Assembly (NCBI GenBank): GCA_017881265.1
Contig: JADGRA010000062.1
Location: forward strand, 1-64,000
DNA: 64,000 nt
Reading direction: 5' to 3'
Origin: Myxococcaceae bacterium
Lineage (GTDB): Bacteria; Myxococcota; Myxococcia; Myxococcales; Myxococcaceae
The notes under the pieces were generated by a model, which did not search any database, was not told the DNA's origin, and saw only the letters and a list, made by a program, of their open reading frames with translations. How positions within the stretch are numbered: position 1 is the stretch's first letter; each line of letters starts with the position of its first letter. Shown piece after piece: positions 1 to 64,000 of this stretch. The position numbers were made by a program, and so were the translations under genes.

Positions 1-404
1 ACGGCGGCGGCGGGGGTGGCTACGGCGGCGGTGGGGGTGGCGGCGGCGGCTACGGCGGCGGTGGGGGCGGCGGCTACGGCGGCGGTGGTGGGGGCGGCGG
101 CTACGGCGGTGGTGTGGGCGGCGGCTTCGGCGGCGGTGGGGGCGGCGGCAATGGAGCCGGCGACGACGAGCGCCGGGGCACCCGCGGCGGCTTCGGGCGC
201 AAGAAGGTGTGCCGCTTCTGCACCGAGAAGAGCAAGCCGGACTACAAGGACCAGGCGGCGCTCAAGTACTTCGTGACCGAGCGCGGGAAGATTATTCCCC
301 GCCGCATCTCCGGCAACTGCGCCAAGCACCAGCGCCAGGTGGCGACCGCCATCAAGCGCGCCCGTGGCATCGCGCTCATCCCGTACAACGCGCTGGTGGG
401 GTAG
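1..404 (+). CDS. rpsR: 30S ribosomal protein S18 with Gly/Tyr-rich N-terminal extension (5' end outside window)
   Basis: Component of the small ribosomal subunit platform, where S18 normally pairs with S6. The conserved core begins near RKKVCRFC and continues through [24 protein letters not shown] to the usual C-terminus, so the S18 assignment is secure. The reading frame is open from base 3 with no stop, and everything before the core is a low-complexity run of glycine with Tyr codons at 21, 51, 75 and 102, then a short acidic and basic linker ([15 protein letters not shown]). The ORF-track GTG at 114 is only the first start-like codon inside the glycine run. The true start is probably left of the window. 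Followed 10 bases later by rplI, the usual rpsF-rpsR-rplI order. A typical S18 is about 75-90 residues, so this one is clearly extended. Confidence 0.93.
3..161 (+). repeat. GGC/GGT-rich tandem repeat encoding poly-Gly with periodic Tyr
   Basis: The stretch is made of imperfect 24-30 base units (Tyr codons at 21, 51, 75 and 102) coding for blocks of six to eight glycines followed by tyrosine; later units change Tyr to Phe. It is in frame with the S18 core. Such runs are prone to slippage, so the copy number may vary between strains or be mis-assembled. Confidence 0.85.
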
Positions 405-414
405 GGAGCAAGCC

Positions 415-867
415 ATGCCGATGAAAGTCATCCTCCGCGAGGACGTCCCCAACCTGGGCAAGTCCGGGGACCTCGTCTCCGTGAAGCCGGGCTTCGGGCG
501 CAACTACCTGCTTCCCCGCAAGCTGGCCGTGCTGGCCAACGAGTCCAACGTGCGGCAGTTGGCCCACGACCGCGAAGTCATCGCCGCCCAGCAGGCGAAG
601 CTGCGGGGCGCCGCCCAGACGCAAGCCCAGAAGCTGGAGGCAGTGGTGGTGCGCATCAGCCGTAAGGTGGGCGAGCAGGACAAGCTCTTCGGCAGCGTCA
701 CCTCGCTGGACATCGCCGAGGCCCTGGCCGCGCAGGGGCTGAAGGTGGACCGCCGGTCCATCCACCTGGCCGAGCCCATCAAGACGACGGGGAAGCACGC
801 CGTGGAAATCCGCCTGCACCGGGAAGTCACCTCCACCATTCATGTCGAGGTCTCGCCGCAGGCCTGA
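415..867 (+). CDS. rplI: 50S ribosomal protein L9
   Basis: L9 binds 23S rRNA with its N-terminal domain and projects from the large subunit. The product starts MPMKVILREDVPNLGKSGDLVSVKPGFGRNYLLP, the classic L9 N-terminal signature, followed by the charged connecting helix and a C-terminal domain. At 150 residues it matches the usual length. I chose ATG 415 because GGGAG lies a few bases upstream; ATG 421 is an alternative that would remove two residues. The ORF-track start at 364 overlaps rpsR and is not credible. It sits directly after rpsR and before dnaB, so co-transcription is likely. Confidence 0.97.
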   Translation: MPMKVILREDVPNLGKSGDLVSVKPGFGRNYLLPRKLAVLANESNVRQLAHDREVIAAQQAKLRGAAQTQAQKLEAVVVRISRKVGEQDKLFGSVTSLDIAEALAAQGLKVDRRSIHLAEPIKTTGKHAVEIRLHREVTSTIHVEVSPQA

Positions 868-913
868 GGCAGGTGTAAGGCGCGGGCCCCGGCCGGTTCC
901 GGGGGGTTGTCAG

Positions 914-933
914 GGGAACCGCGGATGGTTCCC
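914..933 (+). other. Hairpin upstream of dnaB
   Basis: GGGAACC and GGTTCCC form a perfect 7-bp stem around a 6-base loop, between rplI and dnaB. A CCCCGG/CCGGGG pair lies just before it. No T-run follows, so this could be a weak attenuator or processing site rather than a classical terminator. Confidence 0.4.
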
Positions 934-960
934 TGAAGTATGAGGAGCGAGAGTCCAGCA

Positions 961-2325
961 ATGGCGGTGGGGCGGCTGGAGACTTCGGAGTTACGGCGGC
1001 CATTGCAGGACCTGGCCGCCGAGCGGGCCGTGCTGGGCGCCATCCTCACCGACAACACGGTGGTGGCGGCGGTGGCGGAAGTGGTGCACCCGGACGACTT
1101 CGCAAGCCCGGGCCACGTCCACATCTTCTCCGCCATGTTGGGGCTCGACTCCACCCAACGTCCGGTGGACCACCTCACCCTCAGCGAGGAGCTGAAGCGG
1201 CGGGGCCAGCTGCAGGCCGTCGGCGGTCCGGCCTACCTCATGTCCCTGGACCAGGTGGTGCCGGTGCCCTCCAGCGCCGTCACCTACGCCAACATCGTCA
1301 AGGACCAGGCGGTGCGTCGCCGGCTGGCCGAGGCGGGCCGGGAAATCCAGGAGCTGGCCAGCCAGGACTCGGGCGAGCTCGACGCCATCCTGGACGAGGC
1401 CGAGCGCCGCGTCTTCCTCCTCGCGGAACGCAAGCGCGAGGGGGACCTGAAGCCGGTGCGCGAGCTGATGGAGCGCACCCTGGACCTGCTGGACCGGATG
1501 AAGCTGTCGGCCAGCGGCGTCACCGGGCTGTCCACCGGCTTCCTCGACCTGGACATGCAGCTGACCGGCTTTCACAAGGGCGAGCTGCTGGTGCTGGCCG
1601 CCCGGCCGGGCGTCGGCAAGACGTCGCTGGCGATGAATATTGCCCTGCACGTCGCCCTGAAGGAGTCGGTGCCGGTGGGAATTTTCTCCCTGGAGATGCC
1701 CGCCGACCAGCTGCTGATGCGGCTTCTGGCTGCCTCCGCCCGGGTGGACATGAAGCGCCTGCGCGGAGGACGTCTCACCGCGCACGACGAGGAGAAATTC
1801 CAGGAGGTGGCGGGAAGCCTCTTCAATGCCCCCCTGTACATCGACGACACCGGGGCCCTGTCCCCCTTCGACCTGCGGGCCAAGGCCCGCCGGCTGAAGC
1901 AGAAGAATGCGCAGCTCGGCCTCCTGGTGGTGGACTACCTGCAGCTGATGCACCAGAAGGGCCGGGTGGAGAGCCGGCAGCTGGAAGTCTCGGAAATCTC
2001 CCGCTCCCTTAAGGCACTGGCCAAGGAGCTGGACTGCCCCATCCTCGCGCTGAGCCAGCTCAACCGGAAGGTGGAGGAACGCAAGGGCGGCCGGCCCATG
2101 CTGTCGGACCTGCGCGAGTCGGGCGCCATTGAACAGGACGCTGACGTCGTCATGTTCATCCACCGCGACGACGAGGAGGACACGGACCCGGGTGGCTACG
2201 GCTCCCGCGGCGCGGTACCGGTGGAGCTGATTATTGCCAAGCAGCGCAACGGGCCGACCGGCACCATCGACCTCGTCTTCCTCTCCGAATTCACCCGCTT
2301 CGAGAGCCGCGCCCGGGAGCCCTGA
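961..2325 (+). CDS. dnaB: Replicative DNA helicase DnaB
   Basis: Hexameric 5'-3' helicase that unwinds the replication fork. The N-terminal DnaB domain (PLQDLAAERAVLGAIL) is followed by a linker and the RecA-like motor with Walker A ARPGVGKTSL near residue 215, a Walker B region LGLLVVDYLQLM, and the motif LSQLNRKVEER. The length, about 454 residues, is normal, and no intein is present. Start 961 is preferred because GAGAG sits 7 bases upstream; ATG 940 in the same frame would add seven residues. Its 3' end overlaps the convergent thiD by 35 bases. The rpsR-rplI-dnaB order is common in bacteria. Confidence 0.97.
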   Translation: MAVGRLETSELRRPLQDLAAERAVLGAILTDNTVVAAVAEVVHPDDFASPGHVHIFSAMLGLDSTQRPVDHLTLSEELKRRGQLQAVGGPAYLMSLDQVVPVPSSAVTYANIVKDQAVRRRLAEAGREIQELASQDSGELDAILDEAERRVFLLAERKREGDLKPVRELMERTLDLLDRMKLSASGVTGLSTGFLDLDMQLTGFHKGELLVLAARPGVGKTSLAMNIALHVALKESVPVGIFSLEMPADQLLMRLLAASARVDMKRLRGGRLTAHDEEKFQEVAGSLFNAPLYIDDTGALSPFDLRAKARRLKQKNAQLGLLVVDYLQLMHQKGRVESRQLEVSEISRSLKALAKELDCPILALSQLNRKVEERKGGRPMLSDLRESGAIEQDADVVMFIHRDDEEDTDPGGYGSRGAVPVELIIAKQRNGPTGTIDLVFLSEFTRFESRAREP

Positions 2326-3070
2326 AGGCTAGTCCCTGCAGGTAGCGCCGCACCGCGCCCCGGGCCAGCGCCACCGCGGCCGGGGCCTCCAGTCCCCGGG
2401 CCAGCCCGGTGGCCAGCGTGGAGGCAAACCGGCAACCGGTGCCCCGCTGCGTCGGGCGACGCGCCAACCGCGGGCCCGTCCACTGCAGCACGCGCCTTGG
2501 CTGCACCAGCACGTCCACCGGCGGCCCGGCCAGGTGGCCCCCTTTCACCACCACGGCCGCGAAGCCTGCCGCGCACAAGGTAGCGGCCATTTCCTTCACC
2601 GCCTGGACGGAGGCGGGGATGGACGGCCCGCCGCACAGCCAGGCCAGCTCGGCCAAATTCGGCGTCAGCCACACGCGGGGACCGGCCAGGGCAACGTAGT
2701 CCTGCGGACGTAAAGCGGACAGGCGCTCGCCGCGCGAGGTGCGCACCACCGGGTCCACCACCAGCGGGACGCCGAGGCGGACGAGGCGCGGCCACAGCAC
2801 GGCCAGTGTCCGCGCGTCAGGCACCACGCCCAGCTTCACGCCGGCGGGGCGCTTCCAGGCCAACGCCGCGTCCAACTGCGCCGCCAGCAGCGGCGCACGG
2901 ACGCGGACGCTGCGGAAGTGGCGGCCTTGGGCGGTCAGGACGGTGGCCAGTCCCAGCGGGACGCCGCCCGCGGCGGACACCGCCTGGACGTCCGCCAACA
3001 GCCCCATGCGGCCGGTCGGCTCCAGGCCCGCCGCCACCAGGACGGCCGGGGGACTAGCGGCGCGTCTCAC
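2291..3070 (-). CDS. thiD: Hydroxymethylpyrimidine / phosphomethylpyrimidine kinase
   Basis: Ribokinase-fold enzyme that phosphorylates HMP and then HMP-phosphate in thiamine biosynthesis. The family signature is visible: VLVAAGLEPTGRMGLLADVQAVSAAGGVPLG at the N-terminus, VVDPVVRTSRGERL in the middle and a C-terminal RGTGCRFASTLATGLARG anion-hole motif. Canonical ThiD has GxDxSGGAGIQAD where this has GLEPTGRMGLLAD, so the substrate loop is somewhat divergent. It begins with GTG inside the end of the preceding amidotransferase gene (17-base overlap) and ends inside dnaB on the opposite strand. The operon with thiE supports the role. Confidence 0.85.
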   Translation of the reverse strand: MRRAASPPAVLVAAGLEPTGRMGLLADVQAVSAAGGVPLGLATVLTAQGRHFRSVRVRAPLLAAQLDAALAWKRPAGVKLGVVPDARTLAVLWPRLVRLGVPLVVDPVVRTSRGERLSALRPQDYVALAGPRVWLTPNLAELAWLCGGPSIPASVQAVKEMAATLCAAGFAAVVVKGGHLAGPPVDVLVQPRRVLQWTGPRLARRPTQRGTGCRFASTLATGLARGLEAPAAVALARGAVRRYLQGLAFRAPGRGSRSG

Positions 3071-3800
3071 GGGCCTTCTGGACGAGCGCCCGGTACAGCC
3101 CGAGCTGCAGCGGCATGCTTTGCAGCAGCAGCTCCGGGTGCCACTGGACGCCCACGGCGAAGGGGTGCTCCGTGGATTCGATGGCTTCCACCACCCCGTC
3201 CGGGGAGGAGGCGCCCACCCGCAGCGTCGGCGCCAGGCGGGAGACGGCCTGGTGGTGCGTGGAATTCACCATCAGCTGTCCGCGGCCCAGCACGTCGGCC
3301 AGCGTCGAGCCCTCGCGCACCTCCACCGGGTGGCTGGGCTGCGTCCGGTCCGTGCGCTGCTCGTGCTCCTTGGCGCCAGGAAGCTCGCGGCGCAAGTCCT
3401 GGTAGAGCTCCCCGCCGAGGACGACGTTGAGCAGCTGCATGCCGCCGCAGATGGCCAGTATGGGCAACTTGCGCCGCAGCGCCGTCTGCAGCACCAGCGT
3501 CTCGAAGGCCGTGCGGCCGGGCTTGAGCGGGCCGAGCCCCTCTTTCGGGGCCTGCCCGTAGGCCTCCGGCGGGATGTCGAAGGCCCCGCCCGTCACCACC
3601 ACGCCGGCCACCCGGTCCAGGTAGGCTTCCACCACGGACGCTTCGCTGCTGAGCGGAAGCACCAGAGGCAGGCCCCCGGCGCGCAGCACGGCATCCGCGT
3701 AGGCCGTCTTGACGACGTAGCGGGAGACGTCCCCTTCGGCCTCCACGTCCGGGGTAATGCCCACCACGGGGCGACGCAGCGCAATGCCGTGCGGTCTCAC
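3054..3800 (-). CDS. Class-I glutamine-amidotransferase-like hydrolase (PuuD / gamma-glutamyl-GABA hydrolase family)
   Basis: Predicted cytosolic hydrolase of gamma-glutamyl amide bonds. The opening RRPVVGITPDVE and the triad context fit peptidase family C26: nucleophile Cys in LAICGGMQLLNV and the His/Glu pair in VGVQWHPELL. About 248 residues, normal for the family. It starts with GTG overlapping the thiE stop by four bases and overlaps thiD by 17, so it lies inside a thiamine operon and may have a thiamine-salvage or amide-hydrolysis role; that is inference from position. The substrate cannot be read from sequence. Confidence 0.85.
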   Translation of the reverse strand: MRPHGIALRRPVVGITPDVEAEGDVSRYVVKTAYADAVLRAGGLPLVLPLSSEASVVEAYLDRVAGVVVTGGAFDIPPEAYGQAPKEGLGPLKPGRTAFETLVLQTALRRKLPILAICGGMQLLNVVLGGELYQDLRRELPGAKEHEQRTDRTQPSHPVEVREGSTLADVLGRGQLMVNSTHHQAVSRLAPTLRVGASSPDGVVEAIESTEHPFAVGVQWHPELLLQSMPLQLGLYRALVQKARETRR

Positions 3801-4447
3801 GCGTCCGGTATGCCTCGTTCCTGGACGCCGCGCAGGAATTCTTCCTGCAGTAGGCGCGCCCGCCCGGCAATGTCCTCGGCGCCGAGCAAGTCCGACACCA
3901 CCGCGGCCCCGTGGGCCCCGGCCCGGGCCACGCCGCGCATGGACGCAAGCCCAATGCCGCCGATGGCCACCACCGGCAGCGGACTTGCGACCACCACCCG
4001 GGCCAGCCCCGCAAGGCCGAGGAGGGGCGCCTCCACCTGCTTACTTCTCGGGGGGAAGATGGGGCCGAGGCCGACGTAGTCCGCCCCGGCGGCCCGGGCC
4101 GCCTGCGCCTCCTCGGCGCTGCGCACCGTCACCCCCACCAGCGCCTGCGGGCCCAACAGCTGGCGGGCCTCCTCCGGCCGGAGGTCCTCCTCGCCCACAT
4201 GGACGCCATCGGCATGGGACAGCAGCGCCCAGTCCACCCTGTCATTGATGAGAAGCAGGGCCCGGGCGGCGCGGGCCTGCGCCACCGCCTGTCGGGCGAG
4301 GGCCACTGCGGCCGCACCCTGGGTGCGCTTCAGCCGCAGCTGCAGCACGCGCACCCCGCCCGAGAGCAGTGCCTGGATTTGCGCCAGCACGGGCATTTCG
4401 GGGCGGGCCGTGTCGTCAGCCAGGGCGTAGAGGCCAGGGGGAAACAT
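3797..4447 (-). CDS. thiE: Thiamine-phosphate synthase
   Basis: TIM-barrel enzyme joining HMP-diphosphate and thiazole phosphate to give thiamine monophosphate. Diagnostic stretches are GGVRVLQLRLKR, LLINDRVDWALLSHADGVHVGEEDL, GADYVGLGPIFPPRSK and VVAIGGIG. At 216 residues it is the expected size. ATG 4447 is the first gene of the reverse thiE / amidotransferase-like / thiD operon. No recognisable TPP riboswitch (thi-box) is seen upstream, only a GC-rich hairpin. Confidence 0.93.
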   Translation of the reverse strand: MFPPGLYALADDTARPEMPVLAQIQALLSGGVRVLQLRLKRTQGAAAVALARQAVAQARAARALLLINDRVDWALLSHADGVHVGEEDLRPEEARQLLGPQALVGVTVRSAEEAQAARAAGADYVGLGPIFPPRSKQVEAPLLGLAGLARVVVASPLPVVAIGGIGLASMRGVARAGAHGAAVVSDLLGAEDIAGRARLLQEEFLRGVQERGIPDA

Positions 4448-4453
4448 GGGCAG

Positions 4454-4482
4454 GGGCCCCCGCCAGTTGACGCCGGGGGCCC
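4454..4482 (-). promoter_or_regulatory. GC-rich hairpin in the thiE leader
   Basis: GGGCCCCCG and CGGGGGCCC form a 9-bp perfect stem with an 11-base loop, seven bases before the thiE start codon. In the thiE transcript it would occlude the translation start region. It could be a simple translational control hairpin or the terminator of a divergent transcript. There is no sequence match to a thi-box. Confidence 0.4.
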
Positions 4483-4545
4483 GTGCGCTAAAAGTCCCGC
4501 GCCCGGGGTACTCCCGGCAAGGACTGCACGAGGCTTCACCCCAAA

Positions 4546-4728
4546 ATGGCCGACACTCTGGACCCCAAGCTGTTCGATAAGCGCACCGCCGCCCGTTACC
4601 GGGACTCCGGCCTCCTCGACGAGAAGGTGTGGGAGAAGCACCTGAAGTCGCTCCCCGACCTGGCCGAGGAGACCCTCACCGTCGAAACCCGGATGAGCTC
4701 CGACCCGGACGACGACGAGGAAGACTGA
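4546..4728 (+). CDS. Small acidic hypothetical protein
   Basis: A 60-residue product, MADTLDPKLFDKRT, with a basic and helical first half and a very acidic tail ending DPDDDEED. No family recognised. Coding character (GC third position, start codon, spacing of 15 bases to the next gene) supports a real gene heading the small-gene chain that runs to 6190. Confidence 0.65.
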   Translation: MADTLDPKLFDKRTAARYRDSGLLDEKVWEKHLKSLPDLAEETLTVETRMSSDPDDDEED

Positions 4729-4743
4729 CGAGGGGACGAGGGC

Positions 4744-5040
4744 GTGAGTGAACGGCGCGGGGAAAGCTTCGTCATGCACGGCCCCGCGGGGACCGGCCCC
4801 ATCGACTTCACCACCTTCCTGCTCGGGCTGGCCAGCTCGGCCCTCATCCACATGGGCGCCCAGCCCCACCCCGAGACGGGCTTCGTCCAGCGGGACGAGG
4901 TGCTCGCCCGCCAGAGTCTGGACTTGCTCGCGCTCCTCAAGGAGAAGACGCGGGGCAATCTCTCCCCCGAGGAGGAGCGCCTCTTCTCCGCCCTGTTGAC
5001 GGACCTGCGCCTGAAGTTTCTTGGGAACGCCCCGCCTTGA
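4744..5040 (+). CDS. DUF1844 domain-containing protein
   Basis: 98 residues. The segment IDFTTFLLGLASSALIHMGAQPHPETGFVQRDEVLARQSLDLLALLKEKTRGNLSPEEERLF is the characteristic DUF1844 core, a small helical domain of unknown function. GTG start at 4744. The stop overlaps the TTG start of the next gene, which suggests translational coupling. Function unknown. Confidence 0.85.
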   Translation: MSERRGESFVMHGPAGTGPIDFTTFLLGLASSALIHMGAQPHPETGFVQRDEVLARQSLDLLALLKEKTRGNLSPEEERLFSALLTDLRLKFLGNAPP

Positions 5041-5660
5041 GCGGTGAGGCCGGCGCGTTGCCGGGCCGCCTGCGCCTGGCCTCCCTGCTCACCGTGGTGC
5101 TGGCAGGCCTGTGCGGCCTCTTCTCGTCCTGGGACGGCTTCTCGCTGGTGCGTCTGGACGAGTTGAAACAGGCCCAGCCAATCTTCAAGTCCTCGGCGGA
5201 CCCGGCCCTGGCCGAGCGGCTGTGGGCCTCCCGGCTGCTCGCACTGGAGCACATGCGCGAGCCGCGCATGGTGGTGCTGTTTGCCCTGGCGCTGGCCTGT
5301 TCCTTGACCTTCGTCGCCTCCACCCGGCTGCTGCGGCCGGCGGGGTTTCCGCGCGAGGGCGTGCGGCGCATCCTCGTCTGGGGGCTGGTGGCGGCCGCCG
5401 CGCTGCGCACCATCAACGGCGCCCAGGACACCGTGCTGGACCAGGGCACGGCGGAGGTCATGCGGCAGGGCCTGGCATTGCCCGACGGGCTGTCCGGCAC
5501 CAGCGCGGAGGAAGTGCGGCGCATGCTTGGGCCGGCCATCTTCCTCTTCACCATCCTGCGGACGGTGCTGGTGGTGGGGCCGTTCCTCCTGCTGAGTCAG
5601 TACTTCCGCTCGGCCAGGGTGAAGGAGTGGGTGGCCCGCGAGGACGCCAAGTCCCCGTGA
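5037..5660 (+). CDS. Hypothetical integral membrane protein
   Basis: 207 residues starting at TTG 5037, overlapping the DUF1844 stop. Four hydrophobic segments are visible: LASLLTVVLAGLCGLFSS, MVVLFALALACSLTFVAS, RILVWGLVAAAAL and FLFTILRTVLVVGPFLLLSQYF, with a polar loop between the first two. No family recognised. The gene is coupled on both sides (four-base overlaps), so it probably works with the DUF1844 and DUF2127 neighbours at the inner membrane. Confidence 0.7.
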   Translation: MSGEAGALPGRLRLASLLTVVLAGLCGLFSSWDGFSLVRLDELKQAQPIFKSSADPALAERLWASRLLALEHMREPRMVVLFALALACSLTFVASTRLLRPAGFPREGVRRILVWGLVAAAALRTINGAQDTVLDQGTAEVMRQGLALPDGLSGTSAEEVRRMLGPAIFLFTILRTVLVVGPFLLLSQYFRSARVKEWVAREDAKSP

Positions 5661-6190
5661 GCGAGCCTGCACCAGCCTCAAAGCACCACGGCGCGGACCA
5701 GACGGGCCTGCGCCTCATCATCGGCTACAAGCTGCTGAAGGGCGCCCTCGCCATCGCCTCCGGCATCGTCATCGGCGGGGCCCTGGCCTTCGGCTTCGGA
5801 CCCAAGTTGCAGGAGCACGCCGCCCGCGTGCACGAGCACGTCACGAGCGCTTGGGCACTGCATGCGGCCGAGCTGATCAGCAAATTGACGACGCCGCGCT
5901 GGCTGCGCTGGTCCGCGTTGGCGCTCGAGCTCGACGGAGCGGTGTGCTGGCTCGAGGCGTGGGCGCTGAAGGAAGGACACGCCTGGGGCCCCTGGCTGGT
6001 GGTGGTCATCACCGCGCTCTTCCTCCCGGCGGAAGTCTTCGAGCTGGTGCGCAGCCCGCGCCTCAGCCGCGCGTTGCTCCTGGTCGGCAACATGGGCGTC
6101 CTGGTGTTTCTCGCCTGGTACGCGCGGCGCCACGCTTCCCGCCGGGTGCCTCGGGACATGCCTCCGCCGCCGCCCGCGACACCGGCCTGA
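5657..6190 (+). CDS. DUF2127 domain-containing membrane protein
   Basis: 177 residues from GTG 5657, overlapping the previous stop as GTGA. LRLIIGYKLLKGALAIASGI opens the DUF2127 fold, followed by a periplasmic stretch and helices around LALELDGAVCWLEAWAL, WGPWLVVVITALFLPAEVFEL and ALLLVGNMGVLVFLAWYARR, then a proline-rich tail. The family is of unknown function. The longer ORF-track start at 5111 lies antisense-like inside the previous gene and is rejected. Confidence 0.8.
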   Translation: MSEPAPASKHHGADQTGLRLIIGYKLLKGALAIASGIVIGGALAFGFGPKLQEHAARVHEHVTSAWALHAAELISKLTTPRWLRWSALALELDGAVCWLEAWALKEGHAWGPWLVVVITALFLPAEVFELVRSPRLSRALLLVGNMGVLVFLAWYARRHASRRVPRDMPPPPPATPA

Positions 6191-6244
6191 GTCCTGGAAG
6201 CCTCCCAGCGCGAGGGCCGCAATGCGGCGGCGCGCGTCCCGAAC

Positions 6245-6649
6245 TCACGTCACCAGCTTCGCCATCATCCAGACGAAGAGGAGCAGCTGGACGCAGAAGA
6301 ACGCTGCTCGAACGAGAACCTGCCACGGGCCAACGCCAGAGAGGTGCGCCAGCGTCTGTCCCATCCGCGCATAGAGGACAACCGGGGCCAACCCGTCAAT
6401 GGCAACAAGCCGCCCGGTGGCAAAGGCCACCAGCACAATGGCCCCAAACACCGGCAGACTTTCGAGGCAATTGGCATGGGCGTCCTCCATCCGGAGGAAT
6501 AGCGATGGGTCGTCCATGGGCTTGGCGCCCCGTGGCCAATGATTGATGCGCGTCCCCAGGGCCACTCGGACACCCCGCTGAAGAAACACGAGGACCACCA
6601 GGAGCAGGGTCCAGGCGGCGAATCCGAACAGCGCTTGAAGAGCTGACAT
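6245..6649 (-). CDS. MAPEG family membrane protein
   Basis: 134 residues, four predicted helices. RINHWPRGAKPMDDPSLFLRMEDAHANCLESLPVFGAIVLVA contains the E/R-rich NxxE motif of MAPEG proteins (membrane-associated eicosanoid and glutathione metabolism). Start 6649 is chosen for the AGGGGAAACGC leader; the ORF-track extension to 6724 lacks coding sense. Bacterial members may have glutathione-transferase-like or peroxidase activity; the substrate is unknown here. Monocistronic. Confidence 0.85.
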   Translation of the reverse strand: MSALQALFGFAAWTLLLVVLVFLQRGVRVALGTRINHWPRGAKPMDDPSLFLRMEDAHANCLESLPVFGAIVLVAFATGRLVAIDGLAPVVLYARMGQTLAHLSGVGPWQVLVRAAFFCVQLLLFVWMMAKLVT

Positions 6650-6738
6650 GGCGTTTCCCCTTGAAAGAGTCGTGCTCGCTTCTGGTCTTGCGCCGCACGG
6701 GCCGCGGTCCCCTCCGGACTGCAACCCCCATTAGACGC

Positions 6739-7149
6739 TCACTTCAGCCCGGGCTTCTCCATGTCGCGCAGGTTGGTGCTGAAGACCTGACCGGTGGCGG
6801 TGAGGGTGACTTTCACCAGTGCCCCTCCCAGGTTGCCGTTGCGCAGAGGGTTCAGCTCCACCACCACCTTGTCGCCCGGGTTGAGCGCCTTGCGGTTCCA
6901 GCCGGTGCGGGTGAGGTTCCCGGGGCTGGTCATCTCCAGCGTCCACAGGTCGGGAGTCTTCGGGTCCTTCCCCTCGGTGTTCACCCACAGCACGACGTGC
7001 GGGTTGGTCCACTGAAACTCCTTCACCGTGCCGGTGATGGTCACCGTCTTGGTGAAGTCGAACATGGCGAAGGAGTGGTGGGCAAAGGCGGGCAGCACGA
7101 GCGCCGTGAGGGCGGCCAGCACCACCAGCCTGCGAGGAAACCGCTTCAT
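6739..7149 (-). CDS. Secreted DUF6152-type protein
   Basis: 136 residues with a signal peptide (MKRFPRRLVVLAALTALVLPAFA) cleaved just before HHSFAMFD. The mature part, HHSFAMFDFTKTVTITGTVKEFQWTNPHVVLWVNT, is the recognisable start of this periplasmic beta-rich family. It lies 10 bases after the 7160-7987 gene in the same direction, a pairing often seen for this family. Function is not known; a small-molecule or metal-binding accessory role is possible. Confidence 0.8.
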   Translation of the reverse strand: MKRFPRRLVVLAALTALVLPAFAHHSFAMFDFTKTVTITGTVKEFQWTNPHVVLWVNTEGKDPKTPDLWTLEMTSPGNLTRTGWNRKALNPGDKVVVELNPLRNGNLGGALVKVTLTATGQVFSTNLRDMEKPGLK

Positions 7150-7159
7150 CGGTTGACTC

Positions 7160-7987
7160 CTATTTGGCCTGCGGGACGGGATTGCCGTCCGCATGGGGAA
7201 TGGGCACGAACACGGCATTGCCCTTGTCGTCCTTGCGCTCGGCGAAGCTGCCCTGCAGGCAGACGCCTTCCACAATGTCGTACTTGCGCGCGCGCTGGCG
7301 AAAGTAAATGCGCGTCGTCTTCCAGGGCGCGGTCAGCACGTGGGGCGCAATAATCTCCAGGTCGTCGTGCAGGACATCGGCTGCAGCCAGGTGGATGCGC
7401 TCGATGACGTGCAGGTCGCCGTTGTTGGGAATGCCGACCGCCTCGCTGACGGCCAGGTAGGCCTGGGGCAGCACCCCGATGGTGTCCACCACCAGGGTGT
7501 CGCCTTCCCAGTGGCCGATGGAGTGGCCGTGAAACGTCGGGTCCGGGTCTGCTGGGTGGGGGCGCCCGTCGGTGTAGATGCGCCGCAGGCGGTTCCCGTC
7601 CATCTCCCCGAGGATGGTGACTCGTCCCGGCGTGAAGAGGAACTCGAAGGCATTGTGGGTGATGAGCATCCAGGTGGGCATGCCCTCCGGGAGGCAGTCG
7701 ATGAAGAGCCCCTTCGGCCGCCCGGCCTTCTCCTCCGCCACCATGGCGGCAATCTGCTCGGCCACCTTCGGCTGCCAGGGCACCGGGTCGGTCCTGATGC
7801 GCTTGTCCTGGTCGGAGATGTAGGGCGTCCACACCCCGCTCCAGTCGGGAAGCTTGGCAATGGCGGCCCAGGCGCCCGGCTTGGGCGGAGGGTTGACCGT
7901 TCCTGTGGCCTGTTCCTCGGCGCGCAGCGGGCCTGCGAGCGACAAGACCGCGGCCGCGAGGAGCACAGCGCGTTTCCATCGGTTCAT
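7160..7987 (-). CDS. Secreted hypothetical protein, partner of DUF6152-type gene
   Basis: 275 residues. Signal peptide MNRWKRAVLLAAAVLSLAGPLRAEE, then PDWSGVWTPYISD (a motif common in secreted proteins of this group) and a beta-rich body containing HGHSIGHWEGDTLVVDTIGV. GGGGGAAAGC precedes ATG 7987. I recognise the type from its pairing with DUF6152 genes but cannot give an enzyme activity. Probably the first gene of a two-gene operon. Confidence 0.75.
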   Translation of the reverse strand: MNRWKRAVLLAAAVLSLAGPLRAEEQATGTVNPPPKPGAWAAIAKLPDWSGVWTPYISDQDKRIRTDPVPWQPKVAEQIAAMVAEEKAGRPKGLFIDCLPEGMPTWMLITHNAFEFLFTPGRVTILGEMDGNRLRRIYTDGRPHPADPDPTFHGHSIGHWEGDTLVVDTIGVLPQAYLAVSEAVGIPNNGDLHVIERIHLAAADVLHDDLEIIAPHVLTAPWKTTRIYFRQRARKYDIVEGVCLQGSFAERKDDKGNAVFVPIPHADGNPVPQAK

Positions 7988-8037
7988 GCTTTCCCCCAAC
8001 GTCGGTCTCCGGAGCCGAAGGCGAACTCATTTCCGGC

Positions 8038-8515
8038 TCGCCAGTCAAACGCTTGTCAGTGGCGGTACGTTTCGGACGAGACCTGTCGGCGTGGTTTGCG
8101 GCCGATGGGCGAACGGTCCACTTCAGCGCTGCATGGGCCGGAGGCCCCCCCAAGTCTACACGATGACGGTCGATTCACCGGAGTTTCGACCGCTCGGCTT
8201 TGGAGACGCTCAATTGCTGTCGGTCTCGTCTTCGGGCGAGCTCGCGCTCTTCCTTCGTCCCAAGTCGGATGGCTTCGCCCGAGGGTCGGGCACGCTCGCC
8301 CGAGTCGCGGCCATGGGAGGGACACCGCGCGAACTCGCAACCCAGATCGAGGACGCCGACTGGGCACCTGACGGAGACTGCATGGCTGTCGTACGATTCG
8401 ACGGAGTTCGTAGCCGCCTCGAATTCCCCATCGGCCATGTGCTCTTCGATTCGAGCGGTCGAATAAGCAGTCCTAGAGTCTCACCCTCCGCCGACCGCGT
8501 TGCGTTCGTGGACAG
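8038..8515 (+). pseudogene. Frameshifted fragment of a protein-kinase-linked PD40/TolB-like beta-propeller domain
   Basis: In the frame of base 8041 the sequence reads VKRLSVAVRFGRDLSAWFAADGRTVHFSAAWAGGPP. After a run of seven C at about 8144-8151 the homology continues one frame over as QVYTMTVDSPEFRPLGFGDAQLLSVSSSGELALFL, then GGTPRELATQIEDADWAPDGDCMAVVRF, SRLEFPIGHVLFDSSGRISSPRVSPSADRVAFVDR. These are the consecutive blades found C-terminal to Ser/Thr kinases in myxobacteria and acidobacteria. One extra C would restore a single frame. Both ends are missing: there is no kinase domain upstream, and homology stops near 8515. The gene is therefore a remnant. Confidence 0.75.
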
Positions 8516-8610
8516 GATGCATATTGCGTCGGCTGCCGAGGCGACCAGGACGACGAACAGGCAGGATTTCCCCCTCCGAGAGACCGGCAACGCTTGAACC
8601 TGGAACAACA

Positions 8611-8660
8611 GCCTTTGACGCCGGAAGTCACGGGTTCAAGTCCCGAACTCCCCGCTTCCA
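8611..8660 (+). other. tRNA-like 3' end (T-arm plus acceptor-like strand)
   Basis: CGGGTTCAAGTCCCG (8631-8645) has a 4-bp stem around TTCAAGT, which fits the T-loop consensus, and is followed by CCCCGCTTCCA, resembling a tRNA or tmRNA acceptor end. The D-arm is absent, the anticodon-like stem pairs poorly and the spacing from T-arm to CCA is about two to three bases too long. It is not a functional tRNA; it could be an attachment-site scar or chance. Confidence 0.25.
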
Positions 8661-8782
8661 AATCGTTGAACTTGCTGCGGGTTTCTGAGGCGTGCGAAGT
8701 GTCCGCCACGGATCCGCCACGACCACCCCGCTCCATAGTGGTCCGGGTCGGGAGGGCCAGCGGCCCAGCGCGAGCCGCAAGC

Positions 8783-9940
8783 TCAGGCCCCCCACACCTC
8801 GCGCAAAAGGCGCAGGAAGTTTCCCCCGAGCACCTTGGCGATTTGCAAGCTGGAGTACTGGCGCGCGCTCAAGAGCTCCGCCAGACGCTCGAAGCGGTTT
8901 GCCACATTGAGATCCGGAACGAAGGTGTAGACATTCGCGTCCTCGCCGGGCGCCGCAATGCCCAACTTCTTGCGCTCCTTCACTTCGTCGGCAAACTTCC
9001 TCTGGAATTCCGGCGTCACCGCCACGGGCGAAATGGAGCCGTCCGTCCCGACGCCCACGTGGTCTTCCCCACAGACGTCCAAGGCGTGCTGGAGGTGGCG
9101 GAGGACATCCTCGGCCATGGGCTGTCCTTGGGTGCGCAGGTATGGCATGAGGTAGATACCCACGTAGCCGCCACGCTCTGCCAGCTTGCGCAACTCGGCG
9201 TCCGTCTTGTTGCGAGGGTGTGGCGCGACGGCGGCACAGCCGGTGTGCGAGATGGCCACCGGCTGCCTTGAGGCGTCGATTGCCTCCAGGGTGGTGCGCT
9301 CGCCGGCATGGGACAGGTCCACCAGCGCCCGGCGGGCATTCAGCCGGGCGATAAGCTTTCGCCCGAACTCGGAGAGGCCCGCGTTACCCGGCTCCATGCA
9401 GCCGTCGCCGACGAGGTTGCGGCGGTTATACGTGAGCTGAAAAATCCGGATGCCAAGGTTCCAGAAAGTGTCCACGCGCTCCAAGTCCTCGCCCAAGGGC
9501 GTCGTGTCCTGAAAGCCGTAAATGAGTCCCAGCTGGCCGCTGCGTTTGGCGGCGACGACGTTGGCCGCCGTGCGGACTTCTAGAAGGACGTCGGGGTGCG
9601 CCGCCACTTGCGCACTCCAGTAGGCCAAGTTGCGGATGGTTCTGTCGTAGTCGACCGCGTAGCTGCCCACGCCGCTGACGGTGAGATTTACGGCCGTGAG
9701 GCCGGAGGCGCGGACGTCCGAGAGGGCGCCGGCGCTGAGGGGCGCGAAGTCGTCGCTGCCATAGACACCTGGGCCGCCGAGCGAATCGATGACCACCGCC
9801 TCGCGGTAGCCGGGCCAGCCGGTCGCCTTGGCAGGCGCGGCACGCACGGCACCACGCCACAGGGAGGCCGTGGACGCGATCCCCAACAGGGACAGAAAGG
9901 TGCGGCGCGGGAAGAGACGCGGCATGGGGCGCTGAGGCAT
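8783..9940 (-). CDS. Tat-exported peptidase M19 (membrane dipeptidase-like), variant metal site
   Basis: 385 residues. The N-terminus FPRRTFLSLLGIAS is a twin-arginine signal. The amidohydrolase barrel matches M19: DVLLEVRTAANVVAAKRSGQLGLIYGFQD, RRALVDLSHAG, PVAISHTGC, GYVGIYLMPYL and DHVGVGTDG. The renal-dipeptidase His-x-Asp near the start is replaced by IDSLGG, and the bridging Glu position appears as Gln (GFQD), while the two later His residues (DLSH, ISH) are kept. It may bind one metal or act on an unusual substrate. Divergent from the downstream CocE-type hydrolase by about 130 bases. Confidence 0.85.
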   Translation of the reverse strand: MPQRPMPRLFPRRTFLSLLGIASTASLWRGAVRAAPAKATGWPGYREAVVIDSLGGPGVYGSDDFAPLSAGALSDVRASGLTAVNLTVSGVGSYAVDYDRTIRNLAYWSAQVAAHPDVLLEVRTAANVVAAKRSGQLGLIYGFQDTTPLGEDLERVDTFWNLGIRIFQLTYNRRNLVGDGCMEPGNAGLSEFGRKLIARLNARRALVDLSHAGERTTLEAIDASRQPVAISHTGCAAVAPHPRNKTDAELRKLAERGGYVGIYLMPYLRTQGQPMAEDVLRHLQHALDVCGEDHVGVGTDGSISPVAVTPEFQRKFADEVKERKKLGIAAPGEDANVYTFVPDLNVANRFERLAELLSARQYSSLQIAKVLGGNFLRLLREVWGA

Positions 9941-10074
9941 GTTCTCACGTGTCCCAGGAGAATGGGGGAGGCACCTTGGCCCAACCCGCGGTACGAGGCG
10001 CCTCGGGTTTTTGGTTTGCCGCGCCGTCGCGAGGCTTTGCTAGGACTCTTGTCCACCCTGAGGGAGGGCTTTGG

Positions 10075-11919
10075 ATGCGGAACAAGTCCGTGGAGGCTTG
10101 GGCATGCCTCGTCGTCGTCGTTTCGGGGCTGGCGTGGGCGAAGCCCGAGGAGTTTGGACCCGGCTACGACATTGCCATGAGCCGGATGGTGCCCATGCGG
10201 GATGGCGTCGAGCTCGAGGCGTGGATTACCAAGCCCTCCCACCTCCAAGGGAAGGCGCCCGCCGTCCTCACCCTCACCCAGTACGACATCGACGACGAGC
10301 GCCGGGGCGGCTCCCGGGGGGAGGCCGCGGGCTTCGCCAAGCGGGGCTATGTCTTCGTCCAAGTGCTGGTGCGTGGACGCGGGCGCTCAGGGGGCGTAAA
10401 GAGCGACAACATCGGGCTCCAAGTGGGGCGTGACGGGTACGACGTCGTCGAGTGGATTGCGTCCCAGCCCTGGAGCGACGGCCACGTCTTCACCTTCGGC
10501 GGCTCCTACGTGGGCATGACGCAGTGGCGCATCGCCGTGCAGCACCCCCCGCACCTCACCGCCATCGCCCCCTACGTGCCGATTTACCCGGGCTGGGACA
10601 TCCCCAACACCAACGGCATTCCCCAAGCGTGGACAACCGTCATTCTGGGACTCGTCTCCGGACGCCAGCTCAACAACGGCTTCGCTGCAAACCCCTCGTA
10701 CTGGATGGGGAAGATGCTCGAGCACTACGCCGCCCAGCGGCCCTTCTCCGAATTGGACGAGGCCATGGGCATCGCCGCCGACGACTGGTGGATGCAGGAC
10801 GCGCGCGGAAAGAGGCTGTCCTTCTTCAAGATGTGGCTAGACCACGTGGGCGACGAGGCTTTCAACCTCGCGGCAGAACCCAAAGCCCAGGACTACGCCC
10901 GGATGGACTTCCCCATCCTCACCGTGACGGGCTTCTTCGACGACGACCAGCCGGGCACGCTTCGCTACTACCGCGGTTACGTGGCCCACGCGCCGGCCGC
11001 AGCGGTGCGCCGCCATTTCTTCGTCATCGGTCCGTGGAACCACGGCGGCACCCAGAAGCCGAGCAAGGAAACCGACGGACTCGCCGTGGCCGACGCCGCA
11101 GTCTTGGACATGACGAAGCTCCACGCGGACTTCTACGACTGGGTGCTGGGGCGCGGGCCGCAGCCCGCCCTCCTCCGCAACCGCGTTTCGTATTTCATGA
11201 TGGGCGCAGACGAGTGGCGCTACGCCGCCAGCCTCGAGGCCGCGTCCTCGGGCAAGGAGGAAACCTTCTTCCTGTCGGCCCCAGAAGGCACGCCCGAGGA
11301 CGTCTTCCATTCCGGGCGGCTGCTACCGAAGGCACCATCAGCCGAGCCTCCGGCGATGCTCGTCAGCGACCCGCGGGAGCTTCCGGAATTGGAGGTGGCC
11401 AAGAACGCTCGTGCCGAGGACCTCACGAGCCAATTCCGCGCATTCCAAAAGCGCGCCCTCAACTTCCATTCCGAACCCTTTGAGAGGGACACGGAGGTGG
11501 CAGGCCACATTCGCCTCACCCTCTTCGTCCAGGCCGACGCCCCCGACTTCGACCTCTGGGCACAGCTCTTGGTGGTGTTTCCCGACGCCTCGGCGGTGCA
11601 CCTGGGCGAGGACATCCGGCGCGCGCGCTTCCGCCACAGCCCTTTCCAGCAGGAGTTCCTCAAGCCCGAGGAGGTGGTCGAGATTCCGTTCGAGTTTCTC
11701 TGGACGGCGCGGCGGATTCCGGCCGGAGCGCGGCTCCGTCTCACCGTAGCGCCCCTCAACTCGCCCAACTACCAAAAGAATTACAACAGCGGCGGGCGCA
11801 TGGGGTACGAGACGCTGAAGGACGCGCGGACGGCCCACATTCGCCTCTTCCACGACGGCGCCCATGCAAGCCGGCTGATGCTGCCCGTGGCTGCCCCGCC
11901 GGCTATCTCCGCCCCTTAG
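10075..11919 (+). CDS. Secreted CocE/NonD-type alpha/beta hydrolase (X-Pro dipeptidyl-peptidase S15 family)
   Basis: 614 residues from ATG 10075, preceded by GGGAGGGCTTTGG. Signal peptide VEAWACLVVVVSGLAWA. The hydrolase domain shows GRGRSGG, nucleophile Ser in FGGSYVGM, a catalytic Asp candidate in TGFFDDDQPG and His in IGPWNHGG. A C-terminal jelly-roll (HIRLTLFVQADAPDFDLWAQL to RLTVAPLNSPNYQKNY) completes the S15/CocE architecture. It likely hydrolyses esters or amides in the periplasm or outside; the substrate is unknown. The ORF-track start at 9949 lacks a ribosome site and disrupts the signal peptide. Confidence 0.9.
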   Translation: MRNKSVEAWACLVVVVSGLAWAKPEEFGPGYDIAMSRMVPMRDGVELEAWITKPSHLQGKAPAVLTLTQYDIDDERRGGSRGEAAGFAKRGYVFVQVLVRGRGRSGGVKSDNIGLQVGRDGYDVVEWIASQPWSDGHVFTFGGSYVGMTQWRIAVQHPPHLTAIAPYVPIYPGWDIPNTNGIPQAWTTVILGLVSGRQLNNGFAANPSYWMGKMLEHYAAQRPFSELDEAMGIAADDWWMQDARGKRLSFFKMWLDHVGDEAFNLAAEPKAQDYARMDFPILTVTGFFDDDQPGTLRYYRGYVAHAPAAAVRRHFFVIGPWNHGGTQKPSKETDGLAVADAAVLDMTKLHADFYDWVLGRGPQPALLRNRVSYFMMGADEWRYAASLEAASSGKEETFFLSAPEGTPEDVFHSGRLLPKAPSAEPPAMLVSDPRELPELEVAKNARAEDLTSQFRAFQKRALNFHSEPFERDTEVAGHIRLTLFVQADAPDFDLWAQLLVVFPDASAVHLGEDIRRARFRHSPFQQEFLKPEEVVEIPFEFLWTARRIPAGARLRLTVAPLNSPNYQKNYNSGGRMGYETLKDARTAHIRLFHDGAHASRLMLPVAAPPAISAP

Positions 11920-12187
11920 CGAGGCCGCTTCCCGCCGCCGGACATGCTCCCCCCTCGGCGCGCTTCCCCGGGGTTTCGCGTTGGCGTCTCGACCCTTGAG
12001 GGGGAGGGGCACAGGGTTGTCGTGGTTGAGGTGCCTGAGTTCGAGCAGGAGCCTACGCCCGGCCTCCCCCCGGCCACATCTTCGTCGGCATGGCACCACG
12101 TCGAACGACGTTCCGCTGGCGCTGGGAGCCCAGGGAGTTCTGCGTTCGATGACTCGGCCGCGGGGCGCTGACCGTTCCGTCAGTGTC

Positions 12188-14989
12188 TTACCGGGTGGGG
12201 CCGCGGGCAGCGGGGCCAATCCGCCCAGCGTCGTCCTTCCTCGGTGCAAGGGCGGCGTGCGCCGCGGCGAGCCGCGCCGCGGGCACGCGGAAAGGTGAGC
12301 AAGAGACGTAGCTCAACCCGAGCCGGTGGCAGAGGGCGATGCTCTTCGGGTCTCCTCCGTGCTCGCCGCAGATGCCTATCTCCATCTTAGGCCGGGTGGC
12401 GCGTCCGAGCTTCACCGCCATCGCCATGAGCTGCCCCACTCCGCGCTCGTCGAGGGTGGCGAACGGGTTTTCGGCGAAGACGCCTTTCTGCAGGTACTCG
12501 AGCAGGAAGCCCGTCTCGGCGTCGTCGCGCGAGATGCCGAAGGTGGTTTGGGTGAGGTCATTTGTCCCGAAGGAGAAGAACTGTGCATAGACGGCGACTT
12601 GGTCCGCGGTGAGTGCTGCCCGCGGGACCTCAACCATCGTCCCGAACTGGTAGCTCACCTTCTGCCCGCGTTCGGCCATCACCTGGCGTGCAGCAGTCTC
12701 GAGCATTCCCTGCTCAATCTTCAACTCGGTGCTATGGGCGACGAGGGGAATCATGATTTTCGGGAGGACCCGGACGCCGTCCTGCTGGCAATTGCACGCC
12801 GCTTCGAAAATGGCCCGCACCTGCATGGTCACGAGCTCTGGCATATGAATGCCGAGTCGCACGCCACGCAGCCCGAGCATCGGGTTCTGCTCGCGCAACG
12901 CCCCCACCGCGGTGAGCAGGGTGCGTTTGGAGCGGAGCTCCTTCTCCAGCTCGGCGGCCTCCCCATCTTTGAGACGGACCCGCGTCTCCAGCTCGGCAAC
13001 GGCGCGCACCAGCTCGTCGTGCGCTGGCAGGAACTCGTGGAGCGGCGGATCGATGAGCCGGATGACCACCGGTTTCCCGCCCATCGCCCGGAAGAGCCCC
13101 TCGAAGTCGCTCCGCTGCATGGGAAGGAGCTGGGCGAGAAGGGGCGAGCGCTGCTCCGCGCTCCGGGACAAAATGAGCTTCTGGACCAGCGGCAGCCGGT
13201 CTGTCTCGAAGAACATGTGCTCGGTGCGGCAGAGGCCAATCCCCTCTGCGCCCAGGGCGCGGGCGCGCTCGGCGTCGCGTGGGTAGTCGGCGTTGGCCCA
13301 CACCTTCAGCGTGCGAATGCGGTCCGCCCAGCCGAGAAGCTCGAGGAGGAAGGGGTCATCGAGCGACGCGACGACTGTCGGCAGCGTGCCGACGAACACC
13401 TCGCCCGTCGTCCCGTCGATGGAAACCAAGTCGCCTTCCTTGAGCTTTACCGGCGACCGCTTGACCTCCGCGACGCGACGTTCAGCGTCAATCTCCAGCG
13501 CCAGCACGCCCACCACGGCAGGCTTTCCGAACTGCCGCGCCACCAGCGCGGCATGGCTCGTGCGACCGCCGCGGCTGGTGAGTACTCCCCGGGCGGCGAG
13601 CAGGCCGTGGACGTCATCCGGCTTGGTTTCGGCGCGGATAAGGATGACCTCGCGCTTCTCCTGCGCCCAGCGCTCGGCCGTGTCAGCGTCGAAGGCGAGC
13701 TGTCCGGTGGCCGCTCCAGGAGAGACGTTGAGCCCAGAGGCGACCAGCCGCCCGTCGGCGCGGGCGGCGCGCATCGCGTCGAGGTCAAACTGTGGATGGA
13801 GAAAGAGGTCGACCTGGCCGGGTTCGACCCGCTGCACCGCCTCGGCGCGGGTAATGAGCCGCGCGCGGGCCAGCTCCACGGCGATACGCACTGCCGCCCG
13901 CGCGGTGCGCTTGGCGTCGCGCGTCTGCAGCATCCACAGCTTTCCGCGCTCGATGGTGAATTCGATGTCCTGGACTTCGCGGTAGTGACGCTCGAGGAGC
14001 CGGGAAATCCGTACGAGCTCCCGGAAGGCTGACGGCATCTCCTCGCGCAGCCCCGCGATGGGCTTGGTGGTCCGGGTTCCCGCGACGACATCCTCGCCCT
14101 GAGCGTTGGTGAGGTAATCGCCTTCGAGCTCGTTCTCTCCGCTGGAGACGTTCCGGGTGGTGGCCACCCCCGTGGCCGAGTCCAGCCCCATGTTTCCGAA
14201 GACCATCACGACGATGTTCACCGCCGTTCCGAGGTCATCGGGGATGCCCGCTGCCTTGCGGTAGTCCTGGGCGCGCTTGCCCTTCCAGGAGCGGAAGACG
14301 GCTTCGGTGGCGAGCCGGAGCTGCTCGAACGGGTCGGCGGGAAACTCCCGGCCGGCCTCGGTGCGGACGATGGTGCGAAATCGAGTCGTGATGTGCTGGA
14401 GGTCTTGTGCCGAGAGCTCGGCGTCGTTCTGCACGCGCCGCCTCTTTCGAAAGTCACCGAGGACCTCCTCGAAGCGCTCGTCCCGAACGCCGAGCACGAC
14501 CGACCCGTACATCTGCACCAGGCGGCGATAGGCGTCCCAGGCGAAGCGCGGGTCACGGGTGAGGCTCGCCAGACCAACCACCGTCTCGTCGTTGAGGCCG
14601 ATGTTCAGCACGGTGTCCATCATTCCCGGCATGGAGAACTTCGCCCCGGAGCGGCAGGAGACGAGCAACGGGTTGGCCGTGTCGCCGAAGCGCTTCCCCG
14701 TGCGACGCTCCAACTCGTGCAGCGCAGAGACCTCCTCCTCCCAAAGTCTCTTCGGCCACTCGCCCGCGGTCAGGAAGGCACGACAAGCGTCCGTGGTGAG
14801 GGTGAAGCCGGGAGGGACGGGCAACCCCAGTCCGGTCATCTCGGCCAAGTTTGCTCCCTTGCCGCCGAGCAACGCACGGACGGCATCCCGCGTCCTCTCG
14901 CGTCGCGTCACCCGGTCGAACTCGTCGAAGCGGTACACCCAGCGGGTACTCTGCCTCGGCGGCCGTGTCCTCGGTGCTGGTCTAGCCAT
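12188..14989 (-). CDS. ppdK: Pyruvate, phosphate dikinase
   Basis: Interconverts pyruvate, ATP and phosphate with phosphoenolpyruvate, AMP and diphosphate. 933 residues. The N-terminal ATP-grasp domain begins RFDEFDRV and contains GGKGANLAEMTGLGLPVPPGFTLTTDAC and SMPGMMDTVLNIGLND; the central phosphohistidine is in GGRTSHAALVARQFGKPAVVG near residue 476; the C-terminal PEP/pyruvate barrel has GIGLCRTEHMFF, SFGTNDLTQTTFGISRDD and the catalytic Cys in EIGICGEHGGDP near 871. ATG 14989 follows GGGAGG. It is downstream of glucan phosphorylase in the same direction, which fits control of carbon flow between glycogen and PEP. Confidence 0.95.
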   Translation of the reverse strand: MARPAPRTRPPRQSTRWVYRFDEFDRVTRRERTRDAVRALLGGKGANLAEMTGLGLPVPPGFTLTTDACRAFLTAGEWPKRLWEEEVSALHELERRTGKRFGDTANPLLVSCRSGAKFSMPGMMDTVLNIGLNDETVVGLASLTRDPRFAWDAYRRLVQMYGSVVLGVRDERFEEVLGDFRKRRRVQNDAELSAQDLQHITTRFRTIVRTEAGREFPADPFEQLRLATEAVFRSWKGKRAQDYRKAAGIPDDLGTAVNIVVMVFGNMGLDSATGVATTRNVSSGENELEGDYLTNAQGEDVVAGTRTTKPIAGLREEMPSAFRELVRISRLLERHYREVQDIEFTIERGKLWMLQTRDAKRTARAAVRIAVELARARLITRAEAVQRVEPGQVDLFLHPQFDLDAMRAARADGRLVASGLNVSPGAATGQLAFDADTAERWAQEKREVILIRAETKPDDVHGLLAARGVLTSRGGRTSHAALVARQFGKPAVVGVLALEIDAERRVAEVKRSPVKLKEGDLVSIDGTTGEVFVGTLPTVVASLDDPFLLELLGWADRIRTLKVWANADYPRDAERARALGAEGIGLCRTEHMFFETDRLPLVQKLILSRSAEQRSPLLAQLLPMQRSDFEGLFRAMGGKPVVIRLIDPPLHEFLPAHDELVRAVAELETRVRLKDGEAAELEKELRSKRTLLTAVGALREQNPMLGLRGVRLGIHMPELVTMQVRAIFEAACNCQQDGVRVLPKIMIPLVAHSTELKIEQGMLETAARQVMAERGQKVSYQFGTMVEVPRAALTADQVAVYAQFFSFGTNDLTQTTFGISRDDAETGFLLEYLQKGVFAENPFATLDERGVGQLMAMAVKLGRATRPKMEIGICGEHGGDPKSIALCHRLGLSYVSCSPFRVPAARLAAAHAALAPRKDDAGRIGPAARGPTR

Positions 14990-15269
14990 CGTCCAAGCCT
15001 CCCGGAGTACCGGCTGCAAGCCAGAGGGCCTCTCGCGCTGGTGGCCCCGGGGGGGGCTTGTATGGGGATGCGGGGCCGCCCTCAAGCACGGGAGAGCGTC
15101 GAGCTCTGCGTATTTGCCTCCCAGTCGACGGAGTGCGCAGAGCTCGAGACGTGGCGCGAAGGAGGGCGGGCGCGTTTCGAGGCCCGACCCATGCGCCGCG
15201 ACCTCCGGGGGCCGCATCGTCACGCCACGGCAGACGCCCGCTTCAAAGGCGACGACTGCCTGTCACATC

Positions 15270-17411
15270 TCATGCACGGTAGACGCGTTCGATGTACTCC
15301 CCGAGCATCCGCCGGGTGGTGAAAGTCGTACCCACCTTGCGCAACGACGCCCTAATCCGCGTCACCCACGCGCAGGGCACTTCCCCCTCGCTTTGCCCAT
15401 AGAAACAGGGGACCACTTCCCGCTCGAGGAGCCCGTAGAGCGCGTCCGCGTCCTGCGCGTCCTGGGCCTCCTCGCCGAGGTCTGGGTGGGCGGGGAGGGC
15501 CCAGCCCGTCTGAGGCTCATACCCCTCACACCACCAGCCGTCGAGGACGCTCAGGTTGAGCCCGCCGTTGAGCGCCACCTTCATCCCGCTCGTGCCGCTG
15601 GCCTCCAGCGGGGAGCGAGGCAGGTTGAGCCAGACGTCGCAGCCCGAGACGAGCTCGTGCGCCACAGCGAGGTCATAGTCCTCGAGAAACACCACGTGCG
15701 ACGACGCCCCCTCGCCACCCTTCAGCCCGAAAATCCGCTGAACCAAGCGCTTAGCGCCTTCGTCGGAAGGGTGGGCCTTTCCCGCGATGACCAGCTGCAG
15801 ACGTCGCGGCCCGCGCAGCAACGCCAGCGCTCGGTCCGGATCGCGGACCAGCAGCTGCAGTCGCTTGTAGGCGGCCACGCGGCGCGCAAAACCGAGCGTC
15901 AGCACGCTGGGCTCGAACGTCCGCGCCGCGCCCTCGACGTAGCTGATGGGTTCTCCGCGGGCCAGCCGGTCGGCGATGCTCTTCGTTCTCACATAGTCCA
16001 CCAGTCGCGCCCGCAGCGCCCGTCTTGCCGCCCAGATTTCGGCATCCGGAATCCCGTCCACCGCCGCCCACGCACGTGCGTCCCCCTCCATCCAGCCCGC
16101 GGGAAGGTGGCGGCGAAGCAACTCCCGGAACTCGGGTGCCATCCAGGTTGGCAGGTGGACCCCGTTTGTGACGTGGGTGATGGGGAGGTTCTCGAAGGCG
16201 ACGCCCGGCCAGAGGGACTGCCACATCTGCCGCGCGACCTCCTCGTGGCGAGCGCTGACCGCATTAGCCCGGCGGCTGGTCCGGAGCGCCAGCTCGCTGA
16301 CCCCGAAGGGTTGGGACGCATCAGTCGGGTGCGGCCGGCCCAGCGCGAGTAGGCGCTGCGCGTCAATTCCCAGCTCGGCGGGAAGGTGACCGAGGAGGTC
16401 GAGAAGCTCCTGCGCCTCGTAATGCTCGTTGCCCGCAGGCACCGGTGTGTGGGTCGTGAAGACGACCCGTTCCCGCACGGCGGCGATGGCTCTCTCGAAG
16501 TCTGCGCCCGCGGCCACCGCCTCACGTGCCAGCTCGAGAGAGGCAAGCGCCGCGTGGCCCTCGTTGAGGTGCACCGTCGACGGCGTGATGCCCAGCATGC
16601 GCAGCGCGCGCAGGCCACCGATGGCCAGCACCGCGTACTGCATCACACGGAATGCGCGGTCACCGATGTAGAGCGTCGAGGTGATCCAGCGGTCGACTGG
16701 TGCGTTCTGGACCACGTTGGTGTCGAGCAAGAAGAGCGGAACGCGTCCGACTTGGACGTGCCAGACTTGCGCGTGAACCGCGTGGCCGCGCAGGGTGATG
16801 TGCACGAGGCGCGGGTTGCCCTGCGCGTCGACCTCGAGGCGCATGGGCAGCTCCTCGGGATTCGACTCAATCCACGACTCGTTCTGCCAGCCGGAGCGGT
16901 CCAGCCGCTGGTGGAAGAAGCCCCGCCGGTAGAAGAGGCCCAGCCCGACCATGGGGAGGCCGCGGTCGGATGCCTCCTTCAGCACGTCCCCGGCGAGCAC
17001 CCCGAGGCCTCCCGAGTAGATGGGGAGCGACGCGTGGAGCCCGAACTCAGCGCAGAGGAAAGCCACCGGCTTCTGCGGGGTGGGTCCGGTATCCTCGGCC
17101 CATGGCTTTCGGAGTTCCTCGACGAGCGCCCCCGCCAAGGCTTGGGAGCGCGCCACGAACTCTACGTCCCTCGAGACGGCAGCTAGGCGCGAAGCTGGGA
17201 CGTCCCGCAGCAGCTTCACCGGGTTGTAGCCGGAAGCATTCCAGCGCTGCTCGTCGACTGCAGCGAAGAGCTCGCTCCCACCCGGCTGCCATGACCACCA
17301 GAGGTTGTACGCGAGGGAGGCGAGCGGCTGGAGTGGACCGGCAAGCCGCGCCGAGACTCCATCCTCAGCATGGGCGGACGGCTGTGACGAGCAGGGCGAC
17401 AGTATCGACAT
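15270..17411 (-). CDS. glgP: Alpha-glucan phosphorylase (GT35, short form)
   Basis: 713 residues. Releases glucose-1-phosphate from glycogen or maltodextrin using PLP. The N-terminus has LASLAYNLWWSWQPGGSELFAAVDEQRWNASGYNPVKLL, the DUF3417-type start of the short bacterial class. VAFLCAEFGLHASLPIYSGGLGVLAGDVLKEASD and SWIESNPEELPM follow. The PLP lysine is in EASGTSGMKVALNG near residue 605. ATG 17411 is preceded by GAGGG; the ORF-track extension upstream runs through the kinase gene's promoter region. Downstream in the same direction lies ppdK, 280 bases away. Confidence 0.93.
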   Translation of the reverse strand: MSILSPCSSQPSAHAEDGVSARLAGPLQPLASLAYNLWWSWQPGGSELFAAVDEQRWNASGYNPVKLLRDVPASRLAAVSRDVEFVARSQALAGALVEELRKPWAEDTGPTPQKPVAFLCAEFGLHASLPIYSGGLGVLAGDVLKEASDRGLPMVGLGLFYRRGFFHQRLDRSGWQNESWIESNPEELPMRLEVDAQGNPRLVHITLRGHAVHAQVWHVQVGRVPLFLLDTNVVQNAPVDRWITSTLYIGDRAFRVMQYAVLAIGGLRALRMLGITPSTVHLNEGHAALASLELAREAVAAGADFERAIAAVRERVVFTTHTPVPAGNEHYEAQELLDLLGHLPAELGIDAQRLLALGRPHPTDASQPFGVSELALRTSRRANAVSARHEEVARQMWQSLWPGVAFENLPITHVTNGVHLPTWMAPEFRELLRRHLPAGWMEGDARAWAAVDGIPDAEIWAARRALRARLVDYVRTKSIADRLARGEPISYVEGAARTFEPSVLTLGFARRVAAYKRLQLLVRDPDRALALLRGPRRLQLVIAGKAHPSDEGAKRLVQRIFGLKGGEGASSHVVFLEDYDLAVAHELVSGCDVWLNLPRSPLEASGTSGMKVALNGGLNLSVLDGWWCEGYEPQTGWALPAHPDLGEEAQDAQDADALYGLLEREVVPCFYGQSEGEVPCAWVTRIRASLRKVGTTFTTRRMLGEYIERVYRA

Positions 17412-17673
17412 GGCGGACCCTCGACAAACTCGTGCCAAAGTGAACAATCCCACGGGCTTCGGCCCGGTGCCACGTCCGGCGATGCGAGAACTTGGCTCTT
17501 CGCCAGGCTGTCCCAAGTTGGTGACGGTGGGCGCTGGCGGGTCTTCTACTATGGGTGAAGTGTGGCCAGTTCTCCCAAGTGGGGAAAGATTCCAGAGTCG
17601 ACCAAGCAGGTCAGGTCTCGGAAACTGGAAAAGAGGTAGCTTTCTGTCCCTCAGCGGCGCGAGAGGGGAGAGC

Positions 17674-20388
17674 ATGTCCGGCGACTCAAAGTTTGAGAGC
17701 TCGGGAATGGAGGACACCCTCGCGCTGCCGCCCAAAGCCAGCTCCGATGATGCGCCCGAGCCGGACACGGGAAGGCGAATCGGCCCCTACCGACTCGTCA
17801 AGCTCATTGGCGAGGGTGGCATGGGCGAGGTGTGGCTTGCCGAGCAACTCGATCCCCGGCGCCGGGTGGCCCTCAAACTCATCAAGGCGGGCATGGACAC
17901 CAAGCAGGTGGTGGCCCGCTTCGAGTCCGAGCGCCAGGCCCTGGCCCTCATGGACCACCCCGCCATCGCCAAGGTTTTCGACGGCGGGAGTACGCCCGAG
18001 GGCCGGCCCTACTTCGTCATGGAGTACGTGGCGGGCGTCCCCATTACCGAGCACTGTGACACGCACAAGCTGTCCACCACCGCGAGGCTCGAGCTCTTCA
18101 CCGAGGTCTGTGAGGGCGTCCAGCACGCTCACCAGAAGGCCATCATCCATCGGGACTTGAAGCCGTCGAACATTCTCGTCTCGCTGGCGGACGGCAAGGC
18201 TCAAGTCAAAATCATCGACTTCGGGATTGCGAAGGCCACCGGCTACCGGCTCACGGAGAAGACGCTCTTCACTGAGCTGGGCGCCATCATCGGCACGCCC
18301 GAATACATGAGCCCGGAGCAGGCGGACCTCACCGCGCAGGACGTGGACACGCGGACGGACGTCTACTCGCTGGGCGTCCTCCTCTACCAGCTCCTCACCG
18401 GGGAGCTCCCTTTTGGCCCGAGGGAGCTCCGCTCCTCCAGCTACGAGGAGCTGCGCCGAAAGTTGAGAGAGGTGGAGCCGCCCCGGCCCAGCACCAAGCT
18501 GAGCACTTTGGGGGACGAGGCAGCGGAAGCCGCGACAAACCGAAATACGGATTCTGGAGCACTCCGGCGCCAGCTCGAGGGAGACCTCGACGCCATCACC
18601 ATGAAGGCGCTGGAGAAGGAACGGGATCGCCGCTATGGCACGCCGTCTGAGCTTGCCCAGGACATCGGGCGGCACCTCCGCCACGAGCCGGTCGTGGCAC
18701 GGCCGCCCAGTGCAGCGTACCGCTTCGGGAAGTACATCAAGCGCCACCGGGCGGGCGTGGGGGTGGCCGCCGGGCTGGCCGCGCTCCTGTTGGCATTCGC
18801 GGCGACCATGGCAATTCAGGCGCGGCGGACCGCTCTCGAGCGGGACCGGGCCAACCGCGAGCGAGAGGCCTCGGACAAAGTCTCGGCGTTTCTCGCGAAC
18901 ATGCTCAGCAGCGTGAAGCCGGAGGCACTGGGGAACGCGCTCTTGAAGGACCTGCACGAGCAGGTCGCCGAAGCGCGCCGAGGTCGGGGCGCACCGGAGG
19001 AAAGGGTCGCGGTGGCGCTGGCCTCGCTCGACGAGGCGCTCGTCGGGGTGAACCCGACGCAGACGGCCCTGCACCTCCTCGACGAGCAGATTCTCGATCG
19101 CGCCGGGAAGACCCTCGATCGGGACATGGGCAGTGAGCCGAAAATTGCTGGCAGCCTGGAGTACACGCTCGGGCGGACTTACCTCAGCCTCGGTCTGTAT
19201 GGGCGGGCGGAGCAACACGCCAAGCGCGGAATCGAGCTGCGAACACGTGCATTCGGGCCGGAGCACCCGGACACGCTCAGGTCCATGAACAGTCTGGGCC
19301 TCGTGTACCTGCGACAGGGGCGCTCAAGCGAGGCCGAGAAGCTGCAACAGGAGACTTCGGAGACCGAGCGACGAGTCCTGGGGCCCGACCACCCGGACAC
19401 GCTCAAGTCCATGAACAGCCTTGCCTCCGTGTACGAGTCCCAGGGTCGTTACGAGGAGGCCGAGAAGCTCACCCGCGAGACTTTGGAGGCGGAACGAAGA
19501 GTCCTCGGGCCCGAACACCCCGATACGCTCAGCTCCATGAACGACCTCGCAACCGTGTACGTCCAACAGGGTCGCTACGACGACGCCGAGAAAATCCTCC
19601 GCGAGACTCTTGAGGCCAGGCGAAGAGTTCTGGGGCCCGACGACCCGACGACACTCGATTCCATGAACAATCTCGGCGCCGTGTGCCAGTTCCAAGGTCG
19701 CTACGGCGAGGCCGAGAAGCTCTACCAGGAGAGTTTGGTGGTGAAGCGAAGAGTCCTGGGGCCCGAGCACCCGCGGACGCTCCAGGCAATGAGCAACCTT
19801 GTCGACGTGTACGTGCAACAGGGACGCTTCAGCGATGCTGTAAAGCTCCTCCCTGAGATTTTGAAGGTCCAGCGAAACGTCCTGGGGCCCGAGCACCCCG
19901 ACACGCTCAGCTCCATGAACCTCCTCGCCGACGTGTACGACCAACAAGGGCACTATCGCGATGCCGAGAAGCTCCTGAACGAGACTGTGGAGGTCCAGCG
20001 AAGAGTCCTCGGGCCAAAGAATCCGGAATTGCTCTTGTCCCTGAACACCCTCTCCAACGTGTACTACGACCAGGGTCGCTACGACGAGTCCGAGAAGCTC
20101 GCCCGGGAGGTGGCGACGGGCTACGGGAGCCTGAAACTTGAGGACAGCCGAGACATGGGCGCCGCGCGGGTGGCTCTTGGCCGTGCGCTTATGGGCGAAA
20201 AGCGCTACCCCCAGGCCGAGCCGGAACTCCTCGAAGCGGAGCGCCTACTCTCCAAAGCCAAGGGCGTGGAACACAAGAAGTGCCTCGAGGCGCTGGTCGC
20301 GATGTACGGAGCATGGGAGAAATTCGAACCCGGTAGGGGCCACGCCGCGCAGGCTCCAAAGTGGAGGGCGAAGTTAGGACCGCAGTGA
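17674..20388 (+). CDS. Ser/Thr protein kinase with transmembrane helix and kinesin-light-chain-type TPR repeats
   Basis: 904 residues. Cytoplasmic kinase: GEGGMGEVWLAEQ near 46, Lys in VALKLIKAG, HRDLKPSNIL near 159, IIDFGIAK, and GTPEYMSPEQ near 208, so all catalytic residues are present. A transmembrane helix (GVGVAAGLAALLLAFAATMAIQ) lies near 361-385. The C-terminal half is TPRs of exact 42-residue period carrying LGPEHPDTLSSMN, about nine in total. GAGAGGGGAGAGC precedes ATG 17674. The kinase presumably signals to or through protein partners held by the TPRs. The ORF-track start 17305 overlaps the divergent glgP and is rejected. Confidence 0.93.
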   Translation: MSGDSKFESSGMEDTLALPPKASSDDAPEPDTGRRIGPYRLVKLIGEGGMGEVWLAEQLDPRRRVALKLIKAGMDTKQVVARFESERQALALMDHPAIAKVFDGGSTPEGRPYFVMEYVAGVPITEHCDTHKLSTTARLELFTEVCEGVQHAHQKAIIHRDLKPSNILVSLADGKAQVKIIDFGIAKATGYRLTEKTLFTELGAIIGTPEYMSPEQADLTAQDVDTRTDVYSLGVLLYQLLTGELPFGPRELRSSSYEELRRKLREVEPPRPSTKLSTLGDEAAEAATNRNTDSGALRRQLEGDLDAITMKALEKERDRRYGTPSELAQDIGRHLRHEPVVARPPSAAYRFGKYIKRHRAGVGVAAGLAALLLAFAATMAIQARRTALERDRANREREASDKVSAFLANMLSSVKPEALGNALLKDLHEQVAEARRGRGAPEERVAVALASLDEALVGVNPTQTALHLLDEQILDRAGKTLDRDMGSEPKIAGSLEYTLGRTYLSLGLYGRAEQHAKRGIELRTRAFGPEHPDTLRSMNSLGLVYLRQGRSSEAEKLQQETSETERRVLGPDHPDTLKSMNSLASVYESQGRYEEAEKLTRETLEAERRVLGPEHPDTLSSMNDLATVYVQQGRYDDAEKILRETLEARRRVLGPDDPTTLDSMNNLGAVCQFQGRYGEAEKLYQESLVVKRRVLGPEHPRTLQAMSNLVDVYVQQGRFSDAVKLLPEILKVQRNVLGPEHPDTLSSMNLLADVYDQQGHYRDAEKLLNETVEVQRRVLGPKNPELLLSLNTLSNVYYDQGRYDESEKLAREVATGYGSLKLEDSRDMGAARVALGRALMGEKRYPQAEPELLEAERLLSKAKGVEHKKCLEALVAMYGAWEKFEPGRGHAAQAPKWRAKLGPQ
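19255..20136 (+). repeat. Seven 126-bp tandem repeats coding for TPR units
   Basis: The motif GGGCC-GA-CACCC--ACGCT recurs at 19255, 19381, 19507, 19633, 19759, 19885 and 20011, exactly 126 bases (42 codons) apart. Protein units read RRVLGPEHPDTLxSMNxLAxVYxxQGRYxEAEKL. Nucleotide similarity between units suggests recent duplication or gene conversion inside the kinase gene. Confidence 0.9.
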
Positions 20389-20599
20389 ATGAAGGCTGTG
20401 GCTCGCCAAAAAACTCGGTTCGTCCCGAAACCATTGATGATTCAGCTCAGGGGCAAGATTTTCGCCGGCCTTACCCTTCGCCTCCTTGCAGCCTTCGTGC
20501 GGGGTTCCCCTCGGCCGAGCGCTGTCGGCGCAACCTCGTGCTCTAGAACCTGGCGGCGGCCGCTGGGCTGTCATCAGCCCCCTGTCCGTACCGACAACC

Positions 20600-21049
20600 T
20601 CAAAGGCAACGTGCGGGCGCTGAGCTAAGACGCTTGCTTGACCGGGCAAACAGGGTGTGACGCACGTACGCCGCCTCGCGGGCGGAGAAATAATCTGGGT
20701 CGAGACTCGCCGCGAGGAGCCAGATCGGCGCGTCCTCCTCGTTCTTCACCTCGAGCCACACCGGCTGGATCCCCCTTCGGGCAAGGTTGGTGCCGAAGAG
20801 CGCCTGGCTCTCCTTGGCGCTCAGCACCGCGACGGTGACAGCCACCCCGCCTTGTCTCTGGGTCATCGCACGCTCCGCGAGCGGGACCTCCTCGAGGCGG
20901 CCGTGGCGGTACGCGGTGAGAGTGGTGAAGTCCAAATCCCGCACCGCGTCGAAGAGCACCCGCAGGCGTCGCCCGCGACGCCACCCGAGCAGCGCGAGCA
21001 CGAGGACCAGTGCGCCCGCAAGGACGAAGACGACGTCAGGCATCACCAT
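20600..21049 (-). CDS. Hypothetical membrane-anchored protein, possibly truncated
   Basis: 149 residues with one N-terminal helix (VVFVLAGALVLVLALLGW) and a soluble domain containing GIQPVWLEVKNEEDAPIWLLAASLDPDYFSAREAAY. That stretch resembles a domain seen in larger proteins of unknown function, where the text continues beyond AAY; here it ends soon after in a low-similarity tail, so a 3' truncation or frameshift is possible. Two in-frame ATGs (21049, 21043) are equally plausible. Function unknown. Confidence 0.55.
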   Translation of the reverse strand: MVMPDVVFVLAGALVLVLALLGWRRGRRLRVLFDAVRDLDFTTLTAYRHGRLEEVPLAERAMTQRQGGVAVTVAVLSAKESQALFGTNLARRGIQPVWLEVKNEEDAPIWLLAASLDPDYFSAREAAYVRHTLFARSSKRLSSAPARCL

Positions 21050-21216
21050 GGCTCACCATAGCCCCCTGCGTGATGCAACATGCGGAATTGGCGGTGAAAA
21101 CCGTCCGGTCCTGCCACCGAGTCTCGCAAGGAACTGCTGGTAGCCCGCCAGTGAAACGACGGCAGGTTGAGCCCGGCGAGGCGGCAGGTTTCCCGCTGTG
21201 CGAAGTTCTTCATCGC

Positions 21217-22839
21217 TCAAGGGCCACCACGGACTCGCCCTTTGCGTTCAAACTGTTTTTCGTAGAGCGCCTCCAGCCGTTGGTAGGTGTCCGCCTCCAG
21301 CGGCCCCTTGTCGCTGCGAATGCGCACCACGCGCGCGAACCGGAGCGCAAAGCCAGAGCTGTAGGTGGGGCTCTTCTGCACGTCGTTGTAGGCGACCTCG
21401 ACGACCAGCTCGGGCTTCACATGGACGACGCCGGGCTCCTCCGAAACCTTGATGGCGAGCAGCTGCTGCATCAGCTGCAGGCGTTCGGCATCCGTCAACC
21501 CCTTGAATGTCTTGCCAATCATCTGCCAGCTGTCTCCGTCCCGGACGCCGAGCCAGTAGTTACTCAGGACGCCTCGCCGCCGGCCATGGCCCCACTCCGC
21601 GGCGAGAACCACGACGTCGAGGGTGTCGGCGGGCTTCAGCTTCAGCCAGTTCTTCCCGCGCTTTCCGGCCGTGTAGGGCGCCCCCAGCCGCTTGGCCATC
21701 AGGCCCTCGTGGCCCGCCTGGAGGGCCTGCGACAGGAAGGTGGCGAGTTCCTCCCTCGACGTCACGACCCTCCGCTCGACGCGCAGCTTCGGGGGAACCA
21801 GCCGCTCCAGGCTGGTGAAGCGCTCCTGGTAGGCCAAGTCCATCAGCATGGCGCCGTCCAAATGGAGCACGTCGAAGAGGCGAAGCTCGAGTGGGATGCT
21901 CTCGCGGTGCGCTTCGATGTCATGGATGCGCCGGAACCGGCGCATCAGCTCTTGAAATGGAAGCGGTCTCCCGTGCCCATCGACCGCGAGGACCTCCCCC
22001 TCAACGACGAAGGCCCGGGACGGCAGGGCACGAACCAGCTCGACAATCTCCGGAAGGCTCGCGGTGACGTCGCTCAAGCGACGGCTAAAGATGCGCACCT
22101 CGTCCTCGAGGCGGTGAATCTGCACCCGGGCCCCGTCCAGTTTGTACTCGGCAGCCGTCGTGCCTCCGTGCTCGGCGAGCGCAGCCTCTGGGCTCTCTGC
22201 TACCTCCGCCAGCATCGGCTTGATGGGAGAGAGCAGCCGCAAACTCACGGCACGAATGGCATCCACCCCCTCGAAGAGCGCCACTTCCGCAATTCGGCCC
22301 AGGTCTCCGAGGAACATCTGAGCGGTCCGGACAAGTGGGGCGGGAATTCGCGCAGCTTCCGCGATGGCGTCCAGCATGCCGCCCTCGTTCAGGCCGATGC
22401 GCATCTCGCCGGAAAGACTGCGCATCAACACCTCGCGCTCCTCCGGCGTGGCACGAGCGACCAGCGCGCCCAGCAGCGCTTGCCGCCTGCGCTTGGCGTC
22501 GACGCCGTGCACCTCCGCAATTGCTTGAAGCTGTTCGTGCACCTCCACCAGGGCCAGCGACGGGGCCGAAGGGGGTGCCGCTTCGGCCAGGGCCAGGGCG
22601 CTCTGCAGGGTGGCGAACCCCACGTTCAGCACCCGATGGTCCGACTCCGCGAAGGTGTTTCCGGTCAGAAAAAGGACGGCCGGGGCAACCTCTTCGCGGT
22701 GGAGCTTCCGGAGAAAGTCCGCCACCAGCTGCGCCTTGTCGAGCCGCCCGGACGTCCGGGCGAGCCGTGAGACAACGCTGGCCAGGTCGAGGAACGGCGT
22801 GGCGGTCGTGCCACTCATCAATGACTGCACGGCCGGCAC
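21217..22839 (-). CDS. ATP-dependent DNA ligase
   Basis: Up to 540 residues. An N-terminal helical DNA-binding domain (LVADFLRKLHREEVAPAVLFLTGN) is followed by the adenylation domain with motif I EYKLDGARVQIHR near residue 231 (Lys is the AMP acceptor), RAFVVEGEVLAVD, EGLMAKRLGAPY and KRGKNWLKLKP, and an OB domain with PELVVEVAYNDVQKSP and SGFALRFARVVRIR. This archaeal-like monofunctional form accompanies NAD-dependent LigA in many bacteria and is assigned to repair. The start is uncertain: GTG 22839 or ATG 22818, neither with a strong ribosome site. Confidence 0.92.
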   Translation of the reverse strand: MPAVQSLMSGTTATPFLDLASVVSRLARTSGRLDKAQLVADFLRKLHREEVAPAVLFLTGNTFAESDHRVLNVGFATLQSALALAEAAPPSAPSLALVEVHEQLQAIAEVHGVDAKRRRQALLGALVARATPEEREVLMRSLSGEMRIGLNEGGMLDAIAEAARIPAPLVRTAQMFLGDLGRIAEVALFEGVDAIRAVSLRLLSPIKPMLAEVAESPEAALAEHGGTTAAEYKLDGARVQIHRLEDEVRIFSRRLSDVTASLPEIVELVRALPSRAFVVEGEVLAVDGHGRPLPFQELMRRFRRIHDIEAHRESIPLELRLFDVLHLDGAMLMDLAYQERFTSLERLVPPKLRVERRVVTSREELATFLSQALQAGHEGLMAKRLGAPYTAGKRGKNWLKLKPADTLDVVVLAAEWGHGRRRGVLSNYWLGVRDGDSWQMIGKTFKGLTDAERLQLMQQLLAIKVSEEPGVVHVKPELVVEVAYNDVQKSPTYSSGFALRFARVVRIRSDKGPLEADTYQRLEALYEKQFERKGRVRGGP

Positions 22840-23092
22840 CGGAGCTCACTCATCGGGATGCCGTGTTCAGAACAGAACAGCATTCTGGACGCCTTCGCAC
22901 TCAGTCAGTAAGCCCACGTTAGCCAGGTGCGAACTGAAAAGGATGTCGGCCGAGCCGGCGAGCAGCGTCTTCTCGTACACTAACGACTCCTCATGGGTGC
23001 CATCGTGACCCTGAGTTGGTGCAAAGCGAAAGGCACCTTGGAAACCCCCGGGGCGGCTGCCGGGGGGGGGACAGGTTTCTCGAGGAGGACGC

Positions 23093-24142
23093 ATGCTGAC
23101 ACGGAGACGTTTCCTTCAGGCTGCCGTGGGAAGTGCGCTGGTTGCCACGACGACCAGCGCCCAGCAGCAGGCCGGAGGTGCCCCAGCGGGGAAGCTTCCC
23201 GAGGGCGCGTACAAGGTCCCCGCCGGGGCGCAAGTCCCTCGGCGGGAACTGGGGCGCACGGGCGAGCGCGTCAGCATCGTCGGCCTCGGCGGCTACCACC
23301 TCGGGATTCCCAGCGAGCAGGAGAGCATCCACCTCGTCCGTCTGGCGCTCGACCATGGAATGAACTTCCTCGACAACTGCTGGGACTATAACGGTGGCGA
23401 GAGCGAGCGACGGATGGGGAAGGCGCTGCGCGACGGTTACCGCCAGAAGGCCTTCCTGATGACCAAGCTGGACGGCCGCACGGCGGCGTCGGCGCGCGAG
23501 CAGCTCGAGCAATCGATGAGGCGACTCGGGGTCGACGTCGTCGACCTGGTGCAAATCCACGAGGTCATCCGACCCGACGACCCGGAGCGCTGCTTCGCAC
23601 CCGGTGGCACCATCGAGGCGCTGGTTGCGGCACGCAAGGCCGGCAAGCTGCGATTCATCGGATTCACCGGGCACAAGGACCCGGACATTCACCTGCTCAT
23701 GCTCGAGGTCGCGCGGCAGCACGGCTTTCGCTTCGACAGCGTGCAGATGCCCATCAACGTCCTCGACGCGCACTACCGCAGCTTCGAAGGTAACGTCCTC
23801 CCGGTCGCCCTTCGGGACGGCACCGCCGTGCTGGGCATGAAGCCCATGGGCGCTGGGCTGATTCTGGAGTCCGGCGCAGCGAAGGCCGAAGAATGCCTGC
23901 GGTACGCGATGAGCGTGCCAGGCGTCGCCGTGACGATTACCGGCTGCGACAGTGTGGGAATCCTCGAGCAGGCACTGTCCATGGCGGTGGATTTCCACCC
24001 GATGTCCGATGCGGACCGCGACAGGCTGCTCGCCCGGACGGCGGCCGCGGCCCGGGATGGCAGCTGGGAGAAGTTCAAGACCACCCACCAGTTCGACGGG
24101 ACCGTGCAGAACGGGCGCTGGCTGACGTCGGCTCAAATCTGA
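23093..24142 (+). CDS. Tat-exported aldo/keto reductase family oxidoreductase
   Basis: 349 residues. Signal MLTRRRFLQAAVGSALVATTTSA is twin-arginine type. The (beta/alpha)8 barrel begins PRRELGRTGERVSIVGLGGYHLG; tetrad residues are seen in NFLDNCWDYNGGESERRMG (Asp and Tyr), FLMTKLDG (Lys) and VQIHEVIRPDD (His). The C-terminal region AEECLRYAMSVPGVAVTITGCDS is typical of the family. AGGAGGACGC precedes ATG 23093. The Tat route is consistent with export after folding with cofactor. Substrate unknown. Confidence 0.9.
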   Translation: MLTRRRFLQAAVGSALVATTTSAQQQAGGAPAGKLPEGAYKVPAGAQVPRRELGRTGERVSIVGLGGYHLGIPSEQESIHLVRLALDHGMNFLDNCWDYNGGESERRMGKALRDGYRQKAFLMTKLDGRTAASAREQLEQSMRRLGVDVVDLVQIHEVIRPDDPERCFAPGGTIEALVAARKAGKLRFIGFTGHKDPDIHLLMLEVARQHGFRFDSVQMPINVLDAHYRSFEGNVLPVALRDGTAVLGMKPMGAGLILESGAAKAEECLRYAMSVPGVAVTITGCDSVGILEQALSMAVDFHPMSDADRDRLLARTAAAARDGSWEKFKTTHQFDGTVQNGRWLTSAQI

Positions 24143-24178
24143 TGGAGAATGGCGGAGGAGAAGGAAGAGCCTCGCGAC

Positions 24179-24409
24179 TCAGGTCGCTCGATGGGGCGCA
24201 GCCTTCTGGCTGGCCCGTTCCCGATGGACCGTCACCGTCTCTCCGCCAATTCCCCAGTTGTCGGTGTCGACCTCATCGATGACCACCACGGTGGTGGCCG
24301 GATTCTTTCCCAACTTGTCGCGGAGCAGTTCAGTCACGAGCCGAATCAGCTCCGCCTTCTGTGCGGTGGTGACGCCTTCCCGGGTGATTCTGATGTTCAC
24401 GTAGGGCAT
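24179..24409 (-). CDS. 4-oxalocrotonate tautomerase family protein
   Basis: 76 residues starting MPYVNIRITREGVTTAQKAELIRLVTELL; Pro immediately after Met is the catalytic base of this family, exposed after Met removal. TTVVVIDEVDTDNWGIGGETV matches the C-terminal half of the 4-OT fold. TGGAGGAAGC precedes ATG 24409. The ORF-track extension to 24514 is not supported. Convergent with the aldo/keto reductase gene, ends 36 bases apart. The natural substrate is unknown. Confidence 0.88.
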   Translation of the reverse strand: MPYVNIRITREGVTTAQKAELIRLVTELLRDKLGKNPATTVVVIDEVDTDNWGIGGETVTVHRERASQKAAPHRAT

Positions 24410-24554
24410 TGCTTCCTCCAACGGCCGGCGAACCGGCCGCGAACGCCGCGGCCGAGGCGAGGGAGAATAGGCCGGCAAGCCCAGCCCTACACCTCCAGTC
24501 GGCGCTTCACGCAAACGGCCCCGCGCGCATCAAGCTAGACGGCCTCGTCCGTCT

Positions 24555-24737
24555 TCACCACCCGCAAGACGACGCCCTCGCAGAGAAGCTCCAGCGCTCG
24601 AGCGGCGTCCTGGGTGTCGGTCCCGCCGACAGCACCGGGAAATCCGTCGTCACATACTGGCCGGGAGGAACACGGCCGGTGAGCCCCGGAGCGCGCCGCT
24701 TGCCGACGAAGCCGCGGGAGACAAAGGGTTTGGCCAT
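24555..24737 (-). pseudogene. Truncated sulfite-oxidase-like oxidoreductase (N-terminal fragment)
   Basis: Begins with a good ribosome site (AAGGAGGCGAG) and ATG 24737, then MAKPFVSRGFVGKRRAPGLTGRVPPGQYVTTDFPVLSAGPTPRTPLERWSFS, the recognisable N-terminus of sulfite-oxidase-like molybdopterin enzymes (normally about 200-250 residues). The frame then degenerates and stops at 60 codons, before any molybdopterin-binding Cys. No continuation was found in the other two frames before the 4-OT gene. It lies just after two DUF6644-like membrane genes. Confidence 0.75.
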
Positions 24738-24845
24738 CTCGCCTCCTTCCTTCGGAAAGGGCCTCAGGTACCCAGCAGCCACCCGCCGGGGCGGCCCGAG
24801 AAGGACACCACTGGCGCTCCAGCGTGGCAAGCCGTGCGGGAACTC

Positions 24846-25340
24846 TCAATGTGCCAGCATGGTGAAGCCAATCCAGCGGGCGACGGCGACGACGCCCAGC
24901 CAGCACAGCAAGGAGATGGCTCCGGCCAGCCGGGCGCGCCAGGGCGGCCGTGGGGTGTTCCCCCACGTCTGCAGGCTGCGCCGCGCCCACCAGTGGAAGG
25001 ACGCCATGTTCAGACCGGCGAGCACGAGCAGCGCCATCTTGGCCTGAAGGTAGGGGTTGCGGGCATAGGCCGGTGCGTTCGAGGCAAACATAAGAAACCC
25101 CGAGGCGACCGCCATGGCGAACGCGGCCCAGGTGAGGGGGAGGACGTCCCGGAGGACGCGCTGGACGGGCCGGTCACGCCAGGCAACGCCGAGGAGGCGC
25201 AGGTCGACGACGCTGATGGAGCCCACCACCAGCGTGATGGCCAGCACGTGGACGCACTCAATCCAGGGGAAGGCGACCTCGTTCTCGCGGATGGCGTTGG
25301 CCCAGCCCGTCGCGTAGAGCCACTCGAGGAAGCTGGTCAC
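24846..25340 (-). CDS. DUF6644-like integral membrane protein (copy B)
   Basis: 164 residues from GTG 25340. Four hydrophobic helices with WIECVHVLAITLVVGSISVVDLRLLGV, VLPLTWAAFAMAVASGFLMF, LQAKMALLVLAGLNMASFHWW and ISLLCWLGVVAVARWIGF. His residues in helices 1 and 3 could bind haem as in cytochrome b561-like proteins, but this is unproven. It is a paralog of the next upstream gene (25366-25869), 25 bases away. The TTG start in the track would overlap that gene. Confidence 0.75.
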   Translation of the reverse strand: MTSFLEWLYATGWANAIRENEVAFPWIECVHVLAITLVVGSISVVDLRLLGVAWRDRPVQRVLRDVLPLTWAAFAMAVASGFLMFASNAPAYARNPYLQAKMALLVLAGLNMASFHWWARRSLQTWGNTPRPPWRARLAGAISLLCWLGVVAVARWIGFTMLAH

Positions 25341-25365
25341 CGGCCGCACCCCGTCTGGGCGTCCC

Positions 25366-25869
25366 TCAACGGACACCCATGTACGCAATCCACCGGCCAG
25401 CGCAGAGGATGGCGACCCACAGCCCGATGGAGGCCGTGCCGAAGACGCGGGCCACCCGGCCGCGCAATCGGCTTGTACCCCAGTAATCGGGGCTGTGGCG
25501 CAGCGGCCGCCCGGTGGCCGCGGTGAGGGCGAGCGCGGCGAGCAGCAGCACCATCTTCAGCTGGAAGGCGGGGCTGAGGAGTGAGCGCGCCGGCTCGGCG
25601 GCAATCATCACCGCGCCACTGACCAGCAGCACCAGCACCGAGGCCCAGATGACCGGCAAGAAACGGCGCGAGACGCGCGCCAGGGGCGCGTCGGTGCCGC
25701 GCAGGCCGAGCAGGCGGAGGTTGAACAGCAACATGGCGCCCATCACCGCGGCGATGGCCAACAGGTGCACCGTCTGCACCGCCGGCACCACCCACTCGCG
25801 CGTCTGGAGCTGCCGGCTGAAGGGCGTCAGTTCCAGCCAGGCACAGAAGGCGGTCACCGCTGCACGCAT
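25366..25869 (-). CDS. DUF6644-like integral membrane protein (copy A)
   Basis: 167 residues, four helices: [74 protein letters not shown] and [23 protein letters not shown]. It shares helix layout and the motifs VHxLAI, RLLG and ARWI/GRWI with copy B, so the two are a tandem duplication. Likely first gene of the A / B / sulfite-oxidase-like operon. An electron-transfer or membrane-anchor role is only inference. Confidence 0.75.
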
Positions 25870-25941
25870 CGCCCAACCTTAGTCGCTCGCCACCTGCCCC
25901 CATCAGCGGATTTCCACTTCCCCCGGGGCGACCTCGACGCG

Positions 25942-26514
25942 TCAGCCGGGGGGCGGCGTGGCCTGCGGCAGCAGGGACGCAAGGTCGACCTCGGGCCCTT
26001 CCAGGGAGAGCAGCGTCCCAGGCACATACGGCAGCCGCAGCAGCTCCTCCCGGCTGAGGCCCAGAACGCGCGCCAGGCGGCCCATCGGCCAGCTGTCCCG
26101 CAGCGCCTCGAACTCCTCGTCGGAGAGCTCCTCCACCTCGAGGTCGCGCTCCTCGTACACCAGGGTCTCGCCCCCCACCGGCGCGCCCGCGCCGTAGGCC
26201 GTCACCGCCTCGAAGCGGTCCGGGTCGAAGGCGTAGGCGTGCACCGTCGCCCCGAAGGCGGAGGAGAGGGAGGCGGCGAGGGACTGGTGCTCGCGGTACC
26301 ACTGCGCCCCGGCCGGGCCGTAGGTGTGGGGCCCGTCATAGGCCAGGCGAAACAGCTTCCGCCCGGTGTCGACGGACACCAGGAGCGCGGCCGCTGCGGG
26401 CGACTGTCCGTCCGCCTCGAGTGCGGCGCGGCCGAGCCCCTGCAGCGACACGCCCGCCAGGCCCTCGGCCCGGAGGAGGTAGCCACCATGGGCGTCAATT
26501 CGGGGTGCGAGCAC
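25942..26514 (-). CDS. Conserved hypothetical protein, divergent from clpB
   Basis: 190 residues if GTG 26514 is the start; the track's longer version runs into clpB and is not credible. The body reads [31 protein letters not shown], then [49 protein letters not shown], a helical acidic tail. No family recognised. Coding quality is good up to about 26500; the start is uncertain. Divergent from clpB with roughly 75 bases between. Confidence 0.6.
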
Positions 26515-26589
26515 GGGGGAGTGTTCAACAGCTTCTACGCGCCGACCGGGCGCCTTGCCAAGCGCACGCAAAGTCTTAGGTTGGGGCCC

Positions 26590-29181
26590 ATGCGAATCGA
26601 CCAGTTCACCGTCAAGGCGCAGGAGGCCATCCAGGCTGGCCAGGCCCTGGCCCGTCGCGCCGGCAACCCGCAGTACGAGCCGGAGCACCTGGCCCTGGCG
26701 CTGCTCGACCAGGAGCAGGGCCTGGTGCCGGCCATCGTCCAGCGGGTGGGCTCCGAGCCGCAGCTACTCCGCGACCGGCTGCAGGAGGCCCTCGGCAAGC
26801 TTGCCAAGGTGTCCGGCGGCGAGGGGGCCAACCTCTCCCAGCGGCTGCTCAAGCTGTTCGACAAGGCCGAGGACGAGGCCAAGGCGCTGAAGGACCAGTA
26901 CGTCTCGAGCGAGCACCTGCTGCTGGCCGCCATTTCTGACAAGGGCCCGGTGGGCGAGGTCCTCAAGGCCTCCGGCATTACCCACCCCCGCGTCCTCTCC
27001 GTGCTGAAGGAGCTGCGCGGCGGCAGGCGCGTCACCTCGCAGGAGGCGGAGGACACCTACCAGGCGCTGGAGAAGTACGGCCGCGACCTCACCGCCGACG
27101 CGCGGGCCGGCAAGCTCGACCCCGTCATCGGCCGCGACGAGGAGATTCGGCGCGTCATCCAGGTGCTGAGCCGCCGCACCAAGAACAACCCCGTCCTCAT
27201 CGGCGAGCCGGGCGTGGGCAAGACGGCCATCGTCGAGGGCCTGGCGCGCCGGATGGTCGACGGGGACGTCCCGGAGGGCCTCAAGGACAAGCGCCTGGTG
27301 GCGCTGGACTTGGGCGCCATGGTGGCCGGGGCGAAGTTCCGCGGCGAATTCGAGGAGCGGCTGAAGGCCGTGCTGCACGAGGTGGCCTCTTCCGAGGGGC
27401 AGCTCATCATCTTCATCGACGAGTTGCACACCCTGGTGGGGGCCGGCAAGGCCGAGGGGGCCATGGACGCGGGCAACATGTTGAAGCCCGCGCTGGCCCG
27501 CGGAGAGCTGCACTGCATCGGCGCCACCACCCTGGACGAGTACCGCAAGTACATCGAGAAGGACGCGGCCCTGGAGCGCCGCTTCCAGCCCGTCCTGGTG
27601 GGCGAGCCCACGGTGCAGGACACCATCAGCATCCTGCGCGGGCTGAAGGAACGCTACGAAGTCCACCACGGGGTGCGCATCCAGGACGCCGCCCTGGTGG
27701 CCGCGGCCACCCTGTCCAACCGCTACATCGCCGACCGCTTCCTCCCCGACAAAGCGATTGACCTGGTGGACGAGGCGGCCAGCCGGCTGCGCATCGAGAT
27801 TGACTCCATGCCCACGCCCATCGACGACATCCGCCGGCGGATGACGCAGCTGGAGATTGAGCGCGAGGGGCTGAAGAAGGAGTCGGACGCCTACGCCCGG
27901 GAGCGCCTGGCGGCGCTGGAGAAGGAGCTTGCGGACTTGCGCGAGACGTTCGGCTCGCTGAAGGCCCACTGGGAAGCGGAGAAGGGCGCCATCGCCAAAA
28001 TCCGCACCGCCAAGGAGAAGCTGGACAAGGCGCGCACGGAACAGGCGGCGGCGGAGCGCCAGTCGGACCTCAACCGGGCCGCCGAGCTGAAGTTCGGCAC
28101 CATCCCCGCCCTCGAGCGGGAGCTGGAGGAACAGAACAAGAAGCTGGCCGAGCTGCAGAAGAAGCAGAAGTTCCTCAAGGAGGAAGTGGACGCCGAGGAC
28201 ATCGCCCAGGTGGTGGCGAAGTGGACGCACATCCCGGTCTCCCGGCTGATGGAGGGCGAGGTCCAGAAGCTCATCCACATGGAGGAGCGCCTGGAGAAGC
28301 GGGTGGTGGGGCAGCGACTGGCCCTGGAAGCGGTGAGCAACGCCATCCGGCGTGCCCGCAGCGGGCTGCAGGACCCCAACCGCCCCATCGGCTCCTTCAT
28401 CTTCCTCGGCCCCACCGGCGTGGGGAAGACGGAGACGGCCAAGGCGCTGGCGGAGTTCCTCTTCGACGACGAGAACGCCCTCATCCGGCTGGACATGTCC
28501 GAGTACATGGAGAAGCACGCCGTCTCCCGCCTGGTGGGCGCGCCGCCGGGGTACGTCGGCTACGACGAGGGTGGGCAACTGACCGAGGCCGTCCGCCGGC
28601 GGCCCTACGCGGTGGTGTTGCTGGACGAGATTGAGAAGGCCCACCCGGACGTCTTCAACGTCCTGCTGCAAATCCTCGACGACGGTCGCCTCACCGACAG
28701 CCAGGGGCGCACCGTCGACTTCAAGAACACCGTGCTCATCATGACGTCCAACCTGGGCAGCCAGGGGCTGGTGGCGCTGGAGGGCAAAGCGCTCGACGAG
28801 GCTGCCCGCGAGCGGGTGATGGATGCTTTGCGCGCCCACTTCCGGCCGGAGTTCCTCAACCGCGTGGACGAGGTCGTCATCTTCGAGGCGCTGAAGAAGA
28901 GTGACTTGCACCACATTGTGGACATCCAGCTGGGCCGACTGAAGAAGCTGCTCGAAGACCGGAAGCTGACGCTGGACGTGACGGACGGGGCCAAGGCCTT
29001 CCTCGGCGAGCATGGGTATGACCCGGTGTACGGGGCACGGCCGCTCAAGCGGGCCATCCAGAAGTACGTGCAGGACCCGCTGGCCCTAAAAGTCCTCTCG
29101 GGCGAATACATCCCGGGCGACGCGGTGCGGGTGGAGGCGGGCAAGGGCGAGCTCCGCTTCGCCAAGCCCGCCCGCGCCTAG
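26590..29181 (+). CDS. clpB: ATP-dependent chaperone ClpB
   Basis: Hexameric disaggregase working with DnaK. 863 residues: N-domain ([23 protein letters not shown]), first AAA module with [17 protein letters not shown] near 205 and [14 protein letters not shown], coiled middle domain about 417-533 ([25 protein letters not shown]), second AAA module with [19 protein letters not shown] near 607 and [14 protein letters not shown], and a C-terminal domain ending in [18 protein letters not shown]. The middle domain distinguishes it from ClpA and ClpC. ATG 26590 matches the family N-terminus exactly. No CIRCE or sigma-32 element was recognised in the short intergenic region. Confidence 0.97.
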
Positions 29182-29227
29182 CGCACCCGCGGGGGGGCCC
29201 TCCCGGCGCCCCCGGGGAAGTGGAGAC

Positions 29228-30169
29228 GTGCAGGGCGGACTCGTGCCAGAAGGCTACGCCGTGGACGTCACCGTCGTCGGCGCCGGCGTCATCGGCCTCA
29301 CCACCGCCGTGGAAGTGCAGGCCGGCGGCCACACGGTGCAGGTGGTGGCCGCGGGGCGGGGGGAGGCCACGACGTCCTTCGTCGCCGGAGCGCTGTGGTT
29401 TCCCTTCCGGGCCGACCCCCCGGACCGGGTGAATGGCTGGGCGCGGCGCTCGCGCGAGCGGCTGCAGGTCCTAGCCTCCGCCATGCCCGAGGCAGGCGTC
29501 GACGTCCTCACCGTCTACGAAGCGGCCGACGGCGCGGACACGCCCTGGTGGGCGCGGAGTGTGCCGGACCTCACCCTGGTGCCTGCCTCCCCGCTCGGCT
29601 GCGCGGCCTGGCGCTTCCGGGCGCCCCGGGTGGAGCCCGAGCTGTTTCTCGGGTGGCTGGAAGGGCAACTGCAACGGCCCGTCCAGAAGCGCAAGGTGAC
29701 GTCCCTTGACGCGGTGGCCGGCGAAGCCGTGGTGAATTGCACTGGCCTCGGCGCGCGGGCACTCACCGGCGACGCCTCGCTGCAGGCGGTGTACGGCCAG
29801 GTGCTGCTGGTGGAGCCGGGGGAACTCGACATGTCCGTCTCCCTCGGCGACGAGCGAGACGAGTCGGCCCTGCTGTACAGCATCCCCCGGCGGCGGGCCG
29901 TCGTCCTCGGTGGGTGCGCCCTGCCCTGCCCGGACACGCAGTCCCTTCTGCCCGACCCGGTGCTGCGGGAGCTCATCCTGGCGCGCGCCCGCGCTTCGGG
30001 GCTGCGGCACGGGCCCGTGCTTTCGGAGAGGGCCGGGCTGCGCCCCTACCGCCCCTCGGTGCGGCTGGAGCGCACAGGGCGCGTCATCCACAACTACGGC
30101 CACGGTGGGGCCGGTTACACGCTGGCTTACGGGTGCGCCGAGGAGGTGGCCGCATTGCTTCGGCGCTGA
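29228..30169 (+). CDS. FAD-dependent D-amino-acid oxidase-like oxidoreductase
   Basis: 313 residues from GTG 29228 (GGAGAC upstream). The FAD-binding N-terminus is VDVTVVGAGVIGLTTAVEVQAGG; VVNCTGLGARAL, PYRPSVRLERTGRVIHNYGHGGAGYTLAYGCAEEVA is the DAO signature including the His/Gly-rich C-terminal motif. Predicted to oxidise a D-amino acid or a related amine to the imino product with peroxide formation. Downstream of clpB but with its own spacing. The exact substrate cannot be read. Confidence 0.9.
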   Translation: MQGGLVPEGYAVDVTVVGAGVIGLTTAVEVQAGGHTVQVVAAGRGEATTSFVAGALWFPFRADPPDRVNGWARRSRERLQVLASAMPEAGVDVLTVYEAADGADTPWWARSVPDLTLVPASPLGCAAWRFRAPRVEPELFLGWLEGQLQRPVQKRKVTSLDAVAGEAVVNCTGLGARALTGDASLQAVYGQVLLVEPGELDMSVSLGDERDESALLYSIPRRRAVVLGGCALPCPDTQSLLPDPVLRELILARARASGLRHGPVLSERAGLRPYRPSVRLERTGRVIHNYGHGGAGYTLAYGCAEEVAALLRR

Positions 30170-30242
30170 GGGGGAAACCCTGTCCCCGGCGGTCTTAGCC
30201 CTCGCGGCGTCGCACCACCCCGGGCGTGCTAAGGCCTCTGGC

Positions 30243-30734
30243 ATGACAAGACACTGGCGGCTGTCCATCGCCGTCGCGGCATGCACCGTCCTTCCCGCGT
30301 CGGCGCAAAGCCCCGCTGCCTCGAGCGATGGCGAGGCCATTCGCACCGTCGTGACGCGCTTCACCACCGCCTGGAACCAGCATGATGCTCATGCGTTCTC
30401 CCTCGTCTTCGCGGAAACCGCGGACTTCACAAACGTGAAGGGGATGGGCGCTTCCGGGCGCGTGTCCATCGGGCAGTTCCACGCCGGCCCTTTCCAGACT
30501 TTCTTCAAGGCCAGTCATCTGACGGCCTCCGTCAAGACCGTCCGCTTCATCAAGCCCGATGTCGCCGCCGTGGACGTCCTCTGGGAGATGACGGGAGCCA
30601 CCGACCCGAGCGGCGTGCCGATTCCGCTGCGCCAGGGACTGGCGAATGTGGTCATGACGAAGCAGGGCGAGTCCTGGTCGATTCTCGTCATGCACAACAT
30701 GGACTTGCCCGTGCAGCCGCCGGCCGCGAAGTAA
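30243..30734 (+). CDS. Secreted SnoaL-like / NTF2-fold protein (SgcJ/EcaC type)
   Basis: 163 residues. Signal peptide MTRHWRLSIAVAACTVLPASAQS. The mature part, SDGEAIRTVVTRFTTAWNQHDAHAFSLVFAETADFTNVKGMGASGR, then NVVMTKQGESWSILVMHN, fits the small cone-shaped NTF2-like fold of the SgcJ/EcaC group. Some relatives are enzymes and many are only binding proteins; no activity is assigned. ATG 30243. Confidence 0.82.
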   Translation: MTRHWRLSIAVAACTVLPASAQSPAASSDGEAIRTVVTRFTTAWNQHDAHAFSLVFAETADFTNVKGMGASGRVSIGQFHAGPFQTFFKASHLTASVKTVRFIKPDVAAVDVLWEMTGATDPSGVPIPLRQGLANVVMTKQGESWSILVMHNMDLPVQPPAAK

Positions 30735-30896
30735 CGCCGGGCGGCCCCCAAGGGCTTGCGCCGTCTTGGCGCGCGCCCCCCTCGCGCTCCGCCGCGGTCA
30801 TGCGGTTTCGCGGCCAATCCCTCGGGCGACCGCCGTACTGTCGAGGCAATGGGAGCGAGACGACTGTTGGGGGATGTGGGAAAAAGGGGCAGCACC

Positions 30897-31361
30897 GTGC
30901 CCTCCTCCGAATCTCTCCGCCTAGTGGTGGTGCAGGAAGACGGCTCCCCCTCGGAGTCCGGCGTGGTGGTGCCGTCGGTCGGCCTGGAGGTCCTGACGTC
31001 GACGGCCTCGCTCTACCGGCGCGTCGGCTACGTCCCGCCGTGGATTGGCTACCTGGCCGTCCGTGGGACGGAAGCCGTCGGCGGGTGCGCCTTCACCGCT
31101 CCCCCCGCTGCCAATCGGGTCGAGATTGCCTACTTCACCTTTCCGCCCCATGAGGGGCGCGGGTTTGCCACCGCCATGGCGCGGGCTCTGGTGGAGGTCG
31201 CCCGCCGGGCCGACCAGGACGTGCTGGTCACGGCCCACACCCTGCCCCAGGGAAGCGCGTCGACGCGAATCCTCCGCAACCTCCACTTCGAGTGCATCGG
31301 CCCCATCGAGCACCCGGAAGACGGCACCGTGTGGGAGTGGCATCTGCGCAGGGACGGCTGA
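30897..31361 (+). CDS. GNAT family N-acetyltransferase
   Basis: 154 residues from GTG 30897, chosen for the AAGGGG seven bases upstream; ATG 30849 is an alternative. Acetyl-CoA binding region NRVEIAYFTFPPHEGRGFATAMARALVEVARR has the Q/RxxGxG/A-type motif (HEGRGFA), and LPQGSASTRILRNLHFECIGPIEHPEDGTVWEWHL matches the RimJ/RimL-like C-terminus. Acceptor unknown. Confidence 0.85.
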   Translation: MPSSESLRLVVVQEDGSPSESGVVVPSVGLEVLTSTASLYRRVGYVPPWIGYLAVRGTEAVGGCAFTAPPAANRVEIAYFTFPPHEGRGFATAMARALVEVARRADQDVLVTAHTLPQGSASTRILRNLHFECIGPIEHPEDGTVWEWHLRRDG

Positions 31362-31452
31362 CGCCGCCGCGTCCGCTCCGACGTCGCCCTAGCCGACTCG
31401 GGGGCGTGCGGCTTCACCGGGCATTGACGCCCCAGGAGTTGTACAACGCCAC

Positions 31453-33441
31453 ATGTCCCGGGGACGGAGGCTGACGGTGTGGAAGACAATGCTCCTCTTC
31501 GGGTGCGCGCTCGCCTCTCGGGCCGCGGCGCAGGAACGCGCGATTCCTTTCTGGCCGGACGAGGTCCCTGCTGCCCTCCACGCGCAGGTGGACGGCACCG
31601 CCGCTCTGCAGACGGTGCGGGAACTCGCGCGTTTCCATCGGGTCCAGGGGACTGCGGGCTACGCGGCCGCCGCTGACTATGTCCGCCAGAAGGCGCTTGC
31701 CGCGGGACTCTCCAACGTCGCCATCGAGAGCTTCCCCGCCGACGGCGTCACGCGCTATGCGCACTTCCGGAGCTACCCGGGCTGGAAGGCCACCTTCGCC
31801 ACGCTCGAGGAGGTGTCTCCGCAGAAGCGGCCGATTGCGGCCTTCCCCGAGCTGGCAGTCGCGCTCGCCGACTACAGCCAGGAGGCCGACGTCACGGCGG
31901 AGCTGGTGGACGTCGGGAAGGGAATCGACGCCATGGCCTATGCGGGGAAGGACGTACGCGGCAAGCTCGTCCTCGCCGACGGTTCTCTGCCTGCCGTTCA
32001 CCAGGCCGCCTGCGTGGAACGCGGCGCTGCCGGCATCGTCTCGGCTGCTCCAAACCAGGTCACCGCCTGGTCTGGAGACGACCGCGACCTCATCCGCTGG
32101 GGGCACCTCGACCCATACCAGCCAAACAACCGCTTCGCCTTCATGGTGTCCAAGCGGCAAGCCGAGGAGTTGCGCGCACGCCTCTCTGCGGGTGAGAAGG
32201 TTCGGCTTCACGCGCAGGTGCGCACGAGGATGGCTCCGGGCACGTACGACGTCGTCGTCGCCACTATTCCGGGCTCAGACCCTGCCGCAGGCGAGGTGGT
32301 GGTCACCGCACACCTCTGCCACGAGTCCGCCGGTGCCAATGACAACGCCTCGGGAAGTGCCGCCATCCTCGAGGTTGCGCGTGGGCTGGCCACGGCGATT
32401 CGCCTCCAGACGCTGACGCGGCCGCGCCGCACCATCCGCTTCCTGTGGCTGCCGGAAATCAGCGGCTCCCAGGCGTACCTCATCCGGCACCCCGAGCTCG
32501 TCCGCCAAATGGTGGGGGGCGTCCACATGGATATGGTGGGAGGTCTTCTCTCGGCCACCCATGGAACCTTCCACCTGTCGCGCACCGTCGAAACGTTGCC
32601 GCACGCGGCCAATGAAATCGCCCGGGCCTGGTTCGACCACGTGGTGCGCGCCTCCTCCCGCTACGCCGAGCGCGGAGGCAGCGGCTACGACGGTCTGACC
32701 TGGCCCGGCGGCTCACGTGAGGCCTTCGTCGGTGACGTCCGAAAGGTGGAGATGGGGAGCGACCACCAGGTGTTCCAGGCCGGAGGCTTCCGGGTGCCGA
32801 TGGTTTACTTCCACGACTGGCCGGACGTGACCATTCACACGCAGAAGGACCAGCCGGAAAACCTGGACGCGACGAAGCTCGGCCGCGTCGCCTACATGGG
32901 CGCCGGAATTGTCTGGACGCTCGCCGCCCTGCCGGACTCCGAGGCTCCGACGCTGCTCCGCTGCGTGCAAGCCGCCGGCGGGGAGCGAATCGCGCGAGCG
33001 CTGGCTGCAGAGGGCCCGGACGCGCCCCTCCTCCAGCGAGAGGCAGTCCGCGAAGCGGCGGAGGCGCTCGGCACCGTCGCCACCCTCTGGCCGTCGGTCG
33101 CGGCGGCTGCCCGCGAGGAAATTGGCCGGCTCGACCGCCGACTTCCGGCGGGGCCGGTGGCCGGCAAAGGCGACTTGCGTGTCCCCGTGCGGAGCCGCGA
33201 CGTCGTGGGGCCCCTCGACGTCTACTACTTCAGCTACTTGGGCGCTCTCGACGTCGGGAAGCTTTCCCACCGCGACGACGGCGAAGTCCTGGCGTACGAG
33301 GCGATGAATCTGGTCGACGGCAACCGCTCCATCTCCGAGATTCGGGACATACTCACCGGCCGCTACGCCCCGGTGCCGCTGCCGGAAATCTCCGAGTACT
33401 TCGACGTTCTGGCCAAGGCCAAGGCCGTCTCCTTCCGCTGA
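31453..33441 (+). CDS. Secreted M28-family metallopeptidase with extra C-terminal domain
   Basis: 662 residues. Signal peptide around MLLFGCALASRAAAQ. A protease-associated-type domain (LVDVGKGIDAMAYAGKDVRGKLVLADGSLP) is inserted before the catalytic zinc domain, whose ligands lie in VVVTAHLCHESAGANDNASGSAA (near residues 283-306), the acidic LPEISGSQ and HMDMVGG, with HDWPDVTIHTQKDQPENLD near the end. After the peptidase, a roughly 150-residue helical region ends in NLVDGNRSISEIRDILTGRYAPVPLPEISEYFDVLAKAKAVSF, resembling a small winged-helix PqqD-like module. Predicted exopeptidase; substrate unknown. Confidence 0.85.
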   Translation: MSRGRRLTVWKTMLLFGCALASRAAAQERAIPFWPDEVPAALHAQVDGTAALQTVRELARFHRVQGTAGYAAAADYVRQKALAAGLSNVAIESFPADGVTRYAHFRSYPGWKATFATLEEVSPQKRPIAAFPELAVALADYSQEADVTAELVDVGKGIDAMAYAGKDVRGKLVLADGSLPAVHQAACVERGAAGIVSAAPNQVTAWSGDDRDLIRWGHLDPYQPNNRFAFMVSKRQAEELRARLSAGEKVRLHAQVRTRMAPGTYDVVVATIPGSDPAAGEVVVTAHLCHESAGANDNASGSAAILEVARGLATAIRLQTLTRPRRTIRFLWLPEISGSQAYLIRHPELVRQMVGGVHMDMVGGLLSATHGTFHLSRTVETLPHAANEIARAWFDHVVRASSRYAERGGSGYDGLTWPGGSREAFVGDVRKVEMGSDHQVFQAGGFRVPMVYFHDWPDVTIHTQKDQPENLDATKLGRVAYMGAGIVWTLAALPDSEAPTLLRCVQAAGGERIARALAAEGPDAPLLQREAVREAAEALGTVATLWPSVAAAAREEIGRLDRRLPAGPVAGKGDLRVPVRSRDVVGPLDVYYFSYLGALDVGKLSHRDDGEVLAYEAMNLVDGNRSISEIRDILTGRYAPVPLPEISEYFDVLAKAKAVSFR

Positions 33442-33492
33442 GGGCGGGCACGCGCAACGTGCCATGCCCCTGCACCCCGGGGCCTTTCGCCT

Positions 33493-34230
33493 TCACTGGT
33501 ACCGGACTTCCACCAGCACCAGGCCCTGCGGCGGCGCGGTGGGGCCGGCTCGCGAGCGGTCGCGGGAGGCCAGCACCTCCGCCACCCAGGTGACGGGCCG
33601 GCGGCCGCGCCCCACCTCCACCAGGGTGCCGACCAGGTTGCGCACCATGTGCTTGAGGAAGGCCGTGCCCTCCACCTCGAACTGGATGAGGTCCAGGGAA
33701 GAGAGGATGGACAGCTCGCGCAGCGTCCGCAGCGTCGTCGGGGCCTCGCAGTTGGCGGCACGGAAGGCCGCGAAGTCGTGGGTGCCCAGCAGCGGACGGG
33801 CGGCCTCGTCCATGGCGGCGACGTCCAGCGGGGCGAACAATTCCCAGTGCGTGCGCCGGCGCAGCGGCGAGCGCACCGGCCGGTTGGAGATGAGGTAGCG
33901 GTAGCGCTTGCCGAGGCTGTCGCGCCGCGGGTCGAACTCTTCCGCCACCTCGTCCGCCTCCACCACCGAGACGTCTGGGGGAAGCAGCGCCGAGAGGCCC
34001 CGGAGGTAGGCCGTCAAGGGAAGTGCCCGCGGCGCGTCGAAGGCCACCACCTGCCCCAGCGCATGCACGCCGGCGTCGGTGCGCCCGGCCGCCTCGGTGG
34101 CGACGGCTGCGCCGAGAAGCTCGCCCAGCGCGCGCTCCACCACCTCCTGCACGGACAGGCCGTTGAGTTGGCGCTGCCAGCCGACGTAGGCCGTCCCGTC
34201 GTACTCCAGCGTCAGCTTCATGCGCGGCAT
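33493..34230 (-). CDS. truA: tRNA pseudouridine(38-40) synthase
   Basis: Converts U38, U39 and U40 of tRNAs to pseudouridine. 245 residues starting MPRMKLTLEYDGTAYVGWQRQ; the catalytic Asp is in GRTDAGVHALGQV near residue 53. KRYRYLISNRPVRSPL, THDFAAFRAANCE and FLKHMVRNLVGTLVEVGRG are typical. Directly abuts the kinase gene upstream (stop and start adjacent), so it is probably the last gene of the four-gene reverse operon. Confidence 0.96.
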   Translation of the reverse strand: MPRMKLTLEYDGTAYVGWQRQLNGLSVQEVVERALGELLGAAVATEAAGRTDAGVHALGQVVAFDAPRALPLTAYLRGLSALLPPDVSVVEADEVAEEFDPRRDSLGKRYRYLISNRPVRSPLRRRTHWELFAPLDVAAMDEAARPLLGTHDFAAFRAANCEAPTTLRTLRELSILSSLDLIQFEVEGTAFLKHMVRNLVGTLVEVGRGRRPVTWVAEVLASRDRSRAGPTAPPQGLVLVEVRYQ

Positions 34231-35373
34231 CTACCGGTACTTGAGCCAGTCGCGAAGCACGTCGCGCGCCAGCTCCTCGGTGCCCAGTCCATGCCGCTCG
34301 GCCACCGTCTCGAGCGCCCGGCGCTCGGACTCGGACAGCGTCACCTCCAGCGGAGCTGCGTCCATGGCCGGCACGCCCTCGGGGTCGACCGGCCCGTCCA
34401 GCCGCCGCGCCAGCCGGGCGCGCTCCTCCTCCAACTCGCCGGCAAACAGCTGCTTCAGGAAATTGGACAGATGGATGCTGGAGGGGCGGAACGGGAATTG
34501 CCCCATGACCCGTTCCAGGTCCCGCTGCATGTCCCAGGCGGAGGCGTAGCGCTTGTCGCGGGCCTTCTCCAGGGCGCGCATGACGACTTGCTCCACCGCC
34601 GGCGGAATGTCCGGCTTGAAGTAGGAGGGCCCGTAAATCTTCCCGTCGGTGATGGACTTGAGGACGGCCACCTCCGAGTCCCCGGTGAAGAGGCGGTAGC
34701 CAGTCAGCCACTCGTAGAGGACGACGCCGAGGGAGGAGATGTCACTGCGCTGGTCGAGCGGCTGCCCGAGGCACTGCTCCGGGCTCATGTAGGCAAGCTT
34801 CCCCTTAATCTCTCCGGCCTGCGTCTGGCCCACCTGACCGCGCGCCTTGGCGATGCCGAAGTCCAGCACCTTCACCATGCCGTCGAAGGAGACGAAGACG
34901 TTTTCCGGCGTCACGTCGCGGTGGACAATGTGCAGCGGGTTGCCCCAGGCATCCGCCTTCTGGTGGGCGTAGTAGAGGCCCTCGCACACCGAGGCCGCGA
35001 TGCGCAGCGCATAGACGTGTGGGAAGGGAATGCCCATCGCGGCGGCCTTCGGAATGATCCGCGCCATGTCGCGGCCGAAGAGGTATTCCATGGCGATGAA
35101 GTAGTTATCTCCGATGCGGCCCAATTCGTGGATTTGGACGATGTTGGGGTGGGTGAGCTGCGAGGCAAGCCGGGCCTCGTTGAGGAACATGGTGACGAAG
35201 CCCTCCACCCGGGTGAGGCTCGGGAGGATGCGCTTGATGACCACCATCTTCTCGAAGCCCTCCATGCCGGCCTGGCGGGCGAGAAAAATCTCGGCCATGC
35301 CCCCCACCGCGAGGCGGTCGAGCAGCGTGTACTTGCCGAAGCGGGCAGGCGCTGGCGAGTCGGGCGCGCTCAC
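34231..35373 (-). CDS. Ser/Thr protein kinase (soluble)
   Basis: 380 residues, GTG start overlapping the upstream methyltransferase stop by four bases. Catalytic elements are complete: LAVGGMAEIFLARQ, VVIKRILP, HRDVTPENVFV (the HRDxxxxN loop with Val-Thr-Pro, common in myxobacterial kinases), VLDFGIAK, GKLAYMSPEQ. After the kinase fold is a basic and acidic helical tail (RRLDGPVDPEGVPAMDAAPLEVTLSESERRALETVAERHGLGTEELARDVLRDWLKYR) and no transmembrane helix. Its operon position between RNA-modification genes is unexplained. Confidence 0.93.
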   Translation of the reverse strand: MSAPDSPAPARFGKYTLLDRLAVGGMAEIFLARQAGMEGFEKMVVIKRILPSLTRVEGFVTMFLNEARLASQLTHPNIVQIHELGRIGDNYFIAMEYLFGRDMARIIPKAAAMGIPFPHVYALRIAASVCEGLYYAHQKADAWGNPLHIVHRDVTPENVFVSFDGMVKVLDFGIAKARGQVGQTQAGEIKGKLAYMSPEQCLGQPLDQRSDISSLGVVLYEWLTGYRLFTGDSEVAVLKSITDGKIYGPSYFKPDIPPAVEQVVMRALEKARDKRYASAWDMQRDLERVMGQFPFRPSSIHLSNFLKQLFAGELEEERARLARRLDGPVDPEGVPAMDAAPLEVTLSESERRALETVAERHGLGTEELARDVLRDWLKYR

Positions 35374-36362
35374 GTCGTCGAGGCTAGCGCATTGCCGTCA
35401 AGCCGCAGCACCGCCACCTTGAGTCCCGCCCGCTCGCCGGGGACGGCGGGGAAGTCCACGCTGGACGGCCCGAGGGTGGCCAGGGGTTGGCCGGCGCGCC
35501 CGGCGGAGGCCAGCCCGTTGTGCACCAGGGCGCCGAAGCGCTGCGCGGAGAGGCTGTGCTGGTTGCAGCAGGCGACCAGCATCCCCCCGGGCGCCACCAC
35601 CGCGGCAGCCTGGGCCACCAGCGCCGGCATGTCCCGGGCGACGGAAAACGGCCCCGACGGGCCACGCGCGAAGGCAGGGGGGTCCAGCACCACCGAGGAG
35701 AAGGTACGTCCGGCGCGGGCCAGCCGGCGCAGCCACGCGAAGACGTCCCCGGCCAGGGCCTCGGCCACCTGGCCATTCAGTGCAGCGTTTTCCGCGGCCC
35801 AGGCCAGGGCGCGCTTACTCAAATCCACGTTCGCCGCGGCCGTGGCACCGCCCGCCAGGGCCGCCACGGCGAAGCCACCGGTGTAGGCGAAGCAGTTGAG
35901 CAGGCTGGTGCCCCGCGCGTGCGCCCGGACGAAGGCGCGCGTGTCGCGCATGTCGAGGTACAGCCCCACCGCCAGCCCCTCGGCCGGGCGAATGCGGAAG
36001 ACGAGACCCTCCTCCCGCACGTCCACCGCTTCCACCGGGACGCCATGCACCGGGGCAGACGGGGCCCGCGCGCGCAGCGCCTCCGGGGCCAGCCGGCTGG
36101 CCGCCTTCGGGCGGCGCTTCACGTACACCGCCCGGGGGGCACACTCGGCGACGAGGGCCTCGAGGAGGGGCCCCACCTCGACGTCGGCGTACAGGGCCAG
36201 CACCAGGACATCCGCGAAGACGTCCACCGTGGCGCCCTCGAAGCCGTCCGCGCGCCCGTGCACCAGCCGGTAGGCGGTGGTGCGTCCGCCGGCGCGCAGG
36301 GGTGCCCGCCGCTCGGCCGCCCGGCGGAGGCGTGCGCGCACGGTGCGCTCAGCGCCGTGCAC
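35370..36362 (-). CDS. SAM-dependent rRNA methyltransferase, RlmI/RlmK-like
   Basis: 330 residues if GTG 36362 is used, overlapping the amidohydrolase stop. An N-terminal RNA-recognition-type region (YRLVHGRADGFEGATVDVFADVLVLALY) precedes a Rossmann domain: LYLDMRDTRAFVRAHARGTSLLNCFAYTGGFAVAALAGGA, VDLSKRALAWAAENAALNG, SSVVLDPPAFARGPSG. This matches the 23S rRNA m5C methyltransferase group; the usual N-terminal PUA domain seems short or absent. The track start at 36488 runs through the neighbour and is not used. Confidence 0.83.
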   Translation of the reverse strand: MHGAERTVRARLRRAAERRAPLRAGGRTTAYRLVHGRADGFEGATVDVFADVLVLALYADVEVGPLLEALVAECAPRAVYVKRRPKAASRLAPEALRARAPSAPVHGVPVEAVDVREEGLVFRIRPAEGLAVGLYLDMRDTRAFVRAHARGTSLLNCFAYTGGFAVAALAGGATAAANVDLSKRALAWAAENAALNGQVAEALAGDVFAWLRRLARAGRTFSSVVLDPPAFARGPSGPFSVARDMPALVAQAAAVVAPGGMLVACCNQHSLSAQRFGALVHNGLASAGRAGQPLATLGPSSVDFPAVPGERAGLKVAVLRLDGNALASTT

Positions 36363-37560
36363 GCCGGACCGCCACCGCCTCGCGCTCGAGTTCCAGGGCG
36401 TCGGCGCCGAGCAGCTGCCCGTCGCGCAGCACCACCCGCCCCTCCACCACCGTCCACAACACGCTGGCCCGGGCCACCTCGGCCGCAACGTCAGCCGTCC
36501 AGGCGTCCTCTGCGGGTAGCAGGTCGAGAAGGACGAGGTCCGCCAGGCCCCCCGCGGCGACGTGGCCCGCCTTTGCGCCGTAGAGGTCCCCCACCAGGTC
36601 CGCCGCGCCGCCGAGGAGGAGCCCTGGCACCATTTCCTCGGCCCACAGCCGGCCCAGCCGGCCCGCCCTGTGGCCCAGGGCCAGGGCAGCGTCCCACTGT
36701 TGCGGCAGACTGCCCAGGCCGGAGGTGCCGAGCGCCACCCGGTGCTCGGGAATCCACAGCGCCTCGAAGCCGTGCCCCTCGGAGAGGAGGTCGCGCAGCG
36801 GGCACCAGGCCACCAGCGCCCCGCGTTCGGCCAGCACCCGCGCCTCGTGCGCGTCCACGCACCGGGCGTGGGCCGTCACCGTCCGCGGACCGAGCAGCCC
36901 GTGGCGCGCTAGCCGCTCCACGCTGCGCACGCCGTAGCGGTGAAAGTTGAGGACTAGGTCCTCGTCGGTTTCTGCCAGGGCCAGGTGCACCACCGCCGAG
37001 GCGTCCGCGCTGGCGCCGGCCAGCCGGGCCAGCATGGCCTCGGGCGCGTCCGCGAGGCGCGAGAGGCCCACCGCGCCGCGCACCAGTGGGTGGGTGGCCC
37101 AGGCCCGGACGAAGTCCACGTTGGCCGCCAGCGGTGCCTCCCAGCCGTCGCCCCCGGTGGCGTGCGCGGCCAAAAGGCGGATGCCCAGCCGCTCGGCGGT
37201 CAGGGCCTGGGTGGTCAAGGCCTCGGCAGGGTGCTCCACCGAGGCCAGATGCTCGAAGACGCAGGTGACGCCGGAGGCGAGGGCCCGCGCGAGCGACGCC
37301 GCGGTGAGGGCTTCCACCTCGGAGGCCGTCCAGCGGGCGTGGGAGAGGGCGGGGGCGGTGAGGCGGGCGTGGGCGTCGACGCGGCCCGGGACGAGAAGGC
37401 GGCCGCGGGCATCCACCGCCCAGTCGCCGGGCAGCGCCGGGGTGTCGGCGTCCGGGCCCACCTGCGTCACCCGGTTGCCTTCCACCACCACCACGCGCCC
37501 CTGCGCGAGGCGTTCGCCCTCGAGCAGCGTGCAGTTCTTGAAGAGGAGCCGTCCGTCCAT
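36349..37560 (-). CDS. Amidohydrolase-family protein with altered metal-site residues
   Basis: 403 residues from ATG 37560. The overall pattern is that of SsnA/TrzN-type amidohydrolases: composite beta-domain FKNCTLLEGERLAQGRVVVVEGNRVTQVG, VDARGRLLVPGRVDAHARLTAP, VVHLALAETDEDLVLNFHRYGVRSVERL, TAHARCVDAHEA, VALGTSGLGSL. However, the first HxH is HAR, and the metal-ligand Asp of the LGTDG motif is Ser (GTSG). Only some metal ligands remain, so it may be a non-catalytic homolog or use one metal. First gene of the reverse operon with the methyltransferase, kinase and truA; 53 bases from the divergent histidine kinase. Confidence 0.8.
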   Translation of the reverse strand: MDGRLLFKNCTLLEGERLAQGRVVVVEGNRVTQVGPDADTPALPGDWAVDARGRLLVPGRVDAHARLTAPALSHARWTASEVEALTAASLARALASGVTCVFEHLASVEHPAEALTTQALTAERLGIRLLAAHATGGDGWEAPLAANVDFVRAWATHPLVRGAVGLSRLADAPEAMLARLAGASADASAVVHLALAETDEDLVLNFHRYGVRSVERLARHGLLGPRTVTAHARCVDAHEARVLAERGALVAWCPLRDLLSEGHGFEALWIPEHRVALGTSGLGSLPQQWDAALALGHRAGRLGRLWAEEMVPGLLLGGAADLVGDLYGAKAGHVAAGGLADLVLLDLLPAEDAWTADVAAEVARASVLWTVVEGRVVLRDGQLLGADALELEREAVAVRRARR

Positions 37561-37613
37561 TCGGGTGCGCGGGCCAGCCCGTCCAGCGTAACCTTTCGGG
37601 CCCAGCACCCGCC

Positions 37614-38585
37614 ATGGACATCCCCCTGCCCGACGCCTTGGCACGTCTCAGCTGGGGCGAGAACTTGCGCCTGGTCGAGGTGCGCGGCCGCTGCCCGCTG
37701 CTAGAGCGGGTGGGCCGGCTGGTGCCCGGGGAGGCGCTTTCGGCCGCGCTCGACGTGGAAGAGGGCCGGGCCCGCCGGCTGGACGCGCTGGCGCTGCAGG
37801 GCGGTGGGGTGGACTTCCTCCGGGTGGGGAGCGCGGAGGGCGGAGGCTGGGTGCGGCTGTCGCTGCTGTCGGCCGATGGCCTGCGCCACGCCTGGGTGCT
37901 GGACCTCGATGCCGTGCTGCACCAGGCGCCGCCGGTCCAGCTCTCGCGTCTGTCGTCGGCCCTCAGCCATGAATTGCGCAACCCGCTGTCCAGCGTGAAG
38001 CTCTCGGTGCAGACGCTGGCCAGAAACCCGGACCTGTCGGCGCGCGACCAGCGGCGGCTCACCATCGCCGAGCGGGAAATCCGCACCCTCGAGCGGTTGC
38101 TCACCATGCTGGCCGAGTACGCCCGGGACCGGCCGGCGACGGTGGAGACGGTGGGGTTGCGCGAACTGGTGGTCCAGGCCGTCGAGGCCATCTCCTTCGA
38201 GCTGCGGGGCCGCCAGCAGGCGGTGCAGGTGGACGCCCCGGAGGGCCTTCCGCCGGTGCGGGCCGACGCCCACCGCACCGGCCCGGTGCTCTCGCAGCTC
38301 CTCCTCAACGTCGCCGCCGCCCTCCCCGAAGGCTCGGCAGTCGAGGTGCAGCTCCGCCCCCGGCCCGGCGGCGGGGCGCTGCTGACGGTGCGCGACCCGG
38401 CCGCCACGCTGTCAGCCGAGGAGCAGGCCCAGGCCTTTGACCCGTTTGGGTCCAGGCTGGCCCGGGGCGCCGGGCTGTCCCTGGCCGCGCTTCGCCAAGT
38501 CCTGCTGCACCAGGAGGGTGGGGCCGAGGTGCACACGGACGAAAAGCCTGGCACCCTCTTCACCCTGGCGTTTGCCCCTGGCTAA
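37614..38585 (+). CDS. Cytoplasmic sensor histidine kinase
   Basis: 323 residues without transmembrane helices. An N-terminal roughly 110-residue domain of unknown fold precedes the H-box ALSHELRNPLSSVKL near residue 117 (phospho-acceptor His), an N-box-like VLSQLLLNVAAALPEG, LTVRDPAATLS and RGAGLSLAALRQV. The ATP lid is short. It is followed 19 bases later by an NtrC-type regulator, so they form a two-component pair. The signal is unknown. Confidence 0.88.
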   Translation: MDIPLPDALARLSWGENLRLVEVRGRCPLLERVGRLVPGEALSAALDVEEGRARRLDALALQGGGVDFLRVGSAEGGGWVRLSLLSADGLRHAWVLDLDAVLHQAPPVQLSRLSSALSHELRNPLSSVKLSVQTLARNPDLSARDQRRLTIAEREIRTLERLLTMLAEYARDRPATVETVGLRELVVQAVEAISFELRGRQQAVQVDAPEGLPPVRADAHRTGPVLSQLLLNVAAALPEGSAVEVQLRPRPGGGALLTVRDPAATLSAEEQAQAFDPFGSRLARGAGLSLAALRQVLLHQEGGAEVHTDEKPGTLFTLAFAPG

Positions 38586-38604
38586 CGCGTCCCTCCCCTT
38601 CCCC

Positions 38605-40035
38605 ATGTCTCCCCCCCGCCCCAGCGACACCCTGCTCATCGTCGACGACGACGTGTCGCTGCTCGAGACGCTGACGCTGCACTTCGAGGAGGTGGAGCGC
38701 CAGGGGGAGCCGCGCTTCCACGTCGTCACCGCCACCACCGCCGAGGCGGGCCTCCGGGCGGCGAGCGCGAGCTCTCCCTCCCTGGTCATCCTGGACATGA
38801 TGTTGCCCGACCGGAGCGGGCTGGACCTCATCGAGGAGATGCGCGAGCGCTGTGGGGACGCGCCCATCATCCTCGTCACCGCCTACCACGACATGGAGTC
38901 CACCATCCGGGCGATGAAGCTGGGAGCCTTCGACTACGTGCACAAGCCCTTCCCGGACCCCGGCGTCCTGGACCTGGTGGTGGAGCGGGCGCTGCAGGTC
39001 CGGCAGCTGTCCCGCCGGGCGCTGGCGGCGGCGGCCGGCGTGCCGGCGGCGGCGCGTCTGGGTGACATCGTCGGCCGGACGCCCGTCATGCAGGCGCTGG
39101 TGAAGGAGATTGGACGGGTCGCCGCGGCGACGCGGGCCTCGGTGCTCATCACCGGCGAATCCGGGACCGGCAAGGAACTGATTGCCCGGGTCATCCACAA
39201 CTACAGCTACGACGAGCCCCGGCCCTTCGTCGGCATCAACTGCTCGGCGATTGTGGACACGCTGCTCGAGTCGGAGCTCTTCGGGCACGAGCGGGGGGCC
39301 TTCACCGGCGCGGTGGCCCTGAAGCCGGGGAAGTTCGAGCTGGCCGAGGAAGGCACCATCTTTCTCGACGAGATTGGTGACCTGTCCCTGCCGCTGCAGG
39401 CGAAGCTGCTGCGCGTGCTGCAGGAGCGGGAATTCGAGCGGGTGGGCGGTGTGAAGCGCCTGCCGCTGGGGGCGCGCGTCATGGCCGCCACCCACCGGGA
39501 CCTTGAGACGGAAGTCCTCGCCGGCCGCTTCCGGGAGGACCTCCACCAGCGGCTGAAAGTCATCACTCTGCACGTCCCGCCATTGCGGGAGCGCCCGGAC
39601 GACATCCCGGCGCTGGTGCAGGCGCTGCTGGAACGGATTAACGAGAAGGTGCACCAGCGCGTCAACCGAGTGCCGCCCGAAGTCCTAGAACACCTGCAGG
39701 CCCTCCCCTGGCGGGGCAACATTCGGGAACTGGAAAACGTCCTCACCCGCGCCGTGGTGCTGGCCCCGGCGGACGTGCTGTTGGCCGAGCACCTGCCGCC
39801 GCTCGAGCCCGCGCCCCGCGCCTCTGCGCCTTCCGCAGACTGGCCGGCGGAGGGCGCGCTGCCCACGCTGGCCGAGGCCGAGCGCCTCCTCATCTCGCGC
39901 GCGCTGACGCAGACCCGCGGGCACAAGGGCAAGGCCTGCCAGATGTTGGGCATCAGCCGCCCAACCCTCGAGCGCAAGCTGGCCAAGTACGAACTCCAAG
40001 AAACGTTTGCTCGCCGCCTGAAGACCGTCTCCTGA
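38605..40035 (+). CDS. NtrC-family sigma-54-dependent response regulator
   Basis: 476 residues. Receiver domain with DTLLIVDDDVSL, phosphorylated Asp in LVILDMMLPDRSG and Lys in YVHKPFP. AAA+ domain: ITGESGTGKELIARVIH, GHERGAFTGAVALKPG (the sigma-54 contacting GAFTGA loop), GTIFLDEIGDLSLPLQAKLLRVLQ and WRGNIRELENVL. C-terminal Fis-type HTH: LISRALTQTRGHKGKACQMLGISRPTLERKLAKY. ATG 38605 is chosen over the track start, which lies in the kinase frame. Works with the upstream histidine kinase to activate sigma-54 promoters. Confidence 0.94.
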   Translation: MSPPRPSDTLLIVDDDVSLLETLTLHFEEVERQGEPRFHVVTATTAEAGLRAASASSPSLVILDMMLPDRSGLDLIEEMRERCGDAPIILVTAYHDMESTIRAMKLGAFDYVHKPFPDPGVLDLVVERALQVRQLSRRALAAAAGVPAAARLGDIVGRTPVMQALVKEIGRVAAATRASVLITGESGTGKELIARVIHNYSYDEPRPFVGINCSAIVDTLLESELFGHERGAFTGAVALKPGKFELAEEGTIFLDEIGDLSLPLQAKLLRVLQEREFERVGGVKRLPLGARVMAATHRDLETEVLAGRFREDLHQRLKVITLHVPPLRERPDDIPALVQALLERINEKVHQRVNRVPPEVLEHLQALPWRGNIRELENVLTRAVVLAPADVLLAEHLPPLEPAPRASAPSADWPAEGALPTLAEAERLLISRALTQTRGHKGKACQMLGISRPTLERKLAKYELQETFARRLKTVS

Positions 40036-40047
40036 GAGACGCTGTCA

Positions 40048-40108
40048 GGGCAGTGACACTGTCCCCGCAGAATTGAACGAAACGTTCAGTTTGTACAAAA
40101 CGTTACAA
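40048..40108. promoter_or_regulatory. Dyad-rich AT island upstream of the Crp/Fnr gene
   Basis: Several symmetric sites cluster here: CAGTGACACTG (40051-40061, with flanking GGG and TCCC), GAACG-AAA-CGTTC (40075-40087), TTGTA-N8-TACAA (40091-40108), and two AACGTT palindromes 18 bases apart (40081, 40099). The base composition is far lower in GC than its surroundings. It lies between a sigma-54 regulator gene and the crp/fnr-like gene, so operator and promoter function for the latter (perhaps autoregulation) is likely but not shown. Confidence 0.5.
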
Positions 40109-40199
40109 CCCTGGATGAGGTAATTGCGCAAACTCTGCGTCAACCCCTCGAAGTTGCGACCCGGGTGTGGTGGCATACCCCTTGGAAGCGAGTGTTCGC

Positions 40200-40919
40200 A
40201 TGCTGACTCAACCGCTGGGTTCCAACGTGGTGTCTCCCTCCACTCCTTCGGGAATGTTGGTGTCCTCCCGCCGGCCGGAGGCAGGCCGTCCCGCCCCGCT
40301 GCTGGAGGGGGCGGTGCAGACATTTCCCCACCAGGCCGTCATCTACCGGCCGGGCGAGCCGCTGCAGACGGCGTACTTCGTCAAGACGGGGCGGGTGCGC
40401 CTGATGCACCTCGGACGCAATGGGCGGGCCGCCGTCTTCGCCATCCTCCGGCCGGGCGACGTCTTCGGCGACGTCTTCCGTCCGGAGGGTTCCACAGCGG
40501 ATGAGATGGCCGTCGCCGGGGGCGAGGTGGGGCTGTCGGCGCTGGAGGGCCGGACGCTGCGGGCGCAGCTGGAAGCCGAGCCGGCCCTGGGTGTCGAGTT
40601 GGTGCGGGCCTATGCCGAACAGGTCCGCGGCCTGCGCGCCCGCGTCCTCGGGCTCACCTTCAAAGAAGTGCCGGCGCGGCTGGCGGAGACCCTCCTCAGC
40701 GTGGCCGAGGCCCACGGCGAGCGGTGCGCGCACGCCGGGGAGACGGACTTGCGCGGGATTACCCAGCAAGACCTGGCCGACCTGGTGGGCGCCTCGCGCT
40801 CCTTCGTCTCGACGCTCGTCAACGAGTTGAAGCGCGAGGGCATCCTCGGCAACGTCGGCCGGGTGCTGTGCATCCGCGACCAGAAGGCGCTGCGCCGGCT
40901 GGCGGCCGCAGAGGCCTAG
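40200..40919 (+). CDS. Crp/Fnr-family transcriptional regulator
   Basis: 239 residues from ATG 40200; GTG 40167 would add eleven. Cyclic-nucleotide-type sensory beta-roll: FPHQAVIYRPGEPLQTAYFVKTGRVRLMHLGRNGRAAVFAILRPGDVFGD. Long dimer helix, then winged HTH: GITQQDLADLVGASRSFVSTLVNELKREGIL. No clear Fnr-type N-terminal cysteine cluster. It may respond to a cyclic nucleotide; the Crp pocket Arg-Ser pair is not clear in the sequence. Confidence 0.92.
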   Translation: MLTQPLGSNVVSPSTPSGMLVSSRRPEAGRPAPLLEGAVQTFPHQAVIYRPGEPLQTAYFVKTGRVRLMHLGRNGRAAVFAILRPGDVFGDVFRPEGSTADEMAVAGGEVGLSALEGRTLRAQLEAEPALGVELVRAYAEQVRGLRARVLGLTFKEVPARLAETLLSVAEAHGERCAHAGETDLRGITQQDLADLVGASRSFVSTLVNELKREGILGNVGRVLCIRDQKALRRLAAAEA

Positions 40920-40995
40920 GCCGTAGCCGTTAACGCGGCCCGGCGAGATTTTTTGGGCGCCACTGGGCCGTCGCCGTGTCAGGTTGGGAGGAGCC

Positions 40996-42852
40996 GTGGC
41001 GCCTTCCACGTCCCTCCTCAGCGCCTCGACGCCTTCGGTGGCCGAAGCACACGCCGCCGAGGTCGCCTCGAGGCGGGCGCTCGCCGAGGCCCTCGACCGG
41101 CGCATGGCCCGCGTGGCCAACGGGCGCGCCGCCACCTTCCTCGGGGCGGCCGTCCTCACCGGCCTGGCCATCTTCGAGCGGGCGCCGGCGGCTGCCTGGG
41201 GCGGTGCCGCCGCATGCGCGCTGGCCTACGCCCTGCTCGCCATCAACCATGCGCGGCTGCTCGCGCGCGAGCGGCGGGCCCGCGCCGAGGCGGACTGGCA
41301 CCAACGTGCGCTGGCGCGCCTGGACGGCACCTGGCCCACGGCGCTCCTCTCCAAGGGCGAGCGCTTCGTGGACGCGCACCACATGTACACCTCGGACTTG
41401 GACGTCTTCGGCCCGGGCTCCCTCTTCCAGTGGCTGGACGAGACGGCCACCGGCGCGGGTGAGGAGCTGCTCGCCGCATGGCTGCGGGCGTCCGCCCCGG
41501 CGCCGGACGTCCAGGAGAGACAAGACGCGGCACGGGAGCTGGCCCTGCTGCCGGACGTCCGGCGGGACCTGGCGGTGGCCGGGCGTCTGGCGGCGGCCGG
41601 TCGGCCGAGTCCTCGGGCCTTTCTTGCCTGGGCCGAGGGCCCACCCCGGCTCGGGCACCTCGGCTGGGCCCGCCCTTTGGCCTGGGCCCTGCCCGCCATC
41701 ACCCTGACGACCGCCGTCCTGGCCTCCTTCGGCGTCGTGCCGCGCCTCGTCCCGTGGCTGGCGGTGGCCGCGCAGCTGGCCGTGGTGGGCCTCACCCGGC
41801 GCAGCCTGGCCGAGGCCTGGGGCAGCCTCGCCCTGGCCGAAGCCGGGGGCGCCACGCTGGGCCGGTCCTTCCGCCGGCTGGAGAAGGTGCACTTTCACTC
41901 GCCGCTGCTGACCCGGCTGACCTCGGGCCTCTCCCCGCCGGGAGCGCCGGTGAGTGCGCGTATGCGCCAGTTCGCCCGTCTCCTCGGGCTGGCCGAGGCG
42001 CGCAGAAACCAGCTGCACCCGGTGGTGCACTTGCTGACGCTGTGGGACGTGCACGTCCTCACCCGGCTGGAGGACTGGCGCCAGTCCAACGGTGGCCTCG
42101 TCCGCGGCTGGCTGGAGGCGCTGGCCCAGGTGGAAGCCCTCTGCTGTCTCGGCAACGTGACGGCGGACCATCCGGAATTCCACTTTCCCACGGTGGACAC
42201 GGGGCCGGCCCACCTGTCCGCCACCGGGCTGTGGCACCCGCTGCTGCAGAAGGCCGTCCCCAATGACGTGGAGCTACCGCACGAGGGCTTCCTCCTCCTC
42301 GTCACCGGCTCCAACATGTCCGGTAAGTCCACCCTGCTGCGCGCCATGGGCGTGAACGCGGTGCTGGCCCTGGCCGGCGGTCCGGTGGCGGCGGAACAGC
42401 TGAACGTGGGTCCGCTGCAGGTGGTGACCAGCATGCGGGTGCAGGACTCCCTGTCGGCGGGCGTCTCCTTCTTCCACGCCGAGGTGCTGCGGCTGAAGGC
42501 GGTGCTGGAGGCGGCGGCGGCCGCACCGGGGCACGCGCTGGTGCTACTGGATGAGATTCTCCTCGGCACCAACTCCGGCGAGCGCCGCGTCGCCTCGCGG
42601 GAAGTGCTGCGGCTTCTCCTCGAGGCCCGCGCGCTGGGCGCCGTCACCACCCATGACCTGGCCCTGGCCCGGCTGGAGACGGAGCACCCCGGCAGGCTGC
42701 GGGCGGTGCACTTCCAGGACCATGTCGAGGATGGGCAAATGCGCTTCGACTACCAGCTGCGCGAGGGCGTCGTGCGCACTACCAACGCGCTGCGGCTGAT
42801 GCAGCAGGCCGGCATCCCGGTGCGGGCGCACCCACCCGGGGAGGGAAGCTAG
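40996..42852 (+). CDS. Membrane-anchored MutS-family ATPase-like protein
   Basis: 618 residues from GTG 40996, with GGGAGGAGCC upstream. Two pairs of hydrophobic helices (ATFLGAAVLTGLAIFERAP and AAWGGAAACALAYALLAINHA near the start, then LAWALPAITLTTAVLASFGVV and VPWLAVAAQLAVVGL), a helical lever region, and the C-terminal MutS domain V: LLLVTGSNMSGKSTLLRAMG near 437, VVTSMRVQDSLSAGVSFFHAEV, ALVLLDEILLGTNSGER, VTTHDLALA. It lacks the mismatch-binding domain I, so it is not a repair MutS; the physiological role of these membrane homologs is unknown. Its stop overlaps the next start by one base. Confidence 0.87.
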   Translation: MAPSTSLLSASTPSVAEAHAAEVASRRALAEALDRRMARVANGRAATFLGAAVLTGLAIFERAPAAAWGGAAACALAYALLAINHARLLARERRARAEADWHQRALARLDGTWPTALLSKGERFVDAHHMYTSDLDVFGPGSLFQWLDETATGAGEELLAAWLRASAPAPDVQERQDAARELALLPDVRRDLAVAGRLAAAGRPSPRAFLAWAEGPPRLGHLGWARPLAWALPAITLTTAVLASFGVVPRLVPWLAVAAQLAVVGLTRRSLAEAWGSLALAEAGGATLGRSFRRLEKVHFHSPLLTRLTSGLSPPGAPVSARMRQFARLLGLAEARRNQLHPVVHLLTLWDVHVLTRLEDWRQSNGGLVRGWLEALAQVEALCCLGNVTADHPEFHFPTVDTGPAHLSATGLWHPLLQKAVPNDVELPHEGFLLLVTGSNMSGKSTLLRAMGVNAVLALAGGPVAAEQLNVGPLQVVTSMRVQDSLSAGVSFFHAEVLRLKAVLEAAAAAPGHALVLLDEILLGTNSGERRVASREVLRLLLEARALGAVTTHDLALARLETEHPGRLRAVHFQDHVEDGQMRFDYQLREGVVRTTNALRLMQQAGIPVRAHPPGEGS

Positions 42853-44609
42853 TGGCCCGACGCGACCCGCACTCTTGGGCAGACGAGGCCCAGCCTCGAC
42901 AGCAGCACCTGCGCTGGACGGCCCGGGTGGACTTCCCCGGCCGGCGCCTGATGGGCACCGCCGAGCTGCGCTTTGACCGCGGCGGGACGGCGGTGGACCT
43001 GGACACCCGCGGGCTGGAGGTGGACGCCGTCACCACCCCGGCCGGCGCCGCGCTGGCCTTTACGCTCGGCCCCGCCGACGCGGTCCTGGGCACGTGCCTG
43101 CACATCCAGCTTCCGGCGGATGGGGCCCACTGCGTGGTGCACTACCGCACCGGCGAAGGGGCCAGCGCGCTCCAGTGGCTGAGCGAGGCGCAGACCACCT
43201 CGCAGCGCTCGCCCTTCCTCTACAGCCAGTGCCAGGCCATTCACGCGCGCTCGGTGGTGCCGCTGCAGGACAGTCCGCGCTTCCGCCTCACCTATGAGGC
43301 GGCCGTCACCGCCCCGGCGGAACTGCAGACGCTGATGGCCGCGAGTTCGGTGGACCGGACGGAAGCGGGCGCCGAGGCCACCGGACGCTGGGCCATGCAG
43401 CACCCCATTCCGCCGTACCTCTTCGCCTTCGCGGTCGGCGCGCTGCAGAGCCGGGACCTCGGGCCACGCAGCCGCGTGTGGGCCGAGCCCGAGGTCCTCG
43501 ACGCCGCGGCGTGGGAGTTTGCCGGGGTGGACGGGATGCTCACCCAGGCGGAGCAGCTGCTCGGCCCGTACGTGTGGGGACGCTTCGACGTCCTCGTCCT
43601 GCCGCCCTCCTTCCCCTACGGCGGCATGGAGAACCCCACCCTCACCTTCCTCACCCCCACCGTCCTCGCCGGCGACCGAAGCCTCGTCAACGTGCTGGCG
43701 CACGAGCTCGCGCACAGCTGGACGGGCAACCTCGTCTCCAATGCCTCAGCCGAGGACTTCTGGCTGAACGAGGGCTTCACCGTCTTCGTCGAGCGCCGGT
43801 TGCTGTCGGTGCTGGAAGGCCCGGAGGCCGTGGCCCTGCACGCGGCCGTGGGGCGCCAGTCCCTGGACGACGCGGTGGCCGGCTTCCGCAGCCGGCCGGC
43901 CCTCACCCGGCTGCGCACGCACCTTCAGGGCGTCGACCCGGACGACGCCTACAGCCAGGTGCCCTACGAGAAGGGCTACCTCTTCCTTCGCGCGCTGGAG
44001 GACGCAGTGGGCGCCGTCCCCTTCGATGCCTTCCTCCGGCGCTACCTGCACCGCTTCGCCTTCCAGAGTCTCACCACCCAGGAGTTTCTCGACTTCCTGC
44101 AGGCGGAGCTCCCGGAGGCCTTCGCCCGGGTGGACGTCCCGGCCTGGGTGGACGGAGAGGGGGTGCCTGCTGGCGCCCCGTCACTGGCCAGCGCCAGGCT
44201 GGCCGCGCTGAAGTCGTTCGGCCTGCAGCTGCCGGAGGCCGCCGAGGCCCGTACCTTCCGGCCGCTCGAGTGGCAGGTGTACCTGGGGCGGCTGCCGCGG
44301 CCGACGCCCCGCGCCACGGTGGAGGCGCTGGACGCGGCCTACAAGCTCACCGCCTCCCGCAACCCGGACGTCCTGGTCGCCTGGCTCGTCCCTGCGCTGT
44401 CCGCCGGACACGCCCCGGCACTGGCACGCACCGAGGCTTTCCTGGGCGAAGTGGGTCGGATGAAGTACCTGAAGCCCCTCTACGCGGCGCTGCTGGCCCG
44501 GGAGGACACACGGGCGCGGGCCGAGGCCTGCTTCCAGCGCTACCGCAGCCGCTACCACGCCATCGCCGCAGCGGGCATCGAGACGCTGCTTCGCCGGCGC
44601 GCGGGTTAG
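42852..44609 (+). CDS. M1-family zinc aminopeptidase (leukotriene A4 hydrolase type)
   Basis: 585 residues, GTG start at 42852 inside the previous stop region. N-terminal beta domain (RWTARVDFPGRRLMGTAELRF), exopeptidase motif YGGMENPTLTFL near 256, zinc site HELAHSWTGN near 283 with distal Glu in WLNEGFTVFVERRL, and a C-terminal ARM-like helical domain as in LTA4H. Catalytic Tyr candidate in DAYSQVPYEKGYLF. No signal peptide. Coupled to the MutS-like gene. Terminator-like hairpin follows. Confidence 0.92.
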   Translation: MARRDPHSWADEAQPRQQHLRWTARVDFPGRRLMGTAELRFDRGGTAVDLDTRGLEVDAVTTPAGAALAFTLGPADAVLGTCLHIQLPADGAHCVVHYRTGEGASALQWLSEAQTTSQRSPFLYSQCQAIHARSVVPLQDSPRFRLTYEAAVTAPAELQTLMAASSVDRTEAGAEATGRWAMQHPIPPYLFAFAVGALQSRDLGPRSRVWAEPEVLDAAAWEFAGVDGMLTQAEQLLGPYVWGRFDVLVLPPSFPYGGMENPTLTFLTPTVLAGDRSLVNVLAHELAHSWTGNLVSNASAEDFWLNEGFTVFVERRLLSVLEGPEAVALHAAVGRQSLDDAVAGFRSRPALTRLRTHLQGVDPDDAYSQVPYEKGYLFLRALEDAVGAVPFDAFLRRYLHRFAFQSLTTQEFLDFLQAELPEAFARVDVPAWVDGEGVPAGAPSLASARLAALKSFGLQLPEAAEARTFRPLEWQVYLGRLPRPTPRATVEALDAAYKLTASRNPDVLVAWLVPALSAGHAPALARTEAFLGEVGRMKYLKPLYAALLAREDTRARAEACFQRYRSRYHAIAAAGIETLLRRRAG

Positions 44610-44638
44610 CGCAACGAAAAGGCGGACCCACAAACGAG

Positions 44639-44685
44639 TGCGCCCGCCCCAGGCCTTGGGGAATTCCCCAAGTCGGGCGGGCGCA
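44639..44685. terminator. Strong bidirectional-type hairpin between aminopeptidase and lipoprotein genes
   Basis: TGCGCCCGCCC (44639-44649) and GGGCGGGCGCA (44675-44685) pair perfectly over 11 bp, enclosing CTTGGGGAATTCCCCAAG, itself a perfect 18-base palindrome. It separates the converging aminopeptidase and lipoprotein-1 genes and can end both transcripts. Confidence 0.75.
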
Positions 44686-44704
44686 ACACTGCAGGCGCTG
44701 GCTA

Positions 44705-44923
44705 CTACCGGCCGAATGCGTCCAGCGCGGACTCCGCACAGCCCGGGCCGTTGTCCGCATCCGCATCCGCGGTGGGCTGCGTGTCCGCCGAGGCGACCTC
44801 GACGGCGGCGGTCGCGGCCTCGGCCACCGCCTGGCCTTCGGCATTGGCCTTCGCGCAGCCGGCCAGGGCAAACAGGGCAACCGACATCACTGACATCCAA
44901 CCCAGCTTCTTCCAGTCGTTCAT
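44705..44923 (-). CDS. Small lipoprotein, tandem copy 1
   Basis: 72 residues from ATG 44923 with GGGAGGACGCC upstream. The N-terminus NDWKKLGWMSVMSVALFALAGC is a lipoprotein signal with the lipobox LAGC. The mature part is Ala/Asp-rich and acidic and ends in DADNGPGCAESALDAFGR, the segment best conserved in copy 2. No known family. Two cysteines in the mature protein: the lipidated one and the one in GPGC. Confidence 0.75.
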   Translation of the reverse strand: MNDWKKLGWMSVMSVALFALAGCAKANAEGQAVAEAATAAVEVASADTQPTADADADNGPGCAESALDAFGR

Positions 44924-45060
44924 GGCGTCCTCCCGTTGAACCACGCGGCAGGTGCATCGCAAGGACGGTGCCAGCCGGCGATACGTGAGATTGCCGCGGG
45001 TTGCGCGGCACCAACGGGAAAACCGGTTGCGCCGCGCGCACCTCCTACATGCGGCGAGTA
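44924..45060 (-). repeat. Duplicated leader, copy 1
   Basis: Upstream region of lipoprotein copy 1, homologous to 45498-45640. Shared elements include GGTGCATCGCAAGGAC (44951-44966), GCCGCG-GGTTG-CGCGGC (44993-45009; a 6-bp stem hairpin) and GGAAAACC-GTTGCG near 45017. The rest of the gap to the copy-2 terminator (45061-45221) holds no gene that I can see. Confidence 0.8.
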
Positions 45061-45221
45061 GCCGCGGCTGCACCGGGGGGCATGTGCGACAGGGCACCAG
45101 CGCGCGCGGGGGCAGCCGGGGCCCTCAGTGCGCGCAGGCCACAGGTCCCAGGTACGACATCTCCCTCTTCGGTGGGCGTGGCCCAGCGCGCGGCGTCGGA
45201 CGCTGGCGACAGCACAAATGG

Positions 45222-45258
45222 CTGCGCCCGCACAGCCTTTCGGGCCGTGCGGGCGCAG
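45222..45258 (-). terminator. Terminator-like hairpin of lipoprotein copy 2
   Basis: CTGCGCCCGCAC (45222-45233) and GTGCGGGCGCAG (45247-45258) form a perfect 12-bp stem with a 13-base loop, just after the stop of copy 2. The stem resembles the hairpin at the same place behind copy 1, so the duplicated unit includes its terminator. Confidence 0.75.
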
Positions 45259-45272
45259 CGGTGCGGGGTCAG

Positions 45273-45497
45273 TTAATCCTGCGGCGTGGAGTCGAGCAGG
45301 GACTCCGCACACCCCGGCCCATTGTCGGCCTCGCCGTCCGAGGTGGGCTGCTGGTCCGCCTGGGCCGCCTGCACGGCGGCGGGGCGCGCCTGGTCCTCCG
45401 TCCGGCTCTCGGCGATCGCCCGGTTACACCCGGCCAGCGCAAACAGAGCAAGCGACATCACCGACATCCAACCCAGCTTCTTCCAGTCGTTCAACAT
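45273..45497 (-). CDS. Small lipoprotein, tandem copy 2
   Basis: 74 residues from ATG 45497, GGGAGGACGTC upstream. MLNDWKKLGWMSVMSLALFALAGCNRAIAES is nearly identical to copy 1 through the lipobox, the middle is diverged, and the end DNGPGCAESLLDSTPQD is again conserved. The pattern of conserved signal, variable middle and conserved tail suggests the tail (GPGCAES) is functional. Function unknown. Confidence 0.75.
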   Translation of the reverse strand: MLNDWKKLGWMSVMSLALFALAGCNRAIAESRTEDQARPAAVQAAQADQQPTSDGEADNGPGCAESLLDSTPQD

Positions 45498-45640
45498 GAC
45501 GTCCTCCCATCAAACTACGCAGGAGGTGCATCGCAAGGACTGGGCCGCAGGGCCGATGCCTGAAGCTGCCGCGGGTTGCGCGGCGGCGAGGGGAAAACCT
45601 GTTGCGGCGCGGGCTACACCGACATGGGGGCGGTAGCGGC
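45498..45640 (-). repeat. Duplicated leader, copy 2
   Basis: Homologous to 44924-45060. GGTGCATCGCAAGGAC lies at 45525-45540 and the GCCGCG-GGTTG-CGCGGC hairpin at 45568-45584, with nearly the same spacing as in copy 1 (28 versus 27 bases). Retention of a hairpin and exact words outside the coding region argues for a regulatory leader. Confidence 0.8.
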
Positions 45641-45709
45641 GGCTGCACCGGGGTGGCGGTGCGAGCTGTGCCCCGACTGTCTCACCCGCCCGGCGCCGCT
45701 GCCGTCCCC

Positions 45710-46396
45710 TCACGACAGCTTCGGGTACCAGTCCGCCCCCCGGCCCTCGGGGGTCAGGTCGAGGACATTCCACAGCGGCCACATCAGGTCGATGTGCCGC
45801 GGGTTCTGCCCGGGGTCGCTGGGCGCGAAGGCCAACTCGGAGCTGTAGAAGTGGTGGACGCGCCCGTCGCGCTTCACGAAGGTGTGGATGACGCTGTTCT
45901 GAGAGCCGTCCTCTGCGTCCCCGTGATAGTCGCGGTTGAAGGCGTTCTTCTGCGAGGACAGCAGGCGCAGGTTGCGCCAGGGCCGGGCGCGCGCGAAGTC
46001 ACGAAGGCGCTCGATGGGAGACTTCGCCACCACGGCGAGATTCACCCGCTGTTCCAGGTGGCGGGCATTGCCGTCCAGCCCGTCGAGGAAGCTGCTGCAC
46101 ATGGGACAGGCGTGGTCCATGTCCTGGCTGAACATGAAGCTGTAGACGACGAGGGTGTCCTTGCCGGGCGTGAACAGTTGCGACAGCCGCACCGTGCGCG
46201 TGGGCGCGCGGTCGTTGTAGTCGCGGGGCCCCTCCTCGAAGACGTAGTCCTCGGGGACCGGCCCCCCCAGCGGCAGACGTCGCCGCGCGGCGGCCACCGC
46301 CTCCACCTGCCGGCGCAAGTCCTCCTCGGTCTTCAGCAACGCCGTGCGGGCGGCCCGGTATGCTGGGGATTCGCCTGGAAAGTGAAGGGCTGCCAT
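45710..46396 (-). CDS. DUF899 family thioredoxin-like protein
   Basis: 228 residues from ATG 46396, GGAGGACCCC upstream. Opening ESPAYRAARTALLKTEEDLRRQVEAVAAARRRLPLGGPVPEDYVFEEG and the central LVVYSFMFSQDMDHACPMCSSFLDGLDGNARHLEQRVNLAVVAKSPIERL are the DUF899 signature, with a CPMC pair in the thioredoxin-like site. C-terminal NVLDLTPEGRGADWYPKL is also typical. The redox partner is unknown. Divergent from the VIT/vWA operon. Confidence 0.9.
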   Translation of the reverse strand: MAALHFPGESPAYRAARTALLKTEEDLRRQVEAVAAARRRLPLGGPVPEDYVFEEGPRDYNDRAPTRTVRLSQLFTPGKDTLVVYSFMFSQDMDHACPMCSSFLDGLDGNARHLEQRVNLAVVAKSPIERLRDFARARPWRNLRLLSSQKNAFNRDYHGDAEDGSQNSVIHTFVKRDGRVHHFYSSELAFAPSDPGQNPRHIDLMWPLWNVLDLTPEGRGADWYPKLS

Positions 46397-46614
46397 GGGG
46401 TCCTCCAGTCGCTGGTGGGCGAGAGTCTGACGCGCTCGGGTGGCCTCCGGGGCTACCCGAAGGTTGTAACCGTCCAAAACCACACGCTCGTGCGCTTCCT
46501 GCCCGGGGCAGGGGCGAGGGCCCATCACGAGCGGTCCTTCCGAAATGCTGTCACAAGAAGGCCCCCCGAAGACATGGGCTTCTGGACGCCGTACCCCACC
46601 AGAGGATGCTCGCC

Positions 46615-48966
46615 ATGCCAGTGCCCAGCCTTGCCGTTCCCGCCGAAGAAGCGCCGCGCTGCCCCACCCTGGTCTCCGTGGATGGGCGCGCCTACCCGCT
46701 ACAGTCCGCACAGCTGCACGCCCGGGCGGAGGGCGGACTTGCCAGCTCTCGGCTGGTGCAGACGTTTGCCAACCCCCATGCAGAGTCCCTCGAAGTCATC
46801 TACACGCTGCCCCTACCCGCCGACGGAGCGGTCCTCGCGTACACCATTCGCCTGGGGGAACGAGTCATCCGCGGGGAAGTGCAACCGCGGGAGAAGGCGG
46901 CGGCGGCCTACCGGGAAGCGCTTTACGCGGGCCGGACTGCCGGGCTTCTGGAGGAGGACCGCACGGACACCTTCCAGCAGCGGCTTGGAAACCTGCCTCC
47001 GCGCACCGAAGTCACGGTCGAAATCGACGTCCTGCAGCCGCTGGCGTTCCTGTGCGGCACAGACGCTGCCAGCCCCGTCTGGGAATACCGCTTCCCGACG
47101 GTGGTCAGCCCCCGCTACCAGGGCGCCCTGGGTCGGGTGACGGACGCCGAACGGCTCGACGTGGACCGCGACGCGGGTGGGGACATCCCCACCCGGCTGG
47201 CGCTGGAACTGACCATTGCGGACGCCCTCCTCGGCCCGGACCGCCTCGTCTCCCCCAGCCACCGCCTCGAGACACTGCTGCAAGGGGAGGCCGTCCTCGT
47301 GCGCCTGGCCGAGGGCGCACGGCTCGACCAGGACCTTGTGGTGCAGTGGCCGGCTGCGTCGGGCGTCGTCGGCGTCCGCGTCGTGGAGGGACGGGGAAAC
47401 GGCTCGGACGCGGGGCGGTATGCCCTGCTGACGGTGACGCCGCCCACTGCGCCCGACGCCGTGCAGCGGCGGGACCTCACCGTGCTCATCGACGCGAGCG
47501 GCTCGATGGCGGGGGCCCCTCTGGAATACGCCAAGCGGGTGGTGTGCGACTTGCTCGAGGGCCTCGCCCCTGCCGACCGGTTCGAGGTGATGGCCTTCGC
47601 GAACACCCCCCAACGGCTGACGCCGGGACTGGAGCAGGCGACGCCGCGGTCGCTCAATCGGTGTCTGCAGGCCATCGCCTCCCTGCGGGCGGGCGGCGGC
47701 ACCGAGATGGGCACGGCCCTGCGGGAGGCGCTGTCGCCCCTGCGTCCGGACGCGCAGCACCAGGTGGTGCTGGTCAGCGACGGCTACATCGGCTTCGAGA
47801 AGGAACTCCTGGCTGAACTGGCTCGCTCGCTGCCGGCCGGTGTGCGACTGCACACGGTGGGCATTGGCTCCGCTCCGAACCGGGCGCTGACCCAGAGCCT
47901 GGCACGTGGCGGACGCGGGGTGGAGCTGCTCGCCGGCGACGAAGCGGCGGCCATCGAGGCGGCGCGCCGCCTACGCGCCGCGACGGACCGACCGGTGCTG
48001 ACCGAGGTCAGCGTCTCGGGGACGGCCATCCGCGCCACGACGCCGGCACGACCGCGGGACGTCCTGGCCGGCCAGCCGCTGCTTCTGGCCGTCGAGCTTC
48101 AGCAGGAGGGCGGCTCCGTCGAAGTCCGGGGAACGCTCGCCGGCTCCAGCGCGGGCTGGAGCTGGCAGCTGACGGTACCAGCGAGGGCGGCAACGACGGA
48201 CGCCGCGGGCGGGCTGCGCGCCACCCCCCTGCCCCTCGGTGCCCTGTTTGGTCGCGAGGCCATCGCCGACGCGGAGTTTGAAGTCGCCGCCGACGGGGAC
48301 GCCGGGGCGCTGGACGCGCGCATTGAAGCCCTGGGCCTGCGCCACCAGCTGACGAGTCGCCGCACCAGCCTGGTGGCCATCGCGGAGGAAACGTCCGTCG
48401 ACCCGCGCGCGCCCCGCCGCCGGGAACGCCTGGCGGTGGAGCTGCCGCGGGGTGTCTCCGCCGAGGGAGCGGGCCTTGTCCCTCCTAAAGGGTTCTTCCT
48501 GGGCGCCCCGGCAATCATGATGGGTGCCACGCGTGGCGTGTCGTCCGGCGTGTCGGAAGACGTCGTGGGGATGACGCGTCGGCACTTGAAGGCCCAGGCC
48601 CCGAAGGTCCGCTTGGCCGCGCCTACGCTTCGGCCGTCTGTGCAGGCGACGGTGGTGGCACGTCTAGGCCAGGAACTGGTGCTGGAGTTCGAGGTCCCGA
48701 CGGACGGCTTCAAGCTTCCTACGGTGGACGTCGACGTGGAAGTTCCGTCGCTGGAGAACCGGCCGGCACGCCTCCGCGCCCGCGTCCTTCTGGAGAAGAG
48801 CAGCCCGCCCGGGCCGCACGCGGCCGGACTCATCGTCCGGCTGGCGTTGCGCTTGGAGGACGGTCAGGCCTGGCCCGAAGGACAGCCCCTCACGCTGTCC
48901 TGGAGCGGCGGCAGCCTGGGAGTCCACCTGCCGCCAGGAACGGAGCCCGGCGTCCACGGCCCATGA
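46615..48966 (+). CDS. VIT and von Willebrand factor A domain protein
   Basis: 783 residues. N-terminal VIT domain (SRLVQTFANPHAESLEVIYTLPLPADGAVLAYTIRLGERVIRGEVQPREKAAAAYREALYAGRTAGLLEEDRTDTFQQRLGNLPP), then vWA with a MIDAS DxSxS in VLIDASGSM near residue 290, and TEMGTALREA plus VLVSDGYIG. A C-terminal helical and beta region follows. No clear signal peptide. ATG 46615 with AGAGGA upstream; ATG 46606 is possible. Its stop overlaps the sigma factor start. Bacterial VIT/vWA proteins are thought to be adhesion or assembly proteins; the role here is unknown. Confidence 0.88.
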   Translation: MPVPSLAVPAEEAPRCPTLVSVDGRAYPLQSAQLHARAEGGLASSRLVQTFANPHAESLEVIYTLPLPADGAVLAYTIRLGERVIRGEVQPREKAAAAYREALYAGRTAGLLEEDRTDTFQQRLGNLPPRTEVTVEIDVLQPLAFLCGTDAASPVWEYRFPTVVSPRYQGALGRVTDAERLDVDRDAGGDIPTRLALELTIADALLGPDRLVSPSHRLETLLQGEAVLVRLAEGARLDQDLVVQWPAASGVVGVRVVEGRGNGSDAGRYALLTVTPPTAPDAVQRRDLTVLIDASGSMAGAPLEYAKRVVCDLLEGLAPADRFEVMAFANTPQRLTPGLEQATPRSLNRCLQAIASLRAGGGTEMGTALREALSPLRPDAQHQVVLVSDGYIGFEKELLAELARSLPAGVRLHTVGIGSAPNRALTQSLARGGRGVELLAGDEAAAIEAARRLRAATDRPVLTEVSVSGTAIRATTPARPRDVLAGQPLLLAVELQQEGGSVEVRGTLAGSSAGWSWQLTVPARAATTDAAGGLRATPLPLGALFGREAIADAEFEVAADGDAGALDARIEALGLRHQLTSRRTSLVAIAEETSVDPRAPRRRERLAVELPRGVSAEGAGLVPPKGFFLGAPAIMMGATRGVSSGVSEDVVGMTRRHLKAQAPKVRLAAPTLRPSVQATVVARLGQELVLEFEVPTDGFKLPTVDVDVEVPSLENRPARLRARVLLEKSSPPGPHAAGLIVRLALRLEDGQAWPEGQPLTLSWSGGSLGVHLPPGTEPGVHGP

Positions 48967-49523
48967 CCGCGCTCGACTCCACGTTTCTGCAAGCCAGGGC
49001 TGGAGACCGCATGGCCTTTGCGCGCTGGATGGGGGGCGTCGAGCTTCCCCTCCGGCGCGCGCTGCGACCCTTCGCCCGAGCCGTGGACGTGGAGGCGGTG
49101 GTGCAAGAGGCGTTGCTGCGGATGTGGCTTCTCTCGCGGGACCGCCGGCGCGAGCTCACCGGCGAGAATGCCTCATTGCGCTTCGCCCTCGGCCTGGCGC
49201 GGAACCTGGCCCGGGCCGAGGCGCGACGCCTGGGGCACGAGAGGCTGTTGCCTCCGGAGGGACTTCCTGAGCCCAGTGTAGACCCGGAGCCGCCCCCGGA
49301 CCCCGCGCTGAGGAAAGCCATCCTCGGCTGTCTGGAACGGCTGGCGAAAAAGCCGGCCCAGGCGTTTGCGGCCCGGCTGCGCGCAGGCCTTTCTGCGGAT
49401 GCAGTGCTTGCCTCACAGCTGGGGATGACCCTCAACACGTTCCTTCAAAACATCGTCCGCGCGCGCAAACAGCTCGCGACGTGCCTCGCCCGAAAGGGCA
49501 TCTCCCTGGAGAACGGGCTGTGA
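48963..49523 (+). CDS. RNA polymerase sigma-70-family (ECF-like) factor
   Basis: 186 residues, ATGA overlap with the VIT/vWA gene. Region 2-like segment DVEAVVQEALLRMWLLSRDRRRELTGENASLRFALGLARNLARAEARRL (DAEDxxQExxLRxW pattern) and a region 4-like C-terminus LSADAVLASQLGMTLNTFLQNIVRARKQLATCLARKG. Region 4 is less typical, and the -35-reading helix is shifted to TLNTFLQNIVRAR. Predicted to redirect polymerase to a small regulon, possibly this operon. Confidence 0.85.
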   Translation: MTALDSTFLQARAGDRMAFARWMGGVELPLRRALRPFARAVDVEAVVQEALLRMWLLSRDRRRELTGENASLRFALGLARNLARAEARRLGHERLLPPEGLPEPSVDPEPPPDPALRKAILGCLERLAKKPAQAFAARLRAGLSADAVLASQLGMTLNTFLQNIVRARKQLATCLARKGISLENGL

Positions 49524-49765
49524 CGAGCCAACGCGAGCAAGAGTCCCTCCTCGAAGCCGCAGTCACCCCCTACCGCGAGCGCGACCGGGAGGGGCGCCTG
49601 GTGCCACTGCCAGCCTGGTGGGACCTGTCTCCGGAGGCGCGGGAGGAGCTCTTCTCCCGCCAGCTTGGGCGCCGCGCCCTGGAACGTGCCATTGACCCCG
49701 ACGGGCAAAGCGCCACCGTCCGCGCCGTCCTGGCCAGGCTGGGCATTTCGGCGTCGACGCCCTGA
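49520..49765 (+). CDS. Small hypothetical protein coupled to sigma factor
   Basis: 81 residues, GTG start in a four-base overlap with the sigma stop. Charged, mostly helical, LVPLPAWWDLSPEAREELFSRQLGRRALERAIDPDGQSATVRAVLARLG. No family recognised. The position directly after a sigma factor raises the possibility of an anti-sigma or effector, but no zinc-binding motif or membrane helix is visible. Confidence 0.6.
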   Translation: MTSQREQESLLEAAVTPYRERDREGRLVPLPAWWDLSPEAREELFSRQLGRRALERAIDPDGQSATVRAVLARLGISASTP

Positions 49766-49802
49766 GGGCAGCCGCGGGACCCAATGCCCGCAGCGTCTGG
49801 CC

Positions 49803-51731
49803 CTACTTTCTGGGCGCGAGGATGTCGTCCAGGAGGGGCTTCTGCGCCGGGTCGCGCTCGAGGTGTGGGTAGCGCAAGCCGCCGTGGTAGTCGACGCGGA
49901 CGGTGCGGAAGCGCTCTCCCACCCGCACCAGCAGCTCCACTGGCTCGGTCCCGGTTTTCGCGCGCGCGATGGCGCTGTGGAGTCGCTCCGCGTCGTAGGC
50001 CAGCCCATCAACGGCGAGCAGTTGTGCCCCCGACGTCAGCCCGGCCTTGAAGGCCGGGCCGTCCCAGCTGACAAAACTGACGGTGGCATCCTTGTCCACC
50101 ACCAGGCCGAGGGAATAGCGGTGGTCGACGCTTTTGGTCCGGGTGGCTTCCACGGATTTCCAGTAGTCGCTCGGCTCCTCGGTGAAGACCAGCCGGTAGC
50201 CGCCGCGGCGCAGCCCGTCGATAGGCGCACCGGGGCCATGCCCGTCCAGGCGGCTGCGGAGAAAGCTGGCCCAGTCGTACGGCAGCACGGCGTTCAAGGC
50301 CGTGACGACGTCCTCGAAGGTGTAGGTGACGGGGACGTAGCTGCCCTCCTCGATGCCGAAGAAGGCAGTGGCGAAGTCATCGAGCGAGCGCTTGCCTCGC
50401 GTCTTCTCGCGGATGAGGGTGTCGACGTCGAGCCAGATGAGCGCCCCTTCCGGGTAGTAATCCTCGAAGCGCTGCCAGTTGGGCCAGGACTGGGGGCGGC
50501 GGGGGCTGATGATTTCGTCGTTGGTGGTGTCCTGGACCGAGCGCCAGCTCCGGCCTGGCATCAGCTGCAGCGCGGCCACGCTCATCGCCAGCGCCTCGAG
50601 CGCCTGCTGGCGCGTCCACAGGCCGGCGCGGGCCGTCAGTACCGTCCCCCAGTACTGGGTGCCGCCCTCGTACACCCACAACATTGAGTCGCGCATGGGG
50701 GTGTGGAAGTCCGGCGTCCAGAGGTCGGCCGGGCGCCGGAACTTGCCGTCCCAGGAATGCACGTACTCGTGGGCGATGACGTCGCGGTAGCCCGCCGTCT
50801 TGTCCCAGTCGGTGAAGTCGGCAATGGGCTCGCCGTACTCGGCCGAGCGGTGGTGTTCCAGCGTGGTGTCCCAGCCGATGTCGTCACTCAGTTGCAGCAG
50901 GAAGTTGTAGTGGTCGTAGTGACGGCCCCCGAAGAGGCGGTAGGCCTGCTGCACCAGGGCCCGGTGCAACTCGATGAGGTCCGGCTTGACGGCAAGCAGG
51001 TCGGCGCGGTCCGCCATCAAGTTCAGCGTCACCGGCACGCGGTCCGAGGGCGCCAAGTCGTAGGCGCGGGCATAGCGGGCGGCGCGCAGCGGCGAGTCCA
51101 CCAGCGTGTCCACGGACACCACCTTAAAGCGGGTGCGCCCGGCCTCCACCGCGGCCACCTCCAGGGCGGTGGCCACCGTCCAGCCCTCGGGCACGCGGAT
51201 GGAGGCCTCCACCGGAATGTCCCGGGTGAAGTACCCGGCCGGGTAAAGCACCACTGAGTTCCAGTCCAGGGCCAGCTGCAGCGACGAGACCTCGGTGGGG
51301 CCCACCCCATGGCTCACCGGAGAGAGGTAGGTGAAGTCCACCGAGACGCGGTTGACGCCAGCCGGCACCGGCACGTGGAAAGCGAAGACATCCGCCGTGT
51401 CGCGCGCCCACGCCAGCCGCGTGCCGGCGGCTGTCACCACCAGCCCGGCCAGCCGTTCGATGGTGCCCTCCGGCGCGTGCGTCCCGGGCAGCCAGCGCGG
51501 ATACATGAGGATGAGTTCCTTCCCGCCGGTGACCGGGACCTCCTCGTGCACGGCGACGATGCGCCGGCTGACGTCCGTGGCGTCGAGGGTGAGGAGCAGC
51601 GTGCCCGGGTAGGCCTCATCCCGAGAGGAGGGGATGGGCGCATTCGGCGGCAGAGGCAGGGGCCCGGGGCTGGCTGCGAAAGTGGTGGGAGCGAGGAAAA
51701 GGAGGGCGAGGGACAGTGCGCGATGGTTCAA
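49803..51731 (-). CDS. Secreted M61-family (glycyl aminopeptidase) metallopeptidase with PDZ domain
   Basis: 642 residues from TTG 51731, which begins a signal peptide (RALSLALLFLAPTTFAAS). Beta-sandwich N-domain LLLTLDATDVSRRIVAVHEEVPV, zinc motif DVIAHEYVHSWDGKFRRPAD near residue 320, and VYEGGTQYWG (ligand Glu). The C-terminal PDZ is SLGLVVDKDATVSFVSWDGPAFKAGLTSGAQLLAVDGLAYDAERLHSAI. This is the standard M61 layout. TTG is chosen because the upstream track extension lacks coding sense; the ribosome site is weak. Convergent with the sigma operon. Confidence 0.9.
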   Translation of the reverse strand: MNHRALSLALLFLAPTTFAASPGPLPLPPNAPIPSSRDEAYPGTLLLTLDATDVSRRIVAVHEEVPVTGGKELILMYPRWLPGTHAPEGTIERLAGLVVTAAGTRLAWARDTADVFAFHVPVPAGVNRVSVDFTYLSPVSHGVGPTEVSSLQLALDWNSVVLYPAGYFTRDIPVEASIRVPEGWTVATALEVAAVEAGRTRFKVVSVDTLVDSPLRAARYARAYDLAPSDRVPVTLNLMADRADLLAVKPDLIELHRALVQQAYRLFGGRHYDHYNFLLQLSDDIGWDTTLEHHRSAEYGEPIADFTDWDKTAGYRDVIAHEYVHSWDGKFRRPADLWTPDFHTPMRDSMLWVYEGGTQYWGTVLTARAGLWTRQQALEALAMSVAALQLMPGRSWRSVQDTTNDEIISPRRPQSWPNWQRFEDYYPEGALIWLDVDTLIREKTRGKRSLDDFATAFFGIEEGSYVPVTYTFEDVVTALNAVLPYDWASFLRSRLDGHGPGAPIDGLRRGGYRLVFTEEPSDYWKSVEATRTKSVDHRYSLGLVVDKDATVSFVSWDGPAFKAGLTSGAQLLAVDGLAYDAERLHSAIARAKTGTEPVELLVRVGERFRTVRVDYHGGLRYPHLERDPAQKPLLDDILAPRK

Positions 51732-52314
51732 GGAGCGACCACCGTAACATGGCGGGCGTCGCTGGCCGGGACGGCCGTCGGCCAGATTTTTCGCGGCCTC
51801 CACCGACCAGGCGGCAACGAGGACCCCAGCGGCCATTGCCGCTGATTCTCGGTCCGTCTGGCGAAGAGCAGAGTGTTTCTGGAATCAGGCTGGCGCGCCA
51901 CGACTGTGGTGGAAACCTTTACAAACACTCGCGTAAGCGCGTTCCGGCTGGCGGTGCGGTCCGAATGACTTCTATTTCTTGCTCCAGGGGTGAAGGAGCC
52001 GGGCTTGAGTGTCTTTCAAGCCGGTCCCCAACTCCGGGGGGGGCAAGGTGAGTCCGGTCAAGGGTGTTCGAGGCGTCCGATGGGTTGGCTTTGAGCCGCT
52101 GCTGATTTTGGTTGTTCCGCTGTTGTTCGCTTCCGGCCCCTGTCAGCCAGCGTTCAGGGACGGCGGCAGCCAGTCTTCTGCTGCGGCGCCTGCCTCCGCG
52201 AGCACCACTCAGCCTCGTCCGAGAGCCTCACCATGTGTTCCTTCGAACGTTGAGTGGCCGGACAGCACCTCAGCGGGAGCCTTGACCGTCCTGAATCCGA
52301 GCAGGGCCTGAGCC
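51732..52314. other. Intergenic region of 583 bases, no convincing gene
   Basis: The 52009-52311 ORF (100 residues) has one hydrophobic stretch (FEPLLILVVPLLFASGPC) and nothing else recognisable. Coding quality is poor and it overlaps the likely leader of the desaturase gene. The region has lower GC than its flanks in places (around 51840-51990), so it probably contains the desaturase promoter, but no element is clear enough to mark. Confidence 0.6.
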
Positions 52315-53433
52315 ATGAGCCTTCTCTTCGTCCGAGAGCCGGCCGTTGTCGTCCGAACACGTTCTGTGAAATTCGGGCCGACGAGCAGTTCTTCGTTCGG
52401 AGTGGACGTGAGACAGGCGGTCCTCGATTGGTTCCAAGCGCAGGGCATCTCGCCGAAGGCGAATCGGGCGATGGTGCTCAAGACCATCGTCCTGGTCAGC
52501 GGGGTCGCTGCAGCGTACGGCTCAATCCTCGCGAGCGGTGTCCCTTGGTCGGCCCGTTGGTGCAGCTGTGTCTTCTTGGGTCTGGGCCTGGCCAGCCTCG
52601 GGATGGCCATTGGTCATGACGCTCTGCACGGCGCCTACTCGAACCGTCCGTGGGTCAATCGTCTCCTGGGGCTGGCGTTCGACGTGGCGGGGGCGAACGG
52701 ACACATTTGGAAATTCACCCACAACGTCGTTCACCACACCTATACGAACGTCGACGGCGTCGACATGGACATCGACCTGGACCCGCTCGTCCGAATGGCT
52801 GCGTCGACGCGCTGGAAACCGTACCACCGCTACCAGCGCTTCTATGCGTTCGGGCTCTACGCCCTCGCGGCCATCCACTGGTTCCTCGCGAAGGACTTCG
52901 TCTACTTCGCCCGCCGGCGACTCGGCCCCTACTTGACGCTACGCCACCGGTGGACGGCGTGGGCGGGCCTCGTCGGCGGGCGGATGCTGGTGCTCTTCTA
53001 CTCGGTGGTCCTCCCCGCCTGGGTGCTCCGTCCGGCCTGGTGGATGTTTCTCATCGGCTGGCTGACCGTCTACCTGACGTTCGGCTTGGTGCTGGGAGTG
53101 ACCTTTCAGCTGGCGCACGCAGTCACCCCGGTCGAGATGCCGGTGCCGCCCGGGAGCGGCCGACTGGAGGCTTTTGCCCTCCACCAGGTGAACACCACAG
53201 CGGACTTTGCCTGCGCCAACCGGCTGCTCACCTGGTACTTGGGCGGTCTCAACTTTCAAGTGGAGCACCACCTGTTCCCTGAAGTCTGCAGCATCCATTA
53301 CCCTCGCTTGCGGCACATCGTGCGGGAAGTCGCCGCCCGCCACGGCGTGCGGTGCCGCGAGTTCCCGACGGTGCGCTTGGCGCTGGCCTCGCACGTTCAG
53401 CACCTGCGGCAACTGGGCCGCGCTCCGAACTAG
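52315..53433 (+). CDS. Membrane fatty-acid desaturase (delta-6/acyl-lipid type)
   Basis: 372 residues. Front-end style desaturase without cytochrome b5. Three histidine boxes for the di-iron centre: HDALHG near 101, HNVVHH near 137 and QVEHHLFP near 315, with intervening helices. VKFGPTSSSSFGVDVRQAVLDWFQAQGIS is the typical N-terminus. Introduces a double bond into acyl chains; position specificity is not readable. A hairpin immediately after its stop separates it from the following gene cluster. Confidence 0.93.
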   Translation: MSLLFVREPAVVVRTRSVKFGPTSSSSFGVDVRQAVLDWFQAQGISPKANRAMVLKTIVLVSGVAAAYGSILASGVPWSARWCSCVFLGLGLASLGMAIGHDALHGAYSNRPWVNRLLGLAFDVAGANGHIWKFTHNVVHHTYTNVDGVDMDIDLDPLVRMAASTRWKPYHRYQRFYAFGLYALAAIHWFLAKDFVYFARRRLGPYLTLRHRWTAWAGLVGGRMLVLFYSVVLPAWVLRPAWWMFLIGWLTVYLTFGLVLGVTFQLAHAVTPVEMPVPPGSGRLEAFALHQVNTTADFACANRLLTWYLGGLNFQVEHHLFPEVCSIHYPRLRHIVREVAARHGVRCREFPTVRLALASHVQHLRQLGRAPN

Positions 53434-53465
53434 GCGCTTTGTGGAGGCCGCTCCACCAAAGCGCC
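53433..53465 (+). terminator. Terminator-like hairpin after desaturase gene
   Basis: GGCGCTTTGTGGAG (53433-53446) pairs with CTCCACCAAAGCGCC (53451-53465) around the loop GCCG, with one bulged base. A T-run is absent, as is common in GC-rich myxobacterial terminators. The next 210 bases before the PLP-enzyme gene show no gene and may hold its promoter. Confidence 0.7.
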
Positions 53466-53675
53466 GACCGTCCGCTTGAAAGTCGCGGCAGTCCGCACAA
53501 CCTCCCCTCTCCGCTTGCGGTCGGTCCCGCTGCTCGTGGCGAGACTTCATTCACAGCGCTCCGCGTAAACGCGTTTGTCGTGGCCGTTTCGGCAGGTGGG
53601 TCGCCAGACTTGACGTCGAGCCTCGAGCGGCGCCCGACGGCAGGGCGAAGAAGCGGAGGGCTCTGTTGTGGATGG

Positions 53676-54791
53676 GTGAGCCGCAGGACACGAAAGGCGA
53701 TTGGCAACGTGCAAAGCGCAGCAACAGTGTTTGAGGCGCCCCGGTCCGAGAACAGTCTGTCCTGGGCCCGGCACTCCTGGCGCGGGGGCGAGTTGGCGGA
53801 GCGACTGCGGAACGCTCCGAGGGTGAACCTTGGGTCATGGCCGACGCCCATCCAGCGAGTCACCCGACGCGGCCGGTGCGACCTGCTCGTCAAGCGAGAC
53901 GACCTCAGCGGCTTCGGCCGTGGGGGCGCGAAGACGCGAAAGCTGAGTCACCTGCTCGGGCACGTACGCACCAATGCTCATGGCGAGCTGCTGGCGGTGG
54001 CCGGAAACGTGACCAACTTGGCGTTCGACCTGTTGCAGGCCTCCGGAGCTTTCGGACTTCGGACGCGCCTCTTCATCGTCAACGACCCGCCCGCCACACC
54101 GGGCGAGCGGGCGAGAATCTTCGCCGGCGTCCTGGGTTCCATCGAACTCTTGACGTGCGGCAGGGCCGAGGCGGCGGCGGTCGTCTTGCGCGCCTACGCA
54201 GCTGCCTGGCACGCCGGTCGGAAGCCCTTCCTTGCGCTGCCTGGCGCTTTCCACCCGGCGTGCGTCATCGGCAACGCGTGCGGTTTCCTCGAGATGGTCG
54301 AGCAACTCGAATCCCAAGGCGCACCCTTGCCTCGCACCGTGTTCGTGACGGCAGCCACCGGCACGACGGTCGCGGGGTTTCTCCTGGCTGCGGACGTGCT
54401 TCGCGCTGCAGGCGGTCCCCCCATCCGGGTGATTGGCGTGCAAGTGCACCCAGGCCGAATCCGGCTGCAGACGCTGGCCCTGACACGATGGACGGAGCGC
54501 TTCCTCGGCACCAATCATCGCACGCCGGTTCACCCGACGAGTTTCGTTCCGTCTCGCGAGCGCTTCGCCCACTTCGGACCTGGCGTTCCGCGTCTTTGCT
54601 TGCAGGTGGAGCAGGAACTCGGGCTCAGGCTGGACCCCATTTTTGGGGGAAAGACCTGGCAGGCAATGCAGGCCGACGTGGCCGCCAACGCTCCCGACGA
54701 CCGGCCGCTCCTCTACTGGCACTGCGGTTACACGCCGGAGTGGAAGACGCTCTGTGCCTCCGGAGCGGGGCGGGGCGAGGTGACGTCGTGA
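53676..54791 (+). CDS. Divergent fold-type II PLP enzyme (ACC deaminase / D-cysteine desulfhydrase family)
   Basis: About 371 residues if GTG 53676 is used (start uncertain; the open frame extends to 53352). LGSWPTPIQRVTRRGRCDLLVKRDDLSGFGRGGAKTRKLSHLL carries the PLP lysine in GGAKTRKL. Relatives usually have GGNKxRKL and a QSNHxR loop; here these read GGAK and AGNVTNLAFD. A phosphate-binding loop FVTAATGTTVAGF is present. The changes suggest a new substrate. First gene of the coupled lipid cluster; its stop overlaps the next start as GTGA. Confidence 0.82.
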   Translation: MSRRTRKAIGNVQSAATVFEAPRSENSLSWARHSWRGGELAERLRNAPRVNLGSWPTPIQRVTRRGRCDLLVKRDDLSGFGRGGAKTRKLSHLLGHVRTNAHGELLAVAGNVTNLAFDLLQASGAFGLRTRLFIVNDPPATPGERARIFAGVLGSIELLTCGRAEAAAVVLRAYAAAWHAGRKPFLALPGAFHPACVIGNACGFLEMVEQLESQGAPLPRTVFVTAATGTTVAGFLLAADVLRAAGGPPIRVIGVQVHPGRIRLQTLALTRWTERFLGTNHRTPVHPTSFVPSRERFAHFGPGVPRLCLQVEQELGLRLDPIFGGKTWQAMQADVAANAPDDRPLLYWHCGYTPEWKTLCASGAGRGEVTS

Positions 54792-56224
54792 GACTGCAGG
54801 CGCTCGCCTTGGTGCCGTCGGGCCGGTTCGGCATCCGGCGGTTCGCTGTGGTCGCCGGCTACGTGTTGGTTTTCACCATCGCCTTGCCCGTCCAGGTGTG
54901 GGCGCTGGGGACACGGCTGGATGCGTTGCTTCACCTGCCAGCCATCAATGGCCTGCGCACGCCAGGGCTTGTTCTTCTGTCCGCGGGCGCTGCCTTGTGG
55001 TTGACCGCCCACGTCTGGTTCAGCGCCGCCGGCCGTGGGTTGCCCATTTCGAGCCTGCCTCCGATGCGCCTCGTCAAGAGCGGGCCCTACGCGTGGCTCC
55101 GCCATCCCATCTACGTCGGCTTCACCGTGGCGGCCGCCGGGCTCGGCTGTGCCAAGGGGTCCCTGGGACACGGGCTTCTGGCCCCCCTCCTCCTGGCAAC
55201 CGCCTGTTGGGCCTACGTGGTGACGTTGGAGGGACCCGCGTTGTGGAGACGCTTCGGCCAGGGCTACCACCAGGTGGGCCGCGGCACCGCCTGGAAGCTG
55301 CCCTGGACGCGGGGCTGGCCTCGGCTCCACGCTGCCGTGGAACGCCTCGCCAATCGAACGGTTCTCTTCCGGGTCGGTCCCACGCTGTGGGTAACCTACG
55401 GCGCCTTCGTAGCGTTCGGGTCGTTTCTGGTCACGCTCTTCGCGCGCGTGACGCTGGGTACGTTGTGCTCGTCATGGCAGTACGTCGGGGTTTCCATCGG
55501 TCTGGCGCTGTCGATGTCGGTGGGCGCGCGACTCGGCTCAGTTGCTTACAACGTGGCGGCTCTGCGACGGCGCGGGCTTTCTGAGCTGCGCACCGTCGGA
55601 TTCGTCTCCTGGGGCGGGTATCTCGGCCTGGCGGCTTTCACCGCTTTCTTTGGTGCTCGCACCGGGATTTCTTCTCTCGCGGTTCTCGACCGCCTCATGC
55701 CACTGCTCTGCGTGTGCACTGCGTTGGGGCGGGTGGGCTGCCTCACCTACGGGTGCTGTTTCGGACGACCCGCGCCCCACGGCGTGCGCTGGACGAATCC
55801 GGACGCGAAGGTGGTGCGGTTGCTTGGACCTGAAGTCGGCTCCCTGCCCCGCGTCCCGGTGCAGCTGCTCGGGACGGTGGTGGGCCTCGTCGCCGCCGGC
55901 GCGGCGCTCGTCCTCAACCTGCGGAACGGCGCCGCCGGGGCGACGACGTTCCTCGTGTGGCTCTGGTATTTCCTCGTCCGGCTGAGCATCGAGCAGCTGC
56001 GGGACGAGCCACGCCTCGGTTTGCTCGCCTGGACGCGCGGCCAGTGGCTCGCTGCTATCGGGGCAGGCGTCTCGCTGGTGTCGCTCATGCGCCTGGATGC
56101 GAGTGCCACGGTAACCGCCACACATGGCTCGCTCGACCTGCTGGCGCTGGCAACGGCCACCACCGTCGGCGCGATGGTCTTCGCCATCTTCGGCCTTCAC
56201 TGGCGCCAGGTCGGGAGGTGGTGA
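54788..56224 (+). CDS. Fusion: ICMT/phospholipid-methyltransferase-like domain + prolipoprotein diacylglyceryl transferase (Lgt)-like domain
   Basis: 478 residues, polytopic. The N-terminal half has four helices and MRLVKSGPYAWLRHPIYVGFTVAAAGLG near 92-117, the SAM-binding signature of isoprenylcysteine and lipid methyltransferases. The C-terminal half (about 190-470) has Lgt-like helices with LCVCTALGRVGCLTYGCCFGRPAPHGVRW near 307-335 and a PVQLLGTVVGLVAAGAALVL and RLSIEQLRDEPR end. In Lgt these stretches bind phosphatidylglycerol. GTG start overlaps the PLP gene by four bases. I know of no such fusion, so the product may methylate and acyl-transfer within one membrane substrate. Neither half matches a fully canonical active site. 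Confidence 0.8.
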   Translation: MRLQALALVPSGRFGIRRFAVVAGYVLVFTIALPVQVWALGTRLDALLHLPAINGLRTPGLVLLSAGAALWLTAHVWFSAAGRGLPISSLPPMRLVKSGPYAWLRHPIYVGFTVAAAGLGCAKGSLGHGLLAPLLLATACWAYVVTLEGPALWRRFGQGYHQVGRGTAWKLPWTRGWPRLHAAVERLANRTVLFRVGPTLWVTYGAFVAFGSFLVTLFARVTLGTLCSSWQYVGVSIGLALSMSVGARLGSVAYNVAALRRRGLSELRTVGFVSWGGYLGLAAFTAFFGARTGISSLAVLDRLMPLLCVCTALGRVGCLTYGCCFGRPAPHGVRWTNPDAKVVRLLGPEVGSLPRVPVQLLGTVVGLVAAGAALVLNLRNGAAGATTFLVWLWYFLVRLSIEQLRDEPRLGLLAWTRGQWLAAIGAGVSLVSLMRLDASATVTATHGSLDLLALATATTVGAMVFAIFGLHWRQVGRW

Positions 56225-56226
56225 GG

Positions 56227-57039
56227 ATGGTCTTCGACAAGCTCTACGCGGACCTCGTTGCTCCAGACGGCTCCGTGTACGTGCTGTACCTGGCGAGTTT
56301 CGACCTCTTCGGGGGCCGGTTGCGCTTCGCGGAGCTCGAGACCTATCCCGCCGACGGCCGCCGCCGGGTCTATACCGCGCGACCCTCGGCGTCCCATCGC
56401 ACCACGCTCGCCAGTGACGAGCCGCTCGACGTCGCGCTCGAGACCTCCGTGGGCCAGTTCCGCTTTCGGTCGACGCCTCTGAACGGGGGCTTCGTGCCGC
56501 CGGACACTGCGCGGTCCGGGCTGGAGTGGAGGGTCTGCATGGGCCGCACGCAGGCCCGACTCGAGCTGCCGCCGGCGCTCGGCGGCGGCTCGGTCGGTGG
56601 GACTGGCTACGTCGACCACCTCAGAGTGGAACAACCGACCCTTCGCCGCGGTCTGCGGACGCTCGACTGGGGTCGGGCGCATCTTTCGAGCTCGACGGTC
56701 GTCTGGACCCGATTGCGCTTCTCCGACGGGGACGTCTGGGACCAGTTCGCCCGCTGGACCGCCCTCGGGACCCCTGCGGAGCCCGGTCCCCTCAGCCCCT
56801 CAGAGGACCTGGCGCTCGCCCAGATTGAGACAGCCGGTGGCACCATTGCGTCTGAACGCGTCTTGCACGAGGGCGGCGCCATTGACCGAAGCCGTCTCCC
56901 GGTGGCCCCGGTCCGCTGGCTGCTGAAGGCAGCGGCCGGGCGCACGCACCAGCGCCGCTACCTGACGCGCATTTCCGAGCCAGGCCACCCTGGCGCTGGC
57001 TGGGGAATCCATGAATCCGTCTCCTTCGAGCACGCCTGA
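56227..57039 (+). CDS. CrtC/AttH-like lipocalin-type protein
   Basis: 270 residues. Start ATG 56227 with GGGAGGTG inside the previous gene. The motif GGGSVGGTGYVDHLRVEQPTLRRGLRTLDWGRAHLSSSTVVWTRLRF near 120-170 matches the conserved GxGYxDH and WGR blocks of carotenoid 1,2-hydratase (CrtC) and AttH-like double-lipocalin proteins. No signal peptide or membrane helix. It may bind or hydrate a lipidic olefin. It overlaps the ABC ATPase gene by 29 bases. Confidence 0.65.
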   Translation: MVFDKLYADLVAPDGSVYVLYLASFDLFGGRLRFAELETYPADGRRRVYTARPSASHRTTLASDEPLDVALETSVGQFRFRSTPLNGGFVPPDTARSGLEWRVCMGRTQARLELPPALGGGSVGGTGYVDHLRVEQPTLRRGLRTLDWGRAHLSSSTVVWTRLRFSDGDVWDQFARWTALGTPAEPGPLSPSEDLALAQIETAGGTIASERVLHEGGAIDRSRLPVAPVRWLLKAAAGRTHQRRYLTRISEPGHPGAGWGIHESVSFEHA

Positions 57040-57655
57040 GGCCGCCGTGCTCGACGCCGAAGACCTCCACAAGCGCTACGGACGGAACCAGGTGCTTCGC
57101 GGTGCCAGCCTGCGGGTTTGGCCTGGGGGCCTGGTCGCGGTGCTCGGCGAAAACGGGGCTGGCAAGAGCACGCTGCTGCGCATCCTCGCCGGTGCCGAAG
57201 CTCCGGACCGGGGGCGCGTGCGTCACCAGGGGTCCGTTGGGTACTGCCCACAGGAGCCGCTCCTGTACGGGCAATTGACGCTGGACGAGCACTTTCGCCT
57301 CTTCGGCGCCGCCTACCGCCTTCCGAGCGCGGAGCTGCGCAGGCGCGGCGAGAGGTTGATTGAGCGGTTTGGTCTCGAACGTCACCGCCGCACGCCGGTC
57401 GAGGCGCTGAGCGGCGGGACCCGACAGAAGCTCAACCTGGCCGTGGCGCTGCTGCGCGATCCGGCGGTGCTCCTGCTGGACGAACCCTACTCAGGCTTCG
57501 ACCGCGACGCCTATCGCCAATTCATCTTGTGGACCGAGGAGGCCAAGCGCCGCGCTCAGGCGGTCGTCCTCATCACCCACTTGCTGCTCGAGCCGGGGCA
57601 CTTCGATGTCGCGCTGGAGCTGCGCGACGGGAAGCTGGAGGTTGCCGATGGCTGA
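57011..57655 (+). CDS. ABC transporter ATP-binding protein
   Basis: 214 residues. Walker A GENGAGKSTLL near 46, Q-loop in YCPQEPLLYG, signature LSGGTRQKLNLA, Walker B VLLLDEPYSGFD, and switch His in VLITHLLLE. The ATPase half of a transporter whose permease is the next gene (8-base overlap). The arrangement matches ABC-2-type exporters; the cargo is probably a lipid from this cluster. Confidence 0.93.
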   Translation: MNPSPSSTPEAAVLDAEDLHKRYGRNQVLRGASLRVWPGGLVAVLGENGAGKSTLLRILAGAEAPDRGRVRHQGSVGYCPQEPLLYGQLTLDEHFRLFGAAYRLPSAELRRRGERLIERFGLERHRRTPVEALSGGTRQKLNLAVALLRDPAVLLLDEPYSGFDRDAYRQFILWTEEAKRRAQAVVLITHLLLEPGHFDVALELRDGKLEVADG

Positions 57656-59177
57656 CAGCCTTAACCGCGTGGCCGTCGCCGCAGCACTGCTCTTCCGTGA
57701 CGTCTTCCGTCGACGTTTCGCCTTGGTCCTCATCTTCGTTGTTCCGGCACTCTTCGATACCGTGGTGCTGCTCACCACGACCTCCCGGCCCCTCCGGGTG
57801 ACCGTCGCGGCACTTCGCGAGGACCTGGCTGACGGGACAAACCCTGGTGGCACACCTCTCGACCTGGGGGTCATCGACGACGGCGTTCGCGCACTGGATC
57901 AGCGGCAGCTGTCGCTCGTCTTCCTTGGGCACGCTGCGGTCTGCTTTCTTGCCTGCTTTCTCGCCTTCAACCTCGTGTCACGGCGGCGGGAAGTGGACAG
58001 AAGGCTCGTGCTCGCCGGATACCGGACGGTCGAGGTGCTCCTGGCCAAGGTGGCCGTCCTTGGGCTCATCGTCGTCCTGCTCGTCGGCTGGCAGACGGCA
58101 CTGATTGTGCCGTGGCTCGCGCCGCGACAGCCCGCGCTGCTCTCGCTGGGGCTTCTGCTCGGCGGCCTCACCTATGGAGGCATCGGTCTCCTCATTGGCG
58201 CGGTGGTAAGGCAGGAACTCGAGGGGATTTTTCTCATCGTCCTGTCGACGAATGTCGACCCGGGCTGGCTCCAGAACCCCATCTATTTTGGTCAGAGCCA
58301 ACGTCCCCAGCTCATCTCCGCCCTGCCGGGCTTTGCCTCGACGCAGCTCACGGTGCTGGGGGCCTTCTTCGAGGATTGTCCGCAAGCGCTCGTTTCTCAG
58401 GGGGTGCTGTCCTGCGGCGCCATCCTGGTCCTGGCCGTGACGCTCTTCGGCCTTCGCATTCGGCCACCACGCGCCACCGGCGAGCGGACCCGGGCCCGAC
58501 TCCGTTTCGGAAAGACGCTGCTCGTGGGCTACGCGCTGTGGATTGCCGCCTTCGAGTTGGTGGGGCGCTACGCGTCGACGCTGCAGACGCGTGACCTGAC
58601 CACGGCGTGGGACCGCGCCATCCCCCTCGTCCCGGCGTTCATCTGGCCGTACGAGGCTTGCTACGCGCTACCGCTGGTCGCGCTCTGGCTGTTCCGGGAC
58701 TGGCATCGGTTCAACGTCGGCCTACTCGCCATCCTGCTCGCCAGCCTGTGTGCCTTCGCTGTCTACCTGTTTGTCCCGGTCGCCTTCCCGCGGCCGGTCC
58801 TCGGCACGGGTGTGCCCGAGCAGCTGCTGGCGGCCGAGTACGCGGCCGACTTCTTCCCGGGCGCCAACAAGCTCCCCAGCCTTCATGTCGCCATCTCGTG
58901 GATTGTGTTGTTTTCCGTCTGGGGGCAGGCGAGGCACCGGACGGTGGACCTGCTGGCGCTTGCGCTGGTCAGCGCCATCACGGCTTCCACGCTCCTGGTG
59001 AAACAACACCTGCTGCTCGACGTCGTGACCGCCGTGCCGCTGGCTGCTGCCGTCTTCGCAATCGCCCACCGGCTGTATTGGAGGGTCACCGCGCCCGGGG
59101 ACCCTCCGGAAACCGCCCTGGTTCAGTTGCTCGTGCCCACGTCCTGGCGTCGACTGCAAAGGCGGCCATCCCCATGA
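57648..59177 (+). CDS. Fusion: ABC-2-type permease + PAP2 (inositol phosphorylceramide synthase-like) domain
   Basis: 509 residues. The first roughly 290 residues form a six-helix permease-like region (VFRRRFALVLIFVVPALFDTVVLL, GHAAVCFLACFLAFNLVSRRREVDRRLVLAGYRTVEVLLAKV), the latter part resembling the ABC-2 coupling segment. The C-terminal 200 residues form a PAP2_3-like six-helix domain: KLPSLHVAISWIVLFSVW near 408 (first His) and TLLVKQHLLLDVVTAVPLA near 450 (second His, Asp), matching the C2 and C3 motifs of inositol phosphorylceramide synthases. The membrane protein therefore couples transport with phosphate-head-group transfer or cleavage. I do not know this fusion from other systems. 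Confidence 0.83.
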   Translation: MADSLNRVAVAAALLFRDVFRRRFALVLIFVVPALFDTVVLLTTTSRPLRVTVAALREDLADGTNPGGTPLDLGVIDDGVRALDQRQLSLVFLGHAAVCFLACFLAFNLVSRRREVDRRLVLAGYRTVEVLLAKVAVLGLIVVLLVGWQTALIVPWLAPRQPALLSLGLLLGGLTYGGIGLLIGAVVRQELEGIFLIVLSTNVDPGWLQNPIYFGQSQRPQLISALPGFASTQLTVLGAFFEDCPQALVSQGVLSCGAILVLAVTLFGLRIRPPRATGERTRARLRFGKTLLVGYALWIAAFELVGRYASTLQTRDLTTAWDRAIPLVPAFIWPYEACYALPLVALWLFRDWHRFNVGLLAILLASLCAFAVYLFVPVAFPRPVLGTGVPEQLLAAEYAADFFPGANKLPSLHVAISWIVLFSVWGQARHRTVDLLALALVSAITASTLLVKQHLLLDVVTAVPLAAAVFAIAHRLYWRVTAPGDPPETALVQLLVPTSWRRLQRRPSP

Positions 59178-59938
59178 TTCGCCTCACCCGGGCATGCCTC
59201 GAAGCTGCCGCCCACCCGGTGGAGGTGGCCAACTCCCTCGCCGGCCGGCCGCGGACGCCACGGTCGATTCGACTTTTCGAGAACCCGATTCTCGAAGCCG
59301 CGAGCCGGGCCCATCCCGTCGCGCCAGCCGTCTGCTTCCTGCCACTTCTCCTTTGGACTGCCATTCACTCGCTGGGTGCGCTCGGGCTGCGTCGTTGTGC
59401 GCCATTCTTCATCTGCGGGTGGGTCGGGTTTTCCCTCTTCGAGTACCTCTTGCACCGCTTCGTCTTCCACGGGCTGTTGCGCGGGGCGCCGAGCGGGCGC
59501 CGGCAAGTGTGGGGCTTTGTCCTGCACGGCTACCACCACCACTTCCCGAACGACCCGCGGCGCCTCGTGCTGCCTCCTCTTTTCAGCTGGCCAATCGCCC
59601 TTCTCTTCGCGGGTGCGTACCTCCTGCTTCTCGGACCGGAGCGTGCCATCCCGGCGATGGGGGGGACGCTCGCCGGTTACCTCTCGCTCTTCTCGGTGCA
59701 CTACTGCGTGCACCACGCTCGCTCTGCCCGCGGACCGGGTCGGTGGCTGCGCCGTTACCACCTGCGCCACCACCACCAGGATGCGAATTCCCGCTACGGT
59801 GTGACCTCCCCCGTCTGGGACGTCGTCTTTGGAACGACGGGTTCAGGGTCCCACAACCGGGCCCCGCCTCCGCCCCCGAACGCGTCTCGCCTGCGGCAGC
59901 CCGCGCGGTCGACAGGGAGGTCGCGCGATGAGCGATGA
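59174..59938 (+). CDS. Fatty-acid 2-hydroxylase-type membrane di-iron hydroxylase
   Basis: 254 residues, ATGA overlap with the previous gene. TPRSIRLFENPILEAASRAHPVAPAVCFLPLLLW resembles the FA2H/Scs7 N-terminal segment. Histidine clusters HRFVFHG, HGYHHHFPND, VHYCVHHAR and HLRHHHQD lie between helices, as in the fatty acid hydroxylase superfamily. In eukaryotes FA2H hydroxylates the acyl chain of ceramides. It may hydroxylate the acyl chain of the cluster's lipid. The proline-rich tail after GTTGSG is odd and may be spurious extension. Confidence 0.87.
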   Translation: MIRLTRACLEAAAHPVEVANSLAGRPRTPRSIRLFENPILEAASRAHPVAPAVCFLPLLLWTAIHSLGALGLRRCAPFFICGWVGFSLFEYLLHRFVFHGLLRGAPSGRRQVWGFVLHGYHHHFPNDPRRLVLPPLFSWPIALLFAGAYLLLLGPERAIPAMGGTLAGYLSLFSVHYCVHHARSARGPGRWLRRYHLRHHHQDANSRYGVTSPVWDVVFGTTGSGSHNRAPPPPPNASRLRQPARSTGRSRDER

Positions 59939-61403
59939 GAACGACCCAACAGGAGCGACCGAGGGCCTGGTGGTCGAACATCTCGACGGCGAGGTTCATC
60001 CAAAGGAGAGGCTTCTCGGCCGAACGGCCATTCAATTTCCTTTGGTGCTGGCCATCGTGCTCTTCGGCATCTCGCGCAAGTCGCCGGAGTTGGCGGAGGG
60101 CCTCCTCCACGGAGAACTTGCGTCGTACGGCGCCTTTGCCATCGCGACCGGAGTCGTGGCCGCTGGCTTCTGGTGGCTCAACCGCAGGGACCGGCGCAAG
60201 CGCCGCGTCCGGGACGCCCTGCGCGCCGAGGCTCCACCGCCTATGGCGCACTCATCGGGTCCCGAGGCCGACGCCACCTCGGCCCATCCAGAAAGCCCGA
60301 CGGAGAATGCGCCCGCCGCTGCCAACCCCAGCGTCGCGTTTCAACTCGCCCTCCGGGCGGTCACCCCACGGTTGTGGGTGGTTCCAGGACTCATCCTTCT
60401 CAACGTCGCCGTCTATGGCGTGATGGTGCTGAGTGGCGTCGCGCCCTTCTCACCCCAGGCCGGTGCGCTGGTGGCGTGGGGAGCCGACTACGGTCCGGCG
60501 TCCCTCGGTGGCGAGCCCTGGCGGCTTTTGACAAGCACCTTTCTCCACTTTGGCCTCATCCATCTGTTGATGAACATGGTGGTGCTGGGTGACGCGGGCC
60601 CAATCGTGGAACGCCTCTACGGGCACGTCCGTTTCCTGGCCCTGTACCTCGCAGCGGGCTTGTGCGGCAGCCTCGCTAGTCTGGCCGTCCACCCGCAGGC
60701 AGTTGGTGCCGGCGCGTCGGGCGCCGTCTTCGGCGTTTACGGAGCGCTCGGTGCATTTCTCCTTCGAGAAGGCAAAGCCATCCCCACGCCCGAGTTGTTA
60801 CGTCTGAGTCGGGTCGCGGGCGCCTTCATTGGCTACAACCTCCTCTTCGGTCTCAGCCATGCGGAGATTGACGCTGCTGCTCACGTCGGTGGCCTTTTGG
60901 CCGGCGCCGGTGCCGGCGCGCTTCTCGCGCGGCCGCTGAATCCGGCGCGTCTGCCGTCGCCGCTGCGGCCCGTCGCCGTGACGGCAGGCGTGCTCGGTCT
61001 GGTCGCGGCGGCACTAATGCTCTTGCCCAAGCCAGCTGACCTCGGCGCCACCCTCGAACGGTTTTCCTCGGACACCGGCAGGGTCAGCGACACTTTCAAC
61101 GACCTGCTAGCGCAGATGCGGAAGGGCACACTCGGCAGCCAGGCATTTGCCGCTCAGGTGCAGGACCGGGTGCTTGTCCCGTGGCGCAAAGCACGGGAGC
61201 GCCTCTTGCGACCCCAGCGGTGGAGTCCCGAACAACAGCAGTTCCTCGACTCCCTGCTGAAGTACTCGACGACGCAGGAGGGAGCCTGGACGTCTCTCGT
61301 CACGGGCCTTCGTCAGCACGATGAGAAGGCGCTCGCCCAGGCCAGAGCGCTCAACGCCGAGGCCGAACAACTGCTCAAAGACCTCAACCGCCAGGGGCCC
61401 TGA
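59928..61403 (+). CDS. Rhomboid-family intramembrane serine protease with long C-terminal region
   Basis: 491 residues, ATG 59928 with GGGAGGTCGCGCG upstream, overlapping the hydroxylase gene by 11 bases. N-terminal cytoplasmic part with an additional helix pair, then the rhomboid core: GEPWRLLTSTFLHFGLIHLLMNMVVLG, GAGASGAVFGVYGALG near 260 (catalytic Ser), and AAHVGGLLAGAGAGALL near 317 (catalytic His). A further helix and a soluble helical tail (VSDTFNDLLAQMRKGTL to LNAEAEQLLKDLNRQ) follow. It may process a membrane protein of the cluster. Confidence 0.9.
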   Translation: MSDENDPTGATEGLVVEHLDGEVHPKERLLGRTAIQFPLVLAIVLFGISRKSPELAEGLLHGELASYGAFAIATGVVAAGFWWLNRRDRRKRRVRDALRAEAPPPMAHSSGPEADATSAHPESPTENAPAAANPSVAFQLALRAVTPRLWVVPGLILLNVAVYGVMVLSGVAPFSPQAGALVAWGADYGPASLGGEPWRLLTSTFLHFGLIHLLMNMVVLGDAGPIVERLYGHVRFLALYLAAGLCGSLASLAVHPQAVGAGASGAVFGVYGALGAFLLREGKAIPTPELLRLSRVAGAFIGYNLLFGLSHAEIDAAAHVGGLLAGAGAGALLARPLNPARLPSPLRPVAVTAGVLGLVAAALMLLPKPADLGATLERFSSDTGRVSDTFNDLLAQMRKGTLGSQAFAAQVQDRVLVPWRKARERLLRPQRWSPEQQQFLDSLLKYSTTQEGAWTSLVTGLRQHDEKALAQARALNAEAEQLLKDLNRQGP

Positions 61404-61537
61404 GCGCCGTGCCAGCCGACGGACACAGACTGGCATCCGGGAGCAGCGACCGAGGGCTGTCTGCGCGGGCAGGCCGGCGCGACTCCGTCTCGGTCCTGCG
61501 CTACGGTTCTGGACCTTCGCTCCCCAGGCCCTCGAGC

Positions 61538-63307
61538 ATGAGCTTCAAGTCAGAAACGCAGAGTCTGGACCGAGGAGGAGGCAACCTTCCGCCCTCGGAC
61601 CGGCTCCGCGTCCTGGCGCTCTGGAATGACCAGCATCTCATCCACCTCCTACCGGAGAGCGGAAGCGTCACCGTCGGGCGGGCCGAGGGCGTCGAGTTCC
61701 GTATCAGCGACAAGGCCATTTCGCGGCACCACCTGAACTTTCACGTGCGCGAGCGCTTGTACGTCGAAGACCTCGGGAGCGCGAACGGGACCTGGGTCCG
61801 GGGCCGCTCGCTCAAGGCTGGTGAGACGGTGGAGGTCAATCCGGGCGACATGATTGAGCTCGGCAGGACGATGCTCTTCATCCAGCGCGCCCCCGCTCCG
61901 GCGCGGCCGGTCCAGATTTACACACATCACTACTTCGAGGCGCGCGTCGACGACGAGTGCGGTCGCGCCGCGGGCGGCGTGGCAAGCTTTGCCGTCATCC
62001 GGGTCCACGATACGGCCTCTCGGGGGAACTCGGTCGAGGAGAAGCTGGCTGGGTCCGTCCGACCTGGCGACGTGCTGGCCAGGTATGCGCCCGGCGAGCA
62101 CGAGTTGCTGTGGGTGGACACTTCGCCGGACGCCGCCGAGGAGCGTGCCGCGGCCCTCTCGGCGTCGCTGAAAGACTTGTCCCCGTCGGTCTCGGTCGGT
62201 GTGGCCTGCAGCCCGAGGGACGGTCGCCGGGCCGCGGCCTTGCTCGAGCGGGCCAATACCGCGGTGCGGGGCGACGGCGCTGGCGAGACGCTGGCGCCGA
62301 CGCCGCTCGACGGCACCATGGAAAACCTGCGTCGCGTCGTCGAGCGCGTCGCTGCAAGCTCCATCAGCGTCCTACTGACCGGAGAGACCGGCGTGGGGAA
62401 GGGCGTTCTCGCCGCCGAGCTGCACCGAAAGTCGCCCCGCGCAAAGGGCCCATTCGTCGCGCTCAACTGCGCCGCACTGACGGAAACGCTGCTCGAGGCC
62501 GAGCTCTTCGGGCACGAAAAGGGAATCTTCACCGGAGCGGTCAAGGCCAAGCCTGGGCTGCTGGAAATGGCCGATGGCGGCACGCTGCTTCTCGACGAGA
62601 TTGGCGAGATGTCGCTCGGCATCCAGGCGAAGCTGCTGGGCGTGCTCGAGGACGGGAAATTCCTTCGCGTCGGCGGCCTCCGGCCAAGGCACGTGGATTT
62701 GCGCGTCGTCTCGTGCACCAACAGGAATCTCGAAACGGAAATTGAGCGTGGCACATTCCGGCGAGACCTCTACTTTCGACTCGCACAGTTTCCGTTGGAG
62801 GTGCCGCCGCTGAGAGAACGTCCCAGCGAGATTGACGAGCTGGCACGGGCATTCGCTGCCAAAGCGGGCCGCGCCCAAGGCCTGAAACGGACCCCCGTCC
62901 TCTCGCCCGAGGCCCAGGCGGAATTGCGCCGTTACGAATGGCCCGGCAACGTGCGGGAGCTTCGCAACGTCATCGAGCGGGCAGTTGTCTTCTGCGCCGA
63001 CGGCGTCATCCGGCCGGAGGACGTCCGCGTGGACCGCCTGCGGACGACGGTGTTCTCACCGAGTGGTTCCGCCGCTCCCGGGTCAACGCCACCGAATCCG
63101 GGTTCCGCCCCTGCTGTGTCAACACCACCGAGGCCAGCACCGGGACCGGGCACGTCGAAGGACCAACACCAGGAACTTGTCGACGCCCTCGCGGCTTGCG
63201 GTGGAAGTCAGACCCGCGCCGCGAAGCTGCTGGGCATCGCCCGGCGCACCTTGGTCAATCGCATGGAGAAGTTCGGCCTCCCTCGCCCCCGCAAGTCCAA
63301 GAAGTAA
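61538..63307 (+). CDS. FHA-domain sigma-54-dependent transcriptional activator
   Basis: 589 residues. FHA domain near 30-115: SVTVGRAEGVEFRISDKAISRHHLNF and DLGSANGTWVRGRSL. A middle domain (about 130-250) looks like a degenerate GGDEF: RYAPGEHELLWVDTSPDAAEERAAALSASL and SVSVGVACSPRDGRRAAALLERANTAV, with the GGDEF motif lost. AAA+ domain: LTGETGVGKGVLAAELHRKSPRAKG, GHEKGIFTGAVKAKPG (GIFTGA instead of GAFTGA), GTLLLDEIGEMSLGIQAKLLGVLE, YEWPGNVRELRNVIERA. C-terminal Fis-like HTH GSQTRAAKLLGIARRTLVNRMEKFG. Probably senses phosphorylation by a Ser/Thr kinase. Confidence 0.92.
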   Translation: MSFKSETQSLDRGGGNLPPSDRLRVLALWNDQHLIHLLPESGSVTVGRAEGVEFRISDKAISRHHLNFHVRERLYVEDLGSANGTWVRGRSLKAGETVEVNPGDMIELGRTMLFIQRAPAPARPVQIYTHHYFEARVDDECGRAAGGVASFAVIRVHDTASRGNSVEEKLAGSVRPGDVLARYAPGEHELLWVDTSPDAAEERAAALSASLKDLSPSVSVGVACSPRDGRRAAALLERANTAVRGDGAGETLAPTPLDGTMENLRRVVERVAASSISVLLTGETGVGKGVLAAELHRKSPRAKGPFVALNCAALTETLLEAELFGHEKGIFTGAVKAKPGLLEMADGGTLLLDEIGEMSLGIQAKLLGVLEDGKFLRVGGLRPRHVDLRVVSCTNRNLETEIERGTFRRDLYFRLAQFPLEVPPLRERPSEIDELARAFAAKAGRAQGLKRTPVLSPEAQAELRRYEWPGNVRELRNVIERAVVFCADGVIRPEDVRVDRLRTTVFSPSGSAAPGSTPPNPGSAPAVSTPPRPAPGPGTSKDQHQELVDALAACGGSQTRAAKLLGIARRTLVNRMEKFGLPRPRKSKK

Positions 63308-63435
63308 AGGCCCTCGCCATCTCGTGAGGTGCAGCCCGGTGCACTTGATGTGCAACCGCCCTGCCCCGGTGTCACGTAAGGGCCTGAATCCTCGGGTGGT
63401 CATCGCTGGCACTGCGGTTGCTTTACCCGCACGCG

Positions 63436-64000
63436 ATGACGCGTAGAGCGCAGATGGGGGGAGGCTTTCCGCGCCACGGGCCGCGGAGGCCGCTCGATGG
63501 GAACCATCCTTTGGGACCCGAAGGTGGCCTCCGCGCGCTCGCTTTGGTGGTGGAGCGGACTGCGCCTCCGGCCCCGAGCGTTCTTGGTTTGCGGCAGCAG
63601 CCCGGTTCGGGCACCGAAGCGCGACACGGTGGTTGCGCGGCGAATGACAGCCCGAACCCGGCGACGTCGGCAGCGGCCGGTGCGGCTCCGGAGGCGGTCG
63701 GACGCGTGCTGTCCCCGGGACTTCCGGCGTCGGGCCAGACGGTTGGCAACGGTCCACACCGTGCGGCAGAAGCCGTCGGGCTGCGGGGGGCGGATGTCTC
63801 CTTGGCGCTCCGACTCGGCCTGACATCCGGGCGCTGGACGCTCGTCGACACCTACGAGGTGGATGGCGCAGTCTACGTGCTGGCCCGAAAGAGTGGCTTG
63901 AATGCCCAAGCGCCCAGCGGCCTAAGCTGCAGAGAACGGCAGGCCGTGGGGCTTGCCACCACCGGCGTCTCCAACAAGGTCATTGCCTATGAGATGGGCA
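63436..64000 (+). CDS. LuxR-type HTH transcriptional regulator (3' end outside window)
   Basis: Open to the window edge from ATG 63436 (ATG 63454 also possible). Absent from the ORF track because no stop occurs. The end reads ADVSLALRLGLTSGRWTLVDTYEVDGAVYVLARKSGLNAQAPSGLSCRERQAVGLATTGVSNKVIAYEMG, with LSCRERQAVGLATTGVSNKVIAYEMG matching the LuxR/FixJ HTH (LTxREREVxxLxAxGxSNKxIAxxL). The N-terminal part, PRRPLDGNHPLGPEGGLRALALVVERTAP, has no recognised domain and a proline/alanine-rich linker follows. The target is unknown. Confidence 0.8.
   Translation, partial: MTRRAQMGGGFPRHGPRRPLDGNHPLGPEGGLRALALVVERTAPPAPSVLGLRQQPGSGTEARHGGCAANDSPNPATSAAAGAAPEAVGRVLSPGLPASGQTVGNGPHRAAEAVGLRGADVSLALRLGLTSGRWTLVDTYEVDGAVYVLARKSGLNAQAPSGLSCRERQAVGLATTGVSNKVIAYEMG

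Follow-up and report, generated by a model that had tools for sequence, protein, structure and literature searches.

Prolipoprotein diacylglyceryl transferase (Lgt) is an N-out membrane enzyme that is regarded as fixed in its orientation, facing the periplasm and serving lipoproteins only, and it is an antibiotic target. Glycerolipids with amino-acid head groups methylated by SAM are made by betaine-lipid BtaA/BtaB and by other amino-glycerolipid routes, which are alike in idea to the pathway proposed below but rely on different enzyme families. The active site of canonical Lgt lies toward the periplasm, and substitutions of H103 inactivate the E. coli enzyme (PMC4728403). Trp occupies position 103 in Actinobacteria Lgts, Trp or Tyr is found there in accepted Lgts, and Asn146 is Cys in Leptospira Lgt (PMC13251419); the residue roles used here are those given for E. 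coli Lgt in these two papers.

Within the window, that is, the whole analysed stretch of 64,000 nucleotides from a Myxococcaceae bacterium, a gene at 54788..56224 (+ strand) encodes a protein of 478 aa in which an ICMT/PEMT-type methyltransferase domain precedes an Lgt-family domain (LGT). The author of the preliminary description of this DNA did not know the combination from described enzymes. Our searches of the open-access literature returned no LGT-ICMT fusion, no LGT-PAP2 fusion and no inverted Lgt. The architecture is real and conserved, without a description in the papers searched, and the fusion is widespread, with more than 30 relatives in several phyla, none of which ties it to a known function.

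An intact two-domain protein

The reading frame extends from a GTG at 54788 to the stop at 56224 with zero internal stops; its first codon shares bases with the stop codon of the preceding gene (GTGA), and the ATG of the next gene (56227) lies two bases past its end. GC content by codon position is nearly equal in the two halves (0.68/0.56/0.85 in one, 0.67/0.54/0.82 in the other), so the join shows no trace of a shift in frame. A chance or frameshift join was therefore ruled out by the intact frame, the similar codon-position GC and the conservation of the fusion in other genomes, and the continuous ORF reported earlier is confirmed.

The methyltransferase core (55052..55261, +; aa 89-158) carries GPYAWLRHPIYVG and E148...RFGQGY and was aligned with ICMT 5vg9, and the two transmembrane helices upstream of aa 89 are part of the same domain. 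The protein has the RHP.Y.G ... E ... FG..Y motif of ICMT/PEMT methyltransferases and passes the Pfam curated cut-offs for PEMT (PF04191; aa 94-158, 33.9 bits, cut-off 25) and ICMT (PF04140; aa 89-116, 26.7 bits, cut-off 24), PEMT being the better-scoring family; against the NCBIfam model of ICMT proper (isopcys_mtase) it reaches 13.1 bits, below the equivalog cut-off of 160. It resembles the ICMT/PEMT enzymes (4a2n, 5vg9) in its GPY..RHP.Y.G and E...FG..Y elements, its four-helix core and its predicted cytosolic SAM side, but differs from them in being fused to an LGT domain. The latter (55361..56086, +; aa 192-433) matches PF01790 with 83.1 bits (curated cut-off 24.9) and falls below both NCBIfam lgt equivalog cut-offs (54.1 vs 334 and 39.9 vs 118.9 bits). 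A profile built from the family, run against solved structures, recovers 5azb, E. coli Lgt (E 4e-13), as well as the ICMT 4a2n (E 0.003); the AlphaFold model of the fusion (pLDDT 82), a check that the preliminary description had proposed, matches 5azb only (Foldseek E 3e-5, TM 0.63 on target). Both domain identities assigned earlier thus stand, and the two domains are confirmed to form one intact protein.

A residue map of the LGT domain onto E. coli Lgt equates Y204 with Y26, W275 with H103, R315 with R143, C318 with N146, C323 with E151, R398 with R239 and E402 with E243. Kept in the window protein (E. coli numbering) are Y26, G27, R73, G99, G104, G142, R143, G145, G154, Y235, R239, E243 and R246; H103 is changed to Trp, N146 and E151 to Cys and E202 to Gly, and the changes H103>W, N146>C and E151>C are also seen in other Lgts. 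Within the set essential to Lgt (Y26, H103 (H/Y/W), R143, N146, G154 and R239), Y26, R143, G154 and R239 are unchanged, with H103W and N146C as the substitutions. Of the residues singled out earlier for checking, the His of HGG is therefore absent, with Trp at 103, and Arg143 and Arg239 are present. The signature motif of Lgt is found as a Cys variant, GRVGCLTYGCCFG (55727..55765, +), which is shared with the genome's own housekeeping Lgt; the GCC motif was ruled out as a mark of a new enzyme, being common in other LGTs including this one.

The genome holds exactly one other LGT match, located in an ileS-lspA-lgt run on another contig (C63). This housekeeping Lgt (L001 1201-2526; 441 aa) carries the Cys-type signature motif GRLGCFSAGCCWGRP and has Tyr at the His103 position, with FYGG instead of HGG, like other genomes of the phylum. 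A housekeeping role for the fusion was ruled out by this separate, normal lgt beside lspA. Of 15 tested genomes that bear the fusion or U (the partner gene described below), 14 had a further LGT. In the Aminicenantes MAG G145 (2.0 Mb assembly), the source of locus L042, the fusion is the only LGT found and a canonical lgt was not seen, possibly because the MAG is incomplete.

Relatives and gene neighbourhood

A single-sequence scan of genome contigs returned zero relatives, and an alignment-based scan found them, which ruled out that the fusion is unique to this genome. Besides the window, 24 fusions came from same-order genomes and then all named species genomes, with more in later searches; their sources include Myxococcota, Acidobacteriota, Bacteroidota, Planctomycetota, Ignavibacteriota, Pseudomonadota (Woeseiaceae) and candidate phyla. 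Nearly all relatives contain about 175 extra residues in the middle, yielding an ICMT-PAP2-LGT protein of about 640 aa; PAP2_3 was detected in this stretch with 46-49 bits in three of five tested three-domain proteins and was unrecognisable in the other two. The fusions of the window and of L042 lack the PAP2 stretch and are two-domain proteins.

In addition to a quick tree, a careful tree of 43 rows was built, in which a branch with 100/100 support separates the fusions and three Neomarinimicrobiota solo LGTs from the other rows. Because the window and L042 form long branches, their exact place within this clade is unsure. The fusion differs from Lgt in belonging to a separate clade and in not lying beside lspA. 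The solo LGTs (L043 2948-3895, L044 7905-8915 and L078 7905-8915) have Trp103 and loop charges that are likewise reversed. The LGT genes of L044 and L078 are followed by an FAD monooxygenase-like gene and a 262-aa gene with no Pfam match. A PLP-enzyme-like gene beside these two LGTs was suspected by eye to be kin of the window PLP enzyme, and its score gave no support.

The catalytic residues are unevenly kept within the family. R143, R239, E243 and R246 are retained in the three-domain relatives and, with the GCC motif, across nearly all members, but the three-domain proteins mostly show Y26H, R73A/G, G99P and G145R, with position 235 variable. Most of them also lack the Arg of RHP and have lost the ICMT C-terminal motif, two elements that the window protein retains. 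Given these losses, part of the family may catalyse neither reaction.

The most constant companion of the fusion is partner gene U (56227..57039, +; 270 aa in the window), a gene of about 260 aa with a KWY.D motif that adjoins the fusion in practically every locus. None of 20 U members matched a relevant Pfam family, and no sequence relatives of U were found in the PDB. The model of U (pLDDT 80) nevertheless matches 2ich (Foldseek E 1.4e-8, probability 1.00, with a TM-score of only 0.40-0.49) and resembles AttH, pericyclases, kievitone hydratase and phosphosteroid lyase, likewise with moderate TM-scores. In its predicted fold U resembles the AttH/CrtC-like lipocalin-fold proteins, but it is shorter (about 270 aa instead of 320-380), bears the KWY.D motif and has no detectable Pfam or PDB sequence family.

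A U profile search gave matches in 11 of 195 genomes of the window's phylum, 8 strong matches in 346 genomes of the Mangrovimonas phylum, 3 of 199 in the phylum of L042 and 1 of 349 in that of L085, counts that include the genomes which supplied the profile. Of the 11 U genes in the window's phylum, 10 lie next to ICMT-LGT and the remaining one next to an ICMT-acyltransferase fusion, and all eight strong Bacteroidota matches adjoin a three-domain fusion; since the loci behind the profile were themselves found through the fusion, these figures may leave out divergent U genes that have other partners. A partial U in L201 (phylum of L042) has no fusion seen nearby. In L035, two equal-scoring U copies (1115-1909 and 3095-3889) are separated by about 2 kb, and behind the first there is only an ICMT-domain fragment, which suggests a recent tandem duplication or an assembly artefact. 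Directly upstream of U, two Bacteroidota (L062 4935-5792 and L198 5462-6376) have a gene of about 285-300 aa with a similar N-terminus and no Pfam match, and a third, L194, has an Rce1-like CAAX protease gene (7923-8861, -) beside U and a three-domain fusion, a single case.

Downstream of U, the window encodes an ABC transporter ATPase (57011..57655, +) and an ABC-2 type permease with a C-terminal PAP2_3 domain (57648..59177, +; PAP2 at about 58662-59060). The ATPase is homologous to those beside the fusion or the ICMT-acyltransferase relative in L042, L062 and L046, and the ATPases and permeases of all four loci are mutually homologous (26-46% identity); the pair is missing from most three-domain loci. 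PAP2 is the C-terminal half of the ABC permease in the window and lies inside the ICMT-LGT protein in relatives; the domain has apparently changed its host protein within the module. The ICMT domain is elsewhere fused to a PlsC-type acyltransferase, beside ABC genes in L046 (345-1958) and beside U in L050 (437-2110) and L170 (9959-11536, -). What recurs among the loci is ICMT together with U, while the glycerolipid-handling domain is interchangeable and a dedicated exporter is present in some. A scramblase-family gene (PF03803; L038 7058-7675, -) was observed directly downstream of one three-domain fusion.

Upstream of the fusion lies a PLP-dependent enzyme (PALP; 53352..54791, +; domain at about 53829-54449) whose true start is inside the ORF and whose nearest NCBIfam models, all below cut-off, are ACC deaminase, CoM synthesis XcbE and D-cysteate sulfo-lyase. 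Other loci have other PLP enzymes, a class-III aminotransferase in L050 and an Orn/DAP decarboxylase in L170, and in most three-domain loci none was seen. The partial ORF with which L042 begins looked by eye like a class-III aminotransferase, an identity that gained no support. A fatty acid hydroxylase family protein (PF04116; 59174..59938, +, start inferred) ends the packed gene run, and a fatty acid desaturase (PF00487; 52315..53433, +) lies upstream; both are only candidate members of the conserved module. A plasmid search gave zero matches, and a defence system was ruled out because the PADLOC models of known anti-phage systems had 0 matches.

Predicted membrane topology

To compare orientation, K+R residues were counted per residue in the loops assigned after E. 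coli Lgt, excluding conserved catalytic residues, and helices were counted with a simple hydropathy scan and in the AlphaFold model. In 83 other LGTs the values are 0.193 for the canonical-cytoplasmic loops, 0.067 for the periplasmic loops and 0.054 for the head, and in the same order they are 0.060/0.167/0.158 for the two two-domain fusions, 0.019/0.088/0.112 for 25 three-domain fusions and 0.025/0.135/0.189 for the Neomarinimicrobiota solo LGTs. The difference in charge pattern between the fusion clade and the other LGTs has a Mann-Whitney p of 1.7e-14, which is indicative only since the rows are related. In the window protein alone the reversal is modest (4 K/R in 49 vs 5 in 33 residues), and the prediction of inversion is stronger for the clade than for this protein taken singly.

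Helix parity points the same way. By its charges (0.131 vs 0.051 K+R per residue) the ICMT half reads as N-in/C-in, the arrangement needed for a cytosolic SAM site. No hydrophobic segment interrupts the linker, which has nine K/R among its 52 residues, and an eighth helix of the LGT domain brings the tail back to the inside. From the reversed charge pattern of the clade and the helix parity we strongly infer that the LGT domain is inverted, with its predicted active site facing the cytosol, as the SAM site does. The fusion thus shares with Lgt the fold, Y26/R143/Y235/R239/E243/R246 and the position of the signature motif, but in place of the N-out, seven-helix arrangement with a periplasm-facing site it has reversed loop charges, an eighth helix, a fused ICMT domain and, by prediction only, a cytosolic site. 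The earlier suggestion that methylation and diacylglyceryl transfer meet at one membrane site would fail for a normal Lgt, whose site is periplasmic, and becomes plausible given the predicted inversion.

Proposed function and alternatives

An LGT with its site in the cytosol would not encounter exported prolipoproteins, and its likely acceptor is a small molecule of the cytosol or the head group of a lipid in the inner leaflet. We propose that the fusion is a diacylglyceryl transferase/methyltransferase facing the cytosol that modifies an acceptor other than a protein, the product then being exported by the ABC pair, and we give this model, whose chemistry and substrate are inferred from sequence, a probability of about one half. 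In this model the protein spans the membrane with about 12 helices and has both of its catalytic domains on the cytoplasmic side. Its inverted Lgt relative would take the diacylglyceryl group from inner-leaflet phosphatidylglycerol, the expected donor because R143 and R239 are kept, and pass it to the thiol or hydroxyl of a small cytosolic acceptor, perhaps an amino-acid-like head group from the neighbouring PLP enzyme. The N-terminal domain would methylate this head group with SAM, and U may act as a cytosolic lipocalin-like protein that binds the hydrophobic compound so formed or changes it chemically. Flipping or export would fall to the dedicated ABC-2 transporter, and PAP2 would work on the outer side of the membrane. 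Our confidence is moderate that the protein tailors a lipid rather than modifies lipoproteins, and weak for the head group and the order of steps, the amino head group in particular because the PLP enzymes vary between loci and are mostly missing beside three-domain proteins. Only tentatively do we extend this to the flipped clade at large, as cytosolic diacylglyceryl transferases that, with the fused methyltransferase, the lipocalin-like partner and an ABC flippase, might make an undescribed glycerolipid scattered in many phyla, for example a methylated amino-acid or S-glyceryl-cysteine lipid.

Modification of lipoproteins is disfavoured: the genome has a normal ileS-lspA-lgt locus on another contig, and the LGT site is predicted to be cytosolic. 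A narrower form of it, in which a normally oriented LGT lipidates a subset of lipoproteins and ICMT methylates something on or near them, would suit the largely intact catalytic residues of the window LGT, with a Cys variant as in the genome's own Lgt, and the extra lgt copies known in some bacteria (PMC13251419). It is nonetheless quite unlikely, given the charge pattern and helix parity, the lack of lspA in a gene run whose associated genes concern lipids and transport, and the sporadic distribution (11/195 genomes of the phylum). That the LGT domain is a non-catalytic, lipid-binding scaffold would explain why several essential residues are lost in three-domain relatives, yet with R143, R239, E243, R246 and GCC kept in nearly all members and most of the active site intact in the window, this appears very improbable.

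Two further schemes keep both activities. Following the S-lipid cysteine logic of yeast a-factor, LGT could form a thioether diacylglyceryl-cysteine on a small peptide or amino acid whose carboxyl ICMT would methylate before ABC export as a signal. The family chemistries fit in sequence, Lgt forming a thioether on Cys and ICMT methylating S-lipidated Cys; the ABC-2 pair is present, the window PLP enzyme is nearest to models of ACC deaminase, D-cysteine desulfhydrase and cysteate lyase, and the L194 protease is Rce1-like. However, the packed, overlapping genes leave no room for a precursor peptide between them, the Rce1-like link is one instance and most three-domain loci lack the exporter, which makes the scheme rather unlikely. 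We judge equally doubtful that the LGT-type domain hydrolyses or remodels phosphatidylglycerol, releasing or moving diacylglycerol among lipids with PAP2 or PlsC and without a special head group, as ICMT/PEMT methylates a phospholipid amine. The recurrence of PAP2 and PlsC-type acyltransferase as alternative partners, the higher PEMT score and the scramblase-family gene of L038 agree with it, but it leaves the AttH/CrtC-like U unexplained.

If the proposed model of a cytosol-facing transferase is true, a clade of reversed topology, fused to a methyltransferase, has put Lgt chemistry to a second use on the opposite membrane face, which points to an undescribed bacterial lipid or lipid signal. 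Annotations as 'prolipoprotein diacylglyceryl transferase' in many phyla may then cover proteins that do not modify lipoproteins. Locus L062 belongs to Mangrovimonas sp. TPBH4, a named strain rather than a metagenome bin, so that the model may be testable in culture.
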